Positions 1 through 64,000 of a stretch of 64,000 nucleotides of DNA are shown here, piece after piece. Both the position numbers and the translations under genes were made by a program. A model generated the notes under the pieces. It was not told the DNA's origin. It saw only the letters and a list, made by a program, of their open reading frames with translations, and ran no database searches. The first letter of the stretch is position 1; each line of letters opens with the position of its first letter. The DNA comes from a virus: IMG/VR virus record IMGVR_UViG_3300033153_015023, positions 16,026 to 80,025 of that record; one strand, written 5' to 3'.

Positions 1-2
1 AT

Positions 3-662
3 TCACAACTTTTAGAGTTAGAACAGGATATGGGTAAAAATGAAGTTTCTCTTAGAGGAATATCTGATAAGGTAGTAGAACTAAAATTAATAGAAAAACA
101 GATAGATGAATTAGATATAGAGTTGTCAAAAAAAGAAGATGAGCTTAAAACAACAACAGAACAGGTTTCTACTTTAGAATTATTACAGAGGCTATTTGGA
201 AAGACAGGTGTATCTTTTTATATTGTCAAGAAAGTAGTGAAGTCTTTCTTAGAAAAGAACTGTAATCAAATATTAGAAAAGCTTTCTCCATATAGAGTAG
301 AGTTTAATTTAAAAACTTCTACAGATAAAAATACTTTGGATATTCTTATTCGTAGAAATGATGGTATGCGGAAGTATGAAACCTTTTCTGGTGGTGAAAA
401 AGAATTATTGAATTTTGCAATTAGAATGTCATTAAGTCAGCTATTAAAGAAAAGAGGGACTGGTGCAGCAATTAAGTTTGTGGTACTTGACGAAATCTTT
501 GGTTATCTTGATAATTACAATAAGGGTGTTTTAGAGAATGTATTAATGATGTTACGAAAAGAGTTTAGTCAACTTTTTGTTATATCGCATATTCCACTTG
601 ATTTATCTTTTGATCAAACAGTTACTATTAAAAAAGTTGGCTCATATAGTATTATAGAATAG
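3..662 (+). CDS. SbcC/gp46-like recombination ATPase, C-terminal part (5' truncated)
   Basis: The frame is open from the window edge, so the upstream part lies outside; the first internal ATG is at 30. What is visible is the end of an SMC/Rad50-type ABC ATPase: a coiled-coil half (about residues 10-60 after that ATG), the signature motif TFSGGEKELL, a Walker B/D-loop region VVLDEIFGYLD, and an H-loop around VISHIP. In phages such ATPases pair with an SbcD/gp47 nuclease to process DNA ends; that partner is not in the window. The recA gene two genes downstream fits a recombination operon. Confidence 0.85.
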   Translation, partial: SQLLELEQDMGKNEVSLRGISDKVVELKLIEKQIDELDIELSKKEDELKTTTEQVSTLELLQRLFGKTGVSFYIVKKVVKSFLEKNCNQILEKLSPYRVEFNLKTSTDKNTLDILIRRNDGMRKYETFSGGEKELLNFAIRMSLSQLLKKRGTGAAIKFVVLDEIFGYLDNYNKGVLENVLMMLRKEFSQLFVISHIPLDLSFDQTVTIKKVGSYSIIE

Positions 663-671
663 GGGGTTAGA

Positions 672-1211
672 ATGTTTGTAGGAGATCTTTTTACTGGGGT
701 CCGCTTTGGCGGTAAGCACCACGGTATGTTGGGCGTGTTTGTATTGCTATCTTCACTCGCTGAAGATACTATATCTCCAATAAAGTTAGTTAATCGTGTC
801 AGTAAGTTAGTAATACCAAAGCATCGAAGAGTCTTTGTTGTAGGTAATGTGTCTGCTCAAAGTTCTCATGAGCTTGCTCTGTTTATAGGAGATCTATTAG
901 ATACAAAATGTGAGGTGATAGTTGAGTTGAATGAAAGAGAATCTCTGGGAGGGGTTCATAAAATGCCTTCCTGGGTTATTGTAAAAACAAATGGTGGTAT
1001 GTGGATTTCTGAAAGGGTAGATGAACTAATATGGGTAGTTGATAATATGTCACTTTTAACACAACCAACAGATATTCGACCAGCTTTAAAAATACCTGTG
1101 AGTGTGGTACCTATGAAGACAAAGGATATTCCAGAGTGTTTTAATATCGTAGAAAGCAGGCCAGGTTGGAAAATGTTTTCTGAAAAAACATCTGTATTGA
1201 GAAGACGATAA
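672..1211 (+). CDS. Hypothetical protein, 179 aa, in the recombination operon
   Basis: Soluble protein with no motif I recognise. It starts 10 bases after the SbcC-like gene with AGGGGG upstream, and ends one base before recA, so it is almost certainly co-transcribed with both. Alternating hydrophobic stretches (for example RRVFVVGNVS and EVIVELNE) suggest an alpha/beta fold. A role in recombination or repair is inferred from position only. Confidence 0.6.
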   Translation: MFVGDLFTGVRFGGKHHGMLGVFVLLSSLAEDTISPIKLVNRVSKLVIPKHRRVFVVGNVSAQSSHELALFIGDLLDTKCEVIVELNERESLGGVHKMPSWVIVKTNGGMWISERVDELIWVVDNMSLLTQPTDIRPALKIPVSVVPMKTKDIPECFNIVESRPGWKMFSEKTSVLRRR

Positions 1212-1212
1212 A

Positions 1213-2364
1213 ATGATATCTAAAGACCTGCAAAAAATACTTACTAAAAAGTTTGGTACTGGTGTTATTGCAAAAGCTTCAGATGCAAAGGCATTGATTT
1301 ATAAACGTATCCCAACAGGGTCAATGCAATTAGATGCAGCTTTGGGGGGTGGTATTCCATTAGGTAGGATTATAGAATTTGCAGGCCCGGAAACTCATGG
1401 TAAAACAACTGTTCTGTTAAAAATTATAGCAGAAAATCAACAAAAGGGTGCAACCTGCGCTTTTATTGATACAGAAGGATCGTTTGATTCTACCTTTGCA
1501 AAAAAGTTAGGTGTCAATTTAAAAACTTTAGAATTTAATGCCCCTGTTTCCCAGGAAGCAATGATCGATCTGGTAGAAATATTTGTTGCTTCTAGGGAAG
1601 TAACTGTAATAGGAATTGATTCTATAACAGGCCCTGTCCCTACCCATATACAGGGTAGAAGCGCTGCTGATCCTACAATGGGTGTTGAGGCAAAACTAAA
1701 TAATTTGTTTTGTAGGAAAGTTGTAACTGCTATGGCCCCTGGTGATTTAACAAAAAAAGAAAACCAACCCTGGTGTGCAGTTATTTATACTAATCAATTA
1801 CGTGATACAATAGGGAAGCTGCACGGTATCCCAACAGGTGGTGGTGGTTGGGGGTTAAAGTTTTTTAAATCCATCGGTGTAGAATTCAGAAGATTAAATT
1901 GGTTAGGTAAAGATGGGGAATCAATTATAGCTACAAAGGCTGATAAGTGGGGGCAGACGATTTCTTTTGTAGTGAAGAAAAATAAAACTGCTATCCCTCA
2001 TAGTGTAGGTGAGATAGATTTTTATTTTAAAGATACTGCTATTATAAAAGCTGGTGAATATGATCTTTTAAAAGAAGCTATTATAACAGCAACTAAAAAT
2101 AATATAATTAGACAAAGTGGCGCTTATTTTTATATAGGCGAAAATAGTTTTCAAGGGATGGATAATTTTGTTTCCGCTATAAGAACAGATCGAGGGATAG
2201 TTACTTATCTTGAAAAACAATTTGTTGATGAGAAGAAGTTCTGGTATTTTAAACAGGATATAAAAAGATTACCACGGGGATTAGTTGATGAACAAACTAC
2301 CATCATGGGTAGAGAAAGAAAACCACAAAAGGGAAAGTCAAAAGCAGGAAAAAAGGATAGCTAA
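1213..2364 (+). CDS. recA: RecA/UvsX-type recombinase
   Basis: ATP-dependent strand-exchange recombinase of 383 aa. Visible features are Walker A GPETHGKT at about residues 58-65, the RecA-type FIDTEGSFD segment at 84-92, Walker B VTVIGIDSI at about 130-138, and the downstream YTNQLR and G-rich GIPTGGGGW stretch typical of L2. The C-terminal tail is Lys-rich. Its end overlaps the next nuclease gene by 77 bases, implying coupled translation. Its role is recombination-dependent replication and repair together with the SbcC-like ATPase, exonuclease and SSB encoded in this window. Confidence 0.93.
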   Translation: MISKDLQKILTKKFGTGVIAKASDAKALIYKRIPTGSMQLDAALGGGIPLGRIIEFAGPETHGKTTVLLKIIAENQQKGATCAFIDTEGSFDSTFAKKLGVNLKTLEFNAPVSQEAMIDLVEIFVASREVTVIGIDSITGPVPTHIQGRSAADPTMGVEAKLNNLFCRKVVTAMAPGDLTKKENQPWCAVIYTNQLRDTIGKLHGIPTGGGGWGLKFFKSIGVEFRRLNWLGKDGESIIATKADKWGQTISFVVKKNKTAIPHSVGEIDFYFKDTAIIKAGEYDLLKEAIITATKNNIIRQSGAYFYIGENSFQGMDNFVSAIRTDRGIVTYLEKQFVDEKKFWYFKQDIKRLPRGLVDEQTTIMGRERKPQKGKSKAGKKDS

Positions 2365-2611
2365 AGAGTTTGATGGACATGCTCAGCCTGCTTCAGGTGC
2401 AACCCCTCTTTTTAAAGGTGATGTCAGGAACAAAAATTATCTTATCGAGTGTAAACGGACAGGCCATGCCTCTTATACAATATTCTTAAAAGATTTAAAA
2501 AAGATAGAACGTTTTGCAAAAGACAAAACAAAATTGCCGATGATGATTATTGAGTTTGTTGGGAATAAAGAATATGTTATATTAAGGAAGGAAGATTTTT
2601 TGAATGTATGA
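2288..2611 (+). CDS. PD-(D/E)XK nuclease, Holliday-junction-resolvase-like
   Basis: A 107-aa protein with a basic N-terminus and a compact nuclease core: GDVRNKNYLIECKRTG supplies the D...ExK catalytic set expected of PD-(D/E)XK enzymes, and a Lys-rich helix follows. Size and neighbours (recA, FEN exonuclease) fit a small resolvase or recombination nuclease. The ATG at 2288 is preferred over the in-frame TTG at 2285; GGGGA lies about 8 bases upstream. It overlaps recA at the front and the exonuclease gene at the end. Confidence 0.72.
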   Translation: MNKLPSWVEKENHKRESQKQEKRIAKEFDGHAQPASGATPLFKGDVRNKNYLIECKRTGHASYTIFLKDLKKIERFAKDKTKLPMMIIEFVGNKEYVILRKEDFLNV

Positions 2612-3425
2612 TATTTGTGTAATAGATGCAAAAAACTTTGTCTATAGAATGGATTGGGCTTATAGAGTTCTCAAAGATTCTAAAGATAGATCTACCAGTG
2701 TTTTGTATGGAACCATAAAAGGTCTTTTAAACTTAAAAAAATATTATCCTATAAAACGATTTATGTTTTTATGGGATTCCTTTAACAGTTGGCGTGTTAA
2801 TATCTATCCGGAATATAAAGCAGGTAGAAAAAAAGACTATCAGAATACGTTTACTGATCAAATAGATATTCTAAGAAAAGATATACTTCCATATATTGGT
2901 ATAGATCAATTAGAGGCGAATGGTTATGAAGCTGATGACTTAGCTGCATGGATAGTAAAAAATTGTTGTGGTGATATATTATTAGTTTCTAATGATCATG
3001 ATTGGAAACAACTTTTATGGAATGATTACATTTGGTTATTTGTACCTATTAAAAAAACTGTTCTAGGTAAACATTTAGTTTTAAAAGAAGAGGGTTTGAC
3101 GCCACAACAGCTTCCTTATTATTGGAGTATAATTGGTGATACTTCAGATAATATAAAAGGTATTTATAGATTCCCAAAAAAAGAAGCTAAGTTATTAGTT
3201 TTAAAAACAGATTGTTTTATTAACTTTTCGCCTATTCAATCTAAATGGGAAAAGGTGCTAATAGAAAATATTGATATTGTAGAACGCAATTTAAAATTAA
3301 TTCAATTGAATGGTAAAATAACTAATATTGCATGGACTAGATCTCTTAAAGATAAAAAGGTTTTTCAAGAAATTTGTAATGAATATGGTATTGTATCCCT
3401 GGTTGTAAAATTTGGGTTTTTATAA
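2604..3425 (+). CDS. 5'-3' exonuclease (FEN/PIN fold)
   Basis: A 273-aa protein resembling the T5 D15/T4 RNase H type of phage flap exonuclease. Metal-binding acidic motifs appear in order: VIDAKNF, FLWDSF, GYEADDLAAW, VSNDHDWKQL and GDTSDNIKG, the last followed by a helix-hairpin-helix-like stretch. It would remove RNA primers and flaps or resect ends during replication. The start overlaps the preceding nuclease gene; the stop overlaps the next start (TAATG). Confidence 0.88.
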   Translation: MYDICVIDAKNFVYRMDWAYRVLKDSKDRSTSVLYGTIKGLLNLKKYYPIKRFMFLWDSFNSWRVNIYPEYKAGRKKDYQNTFTDQIDILRKDILPYIGIDQLEANGYEADDLAAWIVKNCCGDILLVSNDHDWKQLLWNDYIWLFVPIKKTVLGKHLVLKEEGLTPQQLPYYWSIIGDTSDNIKGIYRFPKKEAKLLVLKTDCFINFSPIQSKWEKVLIENIDIVERNLKLIQLNGKITNIAWTRSLKDKKVFQEICNEYGIVSLVVKFGFL

Positions 3426-3988
3426 TGCTGTGGTTTATTATAACTTTACCAGCAAAACTTGCAGAATACCATCTTGAAAAAGCAATTAGACGGGGGTTAT
3501 TGAACAGTCATTTTATTAGAAAAGATATAATTATCTATATTCCAGTACTTACACAGATAACAAATGGACATACAACCAGCATATCTTTATATGAAGGTTA
3601 TGCGTTTTTAGGTCTGCCTGATAAAGAAGACGTCTTTCAATTTTTTGAAGGTTTTGAAGACAGATATAACTTTTTGACGGTGCTACGAAAGGTTGTTACT
3701 GAAAAAAATCATGTTGGGAAATCTGTTGATAATAAAATACCTGCAATAATCTCTCGAAGTATTATAACTGATGCAAAGCGCAGATGTAGTACATCACGAA
3801 GGGAATCAGATAAATCTTATCGATTTAAAATTAAGGATAGAGTCCATATTACAAAAGGTGTGTTTGAAGGATTTGAAGGAACTATAAAACAAATAAGTTC
3901 TTTAGGGACAGAAGTGTTTGTCGATATTTTCTTTTTAGGTGCGACTACATCAATTCGTACGGATAAAGAAGATCTTGAAAAAATATAG
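3425..3988 (+). CDS. NusG-like transcription factor with C-terminal KOW domain
   Basis: A 187-aa protein with NusG architecture. The N-terminal part has short strands ending in SLYEGYAFLGL, which matches the NGN-domain pattern before YVFV-type residues. After a basic linker (about 108-130), residues about 133-187 form a KOW domain (FKIKDRVHITKGVFEGFEGT). Host NusG/RfaH proteins bind RNA polymerase and affect pausing and termination. A phage copy between recombination genes and nrdJ suggests antitermination or host RNA polymerase control, which is inference. Confidence 0.75.
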   Translation: MLWFIITLPAKLAEYHLEKAIRRGLLNSHFIRKDIIIYIPVLTQITNGHTTSISLYEGYAFLGLPDKEDVFQFFEGFEDRYNFLTVLRKVVTEKNHVGKSVDNKIPAIISRSIITDAKRRCSTSRRESDKSYRFKIKDRVHITKGVFEGFEGTIKQISSLGTEVFVDIFFLGATTSIRTDKEDLEKI

Positions 3989-3997
3989 GAGCCGTTT

Positions 3998-6424
3998 ATG
4001 TCATCAAAGAAACTTAGTAAAACAGCAGAAGTAATTTTAAAAGAAAGATATTATAATCCAGGAGAGGATTGGCAGAGGTTATGCAGGCGAGTTGCAAAGT
4101 ATATAGATATAGATGGAAAATATGAAGATCAGTTTTTTGAGATGATGTATGAATTGGATTTTTTACCTAATTCACCGACATTGATGAATGCAGGAACTGA
4201 GTTGAAGAATCTGAGCGCATGTTTTATATTACCTATTCCAGATTATATGGATGGTATTTTTAATACTCTTAAAGTCGCTGCTTTGATTCAAGCATCTGGC
4301 GGAGGAACTGGATTTGATTTAAGTGACTTGCGACCGAAAGGATCTCGAGTTAGTAGTACAGGTGGGGTTACTTCTGGTCCCATTAGTTTTTTAAGAGTTT
4401 ATGATTCTGCATCAAATGTGATTAAACAAGGAGGAAAACGGCGTGCCGCGAATATGGCTATTATGAGATGTGATCACTTAGATATAAAGGAATTTATACG
4501 ATGTAAAGCTGCGGAAGATAAAATTACGAATTTCAACGTTTCTGTGGCTGCTACAGATGATTTTATGAGAGCATGTGAAGAGGATACAGATTGGAAGCTT
4601 GATTTTAACACTCATAATTTAGAGCCTATTACTCTTCCTGCAAATGAATTAATGGATATGATTATCAATGGTGCGTGGAAGAATGGAGAACCTGGATTGT
4701 TTTTTATCGATACTGCTAATCGTTTATCTTCTATCGATGAGCGTATTGTTGCTACAAATCCGTGTATTGCTGGAGAGAGTCGTGTTGAGATTGTAGGAGA
4801 TCGATTAAAATATCCGGAAGGTGTTCCGATCAAGAGTCTTGTAGGAAAGTCCGGTTTTTACGTACACAGCTATTGCAATAAAAGAAAGCGACTTGTATTA
4901 GGAAAGGTATCTCGCGTATGGAAGACCGGCAGAAAAAAAGTCTATAGAGTCACATATCAGTGGAAGGGTGGTAAGGGAAGAAAGGTACTAAAGGTAGGTT
5001 CTATTTGTGTTACAGCAGATCATGAATTTATGATGAGAGGTGGTCGTTCGAATGCTCACTCTCGGTTTATCGACGGAGAGTATGTTGCTGCTAAAGACTT
5101 AAGAGCGGGAGATGCTTTGATGCCATTAAACCATAAAGTTGTGTCTGTAGAGGAAGTCGGCTATAGAGATGTGTATGATATGGAAGTTGAAAAATATCAT
5201 AATTTTGCTGTTGAAGGTATAATAGTTCACAATTGTGGGGAAATTCCACTCCCACCGTATGGAAGTTGCAATCTAGGTTCAATTAATCTTTCTCAGTGTG
5301 TTGATGATGAGAGTGTAGCCTGGGATAAATTGAGCCAATTAATACATCTTGGAATTCGATTTTTAGATGATGTAGTTGAGCGGAATGAATATATAATTCC
5401 GGAAATTGGCGATTCTGCAAAAAAATATCGTTCTCTCGGTTTAGGTATAATGGGTTGGGCAGATATGCTTTTAAAGATGCAGATTAGATATGGTAGTGAT
5501 AAGAGTTTAGATCTTGCTCGACGGATTGGTTCCTTTGTGAAAAAGGAGGCTAAAAAGGAGAGCTGGCGACTCTGTAAAAAAAGAGGAGAGAACAGCGAAG
5601 GTAAAGATCGGAGAAATGCAATGCTAACATCTATAGCTCCTACCGGAACGATTTCTATGTTAGCTGGATGTAGTTCTGGAATTGAACCGAACTTTGCATG
5701 GACGTGGCAATCAAATAGAATGGATAGAGTATTTGAACATTTTCATCCTTTAGCACAAAAATATTTAAAACAAGGAAAAGAGCTGCCGGATTATTTTGTA
5801 ACTGCATTTGACGTATCTCCGAGCGATCACGTTCGAATGCAGGCTGTGTGGCAGGAAAACATTGATCATTCTATTTCGAAGACGATTAACTTGCCTAATG
5901 ATGCTACGAGAGGAGATATTAGAAATGTATTCTTTCAGGCGTGGAAACTTGGTTGCAAAGGAATTACTGTTTATAGAGATGGTAGTAGGAGAGAGCAAGT
6001 TTTGGTTTCAAAAACAAAGACGGATATTGTCGGAGTTGAGAAAGTGGCTCCAATAAAGAGACCAGAGAAACTGTATGGAACTACAATAAAACAGCAGACG
6101 AAAAGCGGTACTGTGTATACGACAGTGAATTTTATAAGTGACGCTCCGGTGGAAGTGTTTCTCAATACAGAGACTCGTCCGACAATTGATGGTTTAGGAA
6201 GATTGATTTCTCTTTCGTTGAGAAGCAATATCTCTGCGGAGGAAGTTATTGAGCAATTAAAGCAGAGTGGTGGAGTTGTTGAAGTTGCTGTTGCAAATGC
6301 AATTGATACATCTATTACAATAGAGAAGGATGAGCCGTGTCCGAATTGTGGTGTTAATTTAGTTCGCCGTAACGGTTGTAGAGAGTGTCTTTCGTGCGGA
6401 TGGTCTGCATGTACAATATCATAG
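3998..6424 (+). CDS. nrdJ: Class II (B12-dependent) ribonucleotide reductase containing an intein
   Basis: 808-aa precursor, about 651 aa after removal of a 157-aa intein. It reduces ribonucleotides to deoxyribonucleotides. RNR landmarks are PNSPTLMNAG (57-66), the first redox cysteine in NLSACF (Cys75), GGGTGFDLSDLRPKGS, the active-site NPCGE rebuilt after splicing, and GSCNLGSINL. The C-terminus carries a class II-type cysteine-rich tail (CPNCG...CRECLSCGWSAC). No small-subunit or activase gene is adjacent, which agrees with class II. SD AGGAG precedes the ATG at 3998. The end overlaps the RuvC-like gene. Confidence 0.93.
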   Translation: MSSKKLSKTAEVILKERYYNPGEDWQRLCRRVAKYIDIDGKYEDQFFEMMYELDFLPNSPTLMNAGTELKNLSACFILPIPDYMDGIFNTLKVAALIQASGGGTGFDLSDLRPKGSRVSSTGGVTSGPISFLRVYDSASNVIKQGGKRRAANMAIMRCDHLDIKEFIRCKAAEDKITNFNVSVAATDDFMRACEEDTDWKLDFNTHNLEPITLPANELMDMIINGAWKNGEPGLFFIDTANRLSSIDERIVATNPCIAGESRVEIVGDRLKYPEGVPIKSLVGKSGFYVHSYCNKRKRLVLGKVSRVWKTGRKKVYRVTYQWKGGKGRKVLKVGSICVTADHEFMMRGGRSNAHSRFIDGEYVAAKDLRAGDALMPLNHKVVSVEEVGYRDVYDMEVEKYHNFAVEGIIVHNCGEIPLPPYGSCNLGSINLSQCVDDESVAWDKLSQLIHLGIRFLDDVVERNEYIIPEIGDSAKKYRSLGLGIMGWADMLLKMQIRYGSDKSLDLARRIGSFVKKEAKKESWRLCKKRGENSEGKDRRNAMLTSIAPTGTISMLAGCSSGIEPNFAWTWQSNRMDRVFEHFHPLAQKYLKQGKELPDYFVTAFDVSPSDHVRMQAVWQENIDHSISKTINLPNDATRGDIRNVFFQAWKLGCKGITVYRDGSRREQVLVSKTKTDIVGVEKVAPIKRPEKLYGTTIKQQTKSGTVYTTVNFISDAPVEVFLNTETRPTIDGLGRLISLSLRSNISAEEVIEQLKQSGGVVEVAVANAIDTSITIEKDEPCPNCGVNLVRRNGCRECLSCGWSACTIS
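4763..5233 (+). other. Mini-intein (157 aa) inside NrdJ, between NP and CGE
   Basis: Residues 256-412 of the precursor interrupt the conserved RNR active-site NP|CGE. The insert begins with Cys (CIAGESRVEI), has a block B-like VTADHEF with the expected T-x-x-H, a block F-like DMEVEKYHNFAVEG, and ends VHN followed by Cys, the standard His-Asn/Cys splice junction. At 157 aa it has splicing blocks only, with no room for a LAGLIDADG or HNH homing domain. The +1 residue is the RNR catalytic cysteine, so enzyme activity should depend on splicing. Confidence 0.93.
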
Positions 6425-6942
6425 TCGGTTTAGATTTATCTCTTACTCATACTGGTGTAGGTATTATCTTTAATGGTAAGAGGGGTTATTTTAGTCTTAT
6501 CCCAAAAAAGCTTTCTGCTGTTAAAAGATTAGCTTGGATTGAGACTCAACTAAAGTTGTTTATTGATTCTACATCGATTTGTTGTGCTGTGATTGAGGGT
6601 TATAGTTTTGGTAGTGTGGGAAGAGCTATTTTTAATATTGGTGAGTTAGGTGGTGTTGTTCAGTTATTATTATATAAACATAATATCCGTACTATAATTA
6701 TTCCCCCAGCAATTGTTAAAAAGTTTTGTTGTGGGAAAGGCAACGCTTCTAAAGATATTATGATAGAAGCTTATAACTTATCCCACAATACAAATTTTAC
6801 GTTAAAAGATAATAACGAAGTGGACGCTCTTTTATTAGCAGAAATACTGTATTCTTATTTCTATAGATATAATGTATTCTTATTTAACTATCAGGAAGAT
6901 ATTATAAATTCTTTGGGGAAAACATGCGAGGTATTATATTAG
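6409..6942 (+). CDS. RuvC-like Holliday-junction resolvase
   Basis: 177-aa RNase H-fold nuclease. IVGLDLSLTHTGVGI at the N-terminus is the first catalytic Asp motif, VIEGYSFG gives the Glu, and NNEVDALLLA gives the late Asp, matching RuvC-type resolvases found in phages. The ATG at 6409 is chosen because the domain begins immediately after it; GTG at 6385 would add 8 residues. It overlaps the nrdJ end by 16 bases, so translation is probably coupled. Confidence 0.8.
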   Translation: MYNIIVGLDLSLTHTGVGIIFNGKRGYFSLIPKKLSAVKRLAWIETQLKLFIDSTSICCAVIEGYSFGSVGRAIFNIGELGGVVQLLLYKHNIRTIIIPPAIVKKFCCGKGNASKDIMIEAYNLSHNTNFTLKDNNEVDALLLAEILYSYFYRYNVFLFNYQEDIINSLGKTCEVLY

Positions 6943-7541
6943 TAGATGATATTGATAAGCTTGCATACAAGCCTGCTTTTCCACATCAACTCGCAAAAGA
7001 TCGTTGTCGAGAGGATAGACGTAAAAGATTGATGCTGAAAAAAATAAATGTGATTGCCGGCAAGTTCCTTCTTTTTCGAGAAAGAGAGATGTTAGAGATC
7101 TATATGTATCACAATCATCGAGTAAGAGATCTTAGGCCGTTTGTCCATTCGAAAACCCGATATTTAGTTTTATCGAAGATGCATCATATACTATATCTGC
7201 TTCAGCAATATCTTAAGTTTTTTTTCGAATACGATTATAAAGAAATCGATCAAGTTGCGAGAGAAGTATTGCTTCCAAAACAGTATATCTTTCTTTGTGA
7301 TTATTTACGTTTGCATTCTTATCGTAGATGTAGTTTGTTGTATAGTATTTCTATTCAAGCGGTTTATTGTCGATTGCGGTATATTAAAGATCGGTTGCAA
7401 GGAAAATTATTTGTGGATAAAAAAGATATTGAGTTAAAAAAGGTTCGTAAAAATATAGAACGGGCAAGATATGTCCTGGAAGTAACAAAGCCTTTGGTAG
7501 AATTAATTACAACCTTACAAAGATATAGAGCAAAATTATGA
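6924..7541 (+). CDS. Putative sigma-like / double helix-turn-helix protein
   Basis: A 205-aa, very basic protein. Two stretches look like sigma region 4-type HTHs: REREMLEIYMYHNHRVRDL followed by a TRYLVLSKMHHIL helix, and LPKQYIFLCDYLRLHS followed by SIQAVYCRLRYIKDRL. Phage late sigma-like factors often have this size and charge. No region 2 motif is visible, so this is tentative; it could be another DNA-binding protein. It overlaps both neighbours. Confidence 0.4.
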   Translation: MRGIILVDDIDKLAYKPAFPHQLAKDRCREDRRKRLMLKKINVIAGKFLLFREREMLEIYMYHNHRVRDLRPFVHSKTRYLVLSKMHHILYLLQQYLKFFFEYDYKEIDQVAREVLLPKQYIFLCDYLRLHSYRRCSLLYSISIQAVYCRLRYIKDRLQGKLFVDKKDIELKKVRKNIERARYVLEVTKPLVELITTLQRYRAKL

Positions 7542-7897
7542 CCATTGTATTTGATTGGAGTGTGTTGTGTATTCCTTCAAAGAAAACACGCTTCGGGTAT
7601 CCTAGAAGATTCTCACGCAGCCTTGTAAAGTGGTTGATAAGACATGGTTGGAGAGTTTGTGTTATAAGCCCATTCTGGTTAGAAAGATTTCCTACAATGG
7701 AATTAGCAAGGCATTTTTTACGATTGAAATTTCCTTTTGTTGAAATAGTTCGTTTTAAATCACGTCCTGAATTTTCTATAATTGTTTCTTTTGATCAATT
7801 TATACAGAAAAAAAGATTTTTCTTTCTAAGATTATTTTTAAATTTACGTAAACTAACTAAGAGAAAACATCGTATTACTGTATGGAAGAAAAGATGA
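7538..7897 (+). CDS. Hypothetical basic protein, 119 aa, possibly HAD-like
   Basis: Starts ATGA-overlapped with the preceding gene. The N-terminus MTIVFDWSVLCIP, followed by a helix and GWRVCVISPF, resembles the first Asp strand and the Ser motif of HAD phosphatases, but the later lysine and acidic motifs are not clear. The C-terminus is strongly basic and rich in Phe and Leu. Function unknown. Confidence 0.5.
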   Translation: MTIVFDWSVLCIPSKKTRFGYPRRFSRSLVKWLIRHGWRVCVISPFWLERFPTMELARHFLRLKFPFVEIVRFKSRPEFSIIVSFDQFIQKKRFFFLRLFLNLRKLTKRKHRITVWKKR

Positions 7898-8061
7898 AAA
7901 AAGAAAATGAAGTTGAGAAAGAAACTTATGCTCCATTTTGGGCTTTTGGTCATAAATTTATTGGGTATTATTATCAAACAAAAGAAGGAAAACAATTTAC
8001 TTGTATTGCTGCGGATATAACTATAGCAAGATGGAAAAGAGATAAATGGTTAAAAAAATGA
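7894..8061 (+). CDS. Small hypothetical protein, 55 aa
   Basis: Overlaps the previous gene's stop by 4 bases (ATGA) with GGAAGAAAAG upstream. The product has an aromatic core (APFWAFGHKFIGYYYQ) and a basic C-terminus. No family recognised. Its stop overlaps the next start in the same way, typical of this chain of coupled small genes. Confidence 0.6.
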   Translation: MKKENEVEKETYAPFWAFGHKFIGYYYQTKEGKQFTCIAADITIARWKRDKWLKK

Positions 8062-8285
8062 TTTGTGAAAGTTATGAACCATATACTGGTTTTTATGATT
8101 TACGTACATTCATATTGCCTAAAAGAGTGTTTATAAAATTATGGATAGGACAGGATATGCTGGCGCATATGCGGGATAGGGCTGAATACTATAAACGTTG
8201 GCATCCTAGCCAATGGCAAAAGGCAAAAGAAATGTGTGGTCAATATCAACAAATATTATTTCAATATAGGAGAAAGGAAAAATGA
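8058..8285 (+). CDS. Small hypothetical protein, 75 aa
   Basis: The ATG at 8058 forms an ATGA overlap with the upstream stop; an alternative ATG at 8046 would add 4 residues. The product is helical in its second half (DRAEYYKRWHPSQWQKAKEM) and has two cysteines. No family recognised. Confidence 0.6.
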   Translation: MICESYEPYTGFYDLRTFILPKRVFIKLWIGQDMLAHMRDRAEYYKRWHPSQWQKAKEMCGQYQQILFQYRRKEK

Positions 8286-8512
8286 GTAGAATAGAAAAGG
8301 ATATGTGTGATAGTTGTGGTAGAATAACATCAGATAGATATGCTGAGACAGGATGGATACACTTTGCTGTTAATGGTGGGCTTACTATTACAGTATCGGA
8401 AGGGCGTGATAAAAAAGATCAAGCAATAACTATTTTTCATAAATTAAGTGATGATCTTGATTTCTGTTCTTTAGCATGTTTTAGTGAATGGATTAAAGAG
8501 GAGAAAAGCTAA
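8282..8512 (+). CDS. Small zinc-finger-like protein, 76 aa
   Basis: CDSCGR near the N-terminus and FCSLACFSEW near the C-terminus form a CxxC...CxxxC set that could bind one zinc ion across a small beta core. A good SD (AGGAGAAAGG) precedes the ATG. Function unknown; DNA or protein binding is possible. Confidence 0.6.
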   Translation: MSRIEKDMCDSCGRITSDRYAETGWIHFAVNGGLTITVSEGRDKKDQAITIFHKLSDDLDFCSLACFSEWIKEEKS

Positions 8513-8898
8513 TGCGTTTAACAGGTTTTTATTTAACAGATGAACAAATAAAAGAACGTGTAGAATGTTTTCGATATATTAGGGATGAAAAGAAGAATCC
8601 TATCGGGATTGTCGTTTTAGACAAACATGGTAGAATAGGCTGGAGTCTATACAACGATGTAGCGGAGAGAAGAGCTGCTGAGGAGAATGGATGTATACAG
8701 GAGATGGCTACTACAGATAAAGGATTGTTGATTGCTTTAAATAGAGCATCGGATGTTGCTGATCCAGAAACTGATATTCGTACCAGAATTGCGCAGGCTC
8801 ATGAATATCGTATTGTAACAAGGTTGCTTGCAACACATATAGTTATCAAGGAAATGATTAAGCTAAGATATATCTGGAAAAGTGTTCCGAAGGAGTAA
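8512..8898 (+). CDS. Hypothetical protein, 128 aa
   Basis: Start overlaps the previous stop (TAATG), with GAGGAG about 10 bases upstream. It has a beta hairpin-like segment (PIGIVVLDKHGRIGWSLY) and then a long helical region. No family recognised. Confidence 0.6.
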   Translation: MRLTGFYLTDEQIKERVECFRYIRDEKKNPIGIVVLDKHGRIGWSLYNDVAERRAAEENGCIQEMATTDKGLLIALNRASDVADPETDIRTRIAQAHEYRIVTRLLATHIVIKEMIKLRYIWKSVPKE

Positions 8899-8902
8899 AA
8901 AT

Positions 8903-9070
8903 ATGGATACAGATAATAGATTGTGTATTAATTGTAGATATGTAAAAAGACTAGATAGTGTTGTTGGTAGATGTTTGGCAGTGAAAGGACGTGTATTTGC
9001 GTTTTGTAAACTCAAAGAACCGGGTCATGTTTGTGAAGATTTTAAATTGGCTAAAGAAGTAAAAACATGA
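8903..9070 (+). CDS. Small cysteine-rich protein, 55 aa
   Basis: AAGGAG lies 6 bases upstream of the ATG at 8903, favouring it over an in-frame TTG/ATG-like start in the upstream gene. Cysteines occur as CINC, RC, FC and VC, consistent with one small metal site. This arrangement is common in phage proteins of unknown role. Confidence 0.6.
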   Translation: MDTDNRLCINCRYVKRLDSVVGRCLAVKGRVFAFCKLKEPGHVCEDFKLAKEVKT

Positions 9071-9174
9071 TCGAATTAATTTTATTGGTTGTGGGATGGG
9101 TTGCAATTATCTGGATGATAATAGGGATAGTTAAGATTTTTATAAATAGGAAACAAGGAGGCAAAATGCCATGA
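9067..9174 (+). CDS. Tiny single-pass membrane protein, 35 aa
   Basis: Starts in an ATGA overlap. Residues 3-26 form one hydrophobic helix (LILLVVGWVAIIWMIIGIV) followed by KIFINRKQ, giving a type I-like N-out/C-in small membrane protein. The SD of the next gene (AAGGAGG) lies within it. Function unknown. Confidence 0.5.
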   Translation: MIELILLVVGWVAIIWMIIGIVKIFINRKQGGKMP

Positions 9175-9350
9175 CAGAAGAGACAAGAGTTCGTTTGGGA
9201 GCGAAACAAAGTGCAAAAGGCGGGATTCAGCTTGACATTACCGCAGAAGCTTCTACAGTAGAAAAGGCTGGGGAATTACTTGGTGAAGCGTTGGATACGT
9301 TAAAAGTGAAACTCCAGGAAAAAGGCTTTGAGTTAGTCAAAGCAGGGTAA
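9171..9350 (+). CDS. Small hypothetical protein, 59 aa
   Basis: AAGGAGG 8 bases upstream and an ATGA overlap with the previous stop support translation. A conserved-looking basic/beta N-terminus (RVRLGAKQSAKGGIQLDITAE) is followed by a helix (TVEKAGELLGEALDTLKVKL). It resembles small phage proteins of unknown function. Confidence 0.6.
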   Translation: MTEETRVRLGAKQSAKGGIQLDITAEASTVEKAGELLGEALDTLKVKLQEKGFELVKAG

Positions 9351-9422
9351 AATTATATAAGGGGGTGGATGATCTTATAATTATTTATCCCCTTGCCCTA
9401 AATATATAAGGAGAAAATAAAA

Positions 9423-9659
9423 GTGGCAGGGTATGAAGATATTACAACAGAAAAAATTGATGCAAGTAAGATTACTGCTGAGAGATATGATCCTAAAACT
9501 TTTGAGCAATTGGATACTACTTATATAGGTCCGAAAAGAGATAAAGAATTACATAGAAAAATCTTAGAAGCGGAATTTCTTAAAGAGAAGATAAAGAAAA
9601 AAGTAGTCAAAGAAAAAAACTGGCTATGGAAGATATTAAACCAATCTACGGAAAAGTAG
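9423..9659 (+). CDS. Hypothetical protein, 78 aa (GTG start)
   Basis: AAGGAG precedes GTG at 9423. The protein is charged, with a Lys-rich C-terminal helix. The 72-base gap before it holds a possible weak hairpin (AAGGGG...CCCCTT around 9359-9400) without a U-tract. No family recognised. Confidence 0.55.
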   Translation: MAGYEDITTEKIDASKITAERYDPKTFEQLDTTYIGPKRDKELHRKILEAEFLKEKIKKKVVKEKNWLWKILNQSTEK

Positions 9660-9681
9660 TAAATTACGTGGGGAGGGCAAA

Positions 9682-10320
9682 ATGAAAATAGATTTTGTTA
9701 TAATAGTTATTTCTATATTAGTTTTATTTGGAATAGGTGTGAGGATGCAGAGTGAGGCTGAGATACAGGATATTTATAAATCGAGTCAACATACTATAAC
9801 TATGCAACAAATTGAGATCACTGCTCTTACTAGATCAATTAAATATTTGGAGACTAAAAGGAAAATTGTATATCCATATCTTTGCCCGATTCATGTAGAT
9901 GATTATAAACGGTTATCTTCTCCTTTTGGATTGCGAAAAGTACCATCTGGAATATATACAGGTGGTTCATTGACACGGGAACATTTGGGAATTGATTTGG
10001 TGGGTACTAAATGGGCACGTGTTGTGCCTGTAGCTGCTGGAAAAGTACTTGAAAAATGGTATGTACCAGATGGTAAGCAGCGGGTAGGACATCCGTTGAT
10101 GGGGGGATATGTTAAAATCAAACATAATGATGGATATATTTCAGGTTATGGGCATCTTTCGGCTATCTACGTTAAGGAAGGTGATACTATAAAGATTGGT
10201 GACATATTGGGTCGTGTAGGTTCCACGGGGGACAGTACTGGTCCGCACCTACATTTTAGTTTACAAGATCAAACAGGTAAATATCTTCAACCATTAAATT
10301 ATATCGACATAGAGGATTAG
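9682..10320 (+). CDS. M23 (LytM/lysostaphin-type) peptidase with N-terminal membrane anchor
   Basis: 212-aa zinc endopeptidase expected to cut peptidoglycan cross-links. A transmembrane segment or uncleaved signal lies at residues 5-20, a short coiled region at 25-60, and the peptidase domain at about 75-210. Zinc and catalytic residues are H101 and D105 (REHLGID), H158 (GYGHLS), and H189/H191 (GPHLHF). SD GGGAGGG. It is far from the other lysis-like genes at 52-54 kb. Lysis, or a virion or defence role at the envelope, are all possible. Confidence 0.88.
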   Translation: MKIDFVIIVISILVLFGIGVRMQSEAEIQDIYKSSQHTITMQQIEITALTRSIKYLETKRKIVYPYLCPIHVDDYKRLSSPFGLRKVPSGIYTGGSLTREHLGIDLVGTKWARVVPVAAGKVLEKWYVPDGKQRVGHPLMGGYVKIKHNDGYISGYGHLSAIYVKEGDTIKIGDILGRVGSTGDSTGPHLHFSLQDQTGKYLQPLNYIDIED

Positions 10321-10432
10321 GAAAAATAAATGATTTCATATAAATTATGCAAAACGTAGAAAAATACGCTGGTTATGTGTCAAGTGTCATGGTAAGTTAA
10401 GGAAGAAAAAATAATATTAGAAGGGTGGTTAT

Positions 10433-10687
10433 ATGAGTAAAACTGGAACTGTTAGAAGACTACCTTCAAGAAAACCAGTAGGGACTTTTATTAAAATTGC
10501 TAATAGAGACCCAGAAGGTTCCCGAAAAGAGAGACGGAAGAAGTTTAAGAACTTCAAAAAAACTTATAAGTCCCCCTGGGGTTATAAGGGAATAACTAAA
10601 AGTATTATCTACTGGTATAAACGTATTAAAAAGAGACGTGTTCGTAGAAAACTGGCTTTAAAAAGTCAAAGGGAAAATAGGAAATGA
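10433..10687 (+). CDS. Small highly basic protein, 84 aa
   Basis: Lys/Arg-rich throughout (ending RIKKRRVRRKLALKSQ), with SD GAAGGGTGG. Likely binds nucleic acid. It resembles in composition the other short basic proteins at 26637, 26843 and 37900. The 110 bases upstream hold only a start-less basic reading frame. Confidence 0.55.
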   Translation: MSKTGTVRRLPSRKPVGTFIKIANRDPEGSRKERRKKFKNFKKTYKSPWGYKGITKSIIYWYKRIKKRRVRRKLALKSQRENRK

Positions 10688-10896
10688 TGGAATCCTTTAT
10701 TGTTTATTATCATTATGTAGTTAACAACAAAACAATTCTTGCTCATAGTGTAATAAAGGTTAATTCTATTGATGAAATAAGGGATATTATGAAAAGAAGG
10801 ATGCTCAAAAATAAACTTCAGGGATTAGAAATTGATTCAATTATAACTAAAGAAAAAGAAACAGCTATGAATAGAGGAAGATTAAATACGTTATAA
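10684..10896 (+). CDS. Hypothetical protein, 70 aa
   Basis: ATGA overlap with the preceding gene. The N-terminal strand-rich part (SFIVYYHYVVNNKTILAHSV) and the following helix suggest a small alpha/beta fold. No family recognised. Confidence 0.55.
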   Translation: MMESFIVYYHYVVNNKTILAHSVIKVNSIDEIRDIMKRRMLKNKLQGLEIDSIITKEKETAMNRGRLNTL

Positions 10897-10909
10897 GAGG
10901 GTATGATAA

Positions 10910-11296
10910 TTGAATACAAAAGAACTTAAATTCAGGATTACATATCAACATGAAGATACAGGACGATTTGTACAAAGAATTATAGAGCTGGGTGAGGCCT
11001 TTCCATATTTAGCAGAAAAGTGGTTTATAGTTGGAAAGGATCAATATATTGGCCTTAAGGATAAATCAGGTAATAAAATATATGATGGGGATATTGTTTA
11101 TATATATGGAAGCGAATTTAATGATATACCTATGAGCAAAAGAACAAAGCAAAAAGTTGTTTGGGCTGAACCATGTTATGCTTTTGTGAATATGGATGTA
11201 GATATAAATACTACCTGTTGTATTTCAACTTATATTACTGGTAGGGATATGGAAATCATTGGTAGTATTTATGAAAATCCAGAATTGTTTGATTGA
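10910..11296 (+). CDS. YopX-family protein (TTG start)
   Basis: 128 aa. The motifs QYIGLKDKSGNKIYDGDIV in the middle and IGSIYENPEL at the end are those of the YopX family, a widespread phage protein of unknown biochemical role. TTG at 10910 is used, with GAGGGT upstream. Length is typical of the family. Confidence 0.85.
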   Translation: MNTKELKFRITYQHEDTGRFVQRIIELGEAFPYLAEKWFIVGKDQYIGLKDKSGNKIYDGDIVYIYGSEFNDIPMSKRTKQKVVWAEPCYAFVNMDVDINTTCCISTYITGRDMEIIGSIYENPELFD

Positions 11297-11310
11297 ATAA
11301 GGATAATAAG

Positions 11311-11475
11311 ATGAAAGCAGGTTTAAAAAAACCTTACTGGTGTGGAATCTGTGGTCAAGAATTAGATAAAGAGGATATAGAAGATGGATTAAAGGTGGGT
11401 GAGTTTATCGCAATTTTTTGTAGTAACTGTGATCAATATATTATTATAGATGTAAAAGATGATAAGAAAATATAA
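11311..11475 (+). CDS. Small zinc-ribbon protein, 54 aa
   Basis: CGICG and CSNCD form a two-knuckle zinc ribbon separated by about 26 residues. AAGGA upstream supports the ATG at 11311; the frame is open to a TTG at 11293. Function unknown. Confidence 0.6.
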   Translation: MKAGLKKPYWCGICGQELDKEDIEDGLKVGEFIAIFCSNCDQYIIIDVKDDKKI

Positions 11476-11698
11476 GTATATTCATTTTATAAAAATAAAA
11501 GAGAGGCTTAAGAGGTCAGTTTGGATATGTTTAATTAATGACAATGGCCCTGAGATAGGTATTATAAAGTGGTATCCACAGTGGAAAAAGTATTGTTATT
11601 TTCCGCATTGTATGGCTGTTTACAGTATTATCTGTCTTAAAGATATTGCTGATTTTATAGATTGGTTGGGAAAATATAGGGGTAAAAAAGAATGTTAG
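11459..11698 (+). CDS. Hypothetical protein, 79 aa
   Basis: Overlaps the zinc-ribbon gene by 17 bases. Basic and rich in aromatics and cysteine (KYCYFPHCMAVYSIICL). No family recognised. Confidence 0.5.
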   Translation: MIRKYKYIHFIKIKERLKRSVWICLINDNGPEIGIIKWYPQWKKYCYFPHCMAVYSIICLKDIADFIDWLGKYRGKKEC

Positions 11699-11826
11699 CG
11701 ATAATGATACTATCTCTTATAATAGGTTGGTGGTTAGGTTTTTTCACCTGCGCACTTTTTAAAGTGGATGGACAGGCACCAAGACCTTTAAAAGATAAAC
11801 AGAAAAATAATTATAATAGGGGATAA
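11692..11826 (+). CDS. Tiny membrane protein, 44 aa
   Basis: Residues 2-23 are one hydrophobic helix (LAIMILSLIIGWWLGFFTCA), followed by a hydrophilic tail. The start overlaps the previous stop region, with AGGGG upstream. Function unknown. Confidence 0.5.
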   Translation: MLAIMILSLIIGWWLGFFTCALFKVDGQAPRPLKDKQKNNYNRG

Positions 11827-11831
11827 AGAGC

Positions 11832-12008
11832 ATGTGTAGAAAATGGCTAGTTCACGCAGTAGCTGAATGTAGAGATTGTGATTTCAGAGAAGAAGATTAC
11901 AAGAAGGCGCAGAAAACCGGTAGAAGTCATTATATAAAAACTGGTCATATGGTTACAATAGAAACTGGATATTGTCAGATTTATGGTGATAGGGGGCAAG
12001 GGAAATGA
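11832..12008 (+). CDS. Small C2H2-like zinc-finger protein, 58 aa
   Basis: CRDCDF followed by SHYIKTGHMV gives a CxxC...HxxxxGH arrangement seen in small phage and archaeal zinc-finger proteins. Function unknown. The end overlaps the next start (ATGA). Confidence 0.55.
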   Translation: MCRKWLVHAVAECRDCDFREEDYKKAQKTGRSHYIKTGHMVTIETGYCQIYGDRGQGK

Positions 12009-12187
12009 CTACTAAACAGTTAATTAAAATATTAAAAAAAGTACCAGCAAATACACGAGTATATATTATAGGTAAAAGAGAAGATATTTATGATGAGACT
12101 GTCGATAATGTTTTGATTCAATTTGAAAAAAGAACTGGAGAAACAACAGTATATCTTGATAGTGATTATATAAATTGCGGAGATTAA
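12005..12187 (+). CDS. Hypothetical protein, 60 aa
   Basis: Begins TTKQLIKILKKVPANTRVYI, a pattern seen in many small phage proteins of unknown role, followed by a short beta region. ATGA-coupled to the previous gene. Confidence 0.6.
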   Translation: MTTKQLIKILKKVPANTRVYIIGKREDIYDETVDNVLIQFEKRTGETTVYLDSDYINCGD

Positions 12188-12188
12188 A

Positions 12189-12527
12189 ATGAGTAGAAAA
12201 CTATTATTTTCTGTAACTAAGAAAGACTTAAAGATAACTTGGTTCTCCGGTAAAGGTGGTGGAGGACAGTATAGGAATAAGCACCAAAACTGTTGTAGAA
12301 TTCAGCATGAAGATAGTGGAGTAACTGTAACCGGTCAAGATGAAAGGAGTCAGAAGCAGAATTTGAAGAATGCTTTTTTGAGACTGACAAAACATCCTGA
12401 TTTTAAGAAGTGGTTGAGAATAAAGGCGTCGGAAATGACGTTGGATAAGATTGAGTTTGAAAGGGAAGTGCAAAGGGCTGTAGATGAAATGATGAAATCA
12501 GAAAATCTAAAGATAGAGTATTTTTAA
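12189..12527 (+). CDS. Release-factor-like (GGQ-domain) peptidyl-tRNA hydrolase
   Basis: 112 aa covering essentially only the catalytic domain of class I release factors/ArfB. SGKGGGGQYRNKHQNCCR (GGQ at 25-27) is followed by RIQHEDSGVTVTG and DERSQKQNLKNAF, the canonical motif order. GGQ proteins hydrolyse peptidyl-tRNA in the ribosomal P site. The short size, with no codon-recognition domain, suggests rescue of stalled ribosomes rather than normal termination. Confidence 0.85.
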   Translation: MSRKLLFSVTKKDLKITWFSGKGGGGQYRNKHQNCCRIQHEDSGVTVTGQDERSQKQNLKNAFLRLTKHPDFKKWLRIKASEMTLDKIEFEREVQRAVDEMMKSENLKIEYF

Positions 12528-12538
12528 GGAGGAATAGT

Positions 12539-12742
12539 ATGTTAGAATGGACAGAAGAAAAACCGCAGAATGAAGGTAGATATCTTTTCAAATCTTGGAA
12601 AGAGTGGAGGGTGTGTGTAGTAGAAGTTCATTACGGAAAGTGGCAGAGCGCTCAAAATCCTGATTGGCTTTATGCTACTACCGATCCTATAGATAGTATG
12701 AAAGGTCAGTGGTACGGACCTATTCCGGAGCCGTTGAAATGA
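12539..12742 (+). CDS. Hypothetical Trp-rich protein, 67 aa
   Basis: SD AAGGAGG. The pattern WTEEKP...GRYLFKSW... and ending GQWYGPIPEP resembles short phage proteins of the DUF551-like type. Stop and next start overlap (ATGA). Confidence 0.6.
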   Translation: MLEWTEEKPQNEGRYLFKSWKEWRVCVVEVHYGKWQSAQNPDWLYATTDPIDSMKGQWYGPIPEPLK

Positions 12743-13002
12743 TTCCTAATATGGTTCATCCTCTAAGTAAGCATTGGGATCAGCCTAGTAGAAAAGATAT
12801 TGCAATAGACGATATGTATGCACTTATGGGCAGGGAATCTTTTCAACAATTAAAAAGATATTCTACGTCAATCCCTACTGGAATTTATGAAGGTAAGATG
12901 TGGAAAGCAAGAATTGGAGGCAAATGGTTTTTGAGATGGTTTGGAATTGAAAATAAAGAGGGGTTATTGCCACTTCTGATTAGAGAGATAATTGTAGTGT
13001 AG
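12739..13002 (+). CDS. Conserved-type phage hypothetical, 87 aa
   Basis: The ATG at 12739 is ATGA-coupled; an upstream in-frame ATG at 12709 lies inside the previous gene. The segment SIPTGIYEGKMWKARIGGKW is of a kind repeatedly seen in phage hypotheticals. No function known. Confidence 0.6.
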   Translation: MIPNMVHPLSKHWDQPSRKDIAIDDMYALMGRESFQQLKRYSTSIPTGIYEGKMWKARIGGKWFLRWFGIENKEGLLPLLIREIIVV

Positions 13003-13020
13003 AGCGAAGGAGCGCGAAAA

Positions 13021-13227
13021 ATGAGTGATAGTATGAGTGAAGAAATTAAAATCTTCGATCAACTAAAGAATTTGGCTGATGGTATTATTGATAATATTAG
13101 TAATATATCAGATGAAGAGATCATCGAAGAAGTAAGAGAAGAGCATAATGATCCCGAATTCGAAGCTAATATCATGCGAGATATCATTAAAGAAGTAAAA
13201 GGTAAGATGGAGAGAGGGGATGAGTGA
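13021..13227 (+). CDS. Small acidic hypothetical protein, 68 aa
   Basis: Helical and strongly acidic (ISDEEIIEEVREEHNDPE), with SD GAAGGAG. Such acidic proteins sometimes mimic DNA or inhibit host enzymes, but nothing here proves that. Confidence 0.55.
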   Translation: MSDSMSEEIKIFDQLKNLADGIIDNISNISDEEIIEEVREEHNDPEFEANIMRDIIKEVKGKMERGDE

Positions 13228-13342
13228 AATACAATTAATAAATAAACTAGATGTGCCTCTCTATATAGATGTAATATGTTATGGTTGTAAAAGACGTGTA
13301 GCATTATCAAATACACATGAATTTAAATTGATACTATTATAG
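13220..13342 (+). CDS. Tiny hypothetical protein, 40 aa
   Basis: AGAGAGGGG upstream; overlaps the previous gene by 8 bases. One CYGC knuckle is present. No family recognised. Confidence 0.4.
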   Translation: MSEIQLINKLDVPLYIDVICYGCKRRVALSNTHEFKLILL

Positions 13343-13437
13343 TGGCAGTTAGGAACTGGAGTATTGCTAGACGTTTAGAAATATTAGAACACAAAACAGG
13401 TATATCAAGGAGAAAACTGAAAAAGTTTGTATGGTAA
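13342..13437 (+). CDS. Possible tiny basic peptide, 31 aa (GTG start)
   Basis: Open frame overlapping the previous stop by one base and encoding a basic helix (WSIARRLEILEHKTGISRRK). No clear SD, so expression is uncertain. Confidence 0.25.
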   Translation: MAVRNWSIARRLEILEHKTGISRRKLKKFVW

Positions 13438-13505
13438 GGATTTTTACTGATTGAGGAAGAGTGTGTAAAAATAAATCAATTTAAAACATAACTTGGTTGG
13501 AAATA

Positions 13506-14903
13506 ATGAGAAGGATAAAATTAGATTATAGGGATAAAATACTTTGTGGTGATACATTGGAGGTTTTAAAAAGTATGGAGGCTGGTATTGTAGATATGTG
13601 TATAACATCCCCGCCATACTGGGGCTTAAGAGATTACGGCACGGCACAATGGGAAGGTGGGGATAATGGATGTGATCATATAAAAGAATATGCTAGAGCA
13701 AACGAATCATTGAAAAATAGTACCCTAGGGCCTTTAAAAAAAGGGCTAGGGGCTAACAATGCGGCTCATATTGCACAAGAAAAACAATATGGAAAAACTT
13801 GCCTTAAATGCGGCGCTATCCGAATAGATAAGCAACTCGGCCTTGAACCGACCATCGATGAATATATCAGCAACATGACGGCAGTATTCGAGGAAGTGAA
13901 AAGGGTGCTGAAGGATACGGGAGTACTTTTTTTAAATATGGGGGATGCTTATGCGAGTGCCAATAGTTGTCGTATCATTGATGGTAATGGGCGAGCAGGT
14001 TTATCATATAATAGCACACCACCCCATAAACGTTCTAATAGATTAGCGAGTAATATTAAAGAAAAAGACCTGATCGGCCAACCCTGGCGCCTTGCTTTCG
14101 CTCTCCAGGCCGACGGATGGTATCTTCGCAGCGATATTATCTGGCATAAGCCCAATCCCATGCCTGAGAGCGTAACTGATAGACCAACCAAGAGTCATGA
14201 GTATCTATTCCTGCTCACTAAGAAAAGCAAGTATTTTTATGATGCGGATGCGGTGAGGGAAGAGCATAAGGAAATCAGCATAAAGAGAAGTCATAGAAAA
14301 TGGGATGGTAATAGGGATATAGGGTCCATTAAGCCTTCTTGGTCAACCTTGAAGGCAGAGAATATGTGTCATCCCGCTGGCCGCAACAAGCGCACTGTCT
14401 GGACTATAGCAACACAAGCATATTCTGGAGCCCACTTCGCAACTTTTCCCGAAAAACTTGTAGAACCATGTATCCGTGCTGGAACCAGTGAGAAGGGTAA
14501 CTGTGCTGAATGCGGCAAGCCGTGGGTGCGGATGGTGGAGAAAACAGATCCTCCCCGGCGTGATGTGAATAGTACATATCCCGGCAGGCAAACCCTTGCG
14601 ACTCAAAAATATAAACATGATGAATCGGGTCCCGTAAAGCATACCATCGGCTGGAAACCTTCCTGCTCCTGCGGTGCGGATACCGTGCGGCCTATTGTAC
14701 TTGACCCATTCATGGGCAGCGGGACCGTCGGCCTAGTAGCGAAAAAGCTGAATCGGGATTATGTTGGCATAGAATTAAATCCAGAATATATTAAAATGGC
14801 GGAAAAACGGATCCGGGGGCAGATGGGATTATTTGTAAAAAATAATGAGCCTTCAGTTAAGATAAAAAAGAAAAGAAGAATAAGAATGAGTATAGGAATA
14901 TGA
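13506..14903 (+). CDS. DNA methyltransferase (N4-cytosine/N6-adenine, SPPYW type)
   Basis: 465-aa SAM-dependent DNA methyltransferase. Catalytic motif TSPPYWGLRDYG lies near the N-terminus and the SAM-binding LDPFMGSGTVGLVA near the C-terminus, giving beta-class order. Three Cys pairs (CLKCGA, CAECGK, CSCGA) may form zinc sites. The ATG at 13506 is preferred to TTG at 13497. Parts of the gene (about 14060-14200 and 14380-14720) are visibly richer in G+C than the flanks, suggesting recent acquisition or mosaic exchange. No restriction endonuclease is adjacent. Confidence 0.88.
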   Translation: MRRIKLDYRDKILCGDTLEVLKSMEAGIVDMCITSPPYWGLRDYGTAQWEGGDNGCDHIKEYARANESLKNSTLGPLKKGLGANNAAHIAQEKQYGKTCLKCGAIRIDKQLGLEPTIDEYISNMTAVFEEVKRVLKDTGVLFLNMGDAYASANSCRIIDGNGRAGLSYNSTPPHKRSNRLASNIKEKDLIGQPWRLAFALQADGWYLRSDIIWHKPNPMPESVTDRPTKSHEYLFLLTKKSKYFYDADAVREEHKEISIKRSHRKWDGNRDIGSIKPSWSTLKAENMCHPAGRNKRTVWTIATQAYSGAHFATFPEKLVEPCIRAGTSEKGNCAECGKPWVRMVEKTDPPRRDVNSTYPGRQTLATQKYKHDESGPVKHTIGWKPSCSCGADTVRPIVLDPFMGSGTVGLVAKKLNRDYVGIELNPEYIKMAEKRIRGQMGLFVKNNEPSVKIKKKRRIRMSIGI

Positions 14904-14922
14904 TCAATTCCTTTATATTCCC

Positions 14923-14944
14923 TATGTTTTTATGTTATTATGAA
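14923..14944 (+). promoter_or_regulatory. Promoter-like motif, copy 1
   Basis: TATGTTTTTATGTTATTATG sits in the intergenic region before the ParB-like fragment. The same word recurs before the terminase genes (16619) and, more loosely, before the scaffold gene (31951). TTCCTTTAT lies 15 bases upstream here and at exactly the same distance at copy 3. Confidence 0.4.
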
Positions 14945-14976
14945 GTTTAGAAAATATATTTTTAAAAGAGAGTATT

Positions 14977-15177
14977 ATGAAACTTGGAAAAATAGTAGAA
15001 GGATTGAGGGATAAAAGTTTCCCTTTTTCAGTACGTATTGCTTGTGAAGGTAAAGAGTATATAGAACTAGATGTTTTTAAAGAGTTTCAAGGGAAACTCA
15101 AGACACGTACAGAGACAGATATTATAAAAATATTAAAATCTATTCGTGGGCCGTCTTCTAGCATTACAATTATATAA
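14977..15177 (+). pseudogene. ParB-like domain, N-terminal fragment
   Basis: 66 aa. The segment LDVFKEFQGKLKTRTETDII matches the start of the ParB-like domain usually fused in front of phage DPPY methyltransferases. After ILKSI the frame departs and ends at 15177. The continuation of the domain (GRLLALQLYKKIGG) is in the +2 frame of the next ORF, and the expected middle of the domain is missing, so this looks like the front piece of a gene broken by a deletion. Confidence 0.6.
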
Positions 15178-16219
15178 GAAGATAGGTGGAAAAATACCTA
15201 AATTACCTGCTTGTCGAATAGAGGCTAGAAATGAAGCGGATGCAAAACAAAAATTATTACGGCTTAATAGTAGATATGGTATAATTGATTTTGATGGTAT
15301 GAGTGAGTTTGTTAATGATATGGAAATTAATATTGATGATTTAGCGTTACCTGATATTAATATAGATGATTTAAAAGTATTATTAACTGGTGAAGAAGGT
15401 ACAAAAGCTGATGATGAGCTGCCTGAAGATATCCTTGTAATATCTAAGTTAGGTGATTTATGGGAATTAAATAATCATAGGATACTATGTGGGGATAGTA
15501 CGGACGCTGAACAGGTTGGAAAACTGATGGCTGGAGAGAAGGCGGACATGGTGTTCACCGATCCGCCTTATGGGATGTTTTTAGATGCTGATTATTCGAG
15601 CATGGAAGGGATAGGGAAAGGGAATAAATACAGCAATGTTAAAGGAGACCATAAAGATTTTAACCCTGAATTAATCAACTCAATTTTTATAAACTTTTCG
15701 TATTGCAGAGAAATATTTTTATGGGGAGCCGATTATTATGCCGAATTGATCCCGAAAAGAAATAAAGGTTGTTTTATCGTATGGGATAAAATGAAAGGCG
15801 GAGAAGGTGCCAATGATAAATATGATAAAATGTTCGGGAGCAATTTCGAATTGTGCTGGAGTAAAACAAGACATAAAAGGGCGATTGCAAGAGTCTTATG
15901 GAAAGGCATATTTGGATTAGAAAAAGAACACGATCACAAAAGGCATCATCCCACCCAGAAACCGACAGAGCTTGTTTTATGGTTTTTGGATAAATTCTCA
16001 AAAAACAATAAACCGATCACCGACCCCTTCCTCGGCTCCGGCTCTACCCTCATCGCCTGTGAGAAAACCGATCGCATCTGCTACGGCATGGAAATCGAAC
16101 CGCACTATGTAGATGTATCTGTTCGTAGATGGATTGATTGGTGTAAACAAAATAATAGAGCTATAAAAATAAAACTGAATGGGAAGATTGTAAAAGAAGA
16201 TATATTGATAAATAAGTAA
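15146..16219 (+). CDS. DNA methyltransferase (DPPY) with truncated ParB-like N-terminus
   Basis: 357 aa from GTG at 15146. Residues 2-60 (GRLLALQLYKKIGGKIPKLP) are the second half of a ParB-like domain. After LGDLWELNNHRILCGDS comes the methyltransferase: FTDPPYG is the catalytic motif and DPFLGSGSTLIACE the SAM-binding motif. This is typically an N6-adenine enzyme. The catalytic half looks intact, so it may still work as a reinitiated product. The 16010-16110 stretch is unusually GC-rich compared with its surroundings. Confidence 0.8.
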   Translation: MGRLLALQLYKKIGGKIPKLPACRIEARNEADAKQKLLRLNSRYGIIDFDGMSEFVNDMEINIDDLALPDINIDDLKVLLTGEEGTKADDELPEDILVISKLGDLWELNNHRILCGDSTDAEQVGKLMAGEKADMVFTDPPYGMFLDADYSSMEGIGKGNKYSNVKGDHKDFNPELINSIFINFSYCREIFLWGADYYAELIPKRNKGCFIVWDKMKGGEGANDKYDKMFGSNFELCWSKTRHKRAIARVLWKGIFGLEKEHDHKRHHPTQKPTELVLWFLDKFSKNNKPITDPFLGSGSTLIACEKTDRICYGMEIEPHYVDVSVRRWIDWCKQNNRAIKIKLNGKIVKEDILINK

Positions 16220-16250
16220 AAAGTTATTATGTTAATATATGAGGTAAGAG

Positions 16251-16610
16251 ATGGTAATTAAATTAACAGAAGATTTAGAAAAACAAATATGCACATATGT
16301 AGGGCAGGGAAATACGTTTGAAAGAGCATGTAGATTGGTAGGTTTAAATGATAAAATATATAGGTTATGGAAAACACGAGGTGAAAAGGAAAAGAGTGGT
16401 AAATATTTTAAGTTACTACAAAATGCAAAAGTTGCTGAAGATAAATATAAAGCGTTTAATATTGCAACTATTCTAACTGCTGCAAAGGGTGGATCATGGC
16501 AGGCATCAGCATGGTTACTTGAACGTAATTATCCTGTAGAATTTGGTAAACAACAGCATACTTGTTCTAATAGTAGCACAAAAATGGCTAAAAATGCTGG
16601 TTTAGAATAA
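16251..16610 (+). CDS. HTH protein, terminase-small-subunit-like
   Basis: 119 aa. An HTH (GNTFERACRLVGLNDKIYRLWKTRGE) followed by a helix and SWQASAWLLERNYPVEFGK matches a common phage family often annotated as a helix-turn-helix or terminase small-subunit-like protein. It sits just ahead of a second, better-placed small terminase gene. It could be a DNA-binding accessory of packaging or a regulator. Confidence 0.65.
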   Translation: MVIKLTEDLEKQICTYVGQGNTFERACRLVGLNDKIYRLWKTRGEKEKSGKYFKLLQNAKVAEDKYKAFNIATILTAAKGGSWQASAWLLERNYPVEFGKQQHTCSNSSTKMAKNAGLE

Positions 16611-16618
16611 GATTTCTT

Positions 16619-16640
16619 TGTGTTTTTATGTTATTATGGA
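16619..16640 (+). promoter_or_regulatory. Promoter-like motif, copy 2
   Basis: The same TGTTTTTATGTTATTATG word as at 14925, located about 80 bases upstream of the terminase small subunit, the first gene of the packaging/head block. The upstream TTCCTTTAT box is only partly kept here. Confidence 0.45.
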
Positions 16641-16718
16641 TCATATTTGATTAAAAAACGTTTATTATTATATAGAATTTGATTGTTTTTTAGTCTTTGT
16701 TAGAGGAATAGGGATAAA

Positions 16719-17195
16719 ATGAAATTATCTGATAGGCAAAAAATAGCAGCTCGATTGATGGCAGCAGGGGTTTCTCAAGTAAGAATTGCTGAGCGGTTAG
16801 GAGTAGACCCTAATACTGTTCATCTTTGGAGAAAGAAAAAACCTTTTCGTAAAGAATGGGATTTCTGGAGAAGGAAGGGTGTAGAAGTTTTTGAAAAACG
16901 AATGGAACAATTACTTGGGCTTGGAGCAGACAGGGTAACGGATATTTTATTAGATGGTAAAGATAATGATGCACTAACAGCTTTTGATAAAGTTATGAGA
17001 GCTACTGGGAGGTATAAAGACAAGATAATTGTTGAGGAACCTAAGCCGGAGGAGGATCCGATTGAGCAAATCAGAGGCATTGTTAGAGATATCAACGATA
17101 CTCTCGGAATCCCAGATACAAAAGTGGGAGAAGAAGATAGCAAAACTGAAGAAGGCAGGCGACCCAGACAGCTTGATGAAAGCAACTCTAAGTGA
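16719..17195 (+). CDS. terS: Terminase small subunit
   Basis: 158 aa. The N-terminal HTH (MAAGVSQVRIAERLGVDPNTV) recognises DNA in small terminases, a helical central part follows, and the C-terminus is acidic and disordered. It directly precedes and overlaps the large subunit by about 134 bases. It selects phage DNA and loads the packaging motor. Confidence 0.78.
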   Translation: MKLSDRQKIAARLMAAGVSQVRIAERLGVDPNTVHLWRKKKPFRKEWDFWRRKGVEVFEKRMEQLLGLGADRVTDILLDGKDNDALTAFDKVMRATGRYKDKIIVEEPKPEEDPIEQIRGIVRDINDTLGIPDTKVGEEDSKTEEGRRPRQLDESNSK

Positions 17196-18864
17196 AGATA
17201 AATTTAACGAGTTAATAGATTTCCATATAGAGATAAAAAAAGTACATCAAGAAGAGAAAATATTAAAAAGATATGAAACAGATCCGGCTACTTTTATAAA
17301 TAACGAATGTTGGGTTTTCAACCCAGATAAAAGTCCATCTATTCTTAGATTTAAACTATATGATTATCAGAGAGAATTTGTTAAAAAACTATATAAAAAG
17401 TATTTGAACCAAGAAAATATATTGGATGAAAAAACAAGGCAGATGGGATTAAGCTGGTTATACATGGCTTTTTTCTTATGGGGATTACTATTTGATCCAG
17501 GTTTTTCTGGCTTTGTAATGTCATATAAAGAGAAGTTGGTTGATGATGGTGGTTCAGAATCTACAATAGATAGTTTACTTGGCAAACTTAGATTTATGAA
17601 TGATTATCTTGGTAGGGATAGTGAGAGTAAAATCATTAATGAAGATATAAGCAGACTGAGCCAGGAACTTCATTTTAAATATCTTAGAATTAACAATAAA
17701 ACAACTGGTGCATATTTAGTCGGCTCAAGTGCTAATCCTAATGCTGGTAGAGGAGGTAGTTATAGAATAGGTCTTTGGGATGAGACTGCATCTACTCCTA
17801 AATCAGAAATCATCTTTCCTGCGTTTCATCAAGCAGTGAGATGTCAGTGTTTAAATAGTACAGTTAGAGGTAAAGGGAATGTCTTTGCAAGACTTCGACA
17901 CACACCGGATTCCGACTATGAAGTTGTAACACTACACTGGGCTTTGCATCCGGAGAAAGCGGAAGGGATGACGTGGGAGAATGGGAAGCCGACTTCTCCC
18001 TGGTATGAAAAACAATGTCTTGATCTTTCCCCAACACAGGTAGCACAGGAAATTGATATTGATTATGAAGCATCTGTTGAAGGAAGAGTTTACGATAAGT
18101 TTAGTAGATTAGTACATGTAAGAACGCTAGACTTTAATCCAGATTGGAAGAGCAGTTCGATTATTGCTTGGGACTTAGGTGTATCTGATGAGACGTTTGG
18201 TAGTGTAATGCAGATGGATAATCAAGGTAGTATTGGCGTTATAGATGAGATAGTAGGAACAGATGAAGAGATTTCGTTTTATATAGGTTTGATTTGTGGA
18301 GTTGAACCTGCGGAGTTGAAGTTTATGTCTGCGGATAGAAAGAAGATGTATTTAGACTTTTTAACTCGATCTCGAAAGTTTGGATATAGAGATTTGATTC
18401 AAGTTGCAGGACCAGATGCTGTTCAGCGTAGTATAACTTCAAAGAGATCTGTTAGAGATCAGTTTTTGAGAGCCGGTTCGTTAGGAAGAGATTCACAGGG
18501 TAAAATTACTGATCGTCGGTATAGGAACTTAAGGATGATTCCTCTAACTGGCTATAAGATAATGGATCGGATTATTGCTGCAAAGAAGTTGATGAATCCT
18601 CAAAATAATCATTTAGTTATTTCAGATAGATGTGTTAATTTAATAGAACGATTGTTAAACTATAAGTGGACAAAAACAACTGAAGGGATGAATAAAGAGT
18701 CTCCAGAGCATGATTGGGCAAGTCACGGAAGTGACTCATTTGGATATGGAATTTTGTGGTATATGAAACATAGAAGTGTTTTGAGAAAACCATTACTAGG
18801 AGAAACAAGATCAAGGGGGCAAAGGCAGGGAATAATTTCAGTAATGAAGGTAGGTACAAAATAA
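17062..18864 (+). CDS. terL: Terminase large subunit (packaging ATPase-nuclease)
   Basis: About 600 aa. ATPase half: a deviant Walker A, DEKTRQMGLSW, and Walker B, RIGLWDETAS. Nuclease half: IIAWDLGVSDETF (first Asp), SADRKKMY, and the late DWASHGSDSFGYG. TTG at 17062 is chosen because GGAGGAGG lies 6 bases upstream inside terS; a TTG at 17029 or ATG near 17176 are alternatives. It cuts and pumps DNA through the portal encoded at 23662. Confidence 0.92.
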   Translation: MSKSEALLEISTILSESQIQKWEKKIAKLKKAGDPDSLMKATLSEDKFNELIDFHIEIKKVHQEEKILKRYETDPATFINNECWVFNPDKSPSILRFKLYDYQREFVKKLYKKYLNQENILDEKTRQMGLSWLYMAFFLWGLLFDPGFSGFVMSYKEKLVDDGGSESTIDSLLGKLRFMNDYLGRDSESKIINEDISRLSQELHFKYLRINNKTTGAYLVGSSANPNAGRGGSYRIGLWDETASTPKSEIIFPAFHQAVRCQCLNSTVRGKGNVFARLRHTPDSDYEVVTLHWALHPEKAEGMTWENGKPTSPWYEKQCLDLSPTQVAQEIDIDYEASVEGRVYDKFSRLVHVRTLDFNPDWKSSSIIAWDLGVSDETFGSVMQMDNQGSIGVIDEIVGTDEEISFYIGLICGVEPAELKFMSADRKKMYLDFLTRSRKFGYRDLIQVAGPDAVQRSITSKRSVRDQFLRAGSLGRDSQGKITDRRYRNLRMIPLTGYKIMDRIIAAKKLMNPQNNHLVISDRCVNLIERLLNYKWTKTTEGMNKESPEHDWASHGSDSFGYGILWYMKHRSVLRKPLLGETRSRGQRQGIISVMKVGTK

Positions 18865-18918
18865 ATGTAAAGAAATTTGGTTAAAGATATGTATTATAGA
18901 GTAGAGAGGTAATATAAA

Positions 18919-19077
18919 ATGGAAGCAAGACTTGAAGTTAGTTATGATGGATTCGATCCAAAACTTGATGAGAAGATTATAGAGATCATGAAAAAAATTG
19001 ATGCTGAATGGTATATATCGGGGTATGATCATAAAACAAAAAGACGAGATATTTGTTTTGATTTGGAGGTAAAATGA
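18919..19077 (+). CDS. Small hypothetical protein, 52 aa
   Basis: SD AGAGAGG. Composition suggests a small alpha/beta fold (ARLEVSYDGFDPKLDEKIIEI). Its stop overlaps the next start (ATGA). Confidence 0.55.
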   Translation: MEARLEVSYDGFDPKLDEKIIEIMKKIDAEWYISGYDHKTKRRDICFDLEVK

Positions 19078-19391
19078 AAAGACCGGAGAAGGTGAAGTTG
19101 GGATGGAAGGAATTAGAGATTACATACAAACCGCATGTGATTTCAGAAGACGGAAAGGATTGTTTTGGTTTGGCTCAATATCATAAGGGAGTGATCTTTA
19201 TTTCTGAAGATCACTATACTGAGGCAAATCTAAAGATCAGGGGTTTGCTTCATGAGCTGCTGCATATGATCGACTTTCACTATGCAACCGAGCTTTCGGA
19301 AGCACAGGTATCTATGCTTGCAATTGGATTGGGAGATCTCTCTGCACAGAATCCAGGATTGATGAAATACATATTTGAGGATATGAAATGA
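19074..19391 (+). CDS. Putative zinc metallopeptidase (HELLH)
   Basis: 105 aa. LLHELLHMIDFHY is an HExxH zinc-peptidase motif on a helix, preceded by a strand (GVIFISEDHY) as in small ImmA/SprT-like phage proteins. No HTH domain is present. Substrate unknown. It lies ATGA-coupled between terL and the sugar genes. Confidence 0.65.
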   Translation: MKRPEKVKLGWKELEITYKPHVISEDGKDCFGLAQYHKGVIFISEDHYTEANLKIRGLLHELLHMIDFHYATELSEAQVSMLAIGLGDLSAQNPGLMKYIFEDMK

Positions 19392-20338
19392 TTGACGTTG
19401 CTCTTGTAGGTTGCGGACGAATATCTAAAAGGCATGTTGAGGCAATTTCAGCTACACGCGGCATTCGTATCAATATGGTATGTGATATTGATAAAGTGAG
19501 AGCACATGCACTTGCAGGTCCACTTGGTGTTTCATATTCAACAGATATGCAAATGATTCACGAAGCAGATGTAATTGTAGTTGCAACTCCCTCAGGTCAT
19601 CATCCGAAGCACGTAATCAGTATAGCAGAGAATTGTAGCGTGAAGTACATTCTCTGTGAGAAACCTCTTTCGCTTACCGTTAGGGAAGCTATTGAGATGT
19701 ATAATTTTACAGAGAAGAAGGGTAAGTGTCTGTTGCCTATTTATCAGAATCGATATAATCCAATCATTCAGTACATGAAGCAATTTCTGACTAATAGAAG
19801 GTTAGGAACGATTTATCAAGTAATTGTAAATGTGTTATGGAATAGGGATGATGAGTATTATAAAATTGGTTGGCATGGGACAAGAGATCTTGATGGAGGC
19901 GTTCTATATACACAAGCAAGTCATTATGTGGATATGTTACTCTACCTCTTCGGACCAATTTCAGAAGCGAAAGGATTCGGAACTCATCGGAGAGGTTGGG
20001 AAGTTGATGATTCGGTTTCTGCGACAATCCGGTTTGGAGAGGGTGCCGTTGCGAGTCTAAATGCTACCGTTAGCGTATACGAAAAGAACTTTCTTACTGA
20101 GATGACAATAATTGGTGAGGAAGGTACTGTTCGACTTTCTGGAACAAATTTGAATGAGGTTGATTTTTGGAACGTTGAAGGAATGAAGAAACCTGATATC
20201 GATTTCAAGCAGGATCACATTTATGGTAAAGGACACGATGCTGTGTATAAGTATATTGTCGATGAGAATTGGAAAATGTTTCCGGCAAAACAGGAAGTGA
20301 TAGATGGAATTTCATTAATGGAGAAATTATCTTTTTAG
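19388..20338 (+). CDS. Gfo/Idh/MocA-family sugar dehydrogenase (WlbA/WbpB-like)
   Basis: 316 aa. The N-terminal Rossmann fold ([15 protein letters not shown]), CEKPLS and [13 protein letters not shown] are hallmarks of the family. With the WlbB-like acetyltransferase right behind it, the best fit is oxidation of UDP-N-acetylglucosaminuronate at C3, the first step toward 2,3-diamino uronic acids. The aminotransferase expected between the two steps is not in the window. Confidence 0.82.
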
Positions 20339-20346
20339 GAGGTTGC

Positions 20347-20880
20347 ATGCAGGGTTATTTTATTCATGAAAGTAGTTATATCGACAGCAACGTTGATATT
20401 GGAGATGGTACAAAGATATGGCATTTCTCTCATATTTTAGAGGGAGTGCGAATTGGAAAAAATTGTACTATAGGGCAGAATGTAATGATTGGTCCAGACG
20501 TTGAAATAGGAGATGGATGTAAGATCCAGAACAATGTTTCTATTTATAAAGGAGTTACTTTAGAGGACGGTGTCTTTTGTGGACCATCATGCGTATTTAC
20601 AAATGTTATCAATCCACGGGCTTTCATTGATAGGAGGAGAGAGCTTAAACCGACTCTCGTTAAGACGGGAGCAACTCTCGGAGCTAATTGTACAATTATT
20701 TGCGGCGTTACAATTGGTGAGTATGTAATGGTAGCTGCCGGAGCTGTTGTAACAAAAGACGTTCCTGATTATGCATTGGTTATAGGAGTTCCTGCTCGAA
20801 ATATAGGTTGGGTATCGAAAGAAGGAATAAGAGTAAAGAAAACACCATGTAAACAGGTATTATATAATAGAAGGAGGTAG
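20347..20880 (+). CDS. Left-handed beta-helix N-acetyltransferase (WlbB/WbpD-like)
   Basis: 177 aa from the ATG at 20347, with AGGAGG just upstream. Hexapeptide repeats run from about residue 14 to 140 ([43 protein letters not shown]) and end with [12 protein letters not shown], as in UDP-2-acetamido-3-amino-glucuronate acetyltransferases. The substrate would come from the upstream dehydrogenase route. Use of the sugar by the glycosyltransferases at 34-40 kb is inference. Confidence 0.82.
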
Positions 20881-20886
20881 AGAGGT

Positions 20887-21015
20887 TTGAATAGGGATCT
20901 TAAAAAGGTTAGAGAAATTGGAATAATTAGATGGTTGCTGATTTCTCTAACCGAAGGAGAAGCCAATGAAGTAGTGAAAGCTCGCGAGAGTATAAATCAA
21001 GAACTTGTTTTATAG
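20887..21015 (+). CDS. Small hypothetical protein, 42 aa (TTG start)
   Basis: AAGGAGG 8 bases upstream of TTG at 20887 supports translation. The product is a single basic-then-acidic helical peptide (VREIGIIRWLLISLTEGE). No family recognised. It is the last gene before the non-coding tract. Confidence 0.45.
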   Translation: MNRDLKKVREIGIIRWLLISLTEGEANEVVKARESINQELVL

Positions 21016-21074
21016 ATTAAAGTATTTCGTTGCGGAAAATCGAAAGCAATTTGTAGTGAGATTGTGAGTAGGGT

Positions 21075-21192
21075 AGCAAGGTGGTGGAATTGGTAGACAC
21101 TAAAAAGCGCAAGATGTAGCGACCTTGCGGTGTCCGATTAAGTTACGGTTCGATAAGAAAACGTCTTGCAGGTTCGACTCCTGCCTTTGCTA
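21075..21192 (+). tRNA. tRNA-Leu-like element with abnormal anticodon region (118 nt)
   Basis: Acceptor strands 21075-21081 and 21185-21191 pair over 7 bp with one G-T wobble. The D arm GTGGAATTGGTAGACAC (21084-21100) is that of leucine tRNAs. The T arm GCAGG-TTCGACT-CCTGC (21168-21184) is perfect. The region between the arms is 67 nt, about twice a class II tRNA's. Its best hairpin (CGCAAG/CTTGCG, 21108-21129) has a 10-nt loop, and a 7-bp AAGATGT/ACGTCTT pairing is an alternative. No anticodon can be assigned and no CCA is encoded. Confidence 0.5.
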
Positions 21193-21420
21193 TAGCTTCT
21201 TCTTACAATATAGAGGAAGCAGTTCTCCCGACATCAATTGTTTGAGGAATTTGGAGCTGTGAAAGGTATTGGCAGTACCTGGGTAAAGCTTATTCAGCTG
21301 CCACTGAGTAAGTGAGGATCTAATAAAGTGGTCACCTCTACTAGAATTGGAAACTGGAAGAGGAGCTGTTATTGAAGGCAGCGGTTGCCTGTGGTGGTAA
21401 GCAGGCTCACAGTTTTTATT
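21193..21420 (+). promoter_or_regulatory. Structured non-coding RNA/leader with attenuator-like end
   Basis: No convincing gene on either strand. Hairpins follow one another: GCTTCTTC/GAGGAAGC (21195-21220, 8 bp); AGCTG/CAGCT (21255-21299) enclosing GGTA/TACC; CACT/AGTG (21302-21314); CCTCT/AGAGG (21335-21363). The end has three mutually exclusive hairpins: GGCA/TGCC (21377-21389), GCCTG/CAGGC (21387-21406) and CTGTG/CACAG (21389-21412). The last is followed by TTTTTA. This resembles an attenuator ahead of the gene at 21435. The region 21016-21074 shows nothing. Confidence 0.4.
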
Positions 21421-21434
21421 TAGAGGAGAATAAA

Positions 21435-21578
21435 ATGCTTTGCAAATGGTCTCACGGACGCGATGTATATGAGTTTGATGCAAATACGAAAGCAGAAGAA
21501 ATACAGAAGATAAGAGGGCTTGCAAAGGCTCAAGGTTGGAAGTTTAAAGATATGAAGAAGGAAAATAGCAATGAATAA
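21435..21578 (+). CDS. Small hypothetical protein, 47 aa
   Basis: AGAGGAG upstream supports the ATG at 21435; the frame runs further upstream only through the structured non-coding tract. The product is charged, ending AKAQGWKFKDMKKENSNE. The next gene overlaps its end. Confidence 0.5.
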   Translation: MLCKWSHGRDVYEFDANTKAEEIQKIRGLAKAQGWKFKDMKKENSNE

Positions 21579-21831
21579 AGGATTAAGAACATATGGGGCC
21601 ATTGTTATCCTCGACGATCGAATAACAGAGCTGGAAACTGAAATGAAACAGGTACTAAAAGAATTTGATGAGGTCGAGAAACAACGCGATGAGTTGCTTG
21701 AGATATGCAGAACAGCGGAAAAGACAGCAATAGAAATACACTCTGGCAGAAGGCATGAAGGCTCTATGCCTTGTGGAATATTGGCAAGAAAACTAGAAGA
21801 CATTATAGGGAAAATAGAGCTTGTTATATAA
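21571..21831 (+). CDS. Coiled-coil hypothetical protein, 86 aa
   Basis: Residues 14-50 form a clear heptad coiled coil (DRITELETEMKQVLKEFDE). No catalytic motif. Overlaps both neighbours by a few bases. Confidence 0.55.
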   Translation: MNKGLRTYGAIVILDDRITELETEMKQVLKEFDEVEKQRDELLEICRTAEKTAIEIHSGRRHEGSMPCGILARKLEDIIGKIELVI

Positions 21832-22055
21832 TGTGTAACCACGGTAGGACTATAAATTGTCCAAAATGTAAAGACTACTATGCTTGCTTAGCAGAAGAGA
21901 CGCCAATTGATTGGGATAAGTTTCCACCTGAATTCTGGATTGCTGCACATAGAAGAGTTTTGAGAAGATTAATGCGAAAGCATCCTGGATTCTTTCTTAA
22001 AAGATTTGGTATAATAAGATCGGTTGGAAAGTATGTGCGTGTAGGGAAACCATAA
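21831..22055 (+). CDS. Small zinc-knuckle protein, 74 aa
   Basis: CNHGRTINCPKCKDYYAC at the N-terminus gives four closely spaced cysteines and a histidine, a small zinc finger. A basic helical C-terminus follows (HRRVLRRLMRKHPG). Probably binds nucleic acid or protein. The ATG at 21831 overlaps the previous stop. Confidence 0.55.
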   Translation: MCNHGRTINCPKCKDYYACLAEETPIDWDKFPPEFWIAAHRRVLRRLMRKHPGFFLKRFGIIRSVGKYVRVGKP

Positions 22056-22381
22056 TGATACTAGAAGACGCATTAAAATTATTCCAGATTAATATTTCTC
22101 AAAGAATGGGGGGTGTAAGAAGCTTTGGAGAAGCAACTACTCGACTAGAGAATCTAAAGAAATCCGCTCGGAAAGAATATCGTAGGAAGGCAAAAGAGCT
22201 TCATCCAGATATAAATGGTTCACATGAAAAGATGGTTGAGTTGAATACTGCAATGCAGTTAATTGGCATGATGCATGTAGAACCTCCTCGACCACAACCT
22301 GTAGTGATAGTTTATAGACAATCATATCCTAGTTATTCTGAGGGAACCTCGACTACTGGAACGTGTACTTTTTCATGGTAA
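22055..22381 (+). CDS. J-domain (DnaJ-like) protein
   Basis: 108 aa. ARKEYRRKAKELHPDINGS with HPD at 50-52, followed by a helix containing LNTAMQLI, is the core of a J domain, which stimulates Hsp70 (DnaK). There are no Gly/Phe or zinc domains; the tail is Pro/Ser-rich. Next to head genes it could recruit host chaperones for capsid assembly or replication, which is inference. Confidence 0.78.
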   Translation: MILEDALKLFQINISQRMGGVRSFGEATTRLENLKKSARKEYRRKAKELHPDINGSHEKMVELNTAMQLIGMMHVEPPRPQPVVIVYRQSYPSYSEGTSTTGTCTFSW

Positions 22382-22392
22382 GGAGATAAAGA

Positions 22393-22668
22393 ATGGGATT
22401 TTTAGCAGAAGATACAAAACATGAAGGAGCAGATATTGTTACTAAAGCAACTCAAGCTTTAGCTAAAGAAACAAAAGCCAGACGTATCTTTCTTTGCTAT
22501 TCTATCCTTAATCCAGATGCGGTACATGATGATGATGAAGTGGTTTTCTTTTCCGAATTAGTAGATGTTAATCGAAAATCTCACCCTGTAGAGGAGCTGG
22601 CTATTTTGCGGAAATATATTGCTGAATATATTTGTCAACCACCTAATTTTGAAGACGCTAAAAAATAA
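22393..22668 (+). CDS. Hypothetical protein, 91 aa
   Basis: SD AAGGAG. An N-terminal helix (EGADIVTKATQALAKETKA) precedes a strand (RIFLCYSIL) and an acidic part. No family recognised. Confidence 0.5.
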   Translation: MGFLAEDTKHEGADIVTKATQALAKETKARRIFLCYSILNPDAVHDDDEVVFFSELVDVNRKSHPVEELAILRKYIAEYICQPPNFEDAKK

Positions 22669-22682
22669 AAGGAGAATAAAAT

Positions 22683-22952
22683 ATGAAGTACAGAAAAAAA
22701 CCAATGGTAGTTGAGGCGATGCAGTTTTGGAATGGTGATGGGAAAAATACTATTAAGGAATGTGAAGAGTTTGTTAAGAATTCGGCGTATTATTTCTCTG
22801 ATGTCGATGGATGTTTGCATATTTTTACTCTTAAAGGTGAAATGATATCTAATAACGGTGATTGGATTATCAAAGGGATTCAAGGCGAATTTTATGCATG
22901 TAAACCAGACATATTCGAACAGACATATGAAAGGGTAACGGAGGAAGAATAA
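22683..22952 (+). CDS. Conserved phage protein (GDWIIKG-type), 89 aa
   Basis: Starts MKYRKKPMVVEAMQF and contains GDWIIKGIQGEFYACKPDIF with a final FEQTYE. This is a very widespread small phage protein of unknown role. SD AAAGGAG. Confidence 0.75.
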   Translation: MKYRKKPMVVEAMQFWNGDGKNTIKECEEFVKNSAYYFSDVDGCLHIFTLKGEMISNNGDWIIKGIQGEFYACKPDIFEQTYERVTEEE

Positions 22953-23191
22953 TGGCAATAGGAAAGTTTTCTAATGATCGTAGACCACAAAAGAAATCGG
23001 GAGCTGTTAAAACTCGAGGTAGTGTTGATGAATCTCGAAATGACGATATTCTGAGAAACAGAGATTTTTCAATGGAGGAAACAACTATTGGTAAGAGTGG
23101 AGTACTCAAACCAATCAGACCTGGTTATAGCAAGTCCGGTGTAAAATCTGTTGGTGGCTATGAAGAAGGTGAAGTAAGAAAAAAAGCGTAG
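22952..23191 (+). CDS. Hypothetical protein, 79 aa
   Basis: Starts at the stop of the previous gene with GGAGGAAG upstream. Low-complexity, basic and Ser/Gly-rich, probably disordered. No family recognised. Confidence 0.5.
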   Translation: MAIGKFSNDRRPQKKSGAVKTRGSVDESRNDDILRNRDFSMEETTIGKSGVLKPIRPGYSKSGVKSVGGYEEGEVRKKA

Positions 23192-23201
23192 GAGGAATAT
23201 T

Positions 23202-23408
23202 ATGGCTGAAGTTATGTCTGCAGAGAGTCGACGCTGGCAAGCAGAGAGCGATGCGCGTACTTTAATCGATGCGGAAACAATTAATTTAGACGCTGGTCGA
23301 AAGAGAAGAGCATTAACAGAAGCAAAGAAGATTGCTCTGTTAAAAAAGAAAGAAATGAAAGCAGCAGAAAAGGTTGCTAACAAGAAAACCAAGAAAAAGG
23401 GTAAATAA
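23202..23408 (+). CDS. Small Ala/Lys-rich helical protein, 68 aa
   Basis: SD TAGGAGG. Almost entirely helical with a poly-basic end (KKKEMKAAEKVANKKTKKK). May bind DNA or a partner. No family recognised. Confidence 0.5.
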   Translation: MAEVMSAESRRWQAESDARTLIDAETINLDAGRKRRALTEAKKIALLKKKEMKAAEKVANKKTKKKGK

Positions 23409-23409
23409 A

Positions 23410-23628
23410 ATGACTATAGAAGAATGGGAAAAAAGAATGGATACGGCTACGGATGAAGCCGAAATAAAAAGCTTGTTCAGAAATAAACCGAAGGGAGCAA
23501 AGACTATTAGAACAGGTGCTCCGATGGTAGGTGCTGGAGATATGGGCAATGGAGTTGGAGTTCTATTACCTGGAGATGCCCGGGGAGATTTACCGCTTCT
23601 CAATAGATTGACAAGAAGCAAGAAATAG
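23410..23628 (+). CDS. Hypothetical protein, 72 aa
   Basis: The ATG at 23410 follows the previous stop by one base. An acidic helix (TIEEWEKRMDTATDEAE) leads into a Gly-rich segment. No family recognised. It lies immediately before the portal gene. Confidence 0.5.
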   Translation: MTIEEWEKRMDTATDEAEIKSLFRNKPKGAKTIRTGAPMVGAGDMGNGVGVLLPGDARGDLPLLNRLTRSKK

Positions 23629-23661
23629 TAAGAGATTCCTTACAAAACAAGGAGTCATTAA

Positions 23662-25323
23662 ATGTACGAAAGAAACGACGAACAAGGGATTCGTAAACTC
23701 AATTACTCTCGATATAGGAAACTAGTCGAGAAAGGTTATTCTATTGCAGAGGATACTGCAAATACTTCTCTATACTACATCAACGAGGATCCATTTGGTA
23801 GAACATACTACCAAAAATCTTTAGGTGAGGTAACAATTCGAGATCCTCTTACAGGAAGGATGTATACACAAGAGGAGTGGGCAACAAAGGAATTTATTGT
23901 TGACAATAAAGCACAGTTGGTTGCAAAGGTTAGTGCTGATTTGGTTGTAGGAAAGAGCGTATCTATAAAGTTTAAGGATACAGATAGTCCTAAAGAAGAA
24001 AAAATTGCATGGTTGGAAGAGTTTATAAAATGGAATAAGTTGCGGACTAAACTTTATGAGTCTGCGATGAGAAATAGCGGCTTAGGAGATCAATACTTTG
24101 AGTTAGAAGTTATAGATGATAAGATAAAGGTTATTTATCGGGATCCATACTATGTGGATATAGAGTATGAAAATGACGATGTAAAGTTTTATGAGATTGC
24201 GTGGGAGATTGATGTAGAGAAACCTGTCTCTCGAAGTCTTCTTAAAAAGAAGCGGCAAAAAACTACTTACATTCAAAAGAAGCTTCATTATAAGGGAATG
24301 ATTCGATGGGAGCTATGGGAGAAGAGGAAAAAGGAAATGATCCCAATTCCTCTCAATGAGAATCCAGAAAATGAGGAACTGTTGACGCGTGCTTTGAGCG
24401 AATCGCATATGAAGACGTTATTGGCTCGAGAGTCCGGAGAGGAATATGAAACCGATGATATAAACTATGTATATGTAGTTGAGGAGTATACAGGGATAGA
24501 CACCTTCCTTTTAATTCATTGGCCAAACTATCGAATGTTTGATCTCTTCGGTGTTTCAGATGCCGGTATGATAGAGAATTTACAAAACGCTCTCAATAAC
24601 AGACAGACTCAGCTTCACGACATTCTCGACAAGCATGCAGATCCTCCTATGTATGGTAGTGATTCATATTTAGATGAGAATGGTAATCTGGTAATGACTG
24701 GTGGAGGAGGAAGATACTTTCCAGTTACAGAGGGCGGAGATCCTCCAGGTTATTTAACATGGAATGGGAATATAACTGATTCACAGGATGAAATCAAACG
24801 TCTCTATGAAGCAATTCTTGACAATACAGAAACTTCGCCAGCGCTACTCGGTAGAGACAAAGGTGGCATAGAATCTGGTAGAGCTTTGATGTACAAGTTA
24901 ATCCGATCTCTTGCAATGGCAGCTCGAAAATCTGTGTATATGAAAACAGCAATTAATGAGTTAATTCTAACTGCGCAGAAACTTGAAGAGATTTGGATAG
25001 TTGGTGATGGGATAAAGAGCCTGGATGAAGAGATAAAAACAGAGTGGAGTGATCTTCTTGAAGTAGTGATTGAAATTCAGTCTGCTATTCCAACCGACAC
25101 TCAAGAGATAATTGGTGAAGTTGGGACGTTAGTAGAGAGAGGACTTATTTCAAAGGAAACTGGATTGTTGATTATTGAGAAATATTTTGATGAGATTGAT
25201 CCAGAGACGGAAAAGAAACTACTTGCTGCACAAGAGGATCGGGAAGCGGAATTAGAGAAGAAGAGAATGCCTGATCTGTTAGCAGGTATTCCAGAAGAAA
25301 CAGAACCAGGACTTAATGAATGA
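23662..25323 (+). CDS. Portal protein (SPP1 gp6-like)
   Basis: 553 aa. An alpha/beta core with YYQKSLGEVTIRDP, a central DLFGVSDAGMIENLQNALNN segment and ETSPALLGRDKGGIESGRAL matches portal proteins of the SPP1 gp6 type, where this region forms the stem and clip. The C-terminus is Glu/Lys-rich. Twelve copies form the channel for DNA entry and tail attachment. Position between terminase and minor head gene is canonical. Confidence 0.85.
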   Translation: MYERNDEQGIRKLNYSRYRKLVEKGYSIAEDTANTSLYYINEDPFGRTYYQKSLGEVTIRDPLTGRMYTQEEWATKEFIVDNKAQLVAKVSADLVVGKSVSIKFKDTDSPKEEKIAWLEEFIKWNKLRTKLYESAMRNSGLGDQYFELEVIDDKIKVIYRDPYYVDIEYENDDVKFYEIAWEIDVEKPVSRSLLKKKRQKTTYIQKKLHYKGMIRWELWEKRKKEMIPIPLNENPENEELLTRALSESHMKTLLARESGEEYETDDINYVYVVEEYTGIDTFLLIHWPNYRMFDLFGVSDAGMIENLQNALNNRQTQLHDILDKHADPPMYGSDSYLDENGNLVMTGGGGRYFPVTEGGDPPGYLTWNGNITDSQDEIKRLYEAILDNTETSPALLGRDKGGIESGRALMYKLIRSLAMAARKSVYMKTAINELILTAQKLEEIWIVGDGIKSLDEEIKTEWSDLLEVVIEIQSAIPTDTQEIIGEVGTLVERGLISKETGLLIIEKYFDEIDPETEKKLLAAQEDREAELEKKRMPDLLAGIPEETEPGLNE

Positions 25324-25493
25324 ACACAGAGGAAGCAGAATTTCGAGTAAAAGAAATAATGGAAGATGTTCGTCAAGTAGAAAAGCAAAAAGTATTTTTA
25401 GGGAAGGGTTGGTGGGGGTGTAAAGAGAGACATCGGTTAGCTCGTATTTTAAGTTGTATAAGAAAGAAAGGAAAAGATGAAAAGTGTCTTTAA
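25320..25493 (+). CDS. Small hypothetical protein, 57 aa
   Basis: ATGA-coupled to the portal gene. Helical and basic, ending CIRKKGKDEKCL. Overlaps the next gene by 17 bases. No family recognised. Confidence 0.45.
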   Translation: MNTEEAEFRVKEIMEDVRQVEKQKVFLGKGWWGCKERHRLARILSCIRKKGKDEKCL

Positions 25494-25857
25494 ACCAGAA
25501 AAATCTTATGGAAATAGATTCTTTAGAACTACCTATGCTATCGTTGCTCGACGATTGAAAATTGATCCCGTTGCAGAGGGGGCAATTTTACACAAGCGTA
25601 TTCAGAACCTCTTCTGGGGAAACGACTTTGTTAAGCTGGAGAGTAAAAAAGAAAGAGAGAAGCGACAGGAGCTTGCAGATCGACTAGTAGATCGGTATGG
25701 TAGGCGATCAAGAAAGTTTTATCGAATTTTCCAATTATACTGCTACTCTCGAGGACAGTTGAGAGGGCTCGCTTCTATGCAAAACTTTATATTAGGTGAA
25801 GAAGATAAGCGAGAAAGAATAGATAATAGCATAAAAAAATTATTTAGGGATAATTAA
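25477..25857 (+). CDS. Hypothetical basic protein, 126 aa
   Basis: GAAAGGAAAAG upstream of the ATG. Basic and helical throughout (EREKRQELADRLVDRYGRRS). No family recognised; a DNA-binding or head-assembly role would be a guess. Confidence 0.5.
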   Translation: MKSVFKPEKSYGNRFFRTTYAIVARRLKIDPVAEGAILHKRIQNLFWGNDFVKLESKKEREKRQELADRLVDRYGRRSRKFYRIFQLYCYSRGQLRGLASMQNFILGEEDKRERIDNSIKKLFRDN

Positions 25858-25858
25858 T

Positions 25859-26656
25859 TTGAGAGCTGATTTATACCAGGGTGATTGTTTACAAGTGATG
25901 GATTTACTTATTAAAAAAGGTATAAAAGTAGATGCAATTATTACGGATTTACCTTATGGAATTACGGCGTGCAAGTGGGATTCAGTTATTCCATTAGAGC
26001 CTATGTGGATATTGCTAAAACAACTTATTAAAGACAAGGGTGCTATAGTATTATTTGGTAGCCAGCCTTTTACAAGTAAAGTAATTGTAAGTAATTTAAA
26101 GATGTTCAAATATTGTTGGGTATGGAATAAACGATTGGCAGGAAATGGAATATTAGCAAAAAAACAACCACTAAAAATACATGAAGATATAATGGTTTTT
26201 AATAGTAGGATATATTATCCAGAAATGAGGAAAGGGAGGGCAAGATGGAAAGGTGGGATTAAAGATAAACATGGTACTTTCTCAAATGCGGAAAGTAAAA
26301 AAGTATGGAATGATAAGTATTATCCAACTTCTATTCTTGAATTTTCAGGAGCAGGGATGAGGTATATAAGAGTTCATCCTACTCAAAAACCAATACTATT
26401 ACTAGAATATTTAATTAAAACATATACGAATGAAAAAGAACTTGTTCTTGATTTTACTATGGGTTCAGGCACAACAGGGATAGCTTGTAAAAATCTAAAC
26501 AGAAATTTTGTAGGAATAGAATTAGATAAGAATTATTTTGAAATAGCAAAATATAGAATTTTAGATATAGCAAATAATGATGATAGTATAATATGTCATT
26601 TAGAAAGAACTTTATATAGTAAAAGGAGGATAAAGAATGAAAATCAGATTACCTAA
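25859..26656 (+). CDS. DNA methyltransferase (DLPYG type, N6-adenine)
   Basis: 265 aa, TTG start at 25859. DAIITDLPYGITACKWD holds the catalytic motif, HPTQKP and VLDFTMGSGTTGIACKN the SAM-binding region, in beta-class order. Compact with no separate recognition domain, like many phage orphan methyltransferases. It sits between portal and minor head genes, which is an unusual place and suggests insertion as a moron. Confidence 0.85.
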   Translation: MRADLYQGDCLQVMDLLIKKGIKVDAIITDLPYGITACKWDSVIPLEPMWILLKQLIKDKGAIVLFGSQPFTSKVIVSNLKMFKYCWVWNKRLAGNGILAKKQPLKIHEDIMVFNSRIYYPEMRKGRARWKGGIKDKHGTFSNAESKKVWNDKYYPTSILEFSGAGMRYIRVHPTQKPILLLEYLIKTYTNEKELVLDFTMGSGTTGIACKNLNRNFVGIELDKNYFEIAKYRILDIANNDDSIICHLERTLYSKRRIKNENQIT

Positions 26657-26846
26657 AACAGGAGAGGTGAATGTAAGGAATGGCAGCCCTCCTTATGTTG
26701 CACCGAAGAGATTGGCATGTAATGCAATCGCTCGACATAACCGCAAATGTGAGCAGGCAGAAAAAGCATATCTTCGAAAATGGGGTGTAGGTAAAAAACA
26801 TCCTATCGGTATAAAGAAGAGATCAAGAGTGTTGGAGGGAGAATGA
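26637..26846 (+). CDS. Small basic protein, 69 aa
   Basis: Overlaps the methyltransferase end; AAAGGAGGA upstream. Lys/Arg-rich with two cysteines. Probably binds nucleic acid. No family recognised. Confidence 0.5.
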   Translation: MKIRLPKTGEVNVRNGSPPYVAPKRLACNAIARHNRKCEQAEKAYLRKWGVGKKHPIGIKKRSRVLEGE

Positions 26847-27022
26847 AAACAAGTTCCGGAACTGGAAAGAAAGGTAGTCGAAAAATCGGTCGTAACTCTA
26901 CAAAAAGTGCTCGTTACAAGTCTCAAGGAATAAGGGAGAAGAATAAAGAAAGACGGAGACTGAAACGAGAGAGAAAGTTTGCACGTAATAAAGAGAAACG
27001 GAGTTTAGTTAATGCCTTATAA
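26843..27022 (+). CDS. Small strongly basic protein, 59 aa
   Basis: GGAGGGAGA upstream; overlaps both neighbours. Nearly half Lys/Arg (NKERRRLKRERKFARNKEKR). Could be a DNA-condensing or head-internal protein. No family recognised. Confidence 0.5.
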   Translation: MKTSSGTGKKGSRKIGRNSTKSARYKSQGIREKNKERRRLKRERKFARNKEKRSLVNAL

Positions 27023-27647
27023 AGTAGTGCACAGCGATGAAAACCATATTTGGTATCGTGAAGGAACTACAGATTTAGAAAGAATTCAGGAGCAACCTAT
27101 ATATCGAGAGTTGTTTTTTAATGATATAGATACCGCTCTCGATGTTGGAGCTCATATAGGAGCATTTGCTCGTTATGCAATACAATTTGTTAAAAGAGTT
27201 GTTTGCGTGGAACCTGAGAAAGATAATTTTTCGATGTTGCTTCGAAATATAGAGGATTTGAATACCATTATTCCTATTCGAGCTGCAGTTACTGATGATA
27301 AAAAGCTTTTGTATGGAGGTAGTGCCGCGTTTCGACTGGCAAGTAATCTGTCAGCACACCATTTAGGGGTAAGTACGTTACGTGTTCCTGTTATTTCATT
27401 TCGAAAGCTTATTTGCGTTTTTGAACCAGATGCAATAAAGATAGATATAGAGAAGGAAGAGAGGAAATTAGATTTTCAAAATCTTCCTCCTTTTGTAAAG
27501 TCTATTGCGATTGAGTATCATCCAGCATCCTCTGGTAGAAGAGTTCACGAGATATTACTAAAGCAAAATTTCGACGTTGTTCGATTGCCGAATTTTTTAA
27601 AGGGAACTAATGATGTAGGGATTTATCGGAGAGTAAAAAATGCCTAG
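27012..27647 (+). CDS. FkbM-like SAM-dependent methyltransferase
   Basis: 211 aa. ALDVGAHIGAFARYA is the SAM-binding glycine motif, VVCVEPEKDNFSMLLRN the acidic end of strand 2, and AIKIDIEKEERK a later motif, in FkbM order. Such enzymes commonly methylate sugar hydroxyls, so it fits the glycosylation genes in this window. It overlaps the minor head gene start by 8 bases. Confidence 0.7.
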   Translation: MPYKVVHSDENHIWYREGTTDLERIQEQPIYRELFFNDIDTALDVGAHIGAFARYAIQFVKRVVCVEPEKDNFSMLLRNIEDLNTIIPIRAAVTDDKKLLYGGSAAFRLASNLSAHHLGVSTLRVPVISFRKLICVFEPDAIKIDIEKEERKLDFQNLPPFVKSIAIEYHPASSGRRVHEILLKQNFDVVRLPNFLKGTNDVGIYRRVKNA

Positions 27648-29379
27648 CAAAGGGTGGTATGTAAATGGGTTGGATGAACTCCTCGAAGACTCTATTGATC
27701 GGATGAAGGGATTCAACCGTCAATATATGAGAGATATGAGAAGTCTGTTTTCCGTAGAGAAAGTCTTTCAAGGTGTTGATATGAATGAGTACTCTATCCC
27801 CGACCTCAAAAAAATGGCTCTAGATACAATCCACAAAAAGAATTTGCTGGATCCTGCTCACGGTGGAAAACTTCCAATTCTTTGTAAAGACAAAAAGGTT
27901 CGATACTATAATCCAGAGCAGTGGTCAGAAACAATAGCAAGAACGAGATCGAGAGCGCTGCAAGAAAAAGGCTTGCACAATGAAATGGCGGAAGCAGGAT
28001 TTGATTTGGTGATTGTGTCTATTGGTGGCTCCGGTGATATGTGTAAACACTGGGAAGGGAAGATTCTTTCTATCTCTGGAAAGACATCTGGTGTTGAAAC
28101 GGTAACTCATGCTCAAAGTATTCATTTGTTTCATCCAAATTGCGCACACAGCAGTTCTCCCGTAATTATTACAGAAGATGAAGCTGGTCCGAAGATATGG
28201 GGTAGAAGTGACTTACCTAAGGTTGCAAGAGAGAGTTTGCGACAAATACTAGATCAAGCAAAAGCGTTTCAACTAGAACTTCAAATGACAGGTCTTCAAC
28301 AGTTTGCAGGCTCTGTAGCTGCGTTAAAACCTGGTACGCGAAAGTATTTTGTTTATAAAAAGATTAGTGATGGAATAGATGAAGATGAGTTAATACGACT
28401 TTTTGCAAAAGAGTATGGAATGGACGAAGCTACAGCTCGCGGAAAGGTTCGATTTTATATTAGTGATTTAAAGAAGAATGCAAAGTTGCCTGTTCTTAAA
28501 AAAGATGGATTTCTAAGCGTCGAGAAACCTGTTAAACCGCATTTTGTAAGTTCTGTGAAAGCTTTGAAATCTGATACGAAAGAATATTTTGTCTATAAAA
28601 GAATAAAAGTTGGAGTAGATGAACATGAATTGATGAGACTTTTTGCAGAGGAATATGGATTAAAAAAAGCAGAAGCTCGAGGATGGGTTAAGTTTCATAT
28701 CCGCAATTTGGAAAAAACTGGAAAGTTGTCTATAGTCAAAAAGGACGGATTCTTAAGCACGGTTAAACCAGTTAAACCGCTCTTTGCCGCAGGACCTCCT
28801 TCAGAAGAAGAGATGTTACATCCTTGGTTATCTAAAAAAGAGGCGAAAAAACTTATGGGTGATGCTGATCTTGAAAGACTTGTTAAAGAAGATAGTCCAA
28901 AAACAGATTTTGAAAGAAAAGTCTATGACAGAATACGTGATTGGACTAAGAGGGGATATGTTTCTATAAGAAGTACTGAACAAGAATTATTTAGTGGAAT
29001 TGCTGTTGATAAATTAAAAATAAAAGATAGGTTTGTTGATGTAGTATATCTTGAATCGTTTCTTGATAATGCTCCAAAGTACCATGGTAGTGTTGCTCGA
29101 GGGACGAATACTCTGTTAAAAAAGAAGATCGGAGATGTTTATGAAACAAGAGCAATGTCGTCTTTTTCTAAAGGCACTCGTCCTACGGAAGCGTTCAGTG
29201 AAACGAATACGGTTCTTGTTATTGAAAATAGTAGAAAGGGAGCTGATATTTCTAAACTCTCTGCCGTCGGAGTAGAAGGTGAGGTGCTTATGCCAAAAGG
29301 TCGATATTATATAAAGAAAATCATAGAGAGCTTTGAGACATCTGTTAATCAGAAGATTTATTTTTTAGAAGAAATGTAA
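27640..29379 (+). CDS. Minor head protein fused to a mono-ADP-ribosyltransferase domain
   Basis: 579 aa. Residues about 1-200 resemble SPP1 gp7/Mu F minor head proteins (ARTRSRALQEKG, MCKHWEGKI, FHPNCAHSSSPV, with the C and H pattern near the end). Residues 226-385 contain two 80-residue repeats (V226 and V306), each like a small helical DNA-binding unit ending KKDGFLS. The C-terminal part (about 440-579) has the R-S-E signature of Arg-specific ADP-ribosyltransferases: R487 in SVARGT, S507-S510 in MSSFSKGT, and E546-x-E548 in EGEVLMPKGRYYI. The head part would connect at the portal; the enzyme part may be injected to modify host proteins. Confidence 0.75.
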   Translation: MPSKGWYVNGLDELLEDSIDRMKGFNRQYMRDMRSLFSVEKVFQGVDMNEYSIPDLKKMALDTIHKKNLLDPAHGGKLPILCKDKKVRYYNPEQWSETIARTRSRALQEKGLHNEMAEAGFDLVIVSIGGSGDMCKHWEGKILSISGKTSGVETVTHAQSIHLFHPNCAHSSSPVIITEDEAGPKIWGRSDLPKVARESLRQILDQAKAFQLELQMTGLQQFAGSVAALKPGTRKYFVYKKISDGIDEDELIRLFAKEYGMDEATARGKVRFYISDLKKNAKLPVLKKDGFLSVEKPVKPHFVSSVKALKSDTKEYFVYKRIKVGVDEHELMRLFAEEYGLKKAEARGWVKFHIRNLEKTGKLSIVKKDGFLSTVKPVKPLFAAGPPSEEEMLHPWLSKKEAKKLMGDADLERLVKEDSPKTDFERKVYDRIRDWTKRGYVSIRSTEQELFSGIAVDKLKIKDRFVDVVYLESFLDNAPKYHGSVARGTNTLLKKKIGDVYETRAMSSFSKGTRPTEAFSETNTVLVIENSRKGADISKLSAVGVEGEVLMPKGRYYIKKIIESFETSVNQKIYFLEEM

Positions 29380-29424
29380 AGATAGTAAATAGTATCTTCG
29401 TATTATATAATAGAAGGGAATAAA

Positions 29425-29595
29425 ATGACAGAAGATGAAAAGTTTGATAATATATTTAACGAACCTCTCTCAGATAGAAGGGGAAAACCTGATCCTAACT
29501 ACAAGCCTCCACAGAAGATGAAAAGGGAGTCTTGGGAAGAATATTTTGAGAGAGTAGCAAAATATGAAGAGGAGTACAAAGAGGAGAAAAAATGA
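29425..29595 (+). CDS. Small charged protein, 56 aa
   Basis: AGAAGGG upstream of the ATG at 29425. Acidic/basic mixed, helical second half (ESWEEYFERVAKYEEEYKEE). Stop overlaps the next start. No family recognised. Confidence 0.5.
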   Translation: MTEDEKFDNIFNEPLSDRRGKPDPNYKPPQKMKRESWEEYFERVAKYEEEYKEEKK

Positions 29596-29876
29596 AGAAG
29601 GTTTTTCTAATGGAGTTTGCTTACCTTAAGGATGCAGAAGGAATTGCTGAATCGTTTGGTACAACACCAGAGGAGTTATCAAATGTATCAGCACAGATGA
29701 TGAAACTTGGTTGTAAGGATGAGATTACGAAAAAGACTACATCACTAATGGAGTTAATCGAGTCCGGAGAAATTACAGGGGGTCAGGTACTAGCACTGAC
29801 AACTATGCAGTTGGCGGATACACAAGAGAAAGCTATGATTCATTTTTTGAAGACGTTGATGAAAGGAAAAATATGA
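29592..29876 (+). CDS. Hypothetical protein, 94 aa
   Basis: GAGGAG upstream and ATGA overlap. Helical; SFGTTPEELSNVSAQ resembles an HTH-like turn but no family is clear. It precedes the preQ0 genes and is coupled to queD. Confidence 0.5.
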   Translation: MKKVFLMEFAYLKDAEGIAESFGTTPEELSNVSAQMMKLGCKDEITKKTTSLMELIESGEITGGQVLALTTMQLADTQEKAMIHFLKTLMKGKI

Positions 29877-30223
29877 AAAAGCGATACAGAATCAAATTAG
29901 ACTTTGATGCAGCTCACTACTTACCTCACTACGCTGGACCCTGTGCCAATCTCCATGGTCATACTTGGCATATTGAGTTCTATATTACAGTTCCAAAGAA
30001 GTTAGATGAGAGTGGAATTGGACTTGATTTCAAGGTTTTGAAAGAAAAGCTGAAAGCAATTCTACCGGATCATCAACTTATAAACGACATCATAGAACAT
30101 CCGACAGCAGAGATTATTGTTGAGAAACTCTATTATAAAGCTGCAATGGAATTTCCGATGATGGTGGAAAAAGTTATATTATGGGAGACAGAGAAAAATG
30201 GAATTGAGTTTTCCAATAGTTGA
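29873..30223 (+). CDS. queD: 6-carboxy-tetrahydropterin synthase
   Basis: 116 aa. FDAAHYLPHY, CANLHGHTW and PTAEIIVEKL give the zinc histidines, the catalytic Cys and the Glu-containing helix of QueD. It converts dihydroneopterin triphosphate to 6-carboxy-tetrahydropterin, the second step toward preQ0. Overlaps queE by 26 bases. Confidence 0.92.
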   Translation: MKKRYRIKLDFDAAHYLPHYAGPCANLHGHTWHIEFYITVPKKLDESGIGLDFKVLKEKLKAILPDHQLINDIIEHPTAEIIVEKLYYKAAMEFPMMVEKVILWETEKNGIEFSNS

Positions 30224-30788
30224 GGTATTCGATAGCATCCAGGGAGAAGGTGCTCGAGTAGGTACTGCTTGTCGCTTTGTACGTTTTGCGGGATGCAATT
30301 TAAAGTGTGACTTTTGTGACACTGATTACAAAGAGCGAGAAAGAGTTGGGATAGACGAACTTGTGAGAAGGATGGAAGGAGCTCCTGGAAAGAATATTGT
30401 CATTACCGGCGGTGAACCTACTATTCATAAAGATCTACTTAAGTTTGTTTGGAAATTACGTGCTCATGGATATCATATCGCTCTTGAGACAAATGGTGAA
30501 AACAACGTTGGGTTTGAGGTCGATTGGCTCACGGTTTCTCCAAAGAGTTATTTGTTTAATCAATTATACGGTGATGAAATGAAGGTTCTTTGGATGCGTA
30601 ATAATGCCTCTGATAATGCTGTCCGCTCTCATTCTTTACGAAGAGGTAGTAATTTTAAACACTATTTCATCCAACCAATTGAGCGAAAAGGTAAGTTTGA
30701 AAAAATAGATGAGATAATAGAATTTATAAAGGAGAATCCAGAGTGGAGACTGAGTATACAAGCACATAAGATATTAGGAATTCGTTAA
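30198..30788 (+). CDS. queE: 7-carboxy-7-deazaguanine synthase (radical SAM)
   Basis: 196 aa. EVFDSIQGEGARVGTACRFVR precedes CNLKCDFCD, a CxxxCxxC-type radical SAM cluster site, then ITGGEPTIH and LETNGE. It converts the QueD product to 7-carboxy-7-deazaguanine. Together with QueD and FolE it supplies the 7-deazaguanine precursor; QueC is not in the window. Phages use such bases in DNA to resist restriction, or affect host queuosine. Confidence 0.92.
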   Translation: MELSFPIVEVFDSIQGEGARVGTACRFVRFAGCNLKCDFCDTDYKERERVGIDELVRRMEGAPGKNIVITGGEPTIHKDLLKFVWKLRAHGYHIALETNGENNVGFEVDWLTVSPKSYLFNQLYGDEMKVLWMRNNASDNAVRSHSLRRGSNFKHYFIQPIERKGKFEKIDEIIEFIKENPEWRLSIQAHKILGIR

Positions 30789-31318
30789 TAGACATTATTT
30801 CTTACATTGGAGATGATCCTAGTCGAGAGGGTTTAGTTGATACACCAGATCGAATAATTCGTTCCTGGAAAAAACTGTTAGGTGGTTATAAGGAAGATGC
30901 AATAGAGATTCTTCAAAAAGCAAGTTTCGATGCTGAGGGTTATGATGAGATGATTATGTTGAAGGAAATTGAATTCTATTCGACATGCGAACATCATTTC
31001 ATGCCTTTCTTCGGGAGGGCTACTGTTGCATATATTCCTCAAAACAGAGTAGTTGGTATATCAAAACTTGCACGTATTGTAGAAGTGTTTGCAAGACGAC
31101 TGCAGATTCAGGAAAGAATGACCACTCAGATTGCTAATGCGATAGACGATATTTTACTTCCGCAGGGAGTAATGGTTGTATTAGAGGCGCAGCATTTATG
31201 TATGGTTGCGAGAGGTGTTGAGAAACAGCATTCGTCAATGGTCACATCTGCTGTCCGAGGAGTTTTTCGGACGGAGTCAGAAGTAAGAGCAGAATTTTTT
31301 AGTTTGAGAGATAAATAG
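30788..31318 (+). CDS. folE: GTP cyclohydrolase I, no canonical start codon
   Basis: The frame contains a complete FolE: DDPSREGLVDTPDRIIRSWKK upstream, then STCEHHFMPFFGRATVAYIP with zinc ligands Cys and His, and CMVARGVEKQHSSMVTSAVRG with the second Cys. The first ATG (30950) falls after the conserved N-terminal helix region. Upstream in frame there is no ATG, GTG or TTG before the stop at about 30764. AGGA at 30776 lies 8 bases before ATA at 30788, beside the queE stop, so a rare start codon or reinitiation is likely. Catalyses the first step of the preQ0 path. Confidence 0.85.
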   Translation: MDIISYIGDDPSREGLVDTPDRIIRSWKKLLGGYKEDAIEILQKASFDAEGYDEMIMLKEIEFYSTCEHHFMPFFGRATVAYIPQNRVVGISKLARIVEVFARRLQIQERMTTQIANAIDDILLPQGVMVVLEAQHLCMVARGVEKQHSSMVTSAVRGVFRTESEVRAEFFSLRDK

Positions 31319-31329
31319 GAGGTAGAGAG

Positions 31330-31752
31330 ATGAAGAAGGTTGTATGTTTACTAAGTTTATTGTTTCTTCTAAGTTCTTGCGCTTATGAATTGACTTCAAC
31401 TATTGAAGCGTGGAACTGGACCTTTAGTCCAATTCGAGACTTAGAAGTAAGTGTTGATGGAGATGTGAAAGTTGTTCCTGGTTTGGCTCCTTATATGAGG
31501 TCGTGGGAAGTTACTTGGGAAGTTGGTTTTTTGGGAAGTGAAGATTACGATCTTGAAATAGGAGTAAAAGAAATTGGTGGTGCATGGATATGGGTAACAG
31601 GAATGATTAATACTACTGACACTCATTATATCACTATATACGATACCTATTTTACATATCCTAAAAGTATTTCTGTGGATGATAACCTGCATATGATGAT
31701 TTCAACTGAACCTCCGAATATTAAAGAGCTTGTAAAGTTGAAAGGAGAATAA
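31330..31752 (+). CDS. Putative phage lipoprotein, 140 aa
   Basis: Signal peptide MKKVVCLLSLLFLLSSC with lipobox LLSSC, so cleavage and lipidation at Cys17 are expected. The mature part is beta-rich with many aromatics. Phage lipoproteins often block superinfection at the envelope, but nothing in the sequence specifies this. SD TAGGAGG. Confidence 0.7.
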   Translation: MKKVVCLLSLLFLLSSCAYELTSTIEAWNWTFSPIRDLEVSVDGDVKVVPGLAPYMRSWEVTWEVGFLGSEDYDLEIGVKEIGGAWIWVTGMINTTDTHYITIYDTYFTYPKSISVDDNLHMMISTEPPNIKELVKLKGE

Positions 31753-31753
31753 A

Positions 31754-31924
31754 ATGCCTATAACATCATGTACAAAGAAAGGTAAACCTGGTTTCAAGTG
31801 GGGTAAGAGTGGGAAATGTTATCCTTATACTCCTGGAAACAAAGTAAGTAAGACAGCTGCAAGGAAGAAAGCTGCTAGACAAGCCGCCGCGATTCATGCT
31901 TCTGGATATAGAGAGAAAAAATAA
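31754..31924 (+). CDS. Small basic phage protein (KPGFKWGKSGKCY type), 56 aa
   Basis: KKGKPGFKWGKSGKCYPYTPG followed by an Ala/Lys helix (ARKKAARQAAAIHASGY) is a pattern of short phage proteins found near head genes. Function unknown. SD AAAGGAG. Confidence 0.65.
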   Translation: MPITSCTKKGKPGFKWGKSGKCYPYTPGNKVSKTAARKKAARQAAAIHASGYREKK

Positions 31925-31950
31925 TACCTCCTCTTTTCCTTTATGAAACC

Positions 31951-31972
31951 TATGTATTTCTATTATTACAGA
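31951..31972 (+). promoter_or_regulatory. Promoter-like motif, copy 3
   Basis: TATGTATTTCTATTATTAC resembles copies 1 and 2. TTCCTTTAT at 31936 lies at the same 15-base distance as at copy 1 (14908). It is placed about 30 bases before the SD of the scaffold gene, so it could drive the scaffold and capsid genes strongly. Confidence 0.45.
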
Positions 31973-32003
31973 TAAACAGAAAAACTTTTAATTGGAGGAC
32001 GCA

Positions 32004-32684
32004 ATGGAAATGTTGCACGAGTATCTCTTTATGGATCTACAGTGGTTCGCAGAAGGGGATGAAGGGGAAACAGAAGAAGAAAGAGAAGCAAGAGAGGCAA
32101 AGGAAGCTGAAGAGGCTACTAAAAAGCTTGAAGTAGATGGTCTTTCTGAAGAAGAACTAAAAACTCTTGTTAGAAAATTGGATGAGAACAATAAGAAGCT
32201 TTCTGGTCTCTCTCGAGAGCGGCTTCATGAAATCATGGAGAAAAAAGCCAAGTTGAGAGAGATTGAGAAAAAGGAGAAAGAGGAAAGGGAAGCAGCTCTT
32301 AAAGAGAAAGAGAAGTATAAAGAGCTGTACGAAGGACTAAAACCAAAATATGATGTTCTTGAGAAAGATGTAGCAAAGACACACACTCTTTTTGAAGAAG
32401 AGTTTGAATTGCTAAAGGAAAGTCTTCCAGAAGAGTATCATAAACTGATTCCGAAAACAGACATTCGAGAACAGGTAAATTGGATAAAGAATTTTCAGTT
32501 GACTGTTGTTGAAAAGGAAGAGCCTGCTGGCGAGAAAAAGAAAAGTGTTGGCGGTGGTAGTGAACCTTCTAAGAAGGGTTCAAAGGAAGAAGCAGGGAAA
32601 TCTGCAATTGAAGAGCAAATTCAAAAATGCGAGACGGCAGAAGAACTAGAAGAACTGCTAAGTAAATACGGTCGTACTGTATAA
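32004..32684 (+). CDS. Capsid scaffolding protein
   Basis: 226 aa; ATG at 32004 with TGGAGG upstream. Highly charged and helical (REAREAKEAEEATKKLE, REIEKKEKEEREAALKEKEK) with a disordered Gly/Ser linker and a final helix, as in scaffold proteins placed just before the capsid gene. The N-terminus contains DLQWFAE, also present in the capsid protein. It shapes the procapsid and then leaves. Confidence 0.82.
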   Translation: MEMLHEYLFMDLQWFAEGDEGETEEEREAREAKEAEEATKKLEVDGLSEEELKTLVRKLDENNKKLSGLSRERLHEIMEKKAKLREIEKKEKEEREAALKEKEKYKELYEGLKPKYDVLEKDVAKTHTLFEEEFELLKESLPEEYHKLIPKTDIREQVNWIKNFQLTVVEKEEPAGEKKKSVGGGSEPSKKGSKEEAGKSAIEEQIQKCETAEELEELLSKYGRTV

Positions 32685-32761
32685 AAAAGAATTGTTGAGA
32701 TTACAACTAGGCTTGGATCCAGGATAGGACAACAAAAAAATCTAACACAAGGAGATAAGCA

Positions 32762-33745
32762 ATGAAAACTAAACTTTTCAGTAATGTCCATTTACAGTGG
32801 TTTGCTGAGACTACAACTGCGACCCTAACCGGTCTTGTTCAGACTGCTTACAGTAAAGCTGTTGAGTTTGCTTTCCAGCCCAACTTGCTCTTTGCACAAT
32901 TTGCTCAGAGCAAAACGTGGAAGATCAGCGACAGAGATCCAATGCCTGGTGACGTTGTTACCTTTACGATCTTTGGCGCGCTTAGTACCGCGACAGGCGC
33001 TCTTTCTGAGACAGGAGATCCTACTGCAGCTACAATGACTAAAACTCAGAGGAGTGTAACTCTTGCTGAGTACGGTCAGTTAGTGACTACTACTTCAAAA
33101 CTTCGGACTCTGTCTTTTGCGAACATCGATCTTTCCGCTGCAAGAGTGGTTGGTGACAGTATGGGGAAGAGTATAGATTTAATCGCTCGAGCTGCTTTTG
33201 ATTCTCATACAGGATCTTCGTACGTTAAGTACGCAAGTGGTTCAAATGCTACTGCAGTTTTATCTTCATCAACTATTACAGCTGCAGACATTCGTTATGC
33301 GCACAACAGGTTGGCAAGAGGTAATGTTATCAAGCCCGATGGTATGTTTTATGTTGCAATAGTGCATCCAGATGTATCTCATGACTTGAGAGCAGAGACA
33401 GGCAGCGGTGCTTGGCGTGCTCCGAAAGAGTATGTCGATCCGGCAAATATCTACAATGGAGAGATTGGCTCTTTCGAAGGCTTTCGCTTCGTTGAGACTT
33501 CAAATGCAAATCTATCGACTGATGGTGCTTCTGGTTCTGTTGATCTTTATACTTCGTACTTCTTCGGCTATCAAGCTGTTGGGTATGGAGAAGGGATTGC
33601 ACCGGCGATGGGTATATCAGGTCCGTTTGATGCCCTGCAACGCCTGATGAATGTGTATTGGTACAGTTTGTGTGGGTTCGGAGAATTACGGAGAGAGAGT
33701 CTCTTCAAGTTCTACAGTGCATCCAGCGTAGGTTCTAATAGTTAA
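32762..33745 (+). CDS. Major capsid protein (N4 gp56-like family)
   Basis: 327 aa, HK97-type fold. SKTWKISDRDPMPGDVVTF, LAEYGQLVTTTSKLRTLSF, IRYAHNRLARGNV and FYVAIVHPDVSHDLR match the N4-gp56 family of capsid proteins. The N-terminus HLQWFAE is shared with the scaffold. SD AAGGAG. A strong terminator follows, which is typical for this highly expressed gene. Confidence 0.88.
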   Translation: MKTKLFSNVHLQWFAETTTATLTGLVQTAYSKAVEFAFQPNLLFAQFAQSKTWKISDRDPMPGDVVTFTIFGALSTATGALSETGDPTAATMTKTQRSVTLAEYGQLVTTTSKLRTLSFANIDLSAARVVGDSMGKSIDLIARAAFDSHTGSSYVKYASGSNATAVLSSSTITAADIRYAHNRLARGNVIKPDGMFYVAIVHPDVSHDLRAETGSGAWRAPKEYVDPANIYNGEIGSFEGFRFVETSNANLSTDGASGSVDLYTSYFFGYQAVGYGEGIAPAMGISGPFDALQRLMNVYWYSLCGFGELRRESLFKFYSASSVGSNS

Positions 33746-33765
33746 GAGTAGTGAACAAAAAAAAT

Positions 33766-33800
33766 AAATGGGGAGCTTAAACTAGCTTCCCATTTTTTCT
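33766..33800 (+). terminator. Rho-independent terminator after the capsid gene
   Basis: AAATGGGGAGCT / AGCTTCCCATTT stem with loop TAAACT and one G-T step, followed by TTTTTTCT. It insulates capsid expression from the glycosyltransferase block. Confidence 0.85.
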
Positions 33801-33823
33801 AAAAAAGAAAAGGAGCCAAGAAA

Positions 33824-35929
33824 ATGGTAGAGAGTGTAAAAAGAGCAACAGTTTCTGTTGCTTTGATCGTAAAGGATGAGGCAGCTACATTAAATCCTTG
33901 CCTCAAGAGTGTGCGAGATGTAGTTGATGAAATAGTCGTTCTTGTAGATGATCGAACTACTGACAGGACCTTTGAGATTGCAAAGAAGTACGCCGACATA
34001 GTAGAGTATTTCAAGTGGAGTGATTTTTCTACCGCAAGGAATGCTTCTATTAAAAAGTGCGGTAGTGAATGGATTTTGATAATGGACGGTCATGAAGTCC
34101 TGCATCCGAAATCAAAACCTATTCTCACTAATCTTTTAGAGAGAGTATTGCCTCAGAAAGATTTAAGTGATACCGGGATGTTTAGCGCATTCGTTTATAT
34201 GAACCCGAAGGGAAAAGGTTCTATTGAGGAGATGATTCCGGATACATTTTTTCTTCAGCCACGGTTGTTCATAAACAATGGAGATTATGCTTATACCGGA
34301 CGCGTACATAATTGGTTAAATACGAAAGCAAAAAGTAAGTTACAGAAACGTCCGGTGAATGAACTAGTATTCATTCACAAGAGAACAGAGAAGAATAGTA
34401 AGCTTCGAAAAGAGGAGCGACGGAACGTAAATATTCCAGCACTTAAATTAGATATTAAAGATAATCCAAAAAGTCCTCGTCCATATTTCTATCTTGGGAA
34501 TGCATATAATGAATTAGAAGAGTGGGAAGAAGCGCTTTCGTGGTATAAGAAATATCTAAAGTTATCTACTTGGGGAGCAGAGCGTGCTCATGCAATGTTG
34601 ATGATGGGAACAATCTACGCACAGAAAAAAGAATATAAGGAAGCAACTCAGATATTAAAAGAAGCTATTAAAGAAGATTGGGAAAGAGCTGAAATATATC
34701 TAGTGCTCGGTGATATTGCATTCGATCAGAAAGATCTTTATCAAGCAGAGCATTGGTGGAAGTCTGCAATAGAGATGAAACCTCCGATGAATAATCTATT
34801 TTTACATGGTCCTGCTTATACATACATGCCTCATCAAAGTTTAGCAAAGTTATATTCTACAGTTGGTGAGTGGATGAAAGCTCTTCAACATGCAGAGAAG
34901 GCAATATCTCTTGGTTGTGCCAATCAGGATATGATATCGAAAATGGCTATATGGAAAACGAAATTAGGTTTAGATTCTAATAAGAAGAATATTATCCTTT
35001 ACGATGAAAACAATCAGTTTGCTTTTCTGAAAGATATCCGGAGGAACTTGACAAAGAAGTTTAATGTCGCTACTTCTGTAGAGTATGATACCGAGCAAGC
35101 TGGTTGGGCAGATGTTGTTTGGTTCGAGTGGTGTAATAAGAACATTTTACGTGCGTCTGAAATGGTGAAACCGGAAGGGCAAACATGGATCGTTCGTCTG
35201 CACGGATATGAAGTATTCAATCCTGATAGAATGACATATGTAAATTGGAGTAAGATTGATGTGTTGATATTTGTTGCCGATCATATACGGAAACACTTTG
35301 ACGAGAATTATTGGATTCCAGATAATGTAAAGACTGTTGTAATTCCAAATGGTGTTGATCTTAACAGATGGAGTTTTGCAAAGAGAGAGTATAGCAAACA
35401 AAAGAATATTGGTATTATAGGTATTTTGACTGAGAAGAAAGGGCCCCTCCTCCTTGCAAAGGTGATAAGACATTTTTCAAAGACACATCCTGATTATAGA
35501 TTTCTGCTCCGGTTTGATTCTTTGAAGAAACCAAACGTTTTTGAGCATGTCTTGCAGTATGAATTGAGAGACTTGACAAATTGGGAATGGATAGACCGTG
35601 TTGAATCAATAAATAGCTGGATGGAGGATATAAAGTTTCTTATATCAACAAGCGTATTAGAGTCGTTTAGCTACGTAGTTGCAGAGGCAATGGCGAAAGG
35701 AATTAAACCTCTGATTCATGATTTTAAAGGATCGAGGGATCTATATCCAGCAGAGTTTATTTGGCGTGATATAGATGAGCTAGAAAAAGTGTTTGATGGA
35801 GAATATAAGTCTGATGAGTATCGTAAATGGATAGAAGATCATTATTCTATTGACAAACAGATGAAGCAGATTTTTGAGTTGCTGGAAGATAAAACCAATA
35901 AAGAAAATAATCCTCAGAATAGTGGGTAA
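33824..35929 (+). CDS. Bimodular glycosyltransferase: GT2 + TPR + GT4-like
   Basis: 701 aa. Residues about 8-200 are a GT2-type domain (VALIVKDEAATLNPCLKSV, DDRTTDRT). Residues about 215-390 hold several TPR helices (ARPYFYLGNAYNELEEWEE-type units). Residues about 400-690 look like a GT-B/GT4 domain (VIPNGVDLNRW, IGILTEKKGPLLL, STSVLESFSYVVAEAMAKG with the donor-binding Glu). Two sugar transfers by one protein are possible. Placed right after the capsid terminator, it is likely part of a glycosylation cluster. SD AGGAG. Confidence 0.82.
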   Translation: MVESVKRATVSVALIVKDEAATLNPCLKSVRDVVDEIVVLVDDRTTDRTFEIAKKYADIVEYFKWSDFSTARNASIKKCGSEWILIMDGHEVLHPKSKPILTNLLERVLPQKDLSDTGMFSAFVYMNPKGKGSIEEMIPDTFFLQPRLFINNGDYAYTGRVHNWLNTKAKSKLQKRPVNELVFIHKRTEKNSKLRKEERRNVNIPALKLDIKDNPKSPRPYFYLGNAYNELEEWEEALSWYKKYLKLSTWGAERAHAMLMMGTIYAQKKEYKEATQILKEAIKEDWERAEIYLVLGDIAFDQKDLYQAEHWWKSAIEMKPPMNNLFLHGPAYTYMPHQSLAKLYSTVGEWMKALQHAEKAISLGCANQDMISKMAIWKTKLGLDSNKKNIILYDENNQFAFLKDIRRNLTKKFNVATSVEYDTEQAGWADVVWFEWCNKNILRASEMVKPEGQTWIVRLHGYEVFNPDRMTYVNWSKIDVLIFVADHIRKHFDENYWIPDNVKTVVIPNGVDLNRWSFAKREYSKQKNIGIIGILTEKKGPLLLAKVIRHFSKTHPDYRFLLRFDSLKKPNVFEHVLQYELRDLTNWEWIDRVESINSWMEDIKFLISTSVLESFSYVVAEAMAKGIKPLIHDFKGSRDLYPAEFIWRDIDELEKVFDGEYKSDEYRKWIEDHYSIDKQMKQIFELLEDKTNKENNPQNSG

Positions 35930-35941
35930 AGGATTTAGTTT

Positions 35942-36832
35942 ATGGAACAAATTAGAATATTTCCAGTTTGTAGAGGTAGACGCGATCTCTTCCAAAAGCT
36001 TGTAGATTATTGGGATACTGTTTCTTATTATATCCCTGTTAATTCATTTGAGGATGCAGATGTTATATGGGTTGAGTGGGCAAACGAACAGAGTGTGTAT
36101 GCTTCTCAAAAATCTCCAAAGAAAAATGTGATAGTTCGGATTTGTGGTAGTGAATACTATCAAGAATTTTGGAAGGAGTGGGGATCACAGATCGCTAGAG
36201 TGATTTCTATAAATGCAGTTTTTAAGACACCATTTCCAACTATACATATTCCGAACTTTGTTGATACTGAGTTTTGGCGTTCTTTGACAAGAGAGAGATC
36301 GAGAACTATTGCAATGCTGGGAGATTTTACTTATCGTAAAGGACAGATTGGATTGTTACGAATGCTTACTGAGCGATCAAAGTTCTTTGAAAAGGTGTTG
36401 ATGGTAGGTCCATTAAAGTTGGATAATAAAGGATATGAAGCAGAGGCGAGAGGGAATATAATGCAGCTTAAATATCTCGCTGAAGACCAGGGAGTTGAAT
36501 TAGAAATTCGGGATGTTCAATCTCCTGAAGACGTAAGAGAGATTATTAACTCTGTTTCTTTTGTTGTAAGTAGTTCAATAAGTGAAATGTGTCATCGTGT
36601 GATGCAAGAGGCTATGAGTTGTAATACTCCGGTACTAATAGCAAATTGGTTGGGCTCAAAAGAAGTGTATCCAAAGGAATTAATATATTCAAACGCAAAA
36701 GAGTTTTGGTCTCTCGTAGATAATTATCCAAATATAGATTTAAGACAGTACGTTTTGGATCACTTCGCACGAGAAGTTATCCTTCCACAAATTGATAGAG
36801 TAATCAAGGAAGTTGCGGAGGAAGTGAAATGA
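35942..36832 (+). CDS. Glycosyltransferase, GT4-like
   Basis: 296 aa, similar in layout to the last third of its upstream neighbour: EDADVIWVEWANEQSVYA, HIPNFVDTEFWR, MLGDFTYRKGQIGLLR and SSSISEMCHRVMQEAMSC. Probably arose by duplication of that module. A weak SD (AAAGGATTTAG). Stop overlaps the epimerase start. Confidence 0.78.
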   Translation: MEQIRIFPVCRGRRDLFQKLVDYWDTVSYYIPVNSFEDADVIWVEWANEQSVYASQKSPKKNVIVRICGSEYYQEFWKEWGSQIARVISINAVFKTPFPTIHIPNFVDTEFWRSLTRERSRTIAMLGDFTYRKGQIGLLRMLTERSKFFEKVLMVGPLKLDNKGYEAEARGNIMQLKYLAEDQGVELEIRDVQSPEDVREIINSVSFVVSSSISEMCHRVMQEAMSCNTPVLIANWLGSKEVYPKELIYSNAKEFWSLVDNYPNIDLRQYVLDHFAREVILPQIDRVIKEVAEEVK

Positions 36833-37830
36833 AAATATTAATTACTGGTGTTGCTGGTCTATTAGGATCAAGATTAGCCGATTGGATTATAGAAAATACA
36901 GATAATACAGTTATCGGTATTGACAATCTAAGTGGAGGATATATAGAAAATGTAAATAAAAGTGTAATTTTTTATAAGTTTGATCTATCTACAGAAGTAA
37001 TAACATTAGATAGTATATTTTCTAAATATAAACCAAGTATTGTATATCATTTTGCAGCATATGCCGCTGAAGGATTGAGTCCATTTATGCGACGATTTAA
37101 TTATATGAATAATTTAATCGCATCTATCAATTTGATCAATAGTAGTATTAAATACAGCGTAAAAAGATTCGTTTTCGCAAGTTCAATGTCAGTATATGGA
37201 GATAAATATTCGACACCATTTGATGAAAATATGATACCGGCTCCTATAGATCCATATGGAATAGCAAAGTATGCTGTTGAGCAAGATTTACATGTTGCAT
37301 ATATACAACATAATCTGGAATATACTATTATACGACCGCACAATTTTTATGGCGTTAATCAAAATATATGGGACAAGTATAGAAATGTAATAGGGATCTG
37401 GATGTATCAAATACTCAATAAGATTAGACCAACTATATTTGGAGATGGAGAACAAAAAAGGGCGTTTAGTTATGTTGACGATTCGATCGTACCTTTTTGG
37501 AATGCATCGCAGAGAGATTTATGTATAGGAGAGATTATAAATCTAGGCGGTATTAACGTATATACTATTAATCAAGCTATGAAATTAGTGTTAAAAGTTA
37601 CCGGTACTAGTTTGAAACCTGTTTATTTAGAAAAAAGACATGAAACAAAAAACGCGTGGAGCACATGGAAGAAATCTGTTGAACTGCTGAATTTTAAACA
37701 CAGAACCGCATTGCAAGATGGTATTCAAATAATGTGGAATTGGGCTAAGAGGCAACCAAACAGAGAACGTCGTATTTGGAAGCAGTATGAGTTAGAAAAG
37801 AATATTTACAATTATTGGAAAATAATGTAA
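36829..37830 (+). CDS. NAD-dependent nucleotide-sugar epimerase/dehydratase
   Basis: 333 aa, extended SDR. TGVAGLLGSRLADW is the NAD glycine motif, VFASSMSVYGD holds the catalytic Ser, and YGIAKYAVEQ the YxxxK. RPHNFYGVNQ and GDGEQKRAFSYVDD complete the GalE-like pattern. It likely makes a nucleotide sugar donor for the neighbouring transferases. The gene looks more AT-rich than its neighbours. Confidence 0.85.
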   Translation: MKILITGVAGLLGSRLADWIIENTDNTVIGIDNLSGGYIENVNKSVIFYKFDLSTEVITLDSIFSKYKPSIVYHFAAYAAEGLSPFMRRFNYMNNLIASINLINSSIKYSVKRFVFASSMSVYGDKYSTPFDENMIPAPIDPYGIAKYAVEQDLHVAYIQHNLEYTIIRPHNFYGVNQNIWDKYRNVIGIWMYQILNKIRPTIFGDGEQKRAFSYVDDSIVPFWNASQRDLCIGEIINLGGINVYTINQAMKLVLKVTGTSLKPVYLEKRHETKNAWSTWKKSVELLNFKHRTALQDGIQIMWNWAKRQPNRERRIWKQYELEKNIYNYWKIM

Positions 37831-37899
37831 AAACCGTCTTGAGAAGTAGAAGACAATTAAATGATATAGAAATAATTATCTCATAGAAGGGAGTGGATA

Positions 37900-38049
37900 A
37901 TGGCTAAGAAAATAAAGAAAGGTGTTCCGAAGAGAGATGGTAGTGGAAAAGGAATAGGAGCAAATCGAAATACCGACAGTTGTTCAAAAGGCGGCCCTGG
38001 ATTTGGTCGAGGTGGTGGTAGAGGAAAGGGGTCTAACAGAAAGAAGTAA
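37900..38049 (+). CDS. Small Gly/Lys-rich protein, 49 aa
   Basis: AGAAGGGAG upstream of the ATG at 37900. Very low complexity (GGPGFGRGGGRGKGSNRKK) with one Cys. Probably disordered and nucleic-acid binding. Similar small basic proteins sit elsewhere among the head genes. Confidence 0.5.
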   Translation: MAKKIKKGVPKRDGSGKGIGANRNTDSCSKGGPGFGRGGGRGKGSNRKK

Positions 38050-38066
38050 ACCAAGGAGTTTATGAT

Positions 38067-38612
38067 ATGGGAGAGCAGGCGTATTATATAAGAAAATTAC
38101 TTAATATAGTGATGGGGAATAGAGATACCTCTTTTGTGGTAATCGACGCCGCTTATGAGATGATTCGTCTTGGTTGGAGTTTTTCTCGATCTACATCATT
38201 TACAAAAGGAGATGGAGAGAATGCGGATGTTCTCATTGTGGTACCTGATATTGACATTGAGTTTCATTTTATAATGGCTTACTCTTCATCTGGTCCGGGA
38301 ACAATTTATTTATATGAAGGGGCAGATGGTAGTGGTGGTTCTGCAATTCCTTTGTATAATGACAATCGGAACTCTTCAAATATAAGCAACATTATTGCAA
38401 CATCTACTCCATCAATCACTACACCTGGAACGGAGTTATCCTCAAAACAAATTGGATCTAATGGAATAGGTCAGACGTCTTTCGGTGCAATAAGTGCATC
38501 GCGACATGAATGGATTTTAAAGCGTAATACAAAGTATTTGATTCGCTTTTCATCAACAGCTGCGGGAAATGTAATGGTTTTAACTGTCAATATATTTGAA
38601 TATGGTCATTAA
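38067..38612 (+). CDS. Probable virion surface/decoration protein, 181 aa
   Basis: SD CAAGGAG. A beta-rich protein with DADVLIVVP-type strands, Gly/Ser-rich loops (SSGPGTIYLYEGADGSGG) and a final beta stretch (KYLIRFSSTAAGNVMVLTV), resembling head-fiber or decoration proteins. It lies between glycosyltransferases, so it may be their acceptor; that is inference. Confidence 0.45.
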   Translation: MGEQAYYIRKLLNIVMGNRDTSFVVIDAAYEMIRLGWSFSRSTSFTKGDGENADVLIVVPDIDIEFHFIMAYSSSGPGTIYLYEGADGSGGSAIPLYNDNRNSSNISNIIATSTPSITTPGTELSSKQIGSNGIGQTSFGAISASRHEWILKRNTKYLIRFSSTAAGNVMVLTVNIFEYGH

Positions 38613-38621
38613 AGAGGTAAG

Positions 38622-39521
38622 ATGAATAACTTAATTACGGTTGTAATACCGACGTATAATGAGAAGGAAGAGCTCCTTCGAAAAGCGATTGAGAGCGTGC
38701 TTAATCAGACCTACAGAAAAATTGAGTTAATTGTAGTAGACGACGGCTCTACAGACAGTACTCCAGAAATCCTAAAGGGTTATGGAAAAGACATTCGAGT
38801 GTTTCGACGAGAGAGAGATTCTGAATTCAGATCTGTCTCCCAAGCACGTAACATAGGATTGGAAAAAGCAAAAGGGAAGTGGTGGAGTAACTTAGACGCG
38901 GATTGGTGGCTCGAAAAAGATTGGGCAGAAAGATGTATTGAATTTATCGCTGGGAGGGAGAATGAGATTCTCGGTGTTCACGTCGACTTTGCTGTACATC
39001 ATTTTGATGGTAGGATAGAACATGTGCATGTTGGCGAAAGATACGATCCTTGTCTAAGCACTCTCGAAAACTACAAGAAACATGAAGCTTTGTTTGGTAA
39101 GTTTTTTAGGATGGACGTCTGTAGGAAAACCGGTCCTTTTGATACGAGATTTCCTAGAAAGCAAAATCGAGAGTGGACTCTTAGATTTCTTCAGCATGGA
39201 AACTTAGTTTATCTTCCAAAGGAGTTGGCTCACTTTGTCTTTCACGAACCCGATCAAATGAAGGAAAGGGCTTCTGTAAAGTATCGGATTCTTGCCGATT
39301 TAAAGAATGGAATCGACATCGAGCACAATATGAGAATCGCATATGATTCTGAAGATGGTAGGTATTCTATGGTGGATGCCTTTAGAACATTTTTTACTGT
39401 TCCTGAGTGGAGTAAAGAAAGAACCTCCGGAAAAACTTTCGAGAGAATCGAAAAAGCAAAAAAAATCTGCGATGAGGAAGCATCCGAATCGTGGGAGAGA
39501 GGGTATAGTAGAAAGAAATGA
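38622..39521 (+). CDS. GT2-family glycosyltransferase, copy A
   Basis: 299 aa, GT-A fold. TVVIPTYNEKEELLRKAIES, LIVVDDGSTDSTPEIL and the DAD metal motif in SNLDADWWLEKDWAE are standard for GT2. FPRKQNREWTLRFLQHG and FVFHEPDQM are shared with the next gene, clearly a tandem duplicate. SD AGAGG. Donor and acceptor unknown. Confidence 0.85.
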   Translation: MNNLITVVIPTYNEKEELLRKAIESVLNQTYRKIELIVVDDGSTDSTPEILKGYGKDIRVFRRERDSEFRSVSQARNIGLEKAKGKWWSNLDADWWLEKDWAERCIEFIAGRENEILGVHVDFAVHHFDGRIEHVHVGERYDPCLSTLENYKKHEALFGKFFRMDVCRKTGPFDTRFPRKQNREWTLRFLQHGNLVYLPKELAHFVFHEPDQMKERASVKYRILADLKNGIDIEHNMRIAYDSEDGRYSMVDAFRTFFTVPEWSKERTSGKTFERIEKAKKICDEEASESWERGYSRKK

Positions 39522-40399
39522 ACAATTTAATTACTGTTGTAATTCCTACTTACAATGAAAAAGAAGAGCTTCTCAGAAAAGCGATTGAGAGTATCCTTAA
39601 TCAGACGTATTCAGAAATTGAATTAATTGTTGTAGATGATGGAAGTACAGATGACACTCCCAGAATCTTAAAAGAATATGGAAATGATATTCGAATGTTT
39701 CGTAGAGAACGAGATTCTGCGTTTAGGTCTGTTTCACATGCATTTAATATTGGATTAGAGAGTGCAAAAGGAGGTTGGTGGCATCATGATGCAGCAGATT
39801 GCTATCACGAGCTTGACTGGGCTGAGCGCTGTATGGATTTTATTGCCAGGAGAGAAGATATTGTTCTCGGTGTTCATACTGATTTTGCTGTACATCATTT
39901 TAACGGACAAATCGAACACGTTAAAGTAGGACAGCAGTGGCGACGAGGTCTCAATTCTCTTGAAAATTATCGAAGATGCGAAGCACTTGGTGGAATGATC
40001 TTTCGAATGGATGCTTGTAGAAAAGCAGGACCTTGGGATATTCGATTTCCTCGAAAACAAACAAGAGAGTGGACGATGAGAGTTTTACAGTTAGGAGATC
40101 TTGCTTATCTACCCAGAGAACTCTGGCATTTCGTATTTCATGAGAGTAATCAGATGAAACGGAATGCTACCGTAAAGTATCGAATTCTTGCCGATCTGAA
40201 AAACGGATTTGATATTCAAGGAAATATAGAAATCGCTTATGGCTCTGAGAGCGGTAGATATGCGATGGCAGATGCATTTAGAACATTCTTCACTACTCCG
40301 GAATGGGGGAAAGAAAGGTTATCAGGAAAGACTTTCGATCAATTAGAGAAAGCAAAAAAAATCTGTGACGAGGAAGCGTCCGAACAATGGGAGAAGTAA
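39518..40399 (+). CDS. GT2-family glycosyltransferase, copy B (altered DxD)
   Basis: 293 aa, paralogue of the preceding gene along its whole length, including an almost identical first 25 residues. The metal-binding DAD of copy A reads HHDAADCYHELDWAE here, so the catalytic DxD is changed. It may have a new donor preference or reduced activity. ATGA-coupled to copy A. Confidence 0.82.
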   Translation: MNNLITVVIPTYNEKEELLRKAIESILNQTYSEIELIVVDDGSTDDTPRILKEYGNDIRMFRRERDSAFRSVSHAFNIGLESAKGGWWHHDAADCYHELDWAERCMDFIARREDIVLGVHTDFAVHHFNGQIEHVKVGQQWRRGLNSLENYRRCEALGGMIFRMDACRKAGPWDIRFPRKQTREWTMRVLQLGDLAYLPRELWHFVFHESNQMKRNATVKYRILADLKNGFDIQGNIEIAYGSESGRYAMADAFRTFFTTPEWGKERLSGKTFDQLEKAKKICDEEASEQWEK

Positions 40400-40400
40400 A

Positions 40401-40823
40401 ATGGCTTGGACTGAAATATCTACAGTAGCACAGCTACGAAAAAATATTCCGATGCTAAAAGATACAGACATTAGCGAAGCAACTCTTGAAGCTAATATTG
40501 AGGATGCAAAGGATATAATATACGACGATTTGAGTAAGTTTGTAGATTGGGATGAGGCTGAAAAACTCGATGTTGTTCCCAGAGTCATTAACCGTCTTGC
40601 TCAGTACCAAGCAGCAATGGTAACAATCATCCGAAACTTTCATAGTGATGAAAATATGATTGGAAGTGAAGAAGGTGAAAATACAATTTACAATCACTAC
40701 AAAGGTCTCTATGACAAATTAATGGCTCAAATAGAGACCGGAGATATTCGCATCTTAGATAGTGATAATGAAGAACTGGAACCAGATGTAATGCGGAAAC
40801 CTGGTCTAGGAAGGATAATATAA
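40401..40823 (+). CDS. Head-tail connector protein (adaptor type)
   Basis: 140 aa from the ATG at 40401. Helical, with ISEATLEANIEDAKDIIYDDL and VINRLAQYQAAMVTIIRNF, in the position and size expected of Gp15/DUF1320-like head-completion proteins. The GT coding region ends only two bases earlier. Confidence 0.6.
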   Translation: MAWTEISTVAQLRKNIPMLKDTDISEATLEANIEDAKDIIYDDLSKFVDWDEAEKLDVVPRVINRLAQYQAAMVTIIRNFHSDENMIGSEEGENTIYNHYKGLYDKLMAQIETGDIRILDSDNEELEPDVMRKPGLGRII

Positions 40824-41303
40824 TTGGCTGAAACTGCCGTTACAATCGACTTTCATAATACACTTCACGTTCTCAAGTCAATTAAGCTAATTGCAAAAGA
40901 TCAGCGTAAGTACAAGCTCTTTCGAAAAATAGCAAAGCTGCTTTTTCATAGTTGGTGGGGAGAGACATTTCAAAAGCAGGGTGCTAGGAGAGGACATCCG
41001 AGATGGAGACCACTAAATTCTAAATACGCGAGATGGAAAAGAGTGCATGGAAAGGCAACAGAGCCTTTGATTCTTACAGGACACTTACAAGGTTCTCCTC
41101 AGATACTAAAAGAATTTAAAACAAGATTGATTTGGGGAACAAAAGTTCCGTATGCTCAATATCATCAGAAACCTACTGTTTCTGGTAGACCTCCGAAGAG
41201 AGAAATGGTTTTCATTACTGCAAGAGATAAAGTTGAACTAAAGACTTTCATTGAAAGGTTTATTGAGAATGTATTAAGGAAGGCAAATAAAAATGGTATC
41301 TAA
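40824..41303 (+). CDS. Phage virion morphogenesis protein (Mu gpG-like)
   Basis: 159 aa, TTG start directly after the preceding stop. RRGHPRWRPLNSKYARWKRVHG, PLILTGHLQGSP and WGTKVPYAQYHQ are the family signature of virion morphogenesis/tail completion proteins. Function is in joining tail and head. Confidence 0.8.
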   Translation: MAETAVTIDFHNTLHVLKSIKLIAKDQRKYKLFRKIAKLLFHSWWGETFQKQGARRGHPRWRPLNSKYARWKRVHGKATEPLILTGHLQGSPQILKEFKTRLIWGTKVPYAQYHQKPTVSGRPPKREMVFITARDKVELKTFIERFIENVLRKANKNGI

Positions 41304-41466
41304 ATGTCGTATATGGGATCGAGTACTCACTGACGATGAAATAAAAACTATGTACAAATATCCTTATTTAATACCTGCGGGCAGCGAGGTTTTAATAATT
41401 TATAAACCTTTCTTTCAAAAGGTAAAGGAAATGTTATTAAATGTTTTTAAAGGGATAAATAAATGA
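41293..41466 (+). CDS. Small protein resembling the end of a LamG domain, 57 aa
   Basis: The first 20 residues, CRIWDRVLTDDEIKTMYKYP, match the C-terminal motif of the LamG/ConA-like domains in the tip protein (LRIYNRVLTEAEIKYLYMNP). The rest is hydrophobic/basic. It overlaps both neighbours by a few bases. It may be a leftover of a larger receptor-binding gene or a moron made from one. Confidence 0.5.
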   Translation: MVSKCRIWDRVLTDDEIKTMYKYPYLIPAGSEVLIIYKPFFQKVKEMLLNVFKGINK

Positions 41467-41933
41467 GTCGATTATACATGGAAGATGCTCTTGATAATCT
41501 TAAGAGCTACTATGAGGACAATCTCGATGGTAAACTTACTACAATCGAAAGTGAGCGAGGAGAGAACATCCCTCGGTTAGGAAATCTCACGGTTGGAGAG
41601 TCTACTGTTCAAAAGTTTCCTCGAATGGAGATTCTTCCTGATGATACAGATCACGATTATGGATTCGAAGATCGTCCTCTCACTCATCCATGGTTAGTTC
41701 ACTCGATTTTGATTTGGGTTGAACATACATCTGGAAGCAAAGAAGTTGTGAGAAAGACGTTGATGAGATATGTCGAAGCAATAAATAAACTAGCAGAAGA
41801 TAATAACAATACATTTGCAGGATTTGTAAATGTGGAATTGGGGGTAGAAGATTACACTCCTATGATCGAGGATCAGAAAGAGAAAAAAATGATCCAGGGT
41901 GTTTCAATGCAAATGACGTGTAAGTCTTTGTAA
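41463..41933 (+). CDS. Tail terminator-like protein, 156 aa
   Basis: Located between virion morphogenesis protein and tail tube gene, as tail terminator/completion proteins are. Contains HPWLVHSILIWVEHTSGSKE and a long helix (VRKTLMRYVEAINKLAED). No strong motif; called mainly by position and size. Confidence 0.55.
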   Translation: MSRLYMEDALDNLKSYYEDNLDGKLTTIESERGENIPRLGNLTVGESTVQKFPRMEILPDDTDHDYGFEDRPLTHPWLVHSILIWVEHTSGSKEVVRKTLMRYVEAINKLAEDNNNTFAGFVNVELGVEDYTPMIEDQKEKKMIQGVSMQMTCKSL

Positions 41934-41954
41934 ATATTTTAATGGAGGAAAACA

Positions 41955-43259
41955 ATGCCTAGTATAAATAATATAAAATTGACTGTAGGTGTTGAAAGTG
42001 GTATGTCTGCTGGGTCGGCGGCTCCTCGTACAAAGGTAGTTCCGATCTCTGGCGTTGTTTCTATTGATCGAAAAGCAAATACAGGTGAAGACCCTGCGAT
42101 CGTAGGAAATAACATGACGTCCGGAGAATATATTCTCTTTGCAGATGTAGGAGGTGAAATTCCTTTAGCAGTTCGTCCTACTGGAGGTTATGCAGCACTT
42201 GTAAAATCTGCTCTTGGAACTGAGGAGGATCCACCCGTGCAAGTTGGTGGGTGTATGAGATTTCGGTATACCGGATCAGAAGCAAGTTGTCAGGTAGAAG
42301 TGAAACCTGATACTGATAATGAGATAGTATCGAAAATTGGTGTGAAGGGTTCAGAGGCTGTTGACAGTAATTTTGGAGCCGATGGTATTCTTGATTTGTC
42401 TGCAGTAGATCAAGATACTCTCGGAGAACTTGTAACTGTGATTGATGCGTATGATGACTATGATGCAGAGAAGGTTTTCGGCGGAGATTCTTTAGACATT
42501 AAAACGGTTGCTGTAGAACTTCAGTATGGACAAGGAAAAAATACTTGGGTGTATGTTTGGTTTAGTGCCGCTGCATCTGGAGTGTATCGTCATGTTTTTA
42601 CAGCAGATTTAAGTAGCTCAGAAAAGCCGACTCTCTCACTTCAGAAAGACGGTTACCAGGACAACTTCCTTTATGCAGGATGTGTTATTGATGTACTTTC
42701 TCTAAGTGGTGCATTAAAAGCTATTATAGAGGGGAGCGCGACTGTTCTTGGTTTTACAGAAACAGCAAGTCAGAGTGCAAGCAGCTTATCTCTTGCAGAT
42801 GTTGATCCGGTTATCTTTTACAACGGAGACTTTTCGATTGGTGGTAAGGACTATGACTACATCCGGAACTTCGACCTTTCAATTGCAAATAATCATAATC
42901 CGGATGGGTATGGAGTTGCATCACTTGATCGACAGTATCATCAAAAAGGGAAGATGGAGATTACTGGGACGATGGTAGTCAGATTAGATTCAGATTCTTT
43001 TGCAGAAAGAGCAAAGGTATTTGCAGATACACAAGTTGCACTGAGCTTTTATTTTAAAGGCGATGATATTGCAACAGATATTCCAGAATTAATGCTTATT
43101 GAATTACCTTATTGTAGCTTACAGAACTTCGACTTCTCCGAGAATGCTGGAGTATTTGATGCTTCTATGGGATTCAAGGCAACTAAGCCAAAGGGTACTG
43201 TATACAATGAGCCGATTACTTTTACGATGCTGAATACAGATAGTGCTGTGTGTAAATAA
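41955..43259 (+). CDS. Major tail (tube) protein
   Basis: 434 aa, mostly beta. MPSINNIKLTVGVESGMSAG at the start and the two-part structure with a late FDLSIANNHNPDGYGV/ASMGFKATKPKGT segment fit large siphovirus tube proteins with an inserted surface domain. Followed by chaperone and tape-measure genes in canonical order. SD TGGAGG. Confidence 0.78.
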   Translation: MPSINNIKLTVGVESGMSAGSAAPRTKVVPISGVVSIDRKANTGEDPAIVGNNMTSGEYILFADVGGEIPLAVRPTGGYAALVKSALGTEEDPPVQVGGCMRFRYTGSEASCQVEVKPDTDNEIVSKIGVKGSEAVDSNFGADGILDLSAVDQDTLGELVTVIDAYDDYDAEKVFGGDSLDIKTVAVELQYGQGKNTWVYVWFSAAASGVYRHVFTADLSSSEKPTLSLQKDGYQDNFLYAGCVIDVLSLSGALKAIIEGSATVLGFTETASQSASSLSLADVDPVIFYNGDFSIGGKDYDYIRNFDLSIANNHNPDGYGVASLDRQYHQKGKMEITGTMVVRLDSDSFAERAKVFADTQVALSFYFKGDDIATDIPELMLIELPYCSLQNFDFSENAGVFDASMGFKATKPKGTVYNEPITFTMLNTDSAVCK

Positions 43260-43274
43260 TAAAGGAGAAAAGAA

Positions 43275-43733
43275 ATGGGTTGGAAAGATGATGCCAGAAA
43301 GGTGCAAAGAGAACATAAAGTAGAGTTAAAAACTTTACCAGAACATTGGGTTATCGTTCGCAAGTTTACTATTTTACAAAATGAAAAAATGAATGCTTGG
43401 CGGGATCGTATTGAGTTGGATAAAGACGGAATTCCGAAGCTAAAGAAGGAAGGAGAGTTTCACGGGTTTTTTAAACTTGTGCTCTCTTTTGGCATTCTTG
43501 ACTCCAATTTTACAAAAGAAGATAATGTTACTGAAAGCTTTCAAGATACAGAGTTTTTAGATGAGTTAATGCAGTATGCAGAAGTTGCAGAAGAAATATA
43601 TACTGCAGTGTTGGAGTATAACCGCCCTTTAGCAAAAGCGAACGACAAGCTATTAGAGACTGTACAGAATGGATTAGTAGAGGAACAAAGTTCAAAGAAG
43701 GAGAAAAACTCCCAGACGGAACAGACCCGGTAA
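43275..43733 (+). CDS. Tail assembly chaperone (G-like)
   Basis: 152 aa, charged and helical, between the tube and tape-measure genes, exactly where gpG-type chaperones lie. The C-terminus is Glu/Lys-rich (VEEQSSKKEKNSQTEQTR). It carries a downstream -1-frame extension ORF. The zero-frame product should be the abundant form; it coats the tape measure before tube assembly. Confidence 0.75.
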   Translation: MGWKDDARKVQREHKVELKTLPEHWVIVRKFTILQNEKMNAWRDRIELDKDGIPKLKKEGEFHGFFKLVLSFGILDSNFTKEDNVTESFQDTEFLDELMQYAEVAEEIYTAVLEYNRPLAKANDKLLETVQNGLVEEQSSKKEKNSQTEQTR

Positions 43734-43960
43734 ATAAACTTCAGAAATGGGGTCCATTTATCGCTGACTGCCTTCGGTTTCTTGATGGTGATGGAACATA
43801 TCGGCATTGGAAGTATGGCTCAGACTACAGTGAACAGCCGTGGATAGACGTTCAGATTTACGATGAGATTCGTAGTAGACATGCACAACTAGAGAACGAA
43901 AAAATTAAACAGATGACAAAAGTATCACCTAATCTTTCTATGCGACCGAGGAGTAGATAA
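43707..43960 (+). CDS. Tail chaperone T-like extension, reached by -1 frameshift
   Basis: In the -1 frame relative to the G-like gene an ORF is open from 43622 to 43960 and encodes LPDGTDPVNKLQKWGPFIAD, then a Trp/Tyr-rich region ending PNLSMRPRSR. There is no start codon at its front, so it is probably made only as a G-T fusion of about 228 aa. G-AAA-AAC (43703-43709) is the best candidate slip site. The stop directly abuts the tape-measure ATG. This matches the conserved lambda G/GT arrangement. Confidence 0.7.
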
Positions 43961-46339
43961 ATGGGTACTCGTACCAATGTTGATATAGAAATAAGAGCAA
44001 AAGATAAAGCCTCAAAAGAAATAAAGAAGACAGAGAAGTCTCTTGGTGGTATAGAAAAGAGTGCCGGTGCTCTGATTGGAAAAATGGCTGGAGTAGCTGC
44101 CGGGGTTGCTGTAGCTGGAGTAGCTTTGACAAAAGCATTCGATGCTGCTCAATATGCAGCGACAGTTCAGCAGACAGAAATGTCATTTCGATCAATAGCA
44201 GCTGAAGCTGGAGTGATGGCAGACGATGTTATTGATAATATGAAGAGAATGTCCGGAGAGACAATTAATGAACTTGATATGATGTTAGCTGCAAATAGAG
44301 CTAACTTATTAGGTTTGCCTGTAGATAAGTTTGATGAGTTAATGGCAATTGCTCGTGCGTCTGCTACTGCTACCGGTGGTGCAGTAAAAGATATGTTTAG
44401 CGATATTGTAGTTGGTATTGGTCGTGCGTCTCCAATGATTTTAGACAATTTAGGTATTGTAGTAAAAGTCGGTAAAGCCAACCTGGACTATGCAACTGCA
44501 ATTGGTAAAACTGTTAAACAATTAACTGATCAAGAAAAGAAAACTGCTCTTCTTAATGCTGTTCTCAAAAGCGGTGAAGATATAATTCGAAAAGTAGGAG
44601 AAGCAGGCCAAACAGTTACAGCAGCAGAATACTTTCAGCAAGCAGAAGCCGCTGCAACCGATTTAAAGGCGACTATCGGTGAGCTTCTACTTCCTACCTT
44701 TATAACATTTTCAACCTACCTTACAAAAGCCCTTCGTGCAATTCGTGACATGATTCAACAAACTCAGGCAGTTAGAGAAGCAATGTCTATTGATGTTTTA
44801 ACCGGAACACTGGCAGAGCTACAAAAAAGTTATGATGTATTAACAGAACAGATTAATACGTTAACCGCTTCTCAGGAAGCAGGAATGAAAACACAGGGTA
44901 GAACTAGAGAGGAAACCGATGCGGAAATACGTGCGTTAGGACAACAGAGAGAAGCAATTGGTGCCAATATCTATTGGCTAAAGCTTCAAGCAGCAACAAA
45001 AGAGAATAATATTGACGCAGCAAAGGGTCTTATCGAAGTAGAAACTAAATTAAAAAATCTTTGGACAGATACTCATGGTTTGGAAGAATATGGTAAATGG
45101 TTGGATAAATTGTATCAGCAGACAGAGCAAGCGGGATTAGATAAGCTTTGGATTCAAGTAGAACGTGCCCAAGCTAATCTTGTTACTGCAACTGGAGAAG
45201 AAGCAGATAAATTAAAATTAGTTATTGACATGCTTCAAGAAAAGATACTAGCACAGTCAAAGTATGTTGATGACGAAGCAGAGATCATGGCTATTCTTGA
45301 TGCAGAAAATGAAAAAAGAAAAGCTCTGTGGGAAGAAGAAAAAGCACGTCAAAAGGAATTGGCAGATGCAAAAAAGGTAGCAGAAGCCACTTTAGCTCAA
45401 TTAATGATGACGGATTTAGAAAGACAATTATCAATGATTGATATGCAAAAAGATGCCTTTATAGAAGCAGGTCTCTCTCGAATAGAAGTAGAATTATGGT
45501 ATCAACAGGCACAGGAAGAGACATGGGAAAAGAACAAAAAAATTACAGAGGAGATGGAGAGGCAAGCTGAGATAGCCGCTAGTAGAGCTGGTTTTGGAGT
45601 TTTCCTAGGTGCAGCAGAAAGTTTTGCAAAGACAGAAGTTGGAAAAGGAGCCGTTGGTGAAAAGCTTGGTTTAGACGTCAATCCATTAATGGATGCAATA
45701 ACTGCAATCGCAGATGCATTTTTAAATGTTACTTCCATCCTTGCTCTTTTTAATCCAATAAAAACAATATTGCAAGGAGTGATGTCCGTTTTAGGTCCTC
45801 TAATAGATGAAGTACTTGCTCCGATTATTGGTATTCTTAAAGTTATAGGAAACGTTGTTGGAAAATTGTTAGTGCCTGTTTTTAAAGTATTGGGATTAGC
45901 AACTGAAGCGATAGGAAAAGCATTTGTTTGGTTATATAATAACGCCATTAGACCGCTAGGTAATTTTATTTTGAAGGTAATTACTACTGTTGGAAACTTT
46001 TTTATCGGTGCTATAAATGCAGTAATCCGAGCATTAAATAAAATCCCTTTTGTAAATATTAGGACTATTGCAAAATTAAATTATGAGGCAATGAAGTTAC
46101 AGGCAATTACGTATGAAGGTCTGGTTGGTGCTGGAACCGAAGGTGAACCAGGTGAGCCGGGTGCACCGGGTAGTACCACTTCTATTCAACGTGCTCCAGA
46201 TATTTATATTACAATTAATGTAGATGGTAGTGTTTATGGCGCAGGAGGTCCTCTAGAAGTAGGAGAACAAATGGCAAGAGCTCTTGAAGAGTATGCTGGA
46301 ATTGGTGGAAGAATTCACATTGCGGAGGCAATAGCATAA
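43961..46339 (+). CDS. Tape measure protein
   Basis: 792 aa. The N-terminal 60 residues are Ala/Gly helices (GKMAGVAAGVAVAGVALTKA), followed by a prophage-tail-length-type core (AAQYAATVQQTEMSFRSIA, FDELMAIARASATATGG), long coiled coils (about 390-550) and hydrophobic segments (about 590-700). A short collagen-like GEPGEPGAPGS lies at about 730. Length sets the tail length; family rules would give roughly 0.1 micrometre. SD GAGGAG overlaps the T-like end. Confidence 0.88.
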   Translation: MGTRTNVDIEIRAKDKASKEIKKTEKSLGGIEKSAGALIGKMAGVAAGVAVAGVALTKAFDAAQYAATVQQTEMSFRSIAAEAGVMADDVIDNMKRMSGETINELDMMLAANRANLLGLPVDKFDELMAIARASATATGGAVKDMFSDIVVGIGRASPMILDNLGIVVKVGKANLDYATAIGKTVKQLTDQEKKTALLNAVLKSGEDIIRKVGEAGQTVTAAEYFQQAEAAATDLKATIGELLLPTFITFSTYLTKALRAIRDMIQQTQAVREAMSIDVLTGTLAELQKSYDVLTEQINTLTASQEAGMKTQGRTREETDAEIRALGQQREAIGANIYWLKLQAATKENNIDAAKGLIEVETKLKNLWTDTHGLEEYGKWLDKLYQQTEQAGLDKLWIQVERAQANLVTATGEEADKLKLVIDMLQEKILAQSKYVDDEAEIMAILDAENEKRKALWEEEKARQKELADAKKVAEATLAQLMMTDLERQLSMIDMQKDAFIEAGLSRIEVELWYQQAQEETWEKNKKITEEMERQAEIAASRAGFGVFLGAAESFAKTEVGKGAVGEKLGLDVNPLMDAITAIADAFLNVTSILALFNPIKTILQGVMSVLGPLIDEVLAPIIGILKVIGNVVGKLLVPVFKVLGLATEAIGKAFVWLYNNAIRPLGNFILKVITTVGNFFIGAINAVIRALNKIPFVNIRTIAKLNYEAMKLQAITYEGLVGAGTEGEPGEPGAPGSTTSIQRAPDIYITINVDGSVYGAGGPLEVGEQMARALEEYAGIGGRIHIAEAIA

Positions 46340-49300
46340 TGGCACTTTTTGTTCCTACAACTGAAAACTTTAGAACCGCTGTAGAAGATAGGAAATCTCT
46401 CCGCTATATAAAAGTTTTAATTGATATAGATGATGATGATGTACTTGAAGATGTTACTTCTAAACTCGATAGTAATTATGTTCAGGGCGGAGGAAGCGGT
46501 CAAGGTGAGCTGGGTGTTTCCACAAAACAATATTCTGTAAAATTAAGAAATTCTGATCAAACATACGCAGACGGTGATTTTGCCGGAGCTATCTGTGCAA
46601 TTGAAGCTCAGGTAGGATCGACAGAATATGTGCGTATTTTTACAGGGATTGTTTCTGATGAAGGGTGTCAAAGAAGTAAGAAGACGAAGTCAGATGATGT
46701 GGTTACAATCAGAATGCACGACTCTTCCAAGTCAAGAGGAATGCGTGTAAAACCCAGACCAACTACATACATAGGTTATAAAATATGTGATACCGTAACT
46801 CCAGCAGCTTCTCTCTTTCACCAATTAGCCTATCTATTGGGTCTCTCAGAATCCGATCTTGTAACAGTTACAATTGACCAGACAAAAGACTATTTACCAC
46901 TCGATGGAAAAGTTACCGCATGGCAGGAATTACAAAACCTGTGTGCACAGTATATTGGACACATGTGTTTCCGTTATGACGGAAAACTACTATTTGTTTC
47001 AAGGCATCAAACAGGTTGGACTGATCCTACTTCGGAATGGACTTTTGATGACAGTAATATTCATAGCTGGAATGGAAGAAACAGCTCAGTTGTTTGTAAT
47101 AAAGTAAAAACAGTTTTTGAAAAATATGAGAATCTCGGTGCAAGAACAATATATAAAAATACCGATGATTGGGATTCGACGAACGAGAGAAATGCAATTA
47201 CAATAGCAGCAGGTGATTATTGGCCGGGACCTAATTCTCAGGATTTAGCCAGACTTATGTATAAAGATCCTGCCTCTGGTGAAAGTTTTCCTATTGGAAT
47301 TAGTATTCAACCACCTTCAATTGGTGCTGTTGGTAGCGGATCTGATATTGAATGTGAAGGTGGTTTATTAACTCTTATCAGTTTTAATGGTTCAACTGGA
47401 GACACTCATCAAAATCCTGGAAGCTCTGAAATAATTCTACGGAATAATACAGGTTCTACTATTACTATTCGTAAGTTCATAATTAGAGGTACTCCTTTAA
47501 GAATACAAAAAAAATGTATTGTAGAGGATGTTGATGCTGATATTGTTGATGACTGGGATTATATAGAAAAAACAATTTCTGGAAAATACGCTGTTAGTGA
47601 TACACAGGCTCATATTTCTACACAGCGGTGGCTTGAGTTTGGAAAGGTTCCGAGAAAGATTTTTGATTTTGTGACTGATTGGATTCCGCAGATTCAGGAA
47701 GGCGCTGTAGTTACATTCAATCCTGACGCTTCGATCGATCTATCTGGTGTTGTCGAATCGTATTCTCATACAATAAATGGTCCTTATCGAAAATGGAAAA
47801 CAAAAATATCTATACGTGAGAAAGAAGATTTTACACCTTCAGGTGATGCAAATGTAGTAGAGGAGGATCAAGGTGATTCCGCTACAGAAACAGCAGAAAC
47901 TTTTGTAACTCATGAAGAAGCTCAAAATGGTTATGATGATGCCCCTAGTGGAGGAACAACTACTCCTACTCAACCTACGGCAAATGCTCAAGGTTACTAT
48001 AAAACTATCGTAATAAAATGGGATCGGCAATTGAATCTTACCAACTTCGATCACTATGAAATTCAGGTTTCAGAAGATCAATCGGATTGGTATAGTCTTG
48101 CATTTGATGGTGAAGGTGCTTTTAAAGGTTGGGGTGGTGCACTTGCAGGACTTACTGAAGTACCAATTGAATATATCCTCCATGAGAATATTCCTGCTGG
48201 CGGAACAGAAGATAATCCAACTGCAACAACTCTTTATTATCGTGTACGAAGGGTAACAAAAGCAGCAGATAATTCAGATTGGTCTGCAATTGTAAACGGA
48301 AGTACGGCTGCAATTGCATCTGGTGATATTTTAGTAAAAGCAATTTCTGCTGCAAAAGTAGACGCAGAAAACTTCTTGTTATTAAATGAAACCGGGCTTG
48401 TAGGATATTGGTCTTTAGATGATGGATCAGGAGTTACTGCTTTAGATCAAAGTGGGAATAAAAATAATGGTACTTTAGAAGGCTCTGCTCCTACATGGGT
48501 AGATGGAATAAGTGGAAAGGCTGTTAATTTTCCCGGGACAAATGAAAGATTAGATTGCGGGAACGGTGCTCCTTTAGATGAAATAGGCAACGGTAGTTTC
48601 TCAATATCTTTTTGGATGAAGAGTAAAGATACAGTACCATTAAGTAACGGTAGATTGTTTGATAAAGTAGAAACAGGTAATAATTATATTCTTTTAGATA
48701 GCTTCGGTACTGCTAATCGTTTTCGTTTCGGATTAAAGATTGGAAATATAGGAGCTATAGCAAATTTTAGTGAAGATACAGCTCCCTTTGATACGAATTG
48801 GAATCATATCGCTTTAATAATAAATAGAACTACTGATTTAGCCACTCTTTATATGAATACAATAAAAGATGCTACAGAAATTGATCTTAGTAGTTGTCCT
48901 GCTAATTGTTCTAATACAGCTAATGTAGCATGGGGAGGGAAAAATGATGGGGCCAATCCCTATGAAGGCTATCTTGACGAACTCCGTATCTACAACCGAG
49001 TATTAACTGAAGCAGAAATAAAGTATCTTTACATGAATCCTTCCGGCAATATTCCCGCTATGTTCGCAGCAGAGAGGATTATCGCAGAATCTATTACTAC
49101 AGATAAACTTCATGCAGAAGCAGTTACAGCAGAAAAAATAGCTTCTCTTGCAATCACTACTGCCAAATTATCTACTGTTGCAATCAAAGCTCCCACTGAA
49201 GGTCTAGTAGGTTGGTGGACTCTTGATGATGGTAGTGGGACTACTGCTATTGATTCTTCGGGGAATGGAAACGATGGGACACTTACTGCTGGTGCGGGTG

Positions 49301-50907
49301 CTTGGGAGGATGGGAAATCAGGGAAAGCTTATCATTTTGATGGAGCCGCCTCTTTTATAGATTTGACCACTGAGTATATTTTCCAGGCAGCGGGTGCTTG
49401 GTCTATATCTCATTGGTTTAAATCTGATGATGTATCAATCTTACAAAACTTTCTCAGTTCAGAGGCCAACTATAATTTAAAATATTGGGGGATTACTGGT
49501 TCAAAATTGGCAATTTGGGGTATAACAGAAGCGGGCTGGAGGTACGGTGACACAACTTTAGTTTCGGATACCTGGTATCATGTTGTGCTTGTTCATAATG
49601 GTAGCGGTCAATTAAAATATTATCTTAATGCAGATCTCGATGCAACCCATGAATTAACTACAGCAGAATGTGCTGGGAGATTTAGACATATTGGAGTCTG
49701 GAGTGATAGGTCTAGTCGGTTTTTTGGTGGCATTATTGACGAACTCCGTATTTACAACCGTGCTCTAACCCACGCTGAAGTATTAGCTCTCTACATAGCC
49801 CCTGGTGGATACAACCCTGGTCTTATTACTACGGATAGACTTCAAGCAGGTTCTGTAGTAGCTGATAAAATAGAGGCTGGTACTATTACTGCTGTTCAAA
49901 TGGCAGCCACTGCACTTGAAGCACTCTATGCTAAAGTTGCCTACGTACTGACAATTGGGCAGGATTACACGGGAGATCCTGTTGCAGGCAATCAACGGCT
50001 TCGGCTTGATAAGAATGAATTTGCTCTTCAGGAATACGATGGATCTGCGTGGAAAGCTATTACTCAGTTTGGTGGTGATGATTCTTTAAAATGGTATTTG
50101 CAATCAAGGGGTCTGATTAAAACCGGTACCGATATATCAGGACTGGTTATGGGACATAAAATTCTTAGTTCTTCCGCTGACTTTTTTGACTTTGAGGATG
50201 ATTATAAGGACCAAAATGAAAATGATCCCTGGGATACAAAGAAAGACCTGTCTTTTTCTTCAAGCTTTAAATTCGGCACAAAAGCTCTTGTTAATGCGAC
50301 TGATAAGATAGGTGTTTTGAGAGACTTAGCCGCACTTGGGATAACCAACACTGATTTTAGTTTAGCGGGTTGGCATTATAAACCATCCGTATCAACAGAA
50401 CGTATGCTGTTCGGTATAACGAAGGGCGGAATTACCTGGACAATAAGAACCAGTGCTGCTGATAATAGTTGGTTTAGTGTTTGTTGGAGTCCTGAACTAA
50501 GTTTGTTCTGTGCCGTTGCAGATTCCGGTATAGGCAATCGAGTAATGACATCTCCCGATGGAATTACCTGGACAATAAGAACCAGTGCTGCTGATAATAA
50601 TTGGCTTAGTGTTTGTTGGAGCCCTGAACTAAGTTTGTTCTGTGCCGTTGCAGCCAACGGTACAGGCAATCGAGTAATGACATCTCCCGATGGAATTACC
50701 TGGACAATAAGAACCAGTGCTGCTGATAATAGTTGGCTTAGTGTTTGTTGGAGTCCTGAACTAAGTTTGTTCTGTGCCGTTGCTTATTCCGGTACAGACA
50801 ATCGAGTAATGACATCTCCCGATGGAATTACCTGGACAATAAGAACCAGTGAGGTACTTCTGTTTCTCAAACACGTGATGCAGCAGCTTCTCAATGGCAT
50901 CATATAG
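46339..50907 (+). CDS. Tail tip/fiber protein with FN3 and LamG domains, C-terminus disrupted
   Basis: 1,522 aa. Residues about 1-530 resemble a tail hub/tip protein. About 545-660 is FN3-like (QPTANAQGYYKTIVIKWDR). Two LamG/ConA-like domains follow: about 686-900 (GLVGYWSLDDGSG... RIYNRVLTEAEIKYLY) and about 955-1155 (GLVGWWTLDDGSG... RIYNRALTHAEVLALY), each followed by ITTDKL-type trimerisation repeats. A third LamG-like domain begins near 1318 but is cut at 1364 by propeller-type repeats, after which the frame is lost and the ORF ends. Probably a host-recognition protein. Start ATG overlaps the tape-measure stop. Confidence 0.82.
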   Translation: MALFVPTTENFRTAVEDRKSLRYIKVLIDIDDDDVLEDVTSKLDSNYVQGGGSGQGELGVSTKQYSVKLRNSDQTYADGDFAGAICAIEAQVGSTEYVRIFTGIVSDEGCQRSKKTKSDDVVTIRMHDSSKSRGMRVKPRPTTYIGYKICDTVTPAASLFHQLAYLLGLSESDLVTVTIDQTKDYLPLDGKVTAWQELQNLCAQYIGHMCFRYDGKLLFVSRHQTGWTDPTSEWTFDDSNIHSWNGRNSSVVCNKVKTVFEKYENLGARTIYKNTDDWDSTNERNAITIAAGDYWPGPNSQDLARLMYKDPASGESFPIGISIQPPSIGAVGSGSDIECEGGLLTLISFNGSTGDTHQNPGSSEIILRNNTGSTITIRKFIIRGTPLRIQKKCIVEDVDADIVDDWDYIEKTISGKYAVSDTQAHISTQRWLEFGKVPRKIFDFVTDWIPQIQEGAVVTFNPDASIDLSGVVESYSHTINGPYRKWKTKISIREKEDFTPSGDANVVEEDQGDSATETAETFVTHEEAQNGYDDAPSGGTTTPTQPTANAQGYYKTIVIKWDRQLNLTNFDHYEIQVSEDQSDWYSLAFDGEGAFKGWGGALAGLTEVPIEYILHENIPAGGTEDNPTATTLYYRVRRVTKAADNSDWSAIVNGSTAAIASGDILVKAISAAKVDAENFLLLNETGLVGYWSLDDGSGVTALDQSGNKNNGTLEGSAPTWVDGISGKAVNFPGTNERLDCGNGAPLDEIGNGSFSISFWMKSKDTVPLSNGRLFDKVETGNNYILLDSFGTANRFRFGLKIGNIGAIANFSEDTAPFDTNWNHIALIINRTTDLATLYMNTIKDATEIDLSSCPANCSNTANVAWGGKNDGANPYEGYLDELRIYNRVLTEAEIKYLYMNPSGNIPAMFAAERIIAESITTDKLHAEAVTAEKIASLAITTAKLSTVAIKAPTEGLVGWWTLDDGSGTTAIDSSGNGNDGTLTAGAGAWEDGKSGKAYHFDGAASFIDLTTEYIFQAAGAWSISHWFKSDDVSILQNFLSSEANYNLKYWGITGSKLAIWGITEAGWRYGDTTLVSDTWYHVVLVHNGSGQLKYYLNADLDATHELTTAECAGRFRHIGVWSDRSSRFFGGIIDELRIYNRALTHAEVLALYIAPGGYNPGLITTDRLQAGSVVADKIEAGTITAVQMAATALEALYAKVAYVLTIGQDYTGDPVAGNQRLRLDKNEFALQEYDGSAWKAITQFGGDDSLKWYLQSRGLIKTGTDISGLVMGHKILSSSADFFDFEDDYKDQNENDPWDTKKDLSFSSSFKFGTKALVNATDKIGVLRDLAALGITNTDFSLAGWHYKPSVSTERMLFGITKGGITWTIRTSAADNSWFSVCWSPELSLFCAVADSGIGNRVMTSPDGITWTIRTSAADNNWLSVCWSPELSLFCAVAANGTGNRVMTSPDGITWTIRTSAADNSWLSVCWSPELSLFCAVAYSGTDNRVMTSPDGITWTIRTSEVLLFLKHVMQQLLNGII
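50431..50851 (+). repeat. Tandem 132-bp repeats (3 full copies plus a partial one)
   Basis: Units begin at 50431, 50563 and 50695, with a 25-base partial copy at 50827. Each encodes 44 residues of the type ITWTIRTSAADNSWLSVCW and ends RVMTSPDG, like blades of beta-propeller repeats in phage fibers. The copies differ at a few positions only, so they expanded recently. The whole insert (about 50428-50852, 425 bp) sits inside a LamG-like domain. Confidence 0.9.
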
Positions 50908-50948
50908 GGATAACTGTTAGAGATGATGCTGGACAACAGAAATGGGGA

Positions 50949-51626
50949 TTGGTTGTAGATAGTTGGAGCGTTGAAACTAATATCGCTGCTCATCCTATTG
51001 CAACAGGTAGCAGCCTCCAGTTCTATCTTCGAGACGGTAGCAGGCTTGATGACTGGATAGTACATGCCTCTGATGCTGTTTTGACCCTAGCTGAAATTAT
51101 AATCCATTACCAATCTGGGCAACCCTGGGTAAAAAATAGCGATATAGATTATTTGCTAGATTTGATTATCAAGACAAAAAGCGGCGGGGATGTAGTTATA
51201 GATGGGGATGTAGTTATAGCTGATGGACTTTCTTTTGGTAGCGAGGAAGCTATAGGCTCGGGATGGCATAAAATAGCCAATCCACCCACAGGTTGGAAAG
51301 CCTCGAAAACCAGTTGGGCTACTGCCGATAATTTTGATCAAGGATTAGAGGTTACTTTTTCGGAGGTTCCGGCAGGGGCAAAAGCTGTTAGATGTGTATA
51401 CCACAAAGGAGCTACAGCAGGATATATTTATTGGAGAAAATCTGGAGACACAAATATATCTAATACTCCTCATGCTTCAAATGAGTATTCTCATGCTCCT
51501 TTTACGCTTGAATTATATCGTGGGATTGCAGTTTTTTGGCTTAGTAGTGATTATAAAGTCCAATTTACAGTAGCTAATTCAGGTACTGATTTATACATAG
51601 CCTATCCTACGGAGTATCTAATATGA
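50949..51626 (+). CDS. Detached C-terminal part of the tip/fiber protein
   Basis: 225 aa from TTG at 50949, but the same frame is open back to 50853 and there encodes GTSVSQTRDAAASQWHHIGI, the continuation of the LamG-like domain interrupted upstream. The original junction would be ITKG|GTSVSQ. The later half (PTGWKASKTSWATADNFDQG) is a beta-rich tail domain. No good SD is seen before 50949. It may be untranslated, reinitiated, or joined when repeat number or frame changes. Confidence 0.65.
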   Translation: MVVDSWSVETNIAAHPIATGSSLQFYLRDGSRLDDWIVHASDAVLTLAEIIIHYQSGQPWVKNSDIDYLLDLIIKTKSGGDVVIDGDVVIADGLSFGSEEAIGSGWHKIANPPTGWKASKTSWATADNFDQGLEVTFSEVPAGAKAVRCVYHKGATAGYIYWRKSGDTNISNTPHASNEYSHAPFTLELYRGIAVFWLSSDYKVQFTVANSGTDLYIAYPTEYLI

Positions 51627-51880
51627 CCATGTATAGACTATTTGAAGGTGGTTATGAGGGTTTTCTTGATGATAGGGTTCCAGCGGAATACAAAGATATT
51701 GTTGTAGATAAATTGCCACAAAGTATTATTGACGCTGAAAAAGCGATAGAGCAGGAAATAAAAGAGAAAGCTGATTATGTAGAAGCCATGCCAAACCTGG
51801 TTAAAAACATGGCAGTAGAAATAGAGAGCCTGAAAAGCAAAGTAAAAATATTAGAAGCAGCAAAGGAGATTGCAAAATGA
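51623..51880 (+). CDS. Hypothetical tail-end protein, 85 aa
   Basis: ATGA-coupled to the fiber end. A short N-terminal part (YRLFEGGYEGFLDDRVP) precedes a long coiled coil (NMAVEIESLKSKVKILEAAK). Position and coiled coil suggest a fiber chaperone or small virion protein. Confidence 0.5.
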   Translation: MTMYRLFEGGYEGFLDDRVPAEYKDIVVDKLPQSIIDAEKAIEQEIKEKADYVEAMPNLVKNMAVEIESLKSKVKILEAAKEIAK

Positions 51881-52110
51881 CACTAAGGGAACTGCAAGAC
51901 CATTCAGATAAAAGGGACGATATTCTTGAAGGCAAGCTGGATAAGATCGATTATTTTCTCAATAACGGGTTATCAGAGAAAATCATTAAAGGGATTACCG
52001 ATTATCTTGATAAACAGATGGCAAAGAGGGTAAGGCTATTTTGCAAGGTATTCATCACTGCCGTTATTGTAACTTTGGTGAGCTGTGGATTAAAACTGTT
52101 GTTTTTTTGA
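51877..52110 (+). CDS. Small membrane protein with C-terminal TM, XhlA-like
   Basis: 77 aa. N-terminal amphipathic helices, then one transmembrane helix at about 55-76 (LFCKVFITAVIVTLVSCGLK). Topology and place recall hemolysin XhlA-type lysis accessories. ATGA-coupled to the preceding gene. Confidence 0.5.
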   Translation: MTLRELQDHSDKRDDILEGKLDKIDYFLNNGLSEKIIKGITDYLDKQMAKRVRLFCKVFITAVIVTLVSCGLKLLFF

Positions 52111-52119
52111 GGTGATAAT

Positions 52120-52530
52120 GTGATTGAATGGATCCAGGTAATAAAAGCGGATATTGCAAGACTGGACAGAATGTCGGCTGCTGAAAAGTTTCGGTATTGG
52201 TGTTTAAAGCTTGTAGATGTACCTTATATATGGGGAGCCGAAAATTTTAACGATTATTCGGATAACCAGGCAACTATGGCCGTTTTTTATGGACAAAATA
52301 AAATGACGCATGTAACGCCGGTAGTCGGTAGATATGTTATATTAGATGCTGTTAATATTAATGATCCGGCAAGATTAAAAACTACTAAAAGCGTGCGGGA
52401 ATGGTATGAGCAAAGAGGATATAAAGCGGAATGGCGGCAAATAGACTGGGATAAAATAAAAGAACTTTCTAAGCTGGATAAGAGTAGCTGGGATGTCGAC
52501 CCTGCATTGAAATTATTGAGAGGTGTATGA
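52120..52530 (+). CDS. Degenerate NlpC/P60-like protein lacking the catalytic Cys
   Basis: 136 aa; GTG start with GAGGTGATA upstream. The segment FRYWCLKLVDVPYIWGAENF is the usual entry to an NlpC/P60 peptidase, but the DCSG nucleophile motif that should follow is replaced by NDYSDNQATMAVFYG, and MTHVTPVVGRYVILDA resembles the later His strand. An internal deletion of the nucleophile region is the simplest reading, so peptidase activity is doubtful. Confidence 0.5.
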   Translation: MIEWIQVIKADIARLDRMSAAEKFRYWCLKLVDVPYIWGAENFNDYSDNQATMAVFYGQNKMTHVTPVVGRYVILDAVNINDPARLKTTKSVREWYEQRGYKAEWRQIDWDKIKELSKLDKSSWDVDPALKLLRGV

Positions 52531-52766
52531 TGAAAGACATTAAAGAAAAAACCGCATGGGAAGTTATAAAAGATATTCCTGCACGCCTACTTAGATTGAT
52601 TTGGAAACTGCTCTCCAGGAAAGGGATTATCTTAGCTCTAACAGTTTGGCTAATAAAAACTAACACATTTCCAGAAGGTTCAGAACCTTATCTTTACGGC
52701 TTTATTGTTTTATTAGTTTTATTTGGTATTGAAGGATTAAAATTTCTTAAAGATTTAAAAAAATGA
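52527..52766 (+). CDS. Holin-like small membrane protein A
   Basis: 79 aa, ATGA-coupled. Two hydrophobic stretches (about 32-43 and 55-70) and a basic tail GIEGLKFLKDLKK. Its tail pattern FGxEGLK is shared with the protein at 53277, so the two are probably paralogues. Holin function is inferred from size, topology and place after the tail genes. Confidence 0.5.
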   Translation: MMKDIKEKTAWEVIKDIPARLLRLIWKLLSRKGIILALTVWLIKTNTFPEGSEPYLYGFIVLLVLFGIEGLKFLKDLKK

Positions 52767-52777
52767 TAGGAGAAAAA

Positions 52778-53272
52778 ATGAATGATATTAAAAAAGTTTT
52801 GTTTTATATTTTTATTACTATTTGTTTCATCCTTATTATTTTCGCAATCATTAAATATATTAGAAATGAAAAAGAACTTACAGAAGCTATTGAAAAATTG
52901 CAATCAGCAGAAAATAGAATTCACAAAAGAATTGTTATATCTGGTTCAACTAAAATATTTGTTACTGGGTTTAGTTTAGGTGGCGCTATCGCTGTTTTAT
53001 GCGCTATTGATATACAATATAATAATCTTTGTGAGAAGATAATTTGTGTTCCATTGGGTTCCCCTAGAATAGGAAATAAATATTTTGTTGAATCTTGTAA
53101 CAAAAGGTTATCTGATAATCATAGGATAGTTTATGGTAATGATATAGTTACTTATTTACCACCTAAATTATTTGGTTATAAACATGCTGGAAGATATGAA
53201 CGAATTGGAAAAAGGTTTACCTGGTGGAAACATGATGTAGAAAAATATTATATAGAATTAAATAAGAAGTAA
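52778..53272 (+). CDS. Membrane-anchored lipase-class-3-like hydrolase
   Basis: 164 aa from the ATG at 52778 (AGGAG 6 bases upstream; an ATG at 52763 lacks one). A single TM helix at about 7-26, then an alpha/beta-hydrolase core with nucleophile elbow VTGFSLGGA (Ser66), VPLGSPRIGN, the acid in YGNDIVTYLPP (D122) and a late His (H152 in WWKHDVEKY). This is the layout of class 3 lipases, though short. In a lysis-type cassette it could attack membrane lipids or envelope esters. Confidence 0.7.
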   Translation: MNDIKKVLFYIFITICFILIIFAIIKYIRNEKELTEAIEKLQSAENRIHKRIVISGSTKIFVTGFSLGGAIAVLCAIDIQYNNLCEKIICVPLGSPRIGNKYFVESCNKRLSDNHRIVYGNDIVTYLPPKLFGYKHAGRYERIGKRFTWWKHDVEKYYIELNKK

Positions 53273-53276
53273 AAAT

Positions 53277-53537
53277 ATGAATGATCATACAAATAACGTA
53301 GAGATGATTGCAGAAAAACCTATTGCTGATATGACCTATAAAGAAGTATGGAATATCCTGCTAAAACGATTAATAGCTTTACCATCAAAATTAATAGGCT
53401 TCAAACCTTTTTGTATCTATTTAACAACCTGGCTTTTGTTCCATAGCAAAGTTGAAGACTGGGTTTGGTTAATTGTTTTGATAGCAGTTTTGTTCGGCAG
53501 GGAAGGGCTCAAGGCAATTGCAGGGTTGCGAAAGTGA
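53277..53537 (+). CDS. Holin-like small membrane protein B
   Basis: 86 aa. Hydrophobic segments at about 43-56 and 62-72, ending FGREGLKAIAGLRK, which parallels FGIEGLKFLKDLKK of the protein at 52527. The lipase-like gene sits between the two copies. Weak SD (AAGAAGT). Confidence 0.5.
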   Translation: MNDHTNNVEMIAEKPIADMTYKEVWNILLKRLIALPSKLIGFKPFCIYLTTWLLFHSKVEDWVWLIVLIAVLFGREGLKAIAGLRK

Positions 53538-53866
53538 AAACAATACTAAAAAAAATAGGTATAGCAATTCTTAAATTTCTTAAAAAAGAAACGTTATGGA
53601 TAATTGCTATTGCAGGTGCAGTGGTTACGCTGAAAATTATTGTCGCTAAAATAGGTAAAGTAGATAAACCGACAAACTTTGTGAGTAAACCAGGAACTGA
53701 TAATATAATCCAGGTGTTAGATGAAGAAAAGAAAGTATGGGTAGATTTAAAATTATCTAAAAATAAAAAGGCAAAAGATGTTGTTGCCGCTGGACTAGAT
53801 AAAAAGAAAAAATGGGTGGTGGAAATAAAACATGAAAAAATTTATACTGATATTTTTGATGATTAG
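53534..53866 (+). CDS. Small membrane-anchored protein, 110 aa (GTG start)
   Basis: GTG at 53534 overlaps the previous stop (GTGA). A TM helix at about 20-38 (ETLWIIAIAGAVVTLKIIV) is followed by a Lys-rich soluble part. Lysis accessory (spanin-like) roles are possible but no motif proves it. Confidence 0.5.
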   Translation: MKTILKKIGIAILKFLKKETLWIIAIAGAVVTLKIIVAKIGKVDKPTNFVSKPGTDNIIQVLDEEKKVWVDLKLSKNKKAKDVVAAGLDKKKKWVVEIKHEKIYTDIFDD

Positions 53867-54224
53867 TGTTTTTGCTTTTGCAGAAATGCCAACAAATGCA
53901 GATATTGAAAAAAAATATATAGAAAATCCAGTAGTAATTTACGATATGATCCGAGCCCTTTACAATGTTGAACACGCTATACCAGAATTATCACCAGTAC
54001 AATATGCAGCATTTATTTTAGGGGATGATTTGATTGTAGCGCCTATTGAACCTTATATGACTATTAAAATAGCTCATTTAAAATATGCGATATCAATTCC
54101 AGAACAGGAATATAAAGATATAATTCCAAGATGTAAATTCCTTTGGTGGATAATTCCTACAGTAGCGGTGGGTGGATTAAGTATAGGATTATTACTACCA
54201 TATATTATAGGAGGTTTAAAATGA
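53832..54224 (+). CDS. Secreted/membrane protein, 130 aa
   Basis: Signal peptide-like MKKFILIFLMISVFAFAEM at the start and a C-terminal TM (FLWWIIPTVAVGGLSIGLLL). Both ends membrane-bound with a periplasmic-type middle would suit a unimolecular spanin-like or envelope protein. No family recognised. Overlaps the preceding gene by 35 bases. Confidence 0.5.
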   Translation: MKKFILIFLMISVFAFAEMPTNADIEKKYIENPVVIYDMIRALYNVEHAIPELSPVQYAAFILGDDLIVAPIEPYMTIKIAHLKYAISIPEQEYKDIIPRCKFLWWIIPTVAVGGLSIGLLLPYIIGGLK

Positions 54225-54508
54225 GTAGTATAGTCTGGGCATTTATCAATCAACCTCTCCGTATTAGAGCGACCTCAAGCGATTCCTTTAGTGCTGTTAC
54301 TGGAGGCATTAAATATTGGAATCCTGATGAATCTGTATCTGGATTTATAGAAGGTTCTATCAGCGGCTCTGATATGGTGACCGCGACCGCTCCAGCAAAC
54401 ACATTTAATGTGACTGGCGAATGGTCTATAAAATCTAGGATATTGAACGGTGGAAAAGAGTATCTTGGAAAACGAGTACGGTTGCAAATCTATAAGAGAG
54501 AAGAGTAA
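54221..54508 (+). CDS. Small beta-rich hypothetical protein, 95 aa
   Basis: AGGAGG upstream of the ATG at 54221, ATGA-coupled. Composition (SDSFSAVTGGIKYWNPDESV) suggests a small Ig-like or virion beta domain. No family recognised. Confidence 0.5.
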   Translation: MSSIVWAFINQPLRIRATSSDSFSAVTGGIKYWNPDESVSGFIEGSISGSDMVTATAPANTFNVTGEWSIKSRILNGGKEYLGKRVRLQIYKREE

Positions 54509-54643
54509 ATGGATGCTTTTACCATAGATATTGAAAGTGATATTGTACAGCAGGTAGATATATTTGTTGATACAAAACAACAAGTGGATATAGAATCAGA
54601 TATTGTTCAACAGATTAATATGCCTATATTCCATAATAAATAG
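54509..54643 (+). CDS. Tiny protein with internal repeat, 44 aa
   Basis: Begins right after the preceding stop, with AGAGAAGAG upstream. DIESDIVQQVDI and VDIESDIVQQINM are near-perfect repeats about 20 residues apart. Acidic. No family recognised. Confidence 0.4.
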   Translation: MDAFTIDIESDIVQQVDIFVDTKQQVDIESDIVQQINMPIFHNK

Positions 54644-54648
54644 ACCTA

Positions 54649-55092
54649 TTATTCTCTAAACCTATTTTTTATTATATCAGGTTCATAAATTATTAAATTT
54701 TCTTCATGAACAACTTTTGCAAGTACATCATATTTTCCACGTTTTGTAGTAACATATTTCCCATTTATATTATGTGCTGTCTTCACTTCAATTTTTATCA
54801 TTTTTCCATCTACTTCGAGTAGAATATTAAATGGCATTTTTGATCTTACTGGTCTAAAGGGTTCATAACCTTTTTTTATCAAGTCAAGTAAAACAACAAA
54901 TTCACTTGCTTGACTAAGAAGAGATGTGGGAATATTTTTTTGCCATGAAGGGGTTATATCCGATCTCATTTTATTTTTATCTGCTTGGTTGCATTCTTTA
55001 GAACAGTATTTTTGTCGTATTATACCTGTTGAAAAATCACCGCCACAAAACTTACATTGTTTTGTTATTTGCTCTTTTTTCTTATATCTCAT
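54649..55092 (-). CDS. Zinc-ribbon plus PD-(D/E)XK-type nuclease (moron)
   Basis: 147 aa on the minus strand. CKFCGGDFSTGIIRQKYCSKEC is a zinc finger of the kind found in homing-type nucleases. The later LLDLIKKGYEPFRPVRS, LLEVDGKMIKIEVKTAHN gives an ExK-like nuclease core. The ATG at 55092 is used, GAGGA 12 bases upstream; a TTG at 55128 is an alternative. Opposite orientation to all neighbours marks it as an insertion, perhaps a free-standing homing endonuclease. Confidence 0.6.
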   Translation of the reverse strand: MRYKKKEQITKQCKFCGGDFSTGIIRQKYCSKECNQADKNKMRSDITPSWQKNIPTSLLSQASEFVVLLDLIKKGYEPFRPVRSKMPFNILLEVDGKMIKIEVKTAHNINGKYVTTKRGKYDVLAKVVHEENLIIYEPDIIKNRFRE

Positions 55093-55122
55093 ATAGTATA
55101 ATATATCCTCGTAATTTGTAAA

Positions 55123-55128
55123 AATCAA
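55123..55128 (-). promoter_or_regulatory. Possible -35 box of the leftward nuclease gene
   Basis: On the minus strand TTGATT, 17 bases, then TATATT (55100-55105) make a sigma70-like promoter. Transcription would begin at or just before the ATG at 55092, giving a very short or leaderless message, so this is tentative. Confidence 0.3.
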
Positions 55129-55276
55129 GGTGATATCAGGACTTTATACAGATAATAGTATATTATCTCATCGAGCTTGTTTTCCAGTTATTTTACGTGT
55201 TATTTGGTATATCTTATTAAATGAGTTACATTCAAAAAAATTAAAGATTTGAGAGATATTTGTGGTATTATAATAT

Positions 55277-55882
55277 ATGAAAGACGTTTTATTTATCAGT
55301 CCACATACCGATGATGTAGAGCTTTCTTGTGGTGGGACTATAGCAAGATTTGCAGAAATAGGCATATCTGTTAGAGTATTATGTTTAGCAGATGGAAAAA
55401 ATCTTTATCTGGATATACCTTTATTTGAAGAATTTCGTAATTCTATGAAGGTGCTTGATGTAAAATGGTATCAACTCCAGGAGTTTCCAATTCGTGGTTT
55501 TTCAGAATATCGACAAAAAATTTTAGATTGTTTTATTTTTATCAGAGATTCTCTTTCCCCTGGGGCTGTTTTTATCCCATCACGATATGACACACATCAA
55601 GATCATAAAACAGTTTATCAGGAAGCAATAAGAGCTTTTAAATATTGTAACGTTTATGAATATGAACAACCATGGAACCACTCTATATTTGAACCACAGT
55701 TTTTTGTTTCTCTTCAAAGGAACCATGTAACAAAAAAAATAAACTCTCTTCAATGTTATGCCTCACAAGCCAGCAGACCTTATATGCAAAAAAACCATAT
55801 ACTTTCTCAATTAACATATCGCAGCTTCTTTGCAAAAACATCATGGGCAGAAGTATATCAAATCAGAAGGATTATAATATGA
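55277..55882 (+). CDS. PIG-L/LmbE-family deacetylase
   Basis: 201 aa. ISPHTDDVELSCGG near the N-terminus (H10, D13) and YDTHQDH (H110) are the zinc site of PIG-L N-acetylglucosamine deacetylases. First of three apparently coupled genes. No clear SD; TATAAT occurs just before the ATG, so the start may be leaderless or the true start unclear. Substrate would be an N-acetylated sugar or related compound. Confidence 0.82.
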   Translation: MKDVLFISPHTDDVELSCGGTIARFAEIGISVRVLCLADGKNLYLDIPLFEEFRNSMKVLDVKWYQLQEFPIRGFSEYRQKILDCFIFIRDSLSPGAVFIPSRYDTHQDHKTVYQEAIRAFKYCNVYEYEQPWNHSIFEPQFFVSLQRNHVTKKINSLQCYASQASRPYMQKNHILSQLTYRSFFAKTSWAEVYQIRRIII

Positions 55883-56919
55883 AGGTTTTAGTAACTGGTA
55901 TAGGTGCTCCTGGAATAAGAGGAACTATTTATTCAATTCGAAAAGCGTTTCCTGCTGTAGAAATTATCGGTGTGGATATAAAAAAGAATGTTGTTGGAGA
56001 GTGGTTTGTCGATAGATTCTATCAAGTTGCTGAACCGGAGTACTTATCATACATTTACGAACTACAGAAGATTTGTGAAGAGGAAAAAGTAGATGTCCTT
56101 CTTCCTCAATGTACACGAGAATTAATTCCATTGTCGCAGTTTAAAGACGATTGGGAAAAAACAGCAGTTTGTATTTCTTCAACGAGAGCGATAAAGCTGG
56201 CTCTCAACAAGTATGACGTTATACAGGTAGGTAAAAAGGCAGGATTGCCTTGTGTAGAAACGATGTTAGCAACTACTTTTTCAGAGCTAATTCAGACTAC
56301 GGATGCCTTAGGTTATCCAGATAAACCAGTAGTCGTAAAGCTTTTGGATTCGAGTGGATGTAGAGGTGTAAGAATATTGTCCTCTTCCTCTCTTACTTTA
56401 GAGGACTTTGTAGACAAGAAGCCGGATGGTTTGACATGTTCTAGAGAAGCAATAATAAATACATTTGCCAGCGCAGAAGAGGTTCCAACATTATTAGTAA
56501 TGGAATATCTGCCTGGACCAGAGTATACTGTCGATTGTTTTAAAGGAAAGAGTTCTACTGTTATTGTTCCACGTCTTCGAAAGAAGATGGTAAATGGAAT
56601 TTCGTTTGAAGCAAAAGTTGAAGTGAGGAATGATATTATCGAGCAGTCTCGACTGTTATTAGAGGAAATTGGATTGAAGTATGTCTTTGGATTTCAGTTT
56701 AAACTAGATGAAAACAATAAACCTTTTTTACTCGAATCGAATCCTCGTGTACAAGGGTCGATGGTTGCAAGTACTTTTGCAGGAGCGAATGTAATTGAGT
56801 ATGCGATAAGGGAGGTATTAGGAGAAGATGTTAAAGTGTCTCCAGATATTAAAGAGATTGAATTTCAAAGATATTGGGGTGGAGGAAGTGTAGTTGATGA
56901 TAAATACTACGAAATCTGA
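55879..56919 (+). CDS. ATP-grasp ligase (carbamoyl-phosphate-synthase-like)
   Basis: 346 aa from the ATG at 55879, overlapping the PIG-L stop. LVTGIGAPGIRGTIYSIRKA is a Rossmann-like front, KPVVVKLLDSSGCRGVRI the ATP-binding loop, and FGFQFKLDENNKPFLLESNPRVQGS the Mg-binding E-x-N. Such enzymes join a carboxylate to an amine or thiol. Coupled to a deacetylase that would free an amine, it may acylate that amine. Confidence 0.82.
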   Translation: MKVLVTGIGAPGIRGTIYSIRKAFPAVEIIGVDIKKNVVGEWFVDRFYQVAEPEYLSYIYELQKICEEEKVDVLLPQCTRELIPLSQFKDDWEKTAVCISSTRAIKLALNKYDVIQVGKKAGLPCVETMLATTFSELIQTTDALGYPDKPVVVKLLDSSGCRGVRILSSSSLTLEDFVDKKPDGLTCSREAIINTFASAEEVPTLLVMEYLPGPEYTVDCFKGKSSTVIVPRLRKKMVNGISFEAKVEVRNDIIEQSRLLLEEIGLKYVFGFQFKLDENNKPFLLESNPRVQGSMVASTFAGANVIEYAIREVLGEDVKVSPDIKEIEFQRYWGGGSVVDDKYYEI

Positions 56920-57508
56920 TTTTGATAAAAGATGTTTATTCCATCTACATACTAATTATACTGATGGTGAGATGAATGTTGAAAACTATTTTACTTATGC
57001 TAAGAAATATAATTATACGTCCTTAGTATTTTTAGAACATATCAGAAAACATCCTTCTTATGATACGCAAAAATATATTGCTGAAATCAGGCACCATGAA
57101 AAACGAACAGGGATAAAAGCGTTTGCCGGTTTTGAAGCGTCTCTTCGTAAAGATGGATCACTGGATATATCAGAAAAGGATATTAAGAGATGTGATGTTT
57201 TAGGGATGGCAGAGCATAGACTTCCAAATGAGCTTGGAGGATATCTTCGTGCACTTACAATTGCAATTCAACAGTGGAAAGATATACCACGAGTATGGTT
57301 ACATCCTGGAATGTGGTTTCAAAAAAGAAAGATATTGAATGAGAAGTTTCTGGTGTATAGAAAAATGTTGAATTTAGCAGTAGAAGAAGGGTGGTTGATT
57401 GAACATAATATCAAATATGATTTGATTCCATATAAGATGAAAGGAATCGTTCCATCTAAACATTTAATTACTGGGGTAGATTCTCATAAAATAACTGATT
57501 TATATTAG
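56897..57508 (+). CDS. PHP-domain hydrolase
   Basis: 203 aa from the ATG at 56897 with GGAGGAAG upstream. FHLHTNYTDGEMNVENY, FLEHIRKH, FAGFEASLR, MAEHRL and VDSHKI give the His/Asp metal set of PHP phosphoesterases. Third gene of the trio; overlaps the ATP-grasp end. May remove a phosphate in the same pathway. Confidence 0.8.
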   Translation: MINTTKSDFDKRCLFHLHTNYTDGEMNVENYFTYAKKYNYTSLVFLEHIRKHPSYDTQKYIAEIRHHEKRTGIKAFAGFEASLRKDGSLDISEKDIKRCDVLGMAEHRLPNELGGYLRALTIAIQQWKDIPRVWLHPGMWFQKRKILNEKFLVYRKMLNLAVEEGWLIEHNIKYDLIPYKMKGIVPSKHLITGVDSHKITDLY

Positions 57509-57512
57509 AGCA

Positions 57513-57556
57513 TAAAAAAAGAAGAGGCTGCTTTTACACAGCCTCTTCTTGTATTT
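57513..57556. terminator. Bidirectional terminator between convergent operons
   Basis: AAGAAGAGGCTG / CAGCCTCTTCTT, a perfect 12-bp stem (57519-57550) with an 8-base loop. Seven As at 57513-57519 give a U-tract for leftward transcripts, and GTATTTATTTATTT follows for rightward ones. Rightward genes end at 57508, leftward at 57559. Confidence 0.92.
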
Positions 57557-57558
57557 AT

Positions 57559-58089
57559 TTATTTTACTACTTGTGGTGCAATTACTGCTGTTACATATTT
57601 ACATTCAAACAAAACTGCTACTTTATCAGGATCACCATAATATACTCTCCATTTATATCCTGTAAGATCAGAAAGATAGGATAGGTTCAGCCTGATATTA
57701 GTTTCCTTAATAAAATCAAATACTTTATTGCTGAATTTACCTATTTCTTTTTTCTTAAGGGAAGCACAGGTAAGATCGAGATCAAAACTTTTGCAATTCT
57801 CTTTTTCAGGGATTACAATTTTCCAGTCTGGAAAGCCTGTTGCTTCTGTTGATGGACTAAGAATAATATCTTTTGTATTTGCAAGTACAATTGTATAATT
57901 TTCAGGGCCCAAATCAGAAAAACCTGGGAAGATATGTAATCGTTTCCCATCAGTACATATCGCTTTTTGATCTTCTATATGAAGAATCTTTAAATGAGAT
58001 CGATACTCCTCTTTAGATGCACGTGCTTTAAGCACGAATGTTAATGGTAAAAAATTACCATTGTCTTTATTGATAACTATTGTATCCAT
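57559..58089 (-). CDS. Sliding-clamp-like (DnaN-like) protein, 176 aa
   Basis: The segment HLKILHIEDQKAICTDGKRLH resembles the ATDGhRLH motif of beta-clamp domains in small phage clamp-like proteins, and the end KYVTAVIAPQVVK resembles the clamp C-terminus. Shorter than a full clamp (about 370 aa). Last gene of the leftward operon. SD ATAGGGGG. Replication role inferred. Confidence 0.5.
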   Translation of the reverse strand: MDTIVINKDNGNFLPLTFVLKARASKEEYRSHLKILHIEDQKAICTDGKRLHIFPGFSDLGPENYTIVLANTKDIILSPSTEATGFPDWKIVIPEKENCKSFDLDLTCASLKKKEIGKFSNKVFDFIKETNIRLNLSYLSDLTGYKWRVYYGDPDKVAVLFECKYVTAVIAPQVVK

Positions 58090-58112
58090 AGATACCCCCT
58101 ATAAAATATTTT

Positions 58113-58313
58113 TTATCCGAAAACACTATCCTGACATTCCTGGCAAAGGCCAGAGATCTCATATTCTCTTATAGAAATAGCATCTTTAAAACCAGTAATT
58201 TCCTTTTTGCAGAAAACACATATCTTTGCTTTTTCTGCTTTTGCCTGAGTTGTGTCAAAATTCTTTTTAGTAAAATTATCCAGAAATTCTTGTATCGGTT
58301 TTGATCTTTTCAT
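58113..58313 (-). CDS. Small zinc-ribbon phage protein, 66 aa
   Basis: CVFCKKEITGFKDAISIREYEISGLCQECQD is a two-CxxC ribbon with the ISG-CQECQD ending of a widespread small phage protein family. SD AAGGGGG. Function unknown. Confidence 0.72.
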   Translation of the reverse strand: MKRSKPIQEFLDNFTKKNFDTTQAKAEKAKICVFCKKEITGFKDAISIREYEISGLCQECQDSVFG

Positions 58314-58318
58314 ATATA

Positions 58319-58390
58319 CCCCCTTCTTTCAGATCTCATCAGTGCAATTAACAATTGCAGACCAGGGCAAGTATACCCTGGTTTCGATCT
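58319..58390 (-). promoter_or_regulatory. Two-hairpin leader element G
   Basis: On the minus strand ACCAGGG/CCCTGGT (58361-58382) is followed by TGCAATT-GTT-AATTGCA (58343-58359), then AAGGGGG and the ATG at 58313. Same layout as elements A-F and H, with different stem sequence. Confidence 0.55.
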
Positions 58391-58573
58391 TTACCTCACA
58401 AGTTCATATAAAGATTTTTTATCTTCTGTAAAAACATTTAGCATAACAAATTCAGATTCTTCACACAAAGCTTCTGCATAGTTTTGTGCTGCTAAATCAT
58501 CTTTAGCTTCAAATTTTAGATTCCAAGATTTTCTACTTTTAGGACTTTTAAGAAAATATAGCGTGTAAGTCAT
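58391..58573 (-). CDS. Small hypothetical protein, 60 aa
   Basis: Begins TYTLYFLKSPKSRKSWNLKF, then a helix (DLAAQNYAEALCEESEF). SD TAGGAG. No family recognised. Confidence 0.55.
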   Translation of the reverse strand: MTYTLYFLKSPKSRKSWNLKFEAKDDLAAQNYAEALCEESEFVMLNVFTEDKKSLYELVR

Positions 58574-58582
58574 TTTATACTC

Positions 58583-59200
58583 CTATTCTTTACCTAAAGC
58601 TGGTGCTATAATACAATACATATTTGTTGTATCAAAACAATATGAACTATCAATCCTAACAGATTTATTCACGTGAATTTCTTCCGGCAACTGGATAGAA
58701 AGTTTTTCTGGTTGAAGGAACTTTAGTATGCGCAAATCAATTGTTAATATCTTATTCTGTAATTGAGGATAGTGAACTTCTTTATAATTCAACCGCAAAA
58801 AATCTTTAGAGTCTTCTTCACCTTTATCAAATTGATCACCTACCGTTATTGATATACCCTCTTCTGTAAAACGTGTCCAGACTAAATCTTTCTTTTTTAG
58901 TTTAAAAGCTTTTAATAAAGGGTAAAAATCTTTTGGGATAAATAGTTGATAGTTAGGATTGTTATTATCAATTATGTTACAGATATTAGGCGCTCTTTTA
59001 TCAGCACCACTTTCTATTTTACCAGATTTATCTATTGTTTTAGCGCCTTCGGGAATAGTTTCAACAGTAGATAATAAAATTTTGCCATTGGTATACACGA
59101 TGGGTTTTTCCCTGTCATCAAGAAAAAGCAGGTCTCTATAAGTAGCTGGAATTTTGTTAGCATGTTTTGTAAAAGCTGTTGTGATAATATCTTTTTTCAT
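58583..59200 (-). CDS. Second clamp-like hypothetical protein, 205 aa
   Basis: Beta-rich with YTNGKILLSTVETIPEG near the front and CFDTTNMYCIIAPALGKE at the end, a pattern that parallels the protein at 57559 (CTDGKRLHIFPG ... KYVTAVIAPQ). Probably a distant paralogue with a clamp-like fold. SD ATAGGGGG. Its leader is identical over 43 bases to that of the gene at 60476-60649. Confidence 0.45.
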   Translation of the reverse strand: MKKDIITTAFTKHANKIPATYRDLLFLDDREKPIVYTNGKILLSTVETIPEGAKTIDKSGKIESGADKRAPNICNIIDNNNPNYQLFIPKDFYPLLKAFKLKKKDLVWTRFTEEGISITVGDQFDKGEEDSKDFLRLNYKEVHYPQLQNKILTIDLRILKFLQPEKLSIQLPEEIHVNKSVRIDSSYCFDTTNMYCIIAPALGKE

Positions 59201-59236
59201 CCCTTCCCCCTATTAATAATACTATAGTTTTAACTA
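59194..59236 (-). repeat. 43-bp leader repeat, copy 1
   Basis: Starts at the ATG of the gene ending at 58583 and reaches back through its SD. Identical to 60643-60685; similarity continues a further 13 bases with 2 differences. Confidence 0.85.
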
Positions 59237-60465
59237 GTTTCTTTACTATTATTTTTTGCCAACCTGTTTAATACTGTAGTTTTAACTCCTTTATAGAGTT
59301 CATGTTTTTTTACTGTTCCTTTTAGATCATAAGATTTTGTAATTTCAAAATTAATCTTAGTTCCACTATAGTAACTTTTAAAGTTGTTGCCATTTTCATC
59401 TTTGAAGGCAATAAGATAGGAACTTCCATAAATACTATCTATTTCTTTTATGAAAAAACAATTTAATTTTAACTCGATTCTATCCCCGATATTTCCAATA
59501 TGTTCAGAAGGTGCAAATTCTTTGTTATCTTCAACTTTTTTTAATTTTGAATCATTATTAACTTTCCAGATGGCGTAACAAACAATTCCAGGGGATTTAA
59601 TATCATCTCTGAGAGTCCCATCTTCAAAGAATAAATTATTTTTAATATTGTGTTCAAAGTCATTTTGAGGAACCATCTTTTCATAGTTATCTATGAGTAA
59701 TTGTTCTTGCCCATTCAGGAAGGCCTTTTTATTAGTAATATTTTTTTCAATATAATTTTTATAATCCTGAATAACTTCTTTGTCATAATAATTAGAAGAT
59801 TTCAAAGCGTCTTTAAGAAGATAAATATCTTTCATTGTATTGTTATCATAATCTTTAAGAGATTTCCAGGAGAGGTTAAACATTTTAGTAACATAAGTAA
59901 GATTAAGAATTAGGCTGCTTAGATCATACATAGGACAATAATTTGATCCTGAAAATTCTCTTTCGATTGTTTCTACAAAAGAAGAGTAAGTTTCTAGAGC
60001 TTTTCTAATATCCAATCCAAACCATTCATCAACACAAGAAGAACCGATAATCTTTATTTCTTTTTTCGCATCTTTAAATATAAAGAACTTAGTTCTGTAT
60101 CTTTTGATATTACAGTGATCACAGGTTAATCTGTCTTTTAATATATTTCCTAATATAATATTTTCATCATGTTTATTATTAAAAATCTCTTTTATCCCAT
60201 TTTTAATAGAAATTATTCCTAGAAAAGTTACTTTCTGTTTTCCTAAAATTTCAGGTTCTGAGATTTCGGATTCACATACTTCTACTTTATATATTTTGTG
60301 ATTAGGGGGGTCAAAAGGATCTATAATATCAGAAGTTCTTTTTTCTATTTTAGAAATTGTAGAAAGAGTTTCAATTTTTTGATTATATTTTGAAAGGCGT
60401 TTATTAAGCTTTTTGAGCTTTTCAAGAAAATCATTTTTCTTTGCTTTATCATATTTAATAATCAT
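59230..60465 (-). CDS. Large hypothetical early protein with zinc motif and OB-like end, 411 aa
   Basis: The ATG at 60465 has AAGGGGGAG upstream; 20 residues upstream in frame have no SD. LTCDHCNIKRYRTKFFIF and IIGSSCVDEWFGLD form a cysteine-rich module seen in large phage hypotheticals. A helical middle is followed by a C-terminal beta part (IGDRIELKLNCFFIKEIDS ... GTVKKHELYKGVKTTVLNR) that resembles an OB-fold. A DNA- or RNA-binding role is plausible. Confidence 0.6.
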   Translation of the reverse strand: MIIKYDKAKKNDFLEKLKKLNKRLSKYNQKIETLSTISKIEKRTSDIIDPFDPPNHKIYKVEVCESEISEPEILGKQKVTFLGIISIKNGIKEIFNNKHDENIILGNILKDRLTCDHCNIKRYRTKFFIFKDAKKEIKIIGSSCVDEWFGLDIRKALETYSSFVETIEREFSGSNYCPMYDLSSLILNLTYVTKMFNLSWKSLKDYDNNTMKDIYLLKDALKSSNYYDKEVIQDYKNYIEKNITNKKAFLNGQEQLLIDNYEKMVPQNDFEHNIKNNLFFEDGTLRDDIKSPGIVCYAIWKVNNDSKLKKVEDNKEFAPSEHIGNIGDRIELKLNCFFIKEIDSIYGSSYLIAFKDENGNNFKSYYSGTKINFEITKSYDLKGTVKKHELYKGVKTTVLNRLAKNNSKETS

Positions 60466-60475
60466 CTTCTCCCCC

Positions 60476-60649
60476 TTATCCTGGATAACCGGCACTATCG
60501 AGTGAGTCAGATACGGTTTGTTCAACGGTTATGCCGTTATCGTAATTATCCCGATAGCAATAATCCGGTAGATCATTACATGATAGCCCAACTTCCTCTT
60601 CAAGTATGGTATTTATAGCAGATTTAAAATCCTTAAAACTTCTTTTCAT
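60476..60649 (-). CDS. Small early protein, 57 aa (paralogue of the one at 61168)
   Basis: Acidic. DLPDYCYRDNYDNGITVEQT matches DLPDFHYRDNFDNGISVIAT in the protein at 61168-61338, and both are short helical proteins. SD ATAGGGGG. The pair must come from duplication. Function unknown. Confidence 0.6.
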   Translation of the reverse strand: MKRSFKDFKSAINTILEEEVGLSCNDLPDYCYRDNYDNGITVEQTVSDSLDSAGYPG

Positions 60650-60685
60650 CCCTTCCCCCTATTAATAATACTATAGTTTTAACTA
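60643..60685 (-). repeat. 43-bp leader repeat, copy 2
   Basis: Identical to 59194-59236, including ATTAATAGGGGGAAGGG and the ATG of the following gene, with a small TAGTTAAAACTA hairpin. The repeat is the translation-initiation region of two different genes. Confidence 0.85.
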
Positions 60686-60700
60686 TTTTCTTTATTATAA

Positions 60701-60910
60701 TTAATCTTTTATTTTACCATATTCCATTTTATATTTTTCATTGCAACAAATTTGTGGATAAACAGAATTGATAATATAAAACATGGCAGGTTGTTTAATT
60801 TTGTTAAGCCATTTTTCAGCTTTTTCCATTGAAGTAGTAGTTCTAAGTCTATGTTCTTGTACCATGTTTTTTTCTTTATTATATTTTACTATTACTAGTC
60901 CTATTTTCAT
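60701..60910 (-). CDS. Small hypothetical protein, 69 aa
   Basis: Pattern KIGLVIVKYNKEKNMVQEHR and TTSMEKAEKWLNKIKQP suggests a small alpha/beta protein. SD AAGGAG. No family recognised. Confidence 0.5.
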   Translation of the reverse strand: MKIGLVIVKYNKEKNMVQEHRLRTTTSMEKAEKWLNKIKQPAMFYIINSVYPQICCNEKYKMEYGKIKD

Positions 60911-60919
60911 TTTTTCTCC

Positions 60920-61090
60920 TTATAAGTTTTTCGTGATAATCTTGGTACTGCCAGATTTATCATTAAACCAAAACATTAATATATCCCCTTCTTGAGTAAA
61001 GCTCTCTTCAAATGTTTTGTTTTCACAAGGAAATCTACTGCCGTGTTTTTTGATAACTTCATCTATCATAGTTTGTTTGATCTCTTCCAA
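60920..61090 (-). CDS. Small hypothetical protein, 56 aa (TTG start)
   Basis: TTG at 61090 with GGGGG 8 bases upstream. One domain with a hydrophobic ending strand (EGDILMFWFNDKSGSTKII). No family recognised. Confidence 0.45.
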   Translation of the reverse strand: MEEIKQTMIDEVIKKHGSRFPCENKTFEESFTQEGDILMFWFNDKSGSTKIITKNL

Positions 61091-61100
61091 TCTTCAATCC

Positions 61101-61167
61101 CCCTATAATTTATTAAGCTTAAAAGCTTTACCTGGGAGCGATCTTATATCGCTCCACAATAAAACCG
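61101..61167 (-). promoter_or_regulatory. Two-hairpin leader element A
   Basis: GGAGCGAT/ATCGCTCC (61135-61155, 8 bp) then AAGCTT-TT-AAGCTT (61115-61128), then GGGGG. Flanked by GTTTTATT before and AATAAATTATA after, shared with elements B and C. Confidence 0.6.
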
Positions 61168-61338
61168 TTAAATAAAGTCTGCGTTTTCTAGAGCTTCCTC
61201 AACAGTAGCTATAACGCTTATACCATTATCAAAATTATCCCGATAATGAAAATCTGGTAAATCATCTGATGTTAAACCATATCGTCTTTGTAACTCTAGA
61301 TCTACTGCCATTCTAAAACTCTCAAATAATGTAATCAT
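61168..61338 (-). CDS. Small early protein, 56 aa (paralogue of the one at 60476)
   Basis: Contains LTSDDLPDFHYRDNFDNGIS and the helix TVEEALENADF. TAGGAG upstream. See the 60476 protein for the shared motif. Function unknown. Confidence 0.6.
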   Translation of the reverse strand: MITLFESFRMAVDLELQRRYGLTSDDLPDFHYRDNFDNGISVIATVEEALENADFI

Positions 61339-61344
61339 TTTAGT

Positions 61345-61412
61345 CTCCTAATATTTTATTAAAGCTTAAAAGCTTTACTCGACGCCTAGTTGCCTAGGCG
61401 CCAATAAAACTG
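61345..61412 (-). promoter_or_regulatory. Two-hairpin leader element B
   Basis: CGCCTAG/CTAGGCG (61383-61400, 7 bp) then AAGCTT-TT-AAGCTT (61362-61375), then AATAAAATATTAGGAG before the ATG at 61338. The first stem differs in sequence from that of element A. Confidence 0.6.
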
Positions 61413-61706
61413 TTAAACTTTCGGCTTGAATTCCACATGTTCTGCAACAATTATAATTCCGCCATGCTCTTGTTCTAGTCGACCGACCACCCGTACTCCT
61501 CGGCCCTCATCAAGGTGTTCAAAACAAGTTGTGGCCAATTGGCCATAGACAGCAATATCAAAATCACTGGTTTCAGTTTCGATCTCTTCTACTTTCTTGC
61601 AATACCTTTTTGACTCGATTATAAAATTAAGCCTATCCTTAGATGTTAAACCAGTAGAAATACTTTTAACGGTTCCCTCCATTAGGACTGAATTTAAATC
61701 GTTCAT
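61413..61706 (-). CDS. ssb: Single-stranded DNA-binding protein
   Basis: 97 aa, one OB-fold. NDLNSVLMEGTVKS, FIIESKRYCKK, FDIAVYGQLATTC and GRGVRVVGRLEQEHGGIII, with AEHVEFKP at the end, match phage SSBs in order. The acidic C-terminal tail of cellular SSBs is missing. Protects ssDNA in replication and recombination. SD AATAGGGGG. Confidence 0.85.
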   Translation of the reverse strand: MNDLNSVLMEGTVKSISTGLTSKDRLNFIIESKRYCKKVEEIETETSDFDIAVYGQLATTCFEHLDEGRGVRVVGRLEQEHGGIIIVAEHVEFKPKV

Positions 61707-61710
61707 TTTA

Positions 61711-61783
61711 TCCCCCTATTAATTTATTTAAGCCTAAAGGCTTTATTCGGCAGTCAATATAAGATTGGCTGCCAATAAAACCA
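61711..61783 (-). promoter_or_regulatory. Two-hairpin leader element C
   Basis: GGCAGCCAAT / ATTGACTGCC (61749-61773, one mismatch) then AAGCC-TTTA-GGCTT (61730-61743), then AATAGGGGG and the ssb ATG. Relative to A and B the second stem has paired changes (T-A to C-G), so pairing is kept. Confidence 0.65.
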
Positions 61784-62155
61784 TTAAAGTTTTTCTTTTG
61801 CCGTCTCTAATTTTTCAACAGCTTTCTTTTCCTTTTCTATCCTTGCTTGGATAAAATCTGATATTTCATCCAACCAGCCTGTTGCTACATCATGGGCAAA
61901 ATTTAGGCAGGCGATACGGTCCGGCTTTTCATCCATCTGAAAATCTTGATACCCCCCAGGAGAACAAAGCGTTTTTCGATATGTCAACTGATAATTCCTG
62001 GGCAGATCGAGTAATTCTATTGGATATGCCGGTACCTCGATTTGATCACAAATGATGTCTGCAACCTCCCTCACTGCCTCTCGCAGTTTCTCTGTGCATC
62101 GGCTATTTTCCGATCCAACCCGTTCTAACCGTTTCAAACTATTAATTAAACTCAT
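61784..62155 (-). CDS. Hypothetical helical protein, 123 aa
   Basis: Helical ends with a middle segment (LPRNYQLTYRKTLCSPGGYQ) and a coiled C-terminus (RIEKEKKAVEKLETAKEKL). Starts just after element D. More GC-rich than the nearby genes. No family recognised. Confidence 0.55.
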   Translation of the reverse strand: MSLINSLKRLERVGSENSRCTEKLREAVREVADIICDQIEVPAYPIELLDLPRNYQLTYRKTLCSPGGYQDFQMDEKPDRIACLNFAHDVATGWLDEISDFIQARIEKEKKAVEKLETAKEKL

Positions 62156-62188
62156 ACAAACCCTCCAGCGTTTTTAGCCCGCCAGCTA

Positions 62189-62253
62189 TTTTTCTCAGGC
62201 TAACAGCCCGCCAAACAGCTCCGGTCGGGGAGCCGTCCAGTAGGATGTTAGAT
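62189..62253 (-). promoter_or_regulatory. Two-hairpin leader element D (65-bp repeat, copy 1)
   Basis: ACGGCTCC/GGAGCTGT (62215-62236) then GGGCT-GTT-AGCCT (62197-62209). About 62 of 65 bases equal 63459-63523. The differing base pair is G-U in leftward RNA but a mismatch in the other strand, which points to a leftward RNA. Starts at the stop of the gene at 62248. Confidence 0.7.
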
Positions 62254-62454
62254 GATCTGATATTCTCTTTTCCTCCAATAAAATAATTCCAAGGGCAGCT
62301 TTTCGGCATATCCCTGGAGCGTTTTTTTACATTCGCAAATTGCTATTTGTTGCCATTTCCATGTATGTAATACAGGACAGGCCATGCGGCTGTGATCTTT
62401 TTTATTGTCAATAATTTTATCAACCTTAATTTCTAAAATTAAATGTTTTCTCAT
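62248..62454 (-). CDS. Small hypothetical protein, 68 aa
   Basis: Contains one CEC pair and several His (SRMACPVLHTWKWQQIAICECKK), perhaps a metal site. SD CAAGGGGG. No family recognised. Confidence 0.55.
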   Translation of the reverse strand: MRKHLILEIKVDKIIDNKKDHSRMACPVLHTWKWQQIAICECKKTLQGYAEKLPLELFYWRKREYQII

Positions 62455-62464
62455 TTATTCCCCC

Positions 62465-62530
62465 TTGATATTTTTCACTAGCCTAACAGGCCCACCAGAC
62501 GGCACTGGTTAAAATGCCGTCCAATTGCTG
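62465..62530 (-). promoter_or_regulatory. Two-hairpin leader element E
   Basis: GACGGCA/TGCCGTC (62498-62521, 7 bp, 10-base loop) then GCCT-GTT-AGGC (62481-62491), then GTGAAAAATATCAAGGGGG and the ATG at 62454. Related to D and F but with changed stem bases. Confidence 0.65.
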
Positions 62531-62554
62531 TAAAATAATTTCGTATGGTTTCAT
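62483..62554 (-). CDS. Possible 23-aa peptide
   Basis: ATGA overlap with the preceding gene, then MKPYEIILQQLDGILTSAVW. Its 3' half coincides with element E, so it may only be a by-product of that structure. Low certainty. Confidence 0.25.
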   Translation of the reverse strand: MKPYEIILQQLDGILTSAVWWAC

Positions 62555-62733
62555 TTTTGTACCCCCCGTATCATCAATTCATAGTGATAATCAAAGTTAA
62601 AAATTAAACCTTGTCGGTGAACATCGTCAAGTTCTGCTTTTGAGAGCAGAAAGAATTTTGATGGATTGTAACCAGTACCTTCTTTGATTTTGTGATAGCC
62701 GATACTGCAAGGTAGTTTTTCGATGTACGTCAT
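62551..62733 (-). CDS. Small hypothetical protein, 60 aa
   Basis: SD AAAGGAAAA. LPCSIGYHKIKEGTGYNPSK and a final FDYHYELMIRGVQK suggest a compact beta-rich fold. No family recognised. Confidence 0.5.
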   Translation of the reverse strand: MTYIEKLPCSIGYHKIKEGTGYNPSKFFLLSKAELDDVHRQGLIFNFDYHYELMIRGVQK

Positions 62734-62753
62734 ATTTTTTCCTTTAAAAGATA

Positions 62754-62969
62754 TTAGGATTTAGCATAGGCAATAATACGAAGAGCATCTGCAAATATTA
62801 CTGCAAAACGATCATAGATTTTGCCATTATATTTTTCAGTAATTGAATATACTGAACAGTGGATTTTGTCTACTAACGGCATGATGTCGATATGAGGATC
62901 AATTTCCTTAGAGATTTTCTCACAGATTTCTTGAAACGTAATTAAGTATGGTTTTGATACGCAAGTCAT
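62754..62969 (-). CDS. Small hypothetical protein, 71 aa
   Basis: TAGGAG upstream. Helical (TFQEICEKISKEIDPHIDIM) with a hydrophobic end. No family recognised. Confidence 0.5.
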   Translation of the reverse strand: MTCVSKPYLITFQEICEKISKEIDPHIDIMPLVDKIHCSVYSITEKYNGKIYDRFAVIFADALRIIAYAKS

Positions 62970-62999
62970 TTTATTTACTCCTATGATTTATTTATTTCC

Positions 63000-63058
63000 T
63001 TTACAGGATATAACCTGCCCCCGGAATCGAACCGGGGGAAGAACCGTTCAGGTTGTTA
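63000..63058 (-). promoter_or_regulatory. Two-hairpin leader element H with T-arm-like loop
   Basis: CCCCCGG-TTCGATT-CCGGGGG (63018-63038) has the exact loop of a tRNA T arm. An outer AACCTG/CAGGTT stem (63012-63054) competes with a second hairpin, CAGG/CCTG (63004-63017). No D or anticodon arm is present. Confidence 0.5.
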
Positions 63059-63232
63059 AAGCGATGGTACTACAATAGATTCCACTATAACTTTTCTGCA
63101 TCTTTCTAAATAACATTCCCATAATTCTTCTTTGCCAAGATCGCTATAGATACCATTTCCCAAATAGGTCAGTGTACGATTGGCAACTTTTTTTTGATTT
63201 GCTGTCAAATCTTTTTCGTAAATCTTTCTCAT
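63056..63232 (-). CDS. Small hypothetical protein, 58 aa
   Basis: The ATG at 63232 has AAGGGGGAC upstream, better than the longer reading from 63277. Basic N-terminus (MRKIYEKDLTANQKKVANRT), then LGKEELWECYLERCRKV. No family recognised. Confidence 0.5.
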   Translation of the reverse strand: MRKIYEKDLTANQKKVANRTLTYLGNGIYSDLGKEELWECYLERCRKVIVESIVVPSL

Positions 63233-63258
63233 TCCGTCCCCCTTATTAATCTGCATTT

Positions 63259-63387
63259 TTAGATTCTTTCGATCCAACGTACAACATCTTTATTGCTCAA
63301 ATCCCGATGGTCAATAATTGTTTTACTGTCAACTATTTCGTTTAATTTGGCAACAACCGCATTAAGCCGATTCTGGCATTTTTCCAT
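63259..63387 (-). CDS. Small hypothetical protein, 42 aa, possibly frameshifted front
   Basis: MEKCQNRLNAVVAKLNEIVD then DHRDLSNKDVVRWIERI. The strong SD and ATG of this interval (63437) open a different 31-codon frame (MTKTNDAVCMAGGISRG). In the frame of the 42-aa ORF, translation could continue upstream through GWRDQPG. One indel between the two frames would join them, so the gene may be split. Confidence 0.4.
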   Translation of the reverse strand: MEKCQNRLNAVVAKLNEIVDSKTIIDHRDLSNKDVVRWIERI

Positions 63388-63458
63388 CCCCGGCTGATCC
63401 CTCCAGCCATGCAAACCGCATCATTTGTCTTTGTCATTTTCTCTCCCCCTCTATAATA

Positions 63459-63523
63459 TTTTTCTCAGGCTAACAGCCCGCCAAACGGCTCCGGTTGAGG
63501 AGCCGTCCAGTAGGATGTTAGAT
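63459..63523 (-). promoter_or_regulatory. Two-hairpin leader element F (65-bp repeat, copy 2)
   Basis: ACGGCTCC/GGAGCCGT (63485-63506, perfect) then GGGCT-GTT-AGCCT (63467-63479), GAGAAAAATATTATAGAGGGGG follows before the ATG at 63437. Near-identical to element D 1.2 kb away. Confidence 0.7.
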
Positions 63524-63694
63524 TTTAATAAGTGAGCGGCAATATCCCCAATCCTCTGGTGTTGGTTTGTTGCGGGGCTCAGCGTCTGATATGCTGCTCC
63601 CCTGTGCAATCATTTCACCTTTGTGCCAGTACTCATTCAGTCCTGGACACCGTTTTACAATTTTTCCGTATTTGCTGGTATACACTCGTTTCAT
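63518..63694 (-). CDS. Small hypothetical protein, 58 aa
   Basis: Contains RVYTSKYGKIVKRCPGLNEY and a final DWGYCRSLIKI. SD GGGAGA. Element F starts at its stop codon. No family recognised. Confidence 0.5.
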   Translation of the reverse strand: MKRVYTSKYGKIVKRCPGLNEYWHKGEMIAQGSSISDAEPRNKPTPEDWGYCRSLIKI

Positions 63695-63730
63695 ATTTTC
63701 TCCCTTAATATTTATAATTAGCCCAACGGA

Positions 63731-64000
63731 CTATTTCCCAATTATTCCTTCCGCCTTTATTATCATTGCCTTAATTTCTTTTATTGCAGTTTCTTTTTGA
63801 TTTGAAGTCCCAATTAATTGAATATTGGGTTGTCCGGTTTTCATATCCACATAAATAGTTGCTTCTACGTGTTTATAAGTTGTTCCGGTTTTGTTGGTAT
63901 TGATGTAGATTCGTTTTTGATTCCACGTTTTTACGCTTGTGATCTCAAAACCGCAACGACCATGACCGAAGATTTGTCCTTCAAGATTTTTAAGTCCATC
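63731..64000 (-). CDS. Hypothetical protein, C-terminal 89 aa (5' end outside window)
   Basis: The minus frame is open to the window edge. GCGFEITSVKTWNQKRIYIN and TTYKHVEATIYVDMKTGQPN suggest a beta-rich protein with a helical C-terminus. No family recognised. Confidence 0.55.
   Translation of the reverse strand, partial: DGLKNLEGQIFGHGRCGFEITSVKTWNQKRIYINTNKTGTTYKHVEATIYVDMKTGQPNIQLIGTSNQKETAIKEIKAMIIKAEGIIGK

Follow-up and report, generated by a model that had tools for sequence, protein, structure and literature searches.

What do the structured gaps between the genes of a phage early operon do? The DNA analysed here (the window) comprises 64,000 nt of phage sequence, positions 16,026-80,025 of IMGVR_UViG_3300033153_015023, in which a leftward early operon carries many small unrelated genes in series. 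A 114-bp exact repeat common to both contig ends indicates a circular or circularly permuted genome, with the operon starting at contig position ~600, outside the window. A GC-rich inverted repeat with a T run (57514-57550) forms a terminator-like site at the end of the operon.

The original prediction described eight gaps in this operon, A to H, as sharing a layout of hairpin, short hairpin, spacer, Shine-Dalgarno (SD) sequence and start codon. All eight were found on the minus strand where it had placed them, and a coordinate-blind scan for hairpin, short hairpin, SD and start recovered A-H in this phage. This layout is far more frequent than in shuffled sequence, with 16 matches in 80 kb on both strands against a mean of 1.45 and a maximum of 4 in 20 dinucleotide shuffles. 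The eight gaps have folding z-scores from -1.8 to -4.8 (individually weak for C, D, E and H), compared with a mean of -0.5 in 18 gaps of rightward genes. Several other gaps within the same leftward operon are free of such an element (60650-60700, 59201-59229, 63233-63258 and 62734-62753). The eight sites do not form the one family that had been proposed: they are of three kinds, namely A-F, which can be aligned as a single family, G, a predicted hammerhead, and H, a tRNA-like structure.

No close relative at the DNA level was present among 50,697 GenBank phages, and the 411-aa, 205-aa and 123-aa proteins of the operon had no match or remote matches only in protein searches. DNA patterns of D/E/F recovered two unrelated contigs only (L006, L007), those of A/B/C had no match, and scanning viral contigs for terminase and portal returned short structural contigs only (L008, L009, L010, L024). 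One syntenic relative sharing this operon was found, JAUXAU010000001.1 (88,703 bp), with identities of 64% for the portal, 61% for the terminase, 47% for the SSB-like protein and 35% for DUF5419. Rfam at gathering score had no match in the whole window.

Sites G and H

Judged by its sequence, site G (58331-58390, minus strand) is a type II hammerhead ribozyme, with stem II open and stems III and I closed. The core contains CUGANGA, GAA, A15.1-U16.1 and H17 at the cut, and the strands, AGATC GAA ACCAGGG..CCCTGGT C / TGCAATTGTTAATTGCA CTGATGA GATCT, form three stems of 7, 5 and 7-9 bp. This type II core has a single match in 80 kb, which is G, and none in 60 shuffled genomes. The cut is predicted between 58360 and 58359, and the stem I hairpin (58343-58359) would become the 5′ end of the product. 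Read from the sequence, no pseudoknot between loop I and bases 3′ of stem II is obvious, UUGUUAA and the downstream GAAAGAAGG not being complementary; this contact is found in the majority of type II hammerheads, not in all (Perreault 2011, PMC3088659). The best Rfam score of G, 25.3 bits, is below the cut-off of 48.5.

Site H holds a truncated tRNA-like structure (63012-63054, minus strand) with a 6-bp acceptor, a 10-nt bulge, a 7-bp T stem and the T loop TTCGATT, the anticodon arm being absent. H has the feature expected of a tRNA-like RNase P/Z substrate, a T arm with the T-loop consensus on which an acceptor stem is stacked (6+7 bp). Structures of this type occur in shuffled sequence at a mean of 0.25 per genome. 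H is not called as a full tRNA by ARAGORN or Rfam. Directly 3′ of it lies the hairpin TCCT-GTAA-AGGA (62997-63008, minus strand).

The A-F hairpin family

On sequence alignment, A-F are one homologous family, all on the minus strand. Element A (61091-61172), upstream of gene 60920-61090, comprises the stop codon and 5′ arm (61156-61172), an upper hairpin (61135-61155) and, near 61115-61130, the short hairpin AAGCT.TTTA.AGCTT, followed by an A/T spacer and the SD. Element B (61339-61418; long hairpin 61360-61418, upper hairpin 61381-61402, short hairpin TAAAGCT.TTTA.AGCTTTA) lies upstream of the DUF5419 gene 61168-61338, and element C (61707-61789; long hairpin 61730-61789, upper hairpin 61749-61773, short hairpin AAGCC.TTTA.GGCTT) upstream of the SSB-like gene 61413-61706. 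Element D (62156-62254; long hairpin 62196-62254, upper hairpin 62211-62240), upstream of gene 61784-62155, has the short hairpin GGGCT.GTT.AGCCT, which is also that of its near-copy, element F (63415-63524; long hairpin 63466-63524, upper hairpin 63481-63510). Element E (62455-62535), upstream of gene 62248-62454, has the two-hairpin fold only (hairpin 62485-62530, short hairpin GGCCT.GTT.AGGCT), and lies within a possible 23-codon ORF (62483-62554, minus strand) that overlaps the stop of the previous gene. The hairpins of the family are located right at stop codons, the SD is unpaired, and the starts are preceded by AGGGGGA, AGGAGA and similar sequences. We also considered the D/E/F hairpins as coding in a shared frame (LDGxxTxAVW) and set this aside; the frame is missing in A-C, and E and F differ by paired changes.

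A longer fold, which the original prediction had overlooked, is a competing alternative to the short hairpin in A-D and F. When the stop codon is included, the minimum fold is one imperfect hairpin of 22 bp in A, 24 bp in B, 23 bp in C and 21 bp in D and F. An imperfect double helix of ~20 bp in an early-operon gap, a trait of T7-type RNase III sites, is thus present in A-D and F, with E as the exception. Compared with the two-hairpin fold, the long one has the greater stability in all of A-D and F, and it is not favoured in E. The long hairpin's 3′ arm also supplies the 5′ strand for the short one, so the RNA of these five elements is predicted to be bistable. The stability gained from the 5′ arm exceeds that from shuffled arms (Fisher p about 1e-6, the tests not being fully independent), and is not significant in E or in R1, one of the A-F-type elements of the relative.

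The expectation that stems would differ while pairing was kept was borne out in the short hairpins, where 30/30 pairs are maintained across six distinct stems, a result reached by 27 of 20,000 strand shuffles. The sample comprises eight copies, two of them from the relative, and copies inside one genome are not independent; as far as the few relatives allowed, neither of the outcomes that would have spoken against a selected element, a lack of covariation or an equal frequency in shuffled sequence, was seen. The claim that the odd pairs suit leftward RNA also held, the leftward strand being more stable than its complement in all six of A-F, by a negligible margin in C (-21.3 vs -21.2), and likewise in the two copies of the relative.

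Matching gaps in related phages

The leftward early operon of the relative contains ten type I hammerheads, nine recovered by a strict scan and all ten by a covariance model (E <= 2e-13). It also contains two tRNAs, two tRNA-like structures and two A-F-type elements (L013 12601-12684 and 8616-8706), of which R2 has the two-hairpin fold. The gap before the SSB-like gene is occupied by C here and by a hammerhead in the relative (L013 13057-13117), that before a DUF5419 gene by B here and a hammerhead in the relative, and that after the SSB-like gene by B here and an A-F-type element in the relative. In an alignment of 16 hammerheads, 99% of pair cells are kept and 16/20 pairs show double changes, with none of 500 shuffles as good. 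The loop II pseudoknot, a tertiary contact, covaries as well, and the core, three stems and loop II contact of the relative's hammerheads are backed by covariation. The hairpin after each predicted cut (GURG-GAAA-CYAC) shares the stem I strand and also covaries. Some of these hammerheads carry a one-base core insertion of a kind found to lower activity, and Rfam 15 detected none of the ten. The gaps of phage L021 contain at least four hammerheads of this kind together with two pistol ribozymes (E about 1e-8 to 1e-10), and here too hairpins with GAAA-type loops follow.

This mixture of elements within one syntenic operon points to interchangeable processing sites. We consider it rather probable that the gaps of the leftward early operon carry interchangeable RNA-cleavage sites, at which the long transcript would be divided into mRNAs of one gene each, every one with a 5′ hairpin. 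Each site begins at or just past the upstream stop codon and would hold a cut structure; the downstream product would start with the short hairpin, followed by an A/U-rich spacer and an exposed SD. In the cell, G would cleave itself, the minihelix of H would be cut by RNase P and/or RNase Z, and the A-F family, long imperfect hairpins with 21-24 bp in A-D and F, would most likely be substrates of host RNase III in the manner of the T7 early region. Cutting of A-D and F would release the shared 3′ arm, which would refold into the 5′ hairpin, and we propose that this refolding makes the step irreversible and protects the mRNA. The earlier suggestion of a selected RNA element thereby gains support with respect to processing or stability, from the relative's hammerheads in corresponding gaps and the kept short-hairpin pairing, though not as a single family of eight.

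There is some chance, which we regard as small, that A-F are never cut and act as stable hairpins, protecting the mRNA 3′ end, blocking ribosome run-on after the stop and freeing the next SD, the hammerhead at G being a separate matter. The position of the hairpins directly at stop codons and the unpaired SD fit this, and a role in translation initiation has been suggested for the inverted repeats before starts in cluster K mycobacteriophages (PMC3203893), but ribozymes of self-cleaving type occupy the relative's gaps before the SSB-like and DUF5419 genes, and the shared-arm switch of A-F is the same as in the hammerheads. It is improbable that A-F constitute a new self-cleaving ribozyme class, or a dedicated "cut and refold" switch, replacing hammerheads one for one in the matching gaps of related phages. 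The specific model of a new ribozyme class, closed by the 5′ arm/3′ arm helix and cut just 5′ of the short hairpin, seems more doubtful still: the helices are almost continuous and lack a conserved unpaired core, the few unpaired bases that are conserved (the GUU loop and the GAAAAAUA tail) do not resemble a catalytic centre, and E and R2 are two-hairpin folds, even if A-F occupy hammerhead and pistol positions of related operons, have the cut-then-refold design in common with hammerheads and lack an Rfam match.

We give very little credence to A-F as DNA-level repeats, whether mobile palindromes or attC-like sites for recombination in a cassette array. Many small unrelated genes stand in series here, D is a near-copy of F, and the stop-overlapping CTAACA...TGTTAG ends of both resemble attC R''/R' boxes. 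Yet GTTRRRY ends are missing in A-C, and the D/F identity extends beyond the expected crossover point. The attC reading was rejected because the 80-kb genome lacks a tyrosine recombinase (PF00589; the search control was positive in 14 genomes) and because G-U pairs favour leftward RNA in all elements, becoming A-C mismatches in a folded bottom DNA strand. It is most improbable that these gene-end hairpins on the transcribed strand act on RNA polymerase, as transcription attenuators or antitermination sites, since the stems lack a following U-tract, the sole terminator-like site is at the operon end, and hammerheads at matching positions act on RNA, not polymerase.

Precedents and significance

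Clustered hammerheads in (pro)phages have been shown to cleave, several arrays cutting their own transcripts, and single-gene mRNAs were proposed there (Perreault et al. 2011, PMC3088659). As in those arrays, hammerheads, type II included, lie here between phage genes. Unlike in those arrays, the matching gaps here hold, besides hammerheads, a new hairpin family as well as tRNAs, tRNA-like structures and, in L021, pistols; every hammerhead has after it a hairpin sharing the stem I strand, and the relative's ten are those missed by Rfam 15. In the T7 early region, RNase III processing yields mono/dicistronic mRNAs (PMC4858673). Like the T7 sites (R0.3-R1.3), A-F are imperfect hairpins between genes of a polycistronic early phage transcript. 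In A-F, however, the stem includes the stop codon, and the 3′ arm can pair alternatively in a short hairpin; they would be putative RNase III substrates.

The RiboJ insulator combines a ribozyme with a 23-nt hairpin before the RBS (PMC6993053). Similarly, the gaps described here place a predicted self-cleaving ribozyme, then a hairpin that leaves the RBS exposed, before individual operon genes; RiboJ is engineered, whereas this arrangement is natural, recurs gap after gap and has hairpin and ribozyme sharing a strand. The ESAS of cluster K mycobacteriophages (PMC3203893) are likewise inverted repeats that recur, on the coding strand, just before the starts of numerous small genes. They have a conserved repeat sequence and a 13-bp start-associated sequence and were described without ribozymes, whereas A-F vary in sequence and keep the pairing. 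The 13-bp GGGATAGGAGCCC start-associated sequence of those phages is absent before the starts here. In tRNA punctuation and in plant mitochondrial t-elements, tRNA-like minihelices between coding regions serve as processing signals; H is a similar minihelix, here in a phage setting and with putative cutting by RNase P/Z.

Phage ribozyme arrays are already known; what appears to be new is the mixing of elements in one array, together with the A-F family. The arrangement would parallel, in nature, the engineered RiboJ insulator, and the hammerheads of the relative would represent a subfamily overlooked by current Rfam models. Ribozymes appear to be one interchangeable means to divide early operons, alongside tRNA-like structures and long hairpins, which would explain the abundance of self-cleaving ribozymes in phages, a long-standing question.

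The leftward early operon and its intergenic leaders

The 80,025-bp virus contig, of which the window represents bases 16026-80025, carries an exact direct repeat of 114 bp at both ends (contig 1-114 and 79912-80025), indicating that the genome is circular or circularly permuted; judged from this repeat, it is likely complete and circularly mapped. Its portal relatives in GenBank are mostly phages of Paenibacillus and other Firmicutes, at ~27% identity. The start of the leftward early operon lies beyond the window, around contig position 600, where a candidate promoter (TTGACA...TATTTT, contig 601-634) was read by eye; from there the operon runs over the contig end to a terminator hairpin (57514-57550). 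Its ~20 protein products, most of them small, include an SSB-like protein (61413-61706) and two DUF5419 proteins. Just before the terminator, on the plus strand, lie adjoining genes for an ATP-grasp protein (ATPgrasp_Ter family) and a PHP-domain protein (55879-57508).

Eight gaps of this operon (A-H, minus strand) had been proposed to share one leader layout. A coordinate-blind scan for hairpin, short hairpin, Shine-Dalgarno (SD) sequence and start codon recovered all eight, with 16 matches per 80 kb versus a shuffle average of 1.45, and folding z-scores were negative at every site and near zero in rightward-gene gaps. The original prediction of a single family was not supported: the sites are of three kinds, comprising the mutually alignable A-F, a hammerhead (G) and a truncated tRNA-like structure (H). 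Separately, the gaps at 60650-60700 and 59201-59229 (minus strand) have in common a leader, TAGTTAAAACTATAGTATTATTAATAGGGGGAAGGG, without a strong hairpin, which is a second kind of repeated leader.

Three kinds of structured element

A-F (61091-61172, 61339-61418, 61707-61789, 62156-62254, 62455-62535 and 63415-63524) align from the stop codon through the SD. With the stop codon and a few preceding bases included, the preferred fold of A, B, C, D and F is a single imperfect long hairpin of 21-24 bp, which is 2 to 5.5 kcal/mol more stable than two separate hairpins. The 5′ arm of this hairpin pairs with the sequence that otherwise serves as the 5′ strand of the short hairpin, and the two forms are therefore mutually exclusive. 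The arm's stability gain exceeded that of shuffled arms in these five (p 0.002 to 0.017, values that are not independent for A-C, whose arm is common). In E the gain was no better than with shuffled arms, and the two-hairpin fold is favored. E also overlaps a possible 23-codon ORF (MKPYEIILQQLDGILTSAVWWAC, 62483-62554, minus strand), with an ATGA-overlap start after a good SD and its end inside E's short hairpin; the ORF may encode a leader peptide or be what is left of a gene. In a comparison resting on few distinct copies, A-F and two copies from a relative present six distinct short-hairpin stems with 30/30 pairs kept, matched by 27 of 20,000 strand shuffles. Several pairs are G-U in the leftward RNA only, which makes this strand fold more stably than the complement throughout A-F, the margin in C being negligible.

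G (58331-58390, minus strand) has a complete hammerhead core in type II order (AGATC-GAA-A..stem III..U-C^-stem I-CUGAUGA-GAUCU), evident on manual reading and in a strict scan; the Rfam signal was below threshold. The site is the sole strict-scan type II match in 80 kb, with none in 60 shuffled genomes, and its predicted downstream product begins exactly at the stem I hairpin. On its sequence, G is a hammerhead ribozyme; lacking the usual type II pseudoknot, it may be a slow cutter.

H (63012-63054, minus strand) comprises an acceptor stem, a bulge and a T arm with a TTCGATT loop, the anticodon arm being absent, and is directly followed by a hairpin with a GUAA loop. A further tRNA-like structure (GTACCAT, GATAGCTAGC, T-arm-like hairpin, GATGGTAC; L004 385-435, minus strand), whose loop departs from the T-loop consensus, lies just before the operon's first gene.

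Hammerheads in the operon of a relative

Scanning bacterial and archaeal genome assemblies with the portal protein led to JAUXAU010000001.1, an 88.7-kb phage contig and the only syntenic relative with the operon among those found. It is binned under a MAG named Candidatus Thermoplasmatota archaeon, a placement that looks like a binning error. The ATP-grasp and PHP-domain proteins are kept (46% and 50% identity). Its leftward operon (L013 7400-15600, minus strand) holds ten type I hammerheads, one per gap, of which Rfam 15 detects none, along with two tRNA genes, two tRNA-like structures and two A-F-type elements. Its leader also contains a tandem motif (TTCCTTGG..ATTTT..CCGTACG; L013 ~15290-15325 and 15210-15245, minus strand), a structured RNA whose small stem shows paired changes.

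In an alignment of 16 hammerheads from the relative and other phages (L019, L020 and L021), standard pairs occupy 99% of pair cells and 16 of 20 pairs change on both sides. Loop II contacts the bases after stem I through three covarying bases (GGU/ACC, AGU/ACU, GAU/AUC, GGC/GCC). Searching with a covariance model added copies in L018, L020, L022 and L023. Some hammerheads carry one extra core base (CUGAAUGA, CUGAAGAU and CUGAUGAU at L013 13057-13117, 11448-11507 and 9622-9684; also in L021 and L019), an insertion that recurs across several phages and is thought to slow cleavage. The L021 phage operon combines at least four type I hammerheads with two gap-borne pistol ribozymes (2806-2875 and 3609-3678, minus strand; E about 1e-8 to 1e-10); downstream of the pistols lie hairpins whose loops are of GAAA type (AGGU-GAAA-ACCU, GAG-CGAAAA-CUC).

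Probably exchangeable sites and the early transcript

In the gap ahead of the SSB-like gene, the window phage has C and the relative a hammerhead. B, which follows this gene and precedes a DUF5419 gene, is replaced in the relative by an A-F-type element after the former and a hammerhead before the latter. The 3′ strand of hammerhead stem I (GURGG) is followed by GAAAC-YAC and can thus refold after the cut into a 5′ hairpin, which covaries. In their predicted folds, A-F and the hammerheads follow the same logic, with one strand common to the pre-cut stem and the short hairpin.

Clustered-hammerhead processing of phage transcripts is already known, having been proposed by Perreault et al. 2011, with several arrays that cleave (PMC3088659). 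The mixed array, the A-F family and the shared-strand downstream hairpin have no description in the literature searched. This hairpin after the ribozyme resembles RiboJ (PMC6993053), as a natural RiboJ.

Interchangeable cleavage sites are the most economical reading of A-H. The sequences show structure, enrichment, strand preference and exchange with hammerheads; we infer that the sites are cut in the cell, which enzymes act on A-F and H, and that the 5′ hairpin is protective. G would be self-cutting, H would probably be cut by RNase P and/or RNase Z, and A-F, as near-continuous helices of about two turns, would presumably be cut by host RNase III, in parallel with the RNase III sites of the T7 early region (PMC4858673). 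Cutting at such sites would turn the early transcript into mRNAs for one gene each, led by a 5′ hairpin followed by an A/U-rich spacer, with the SD open.
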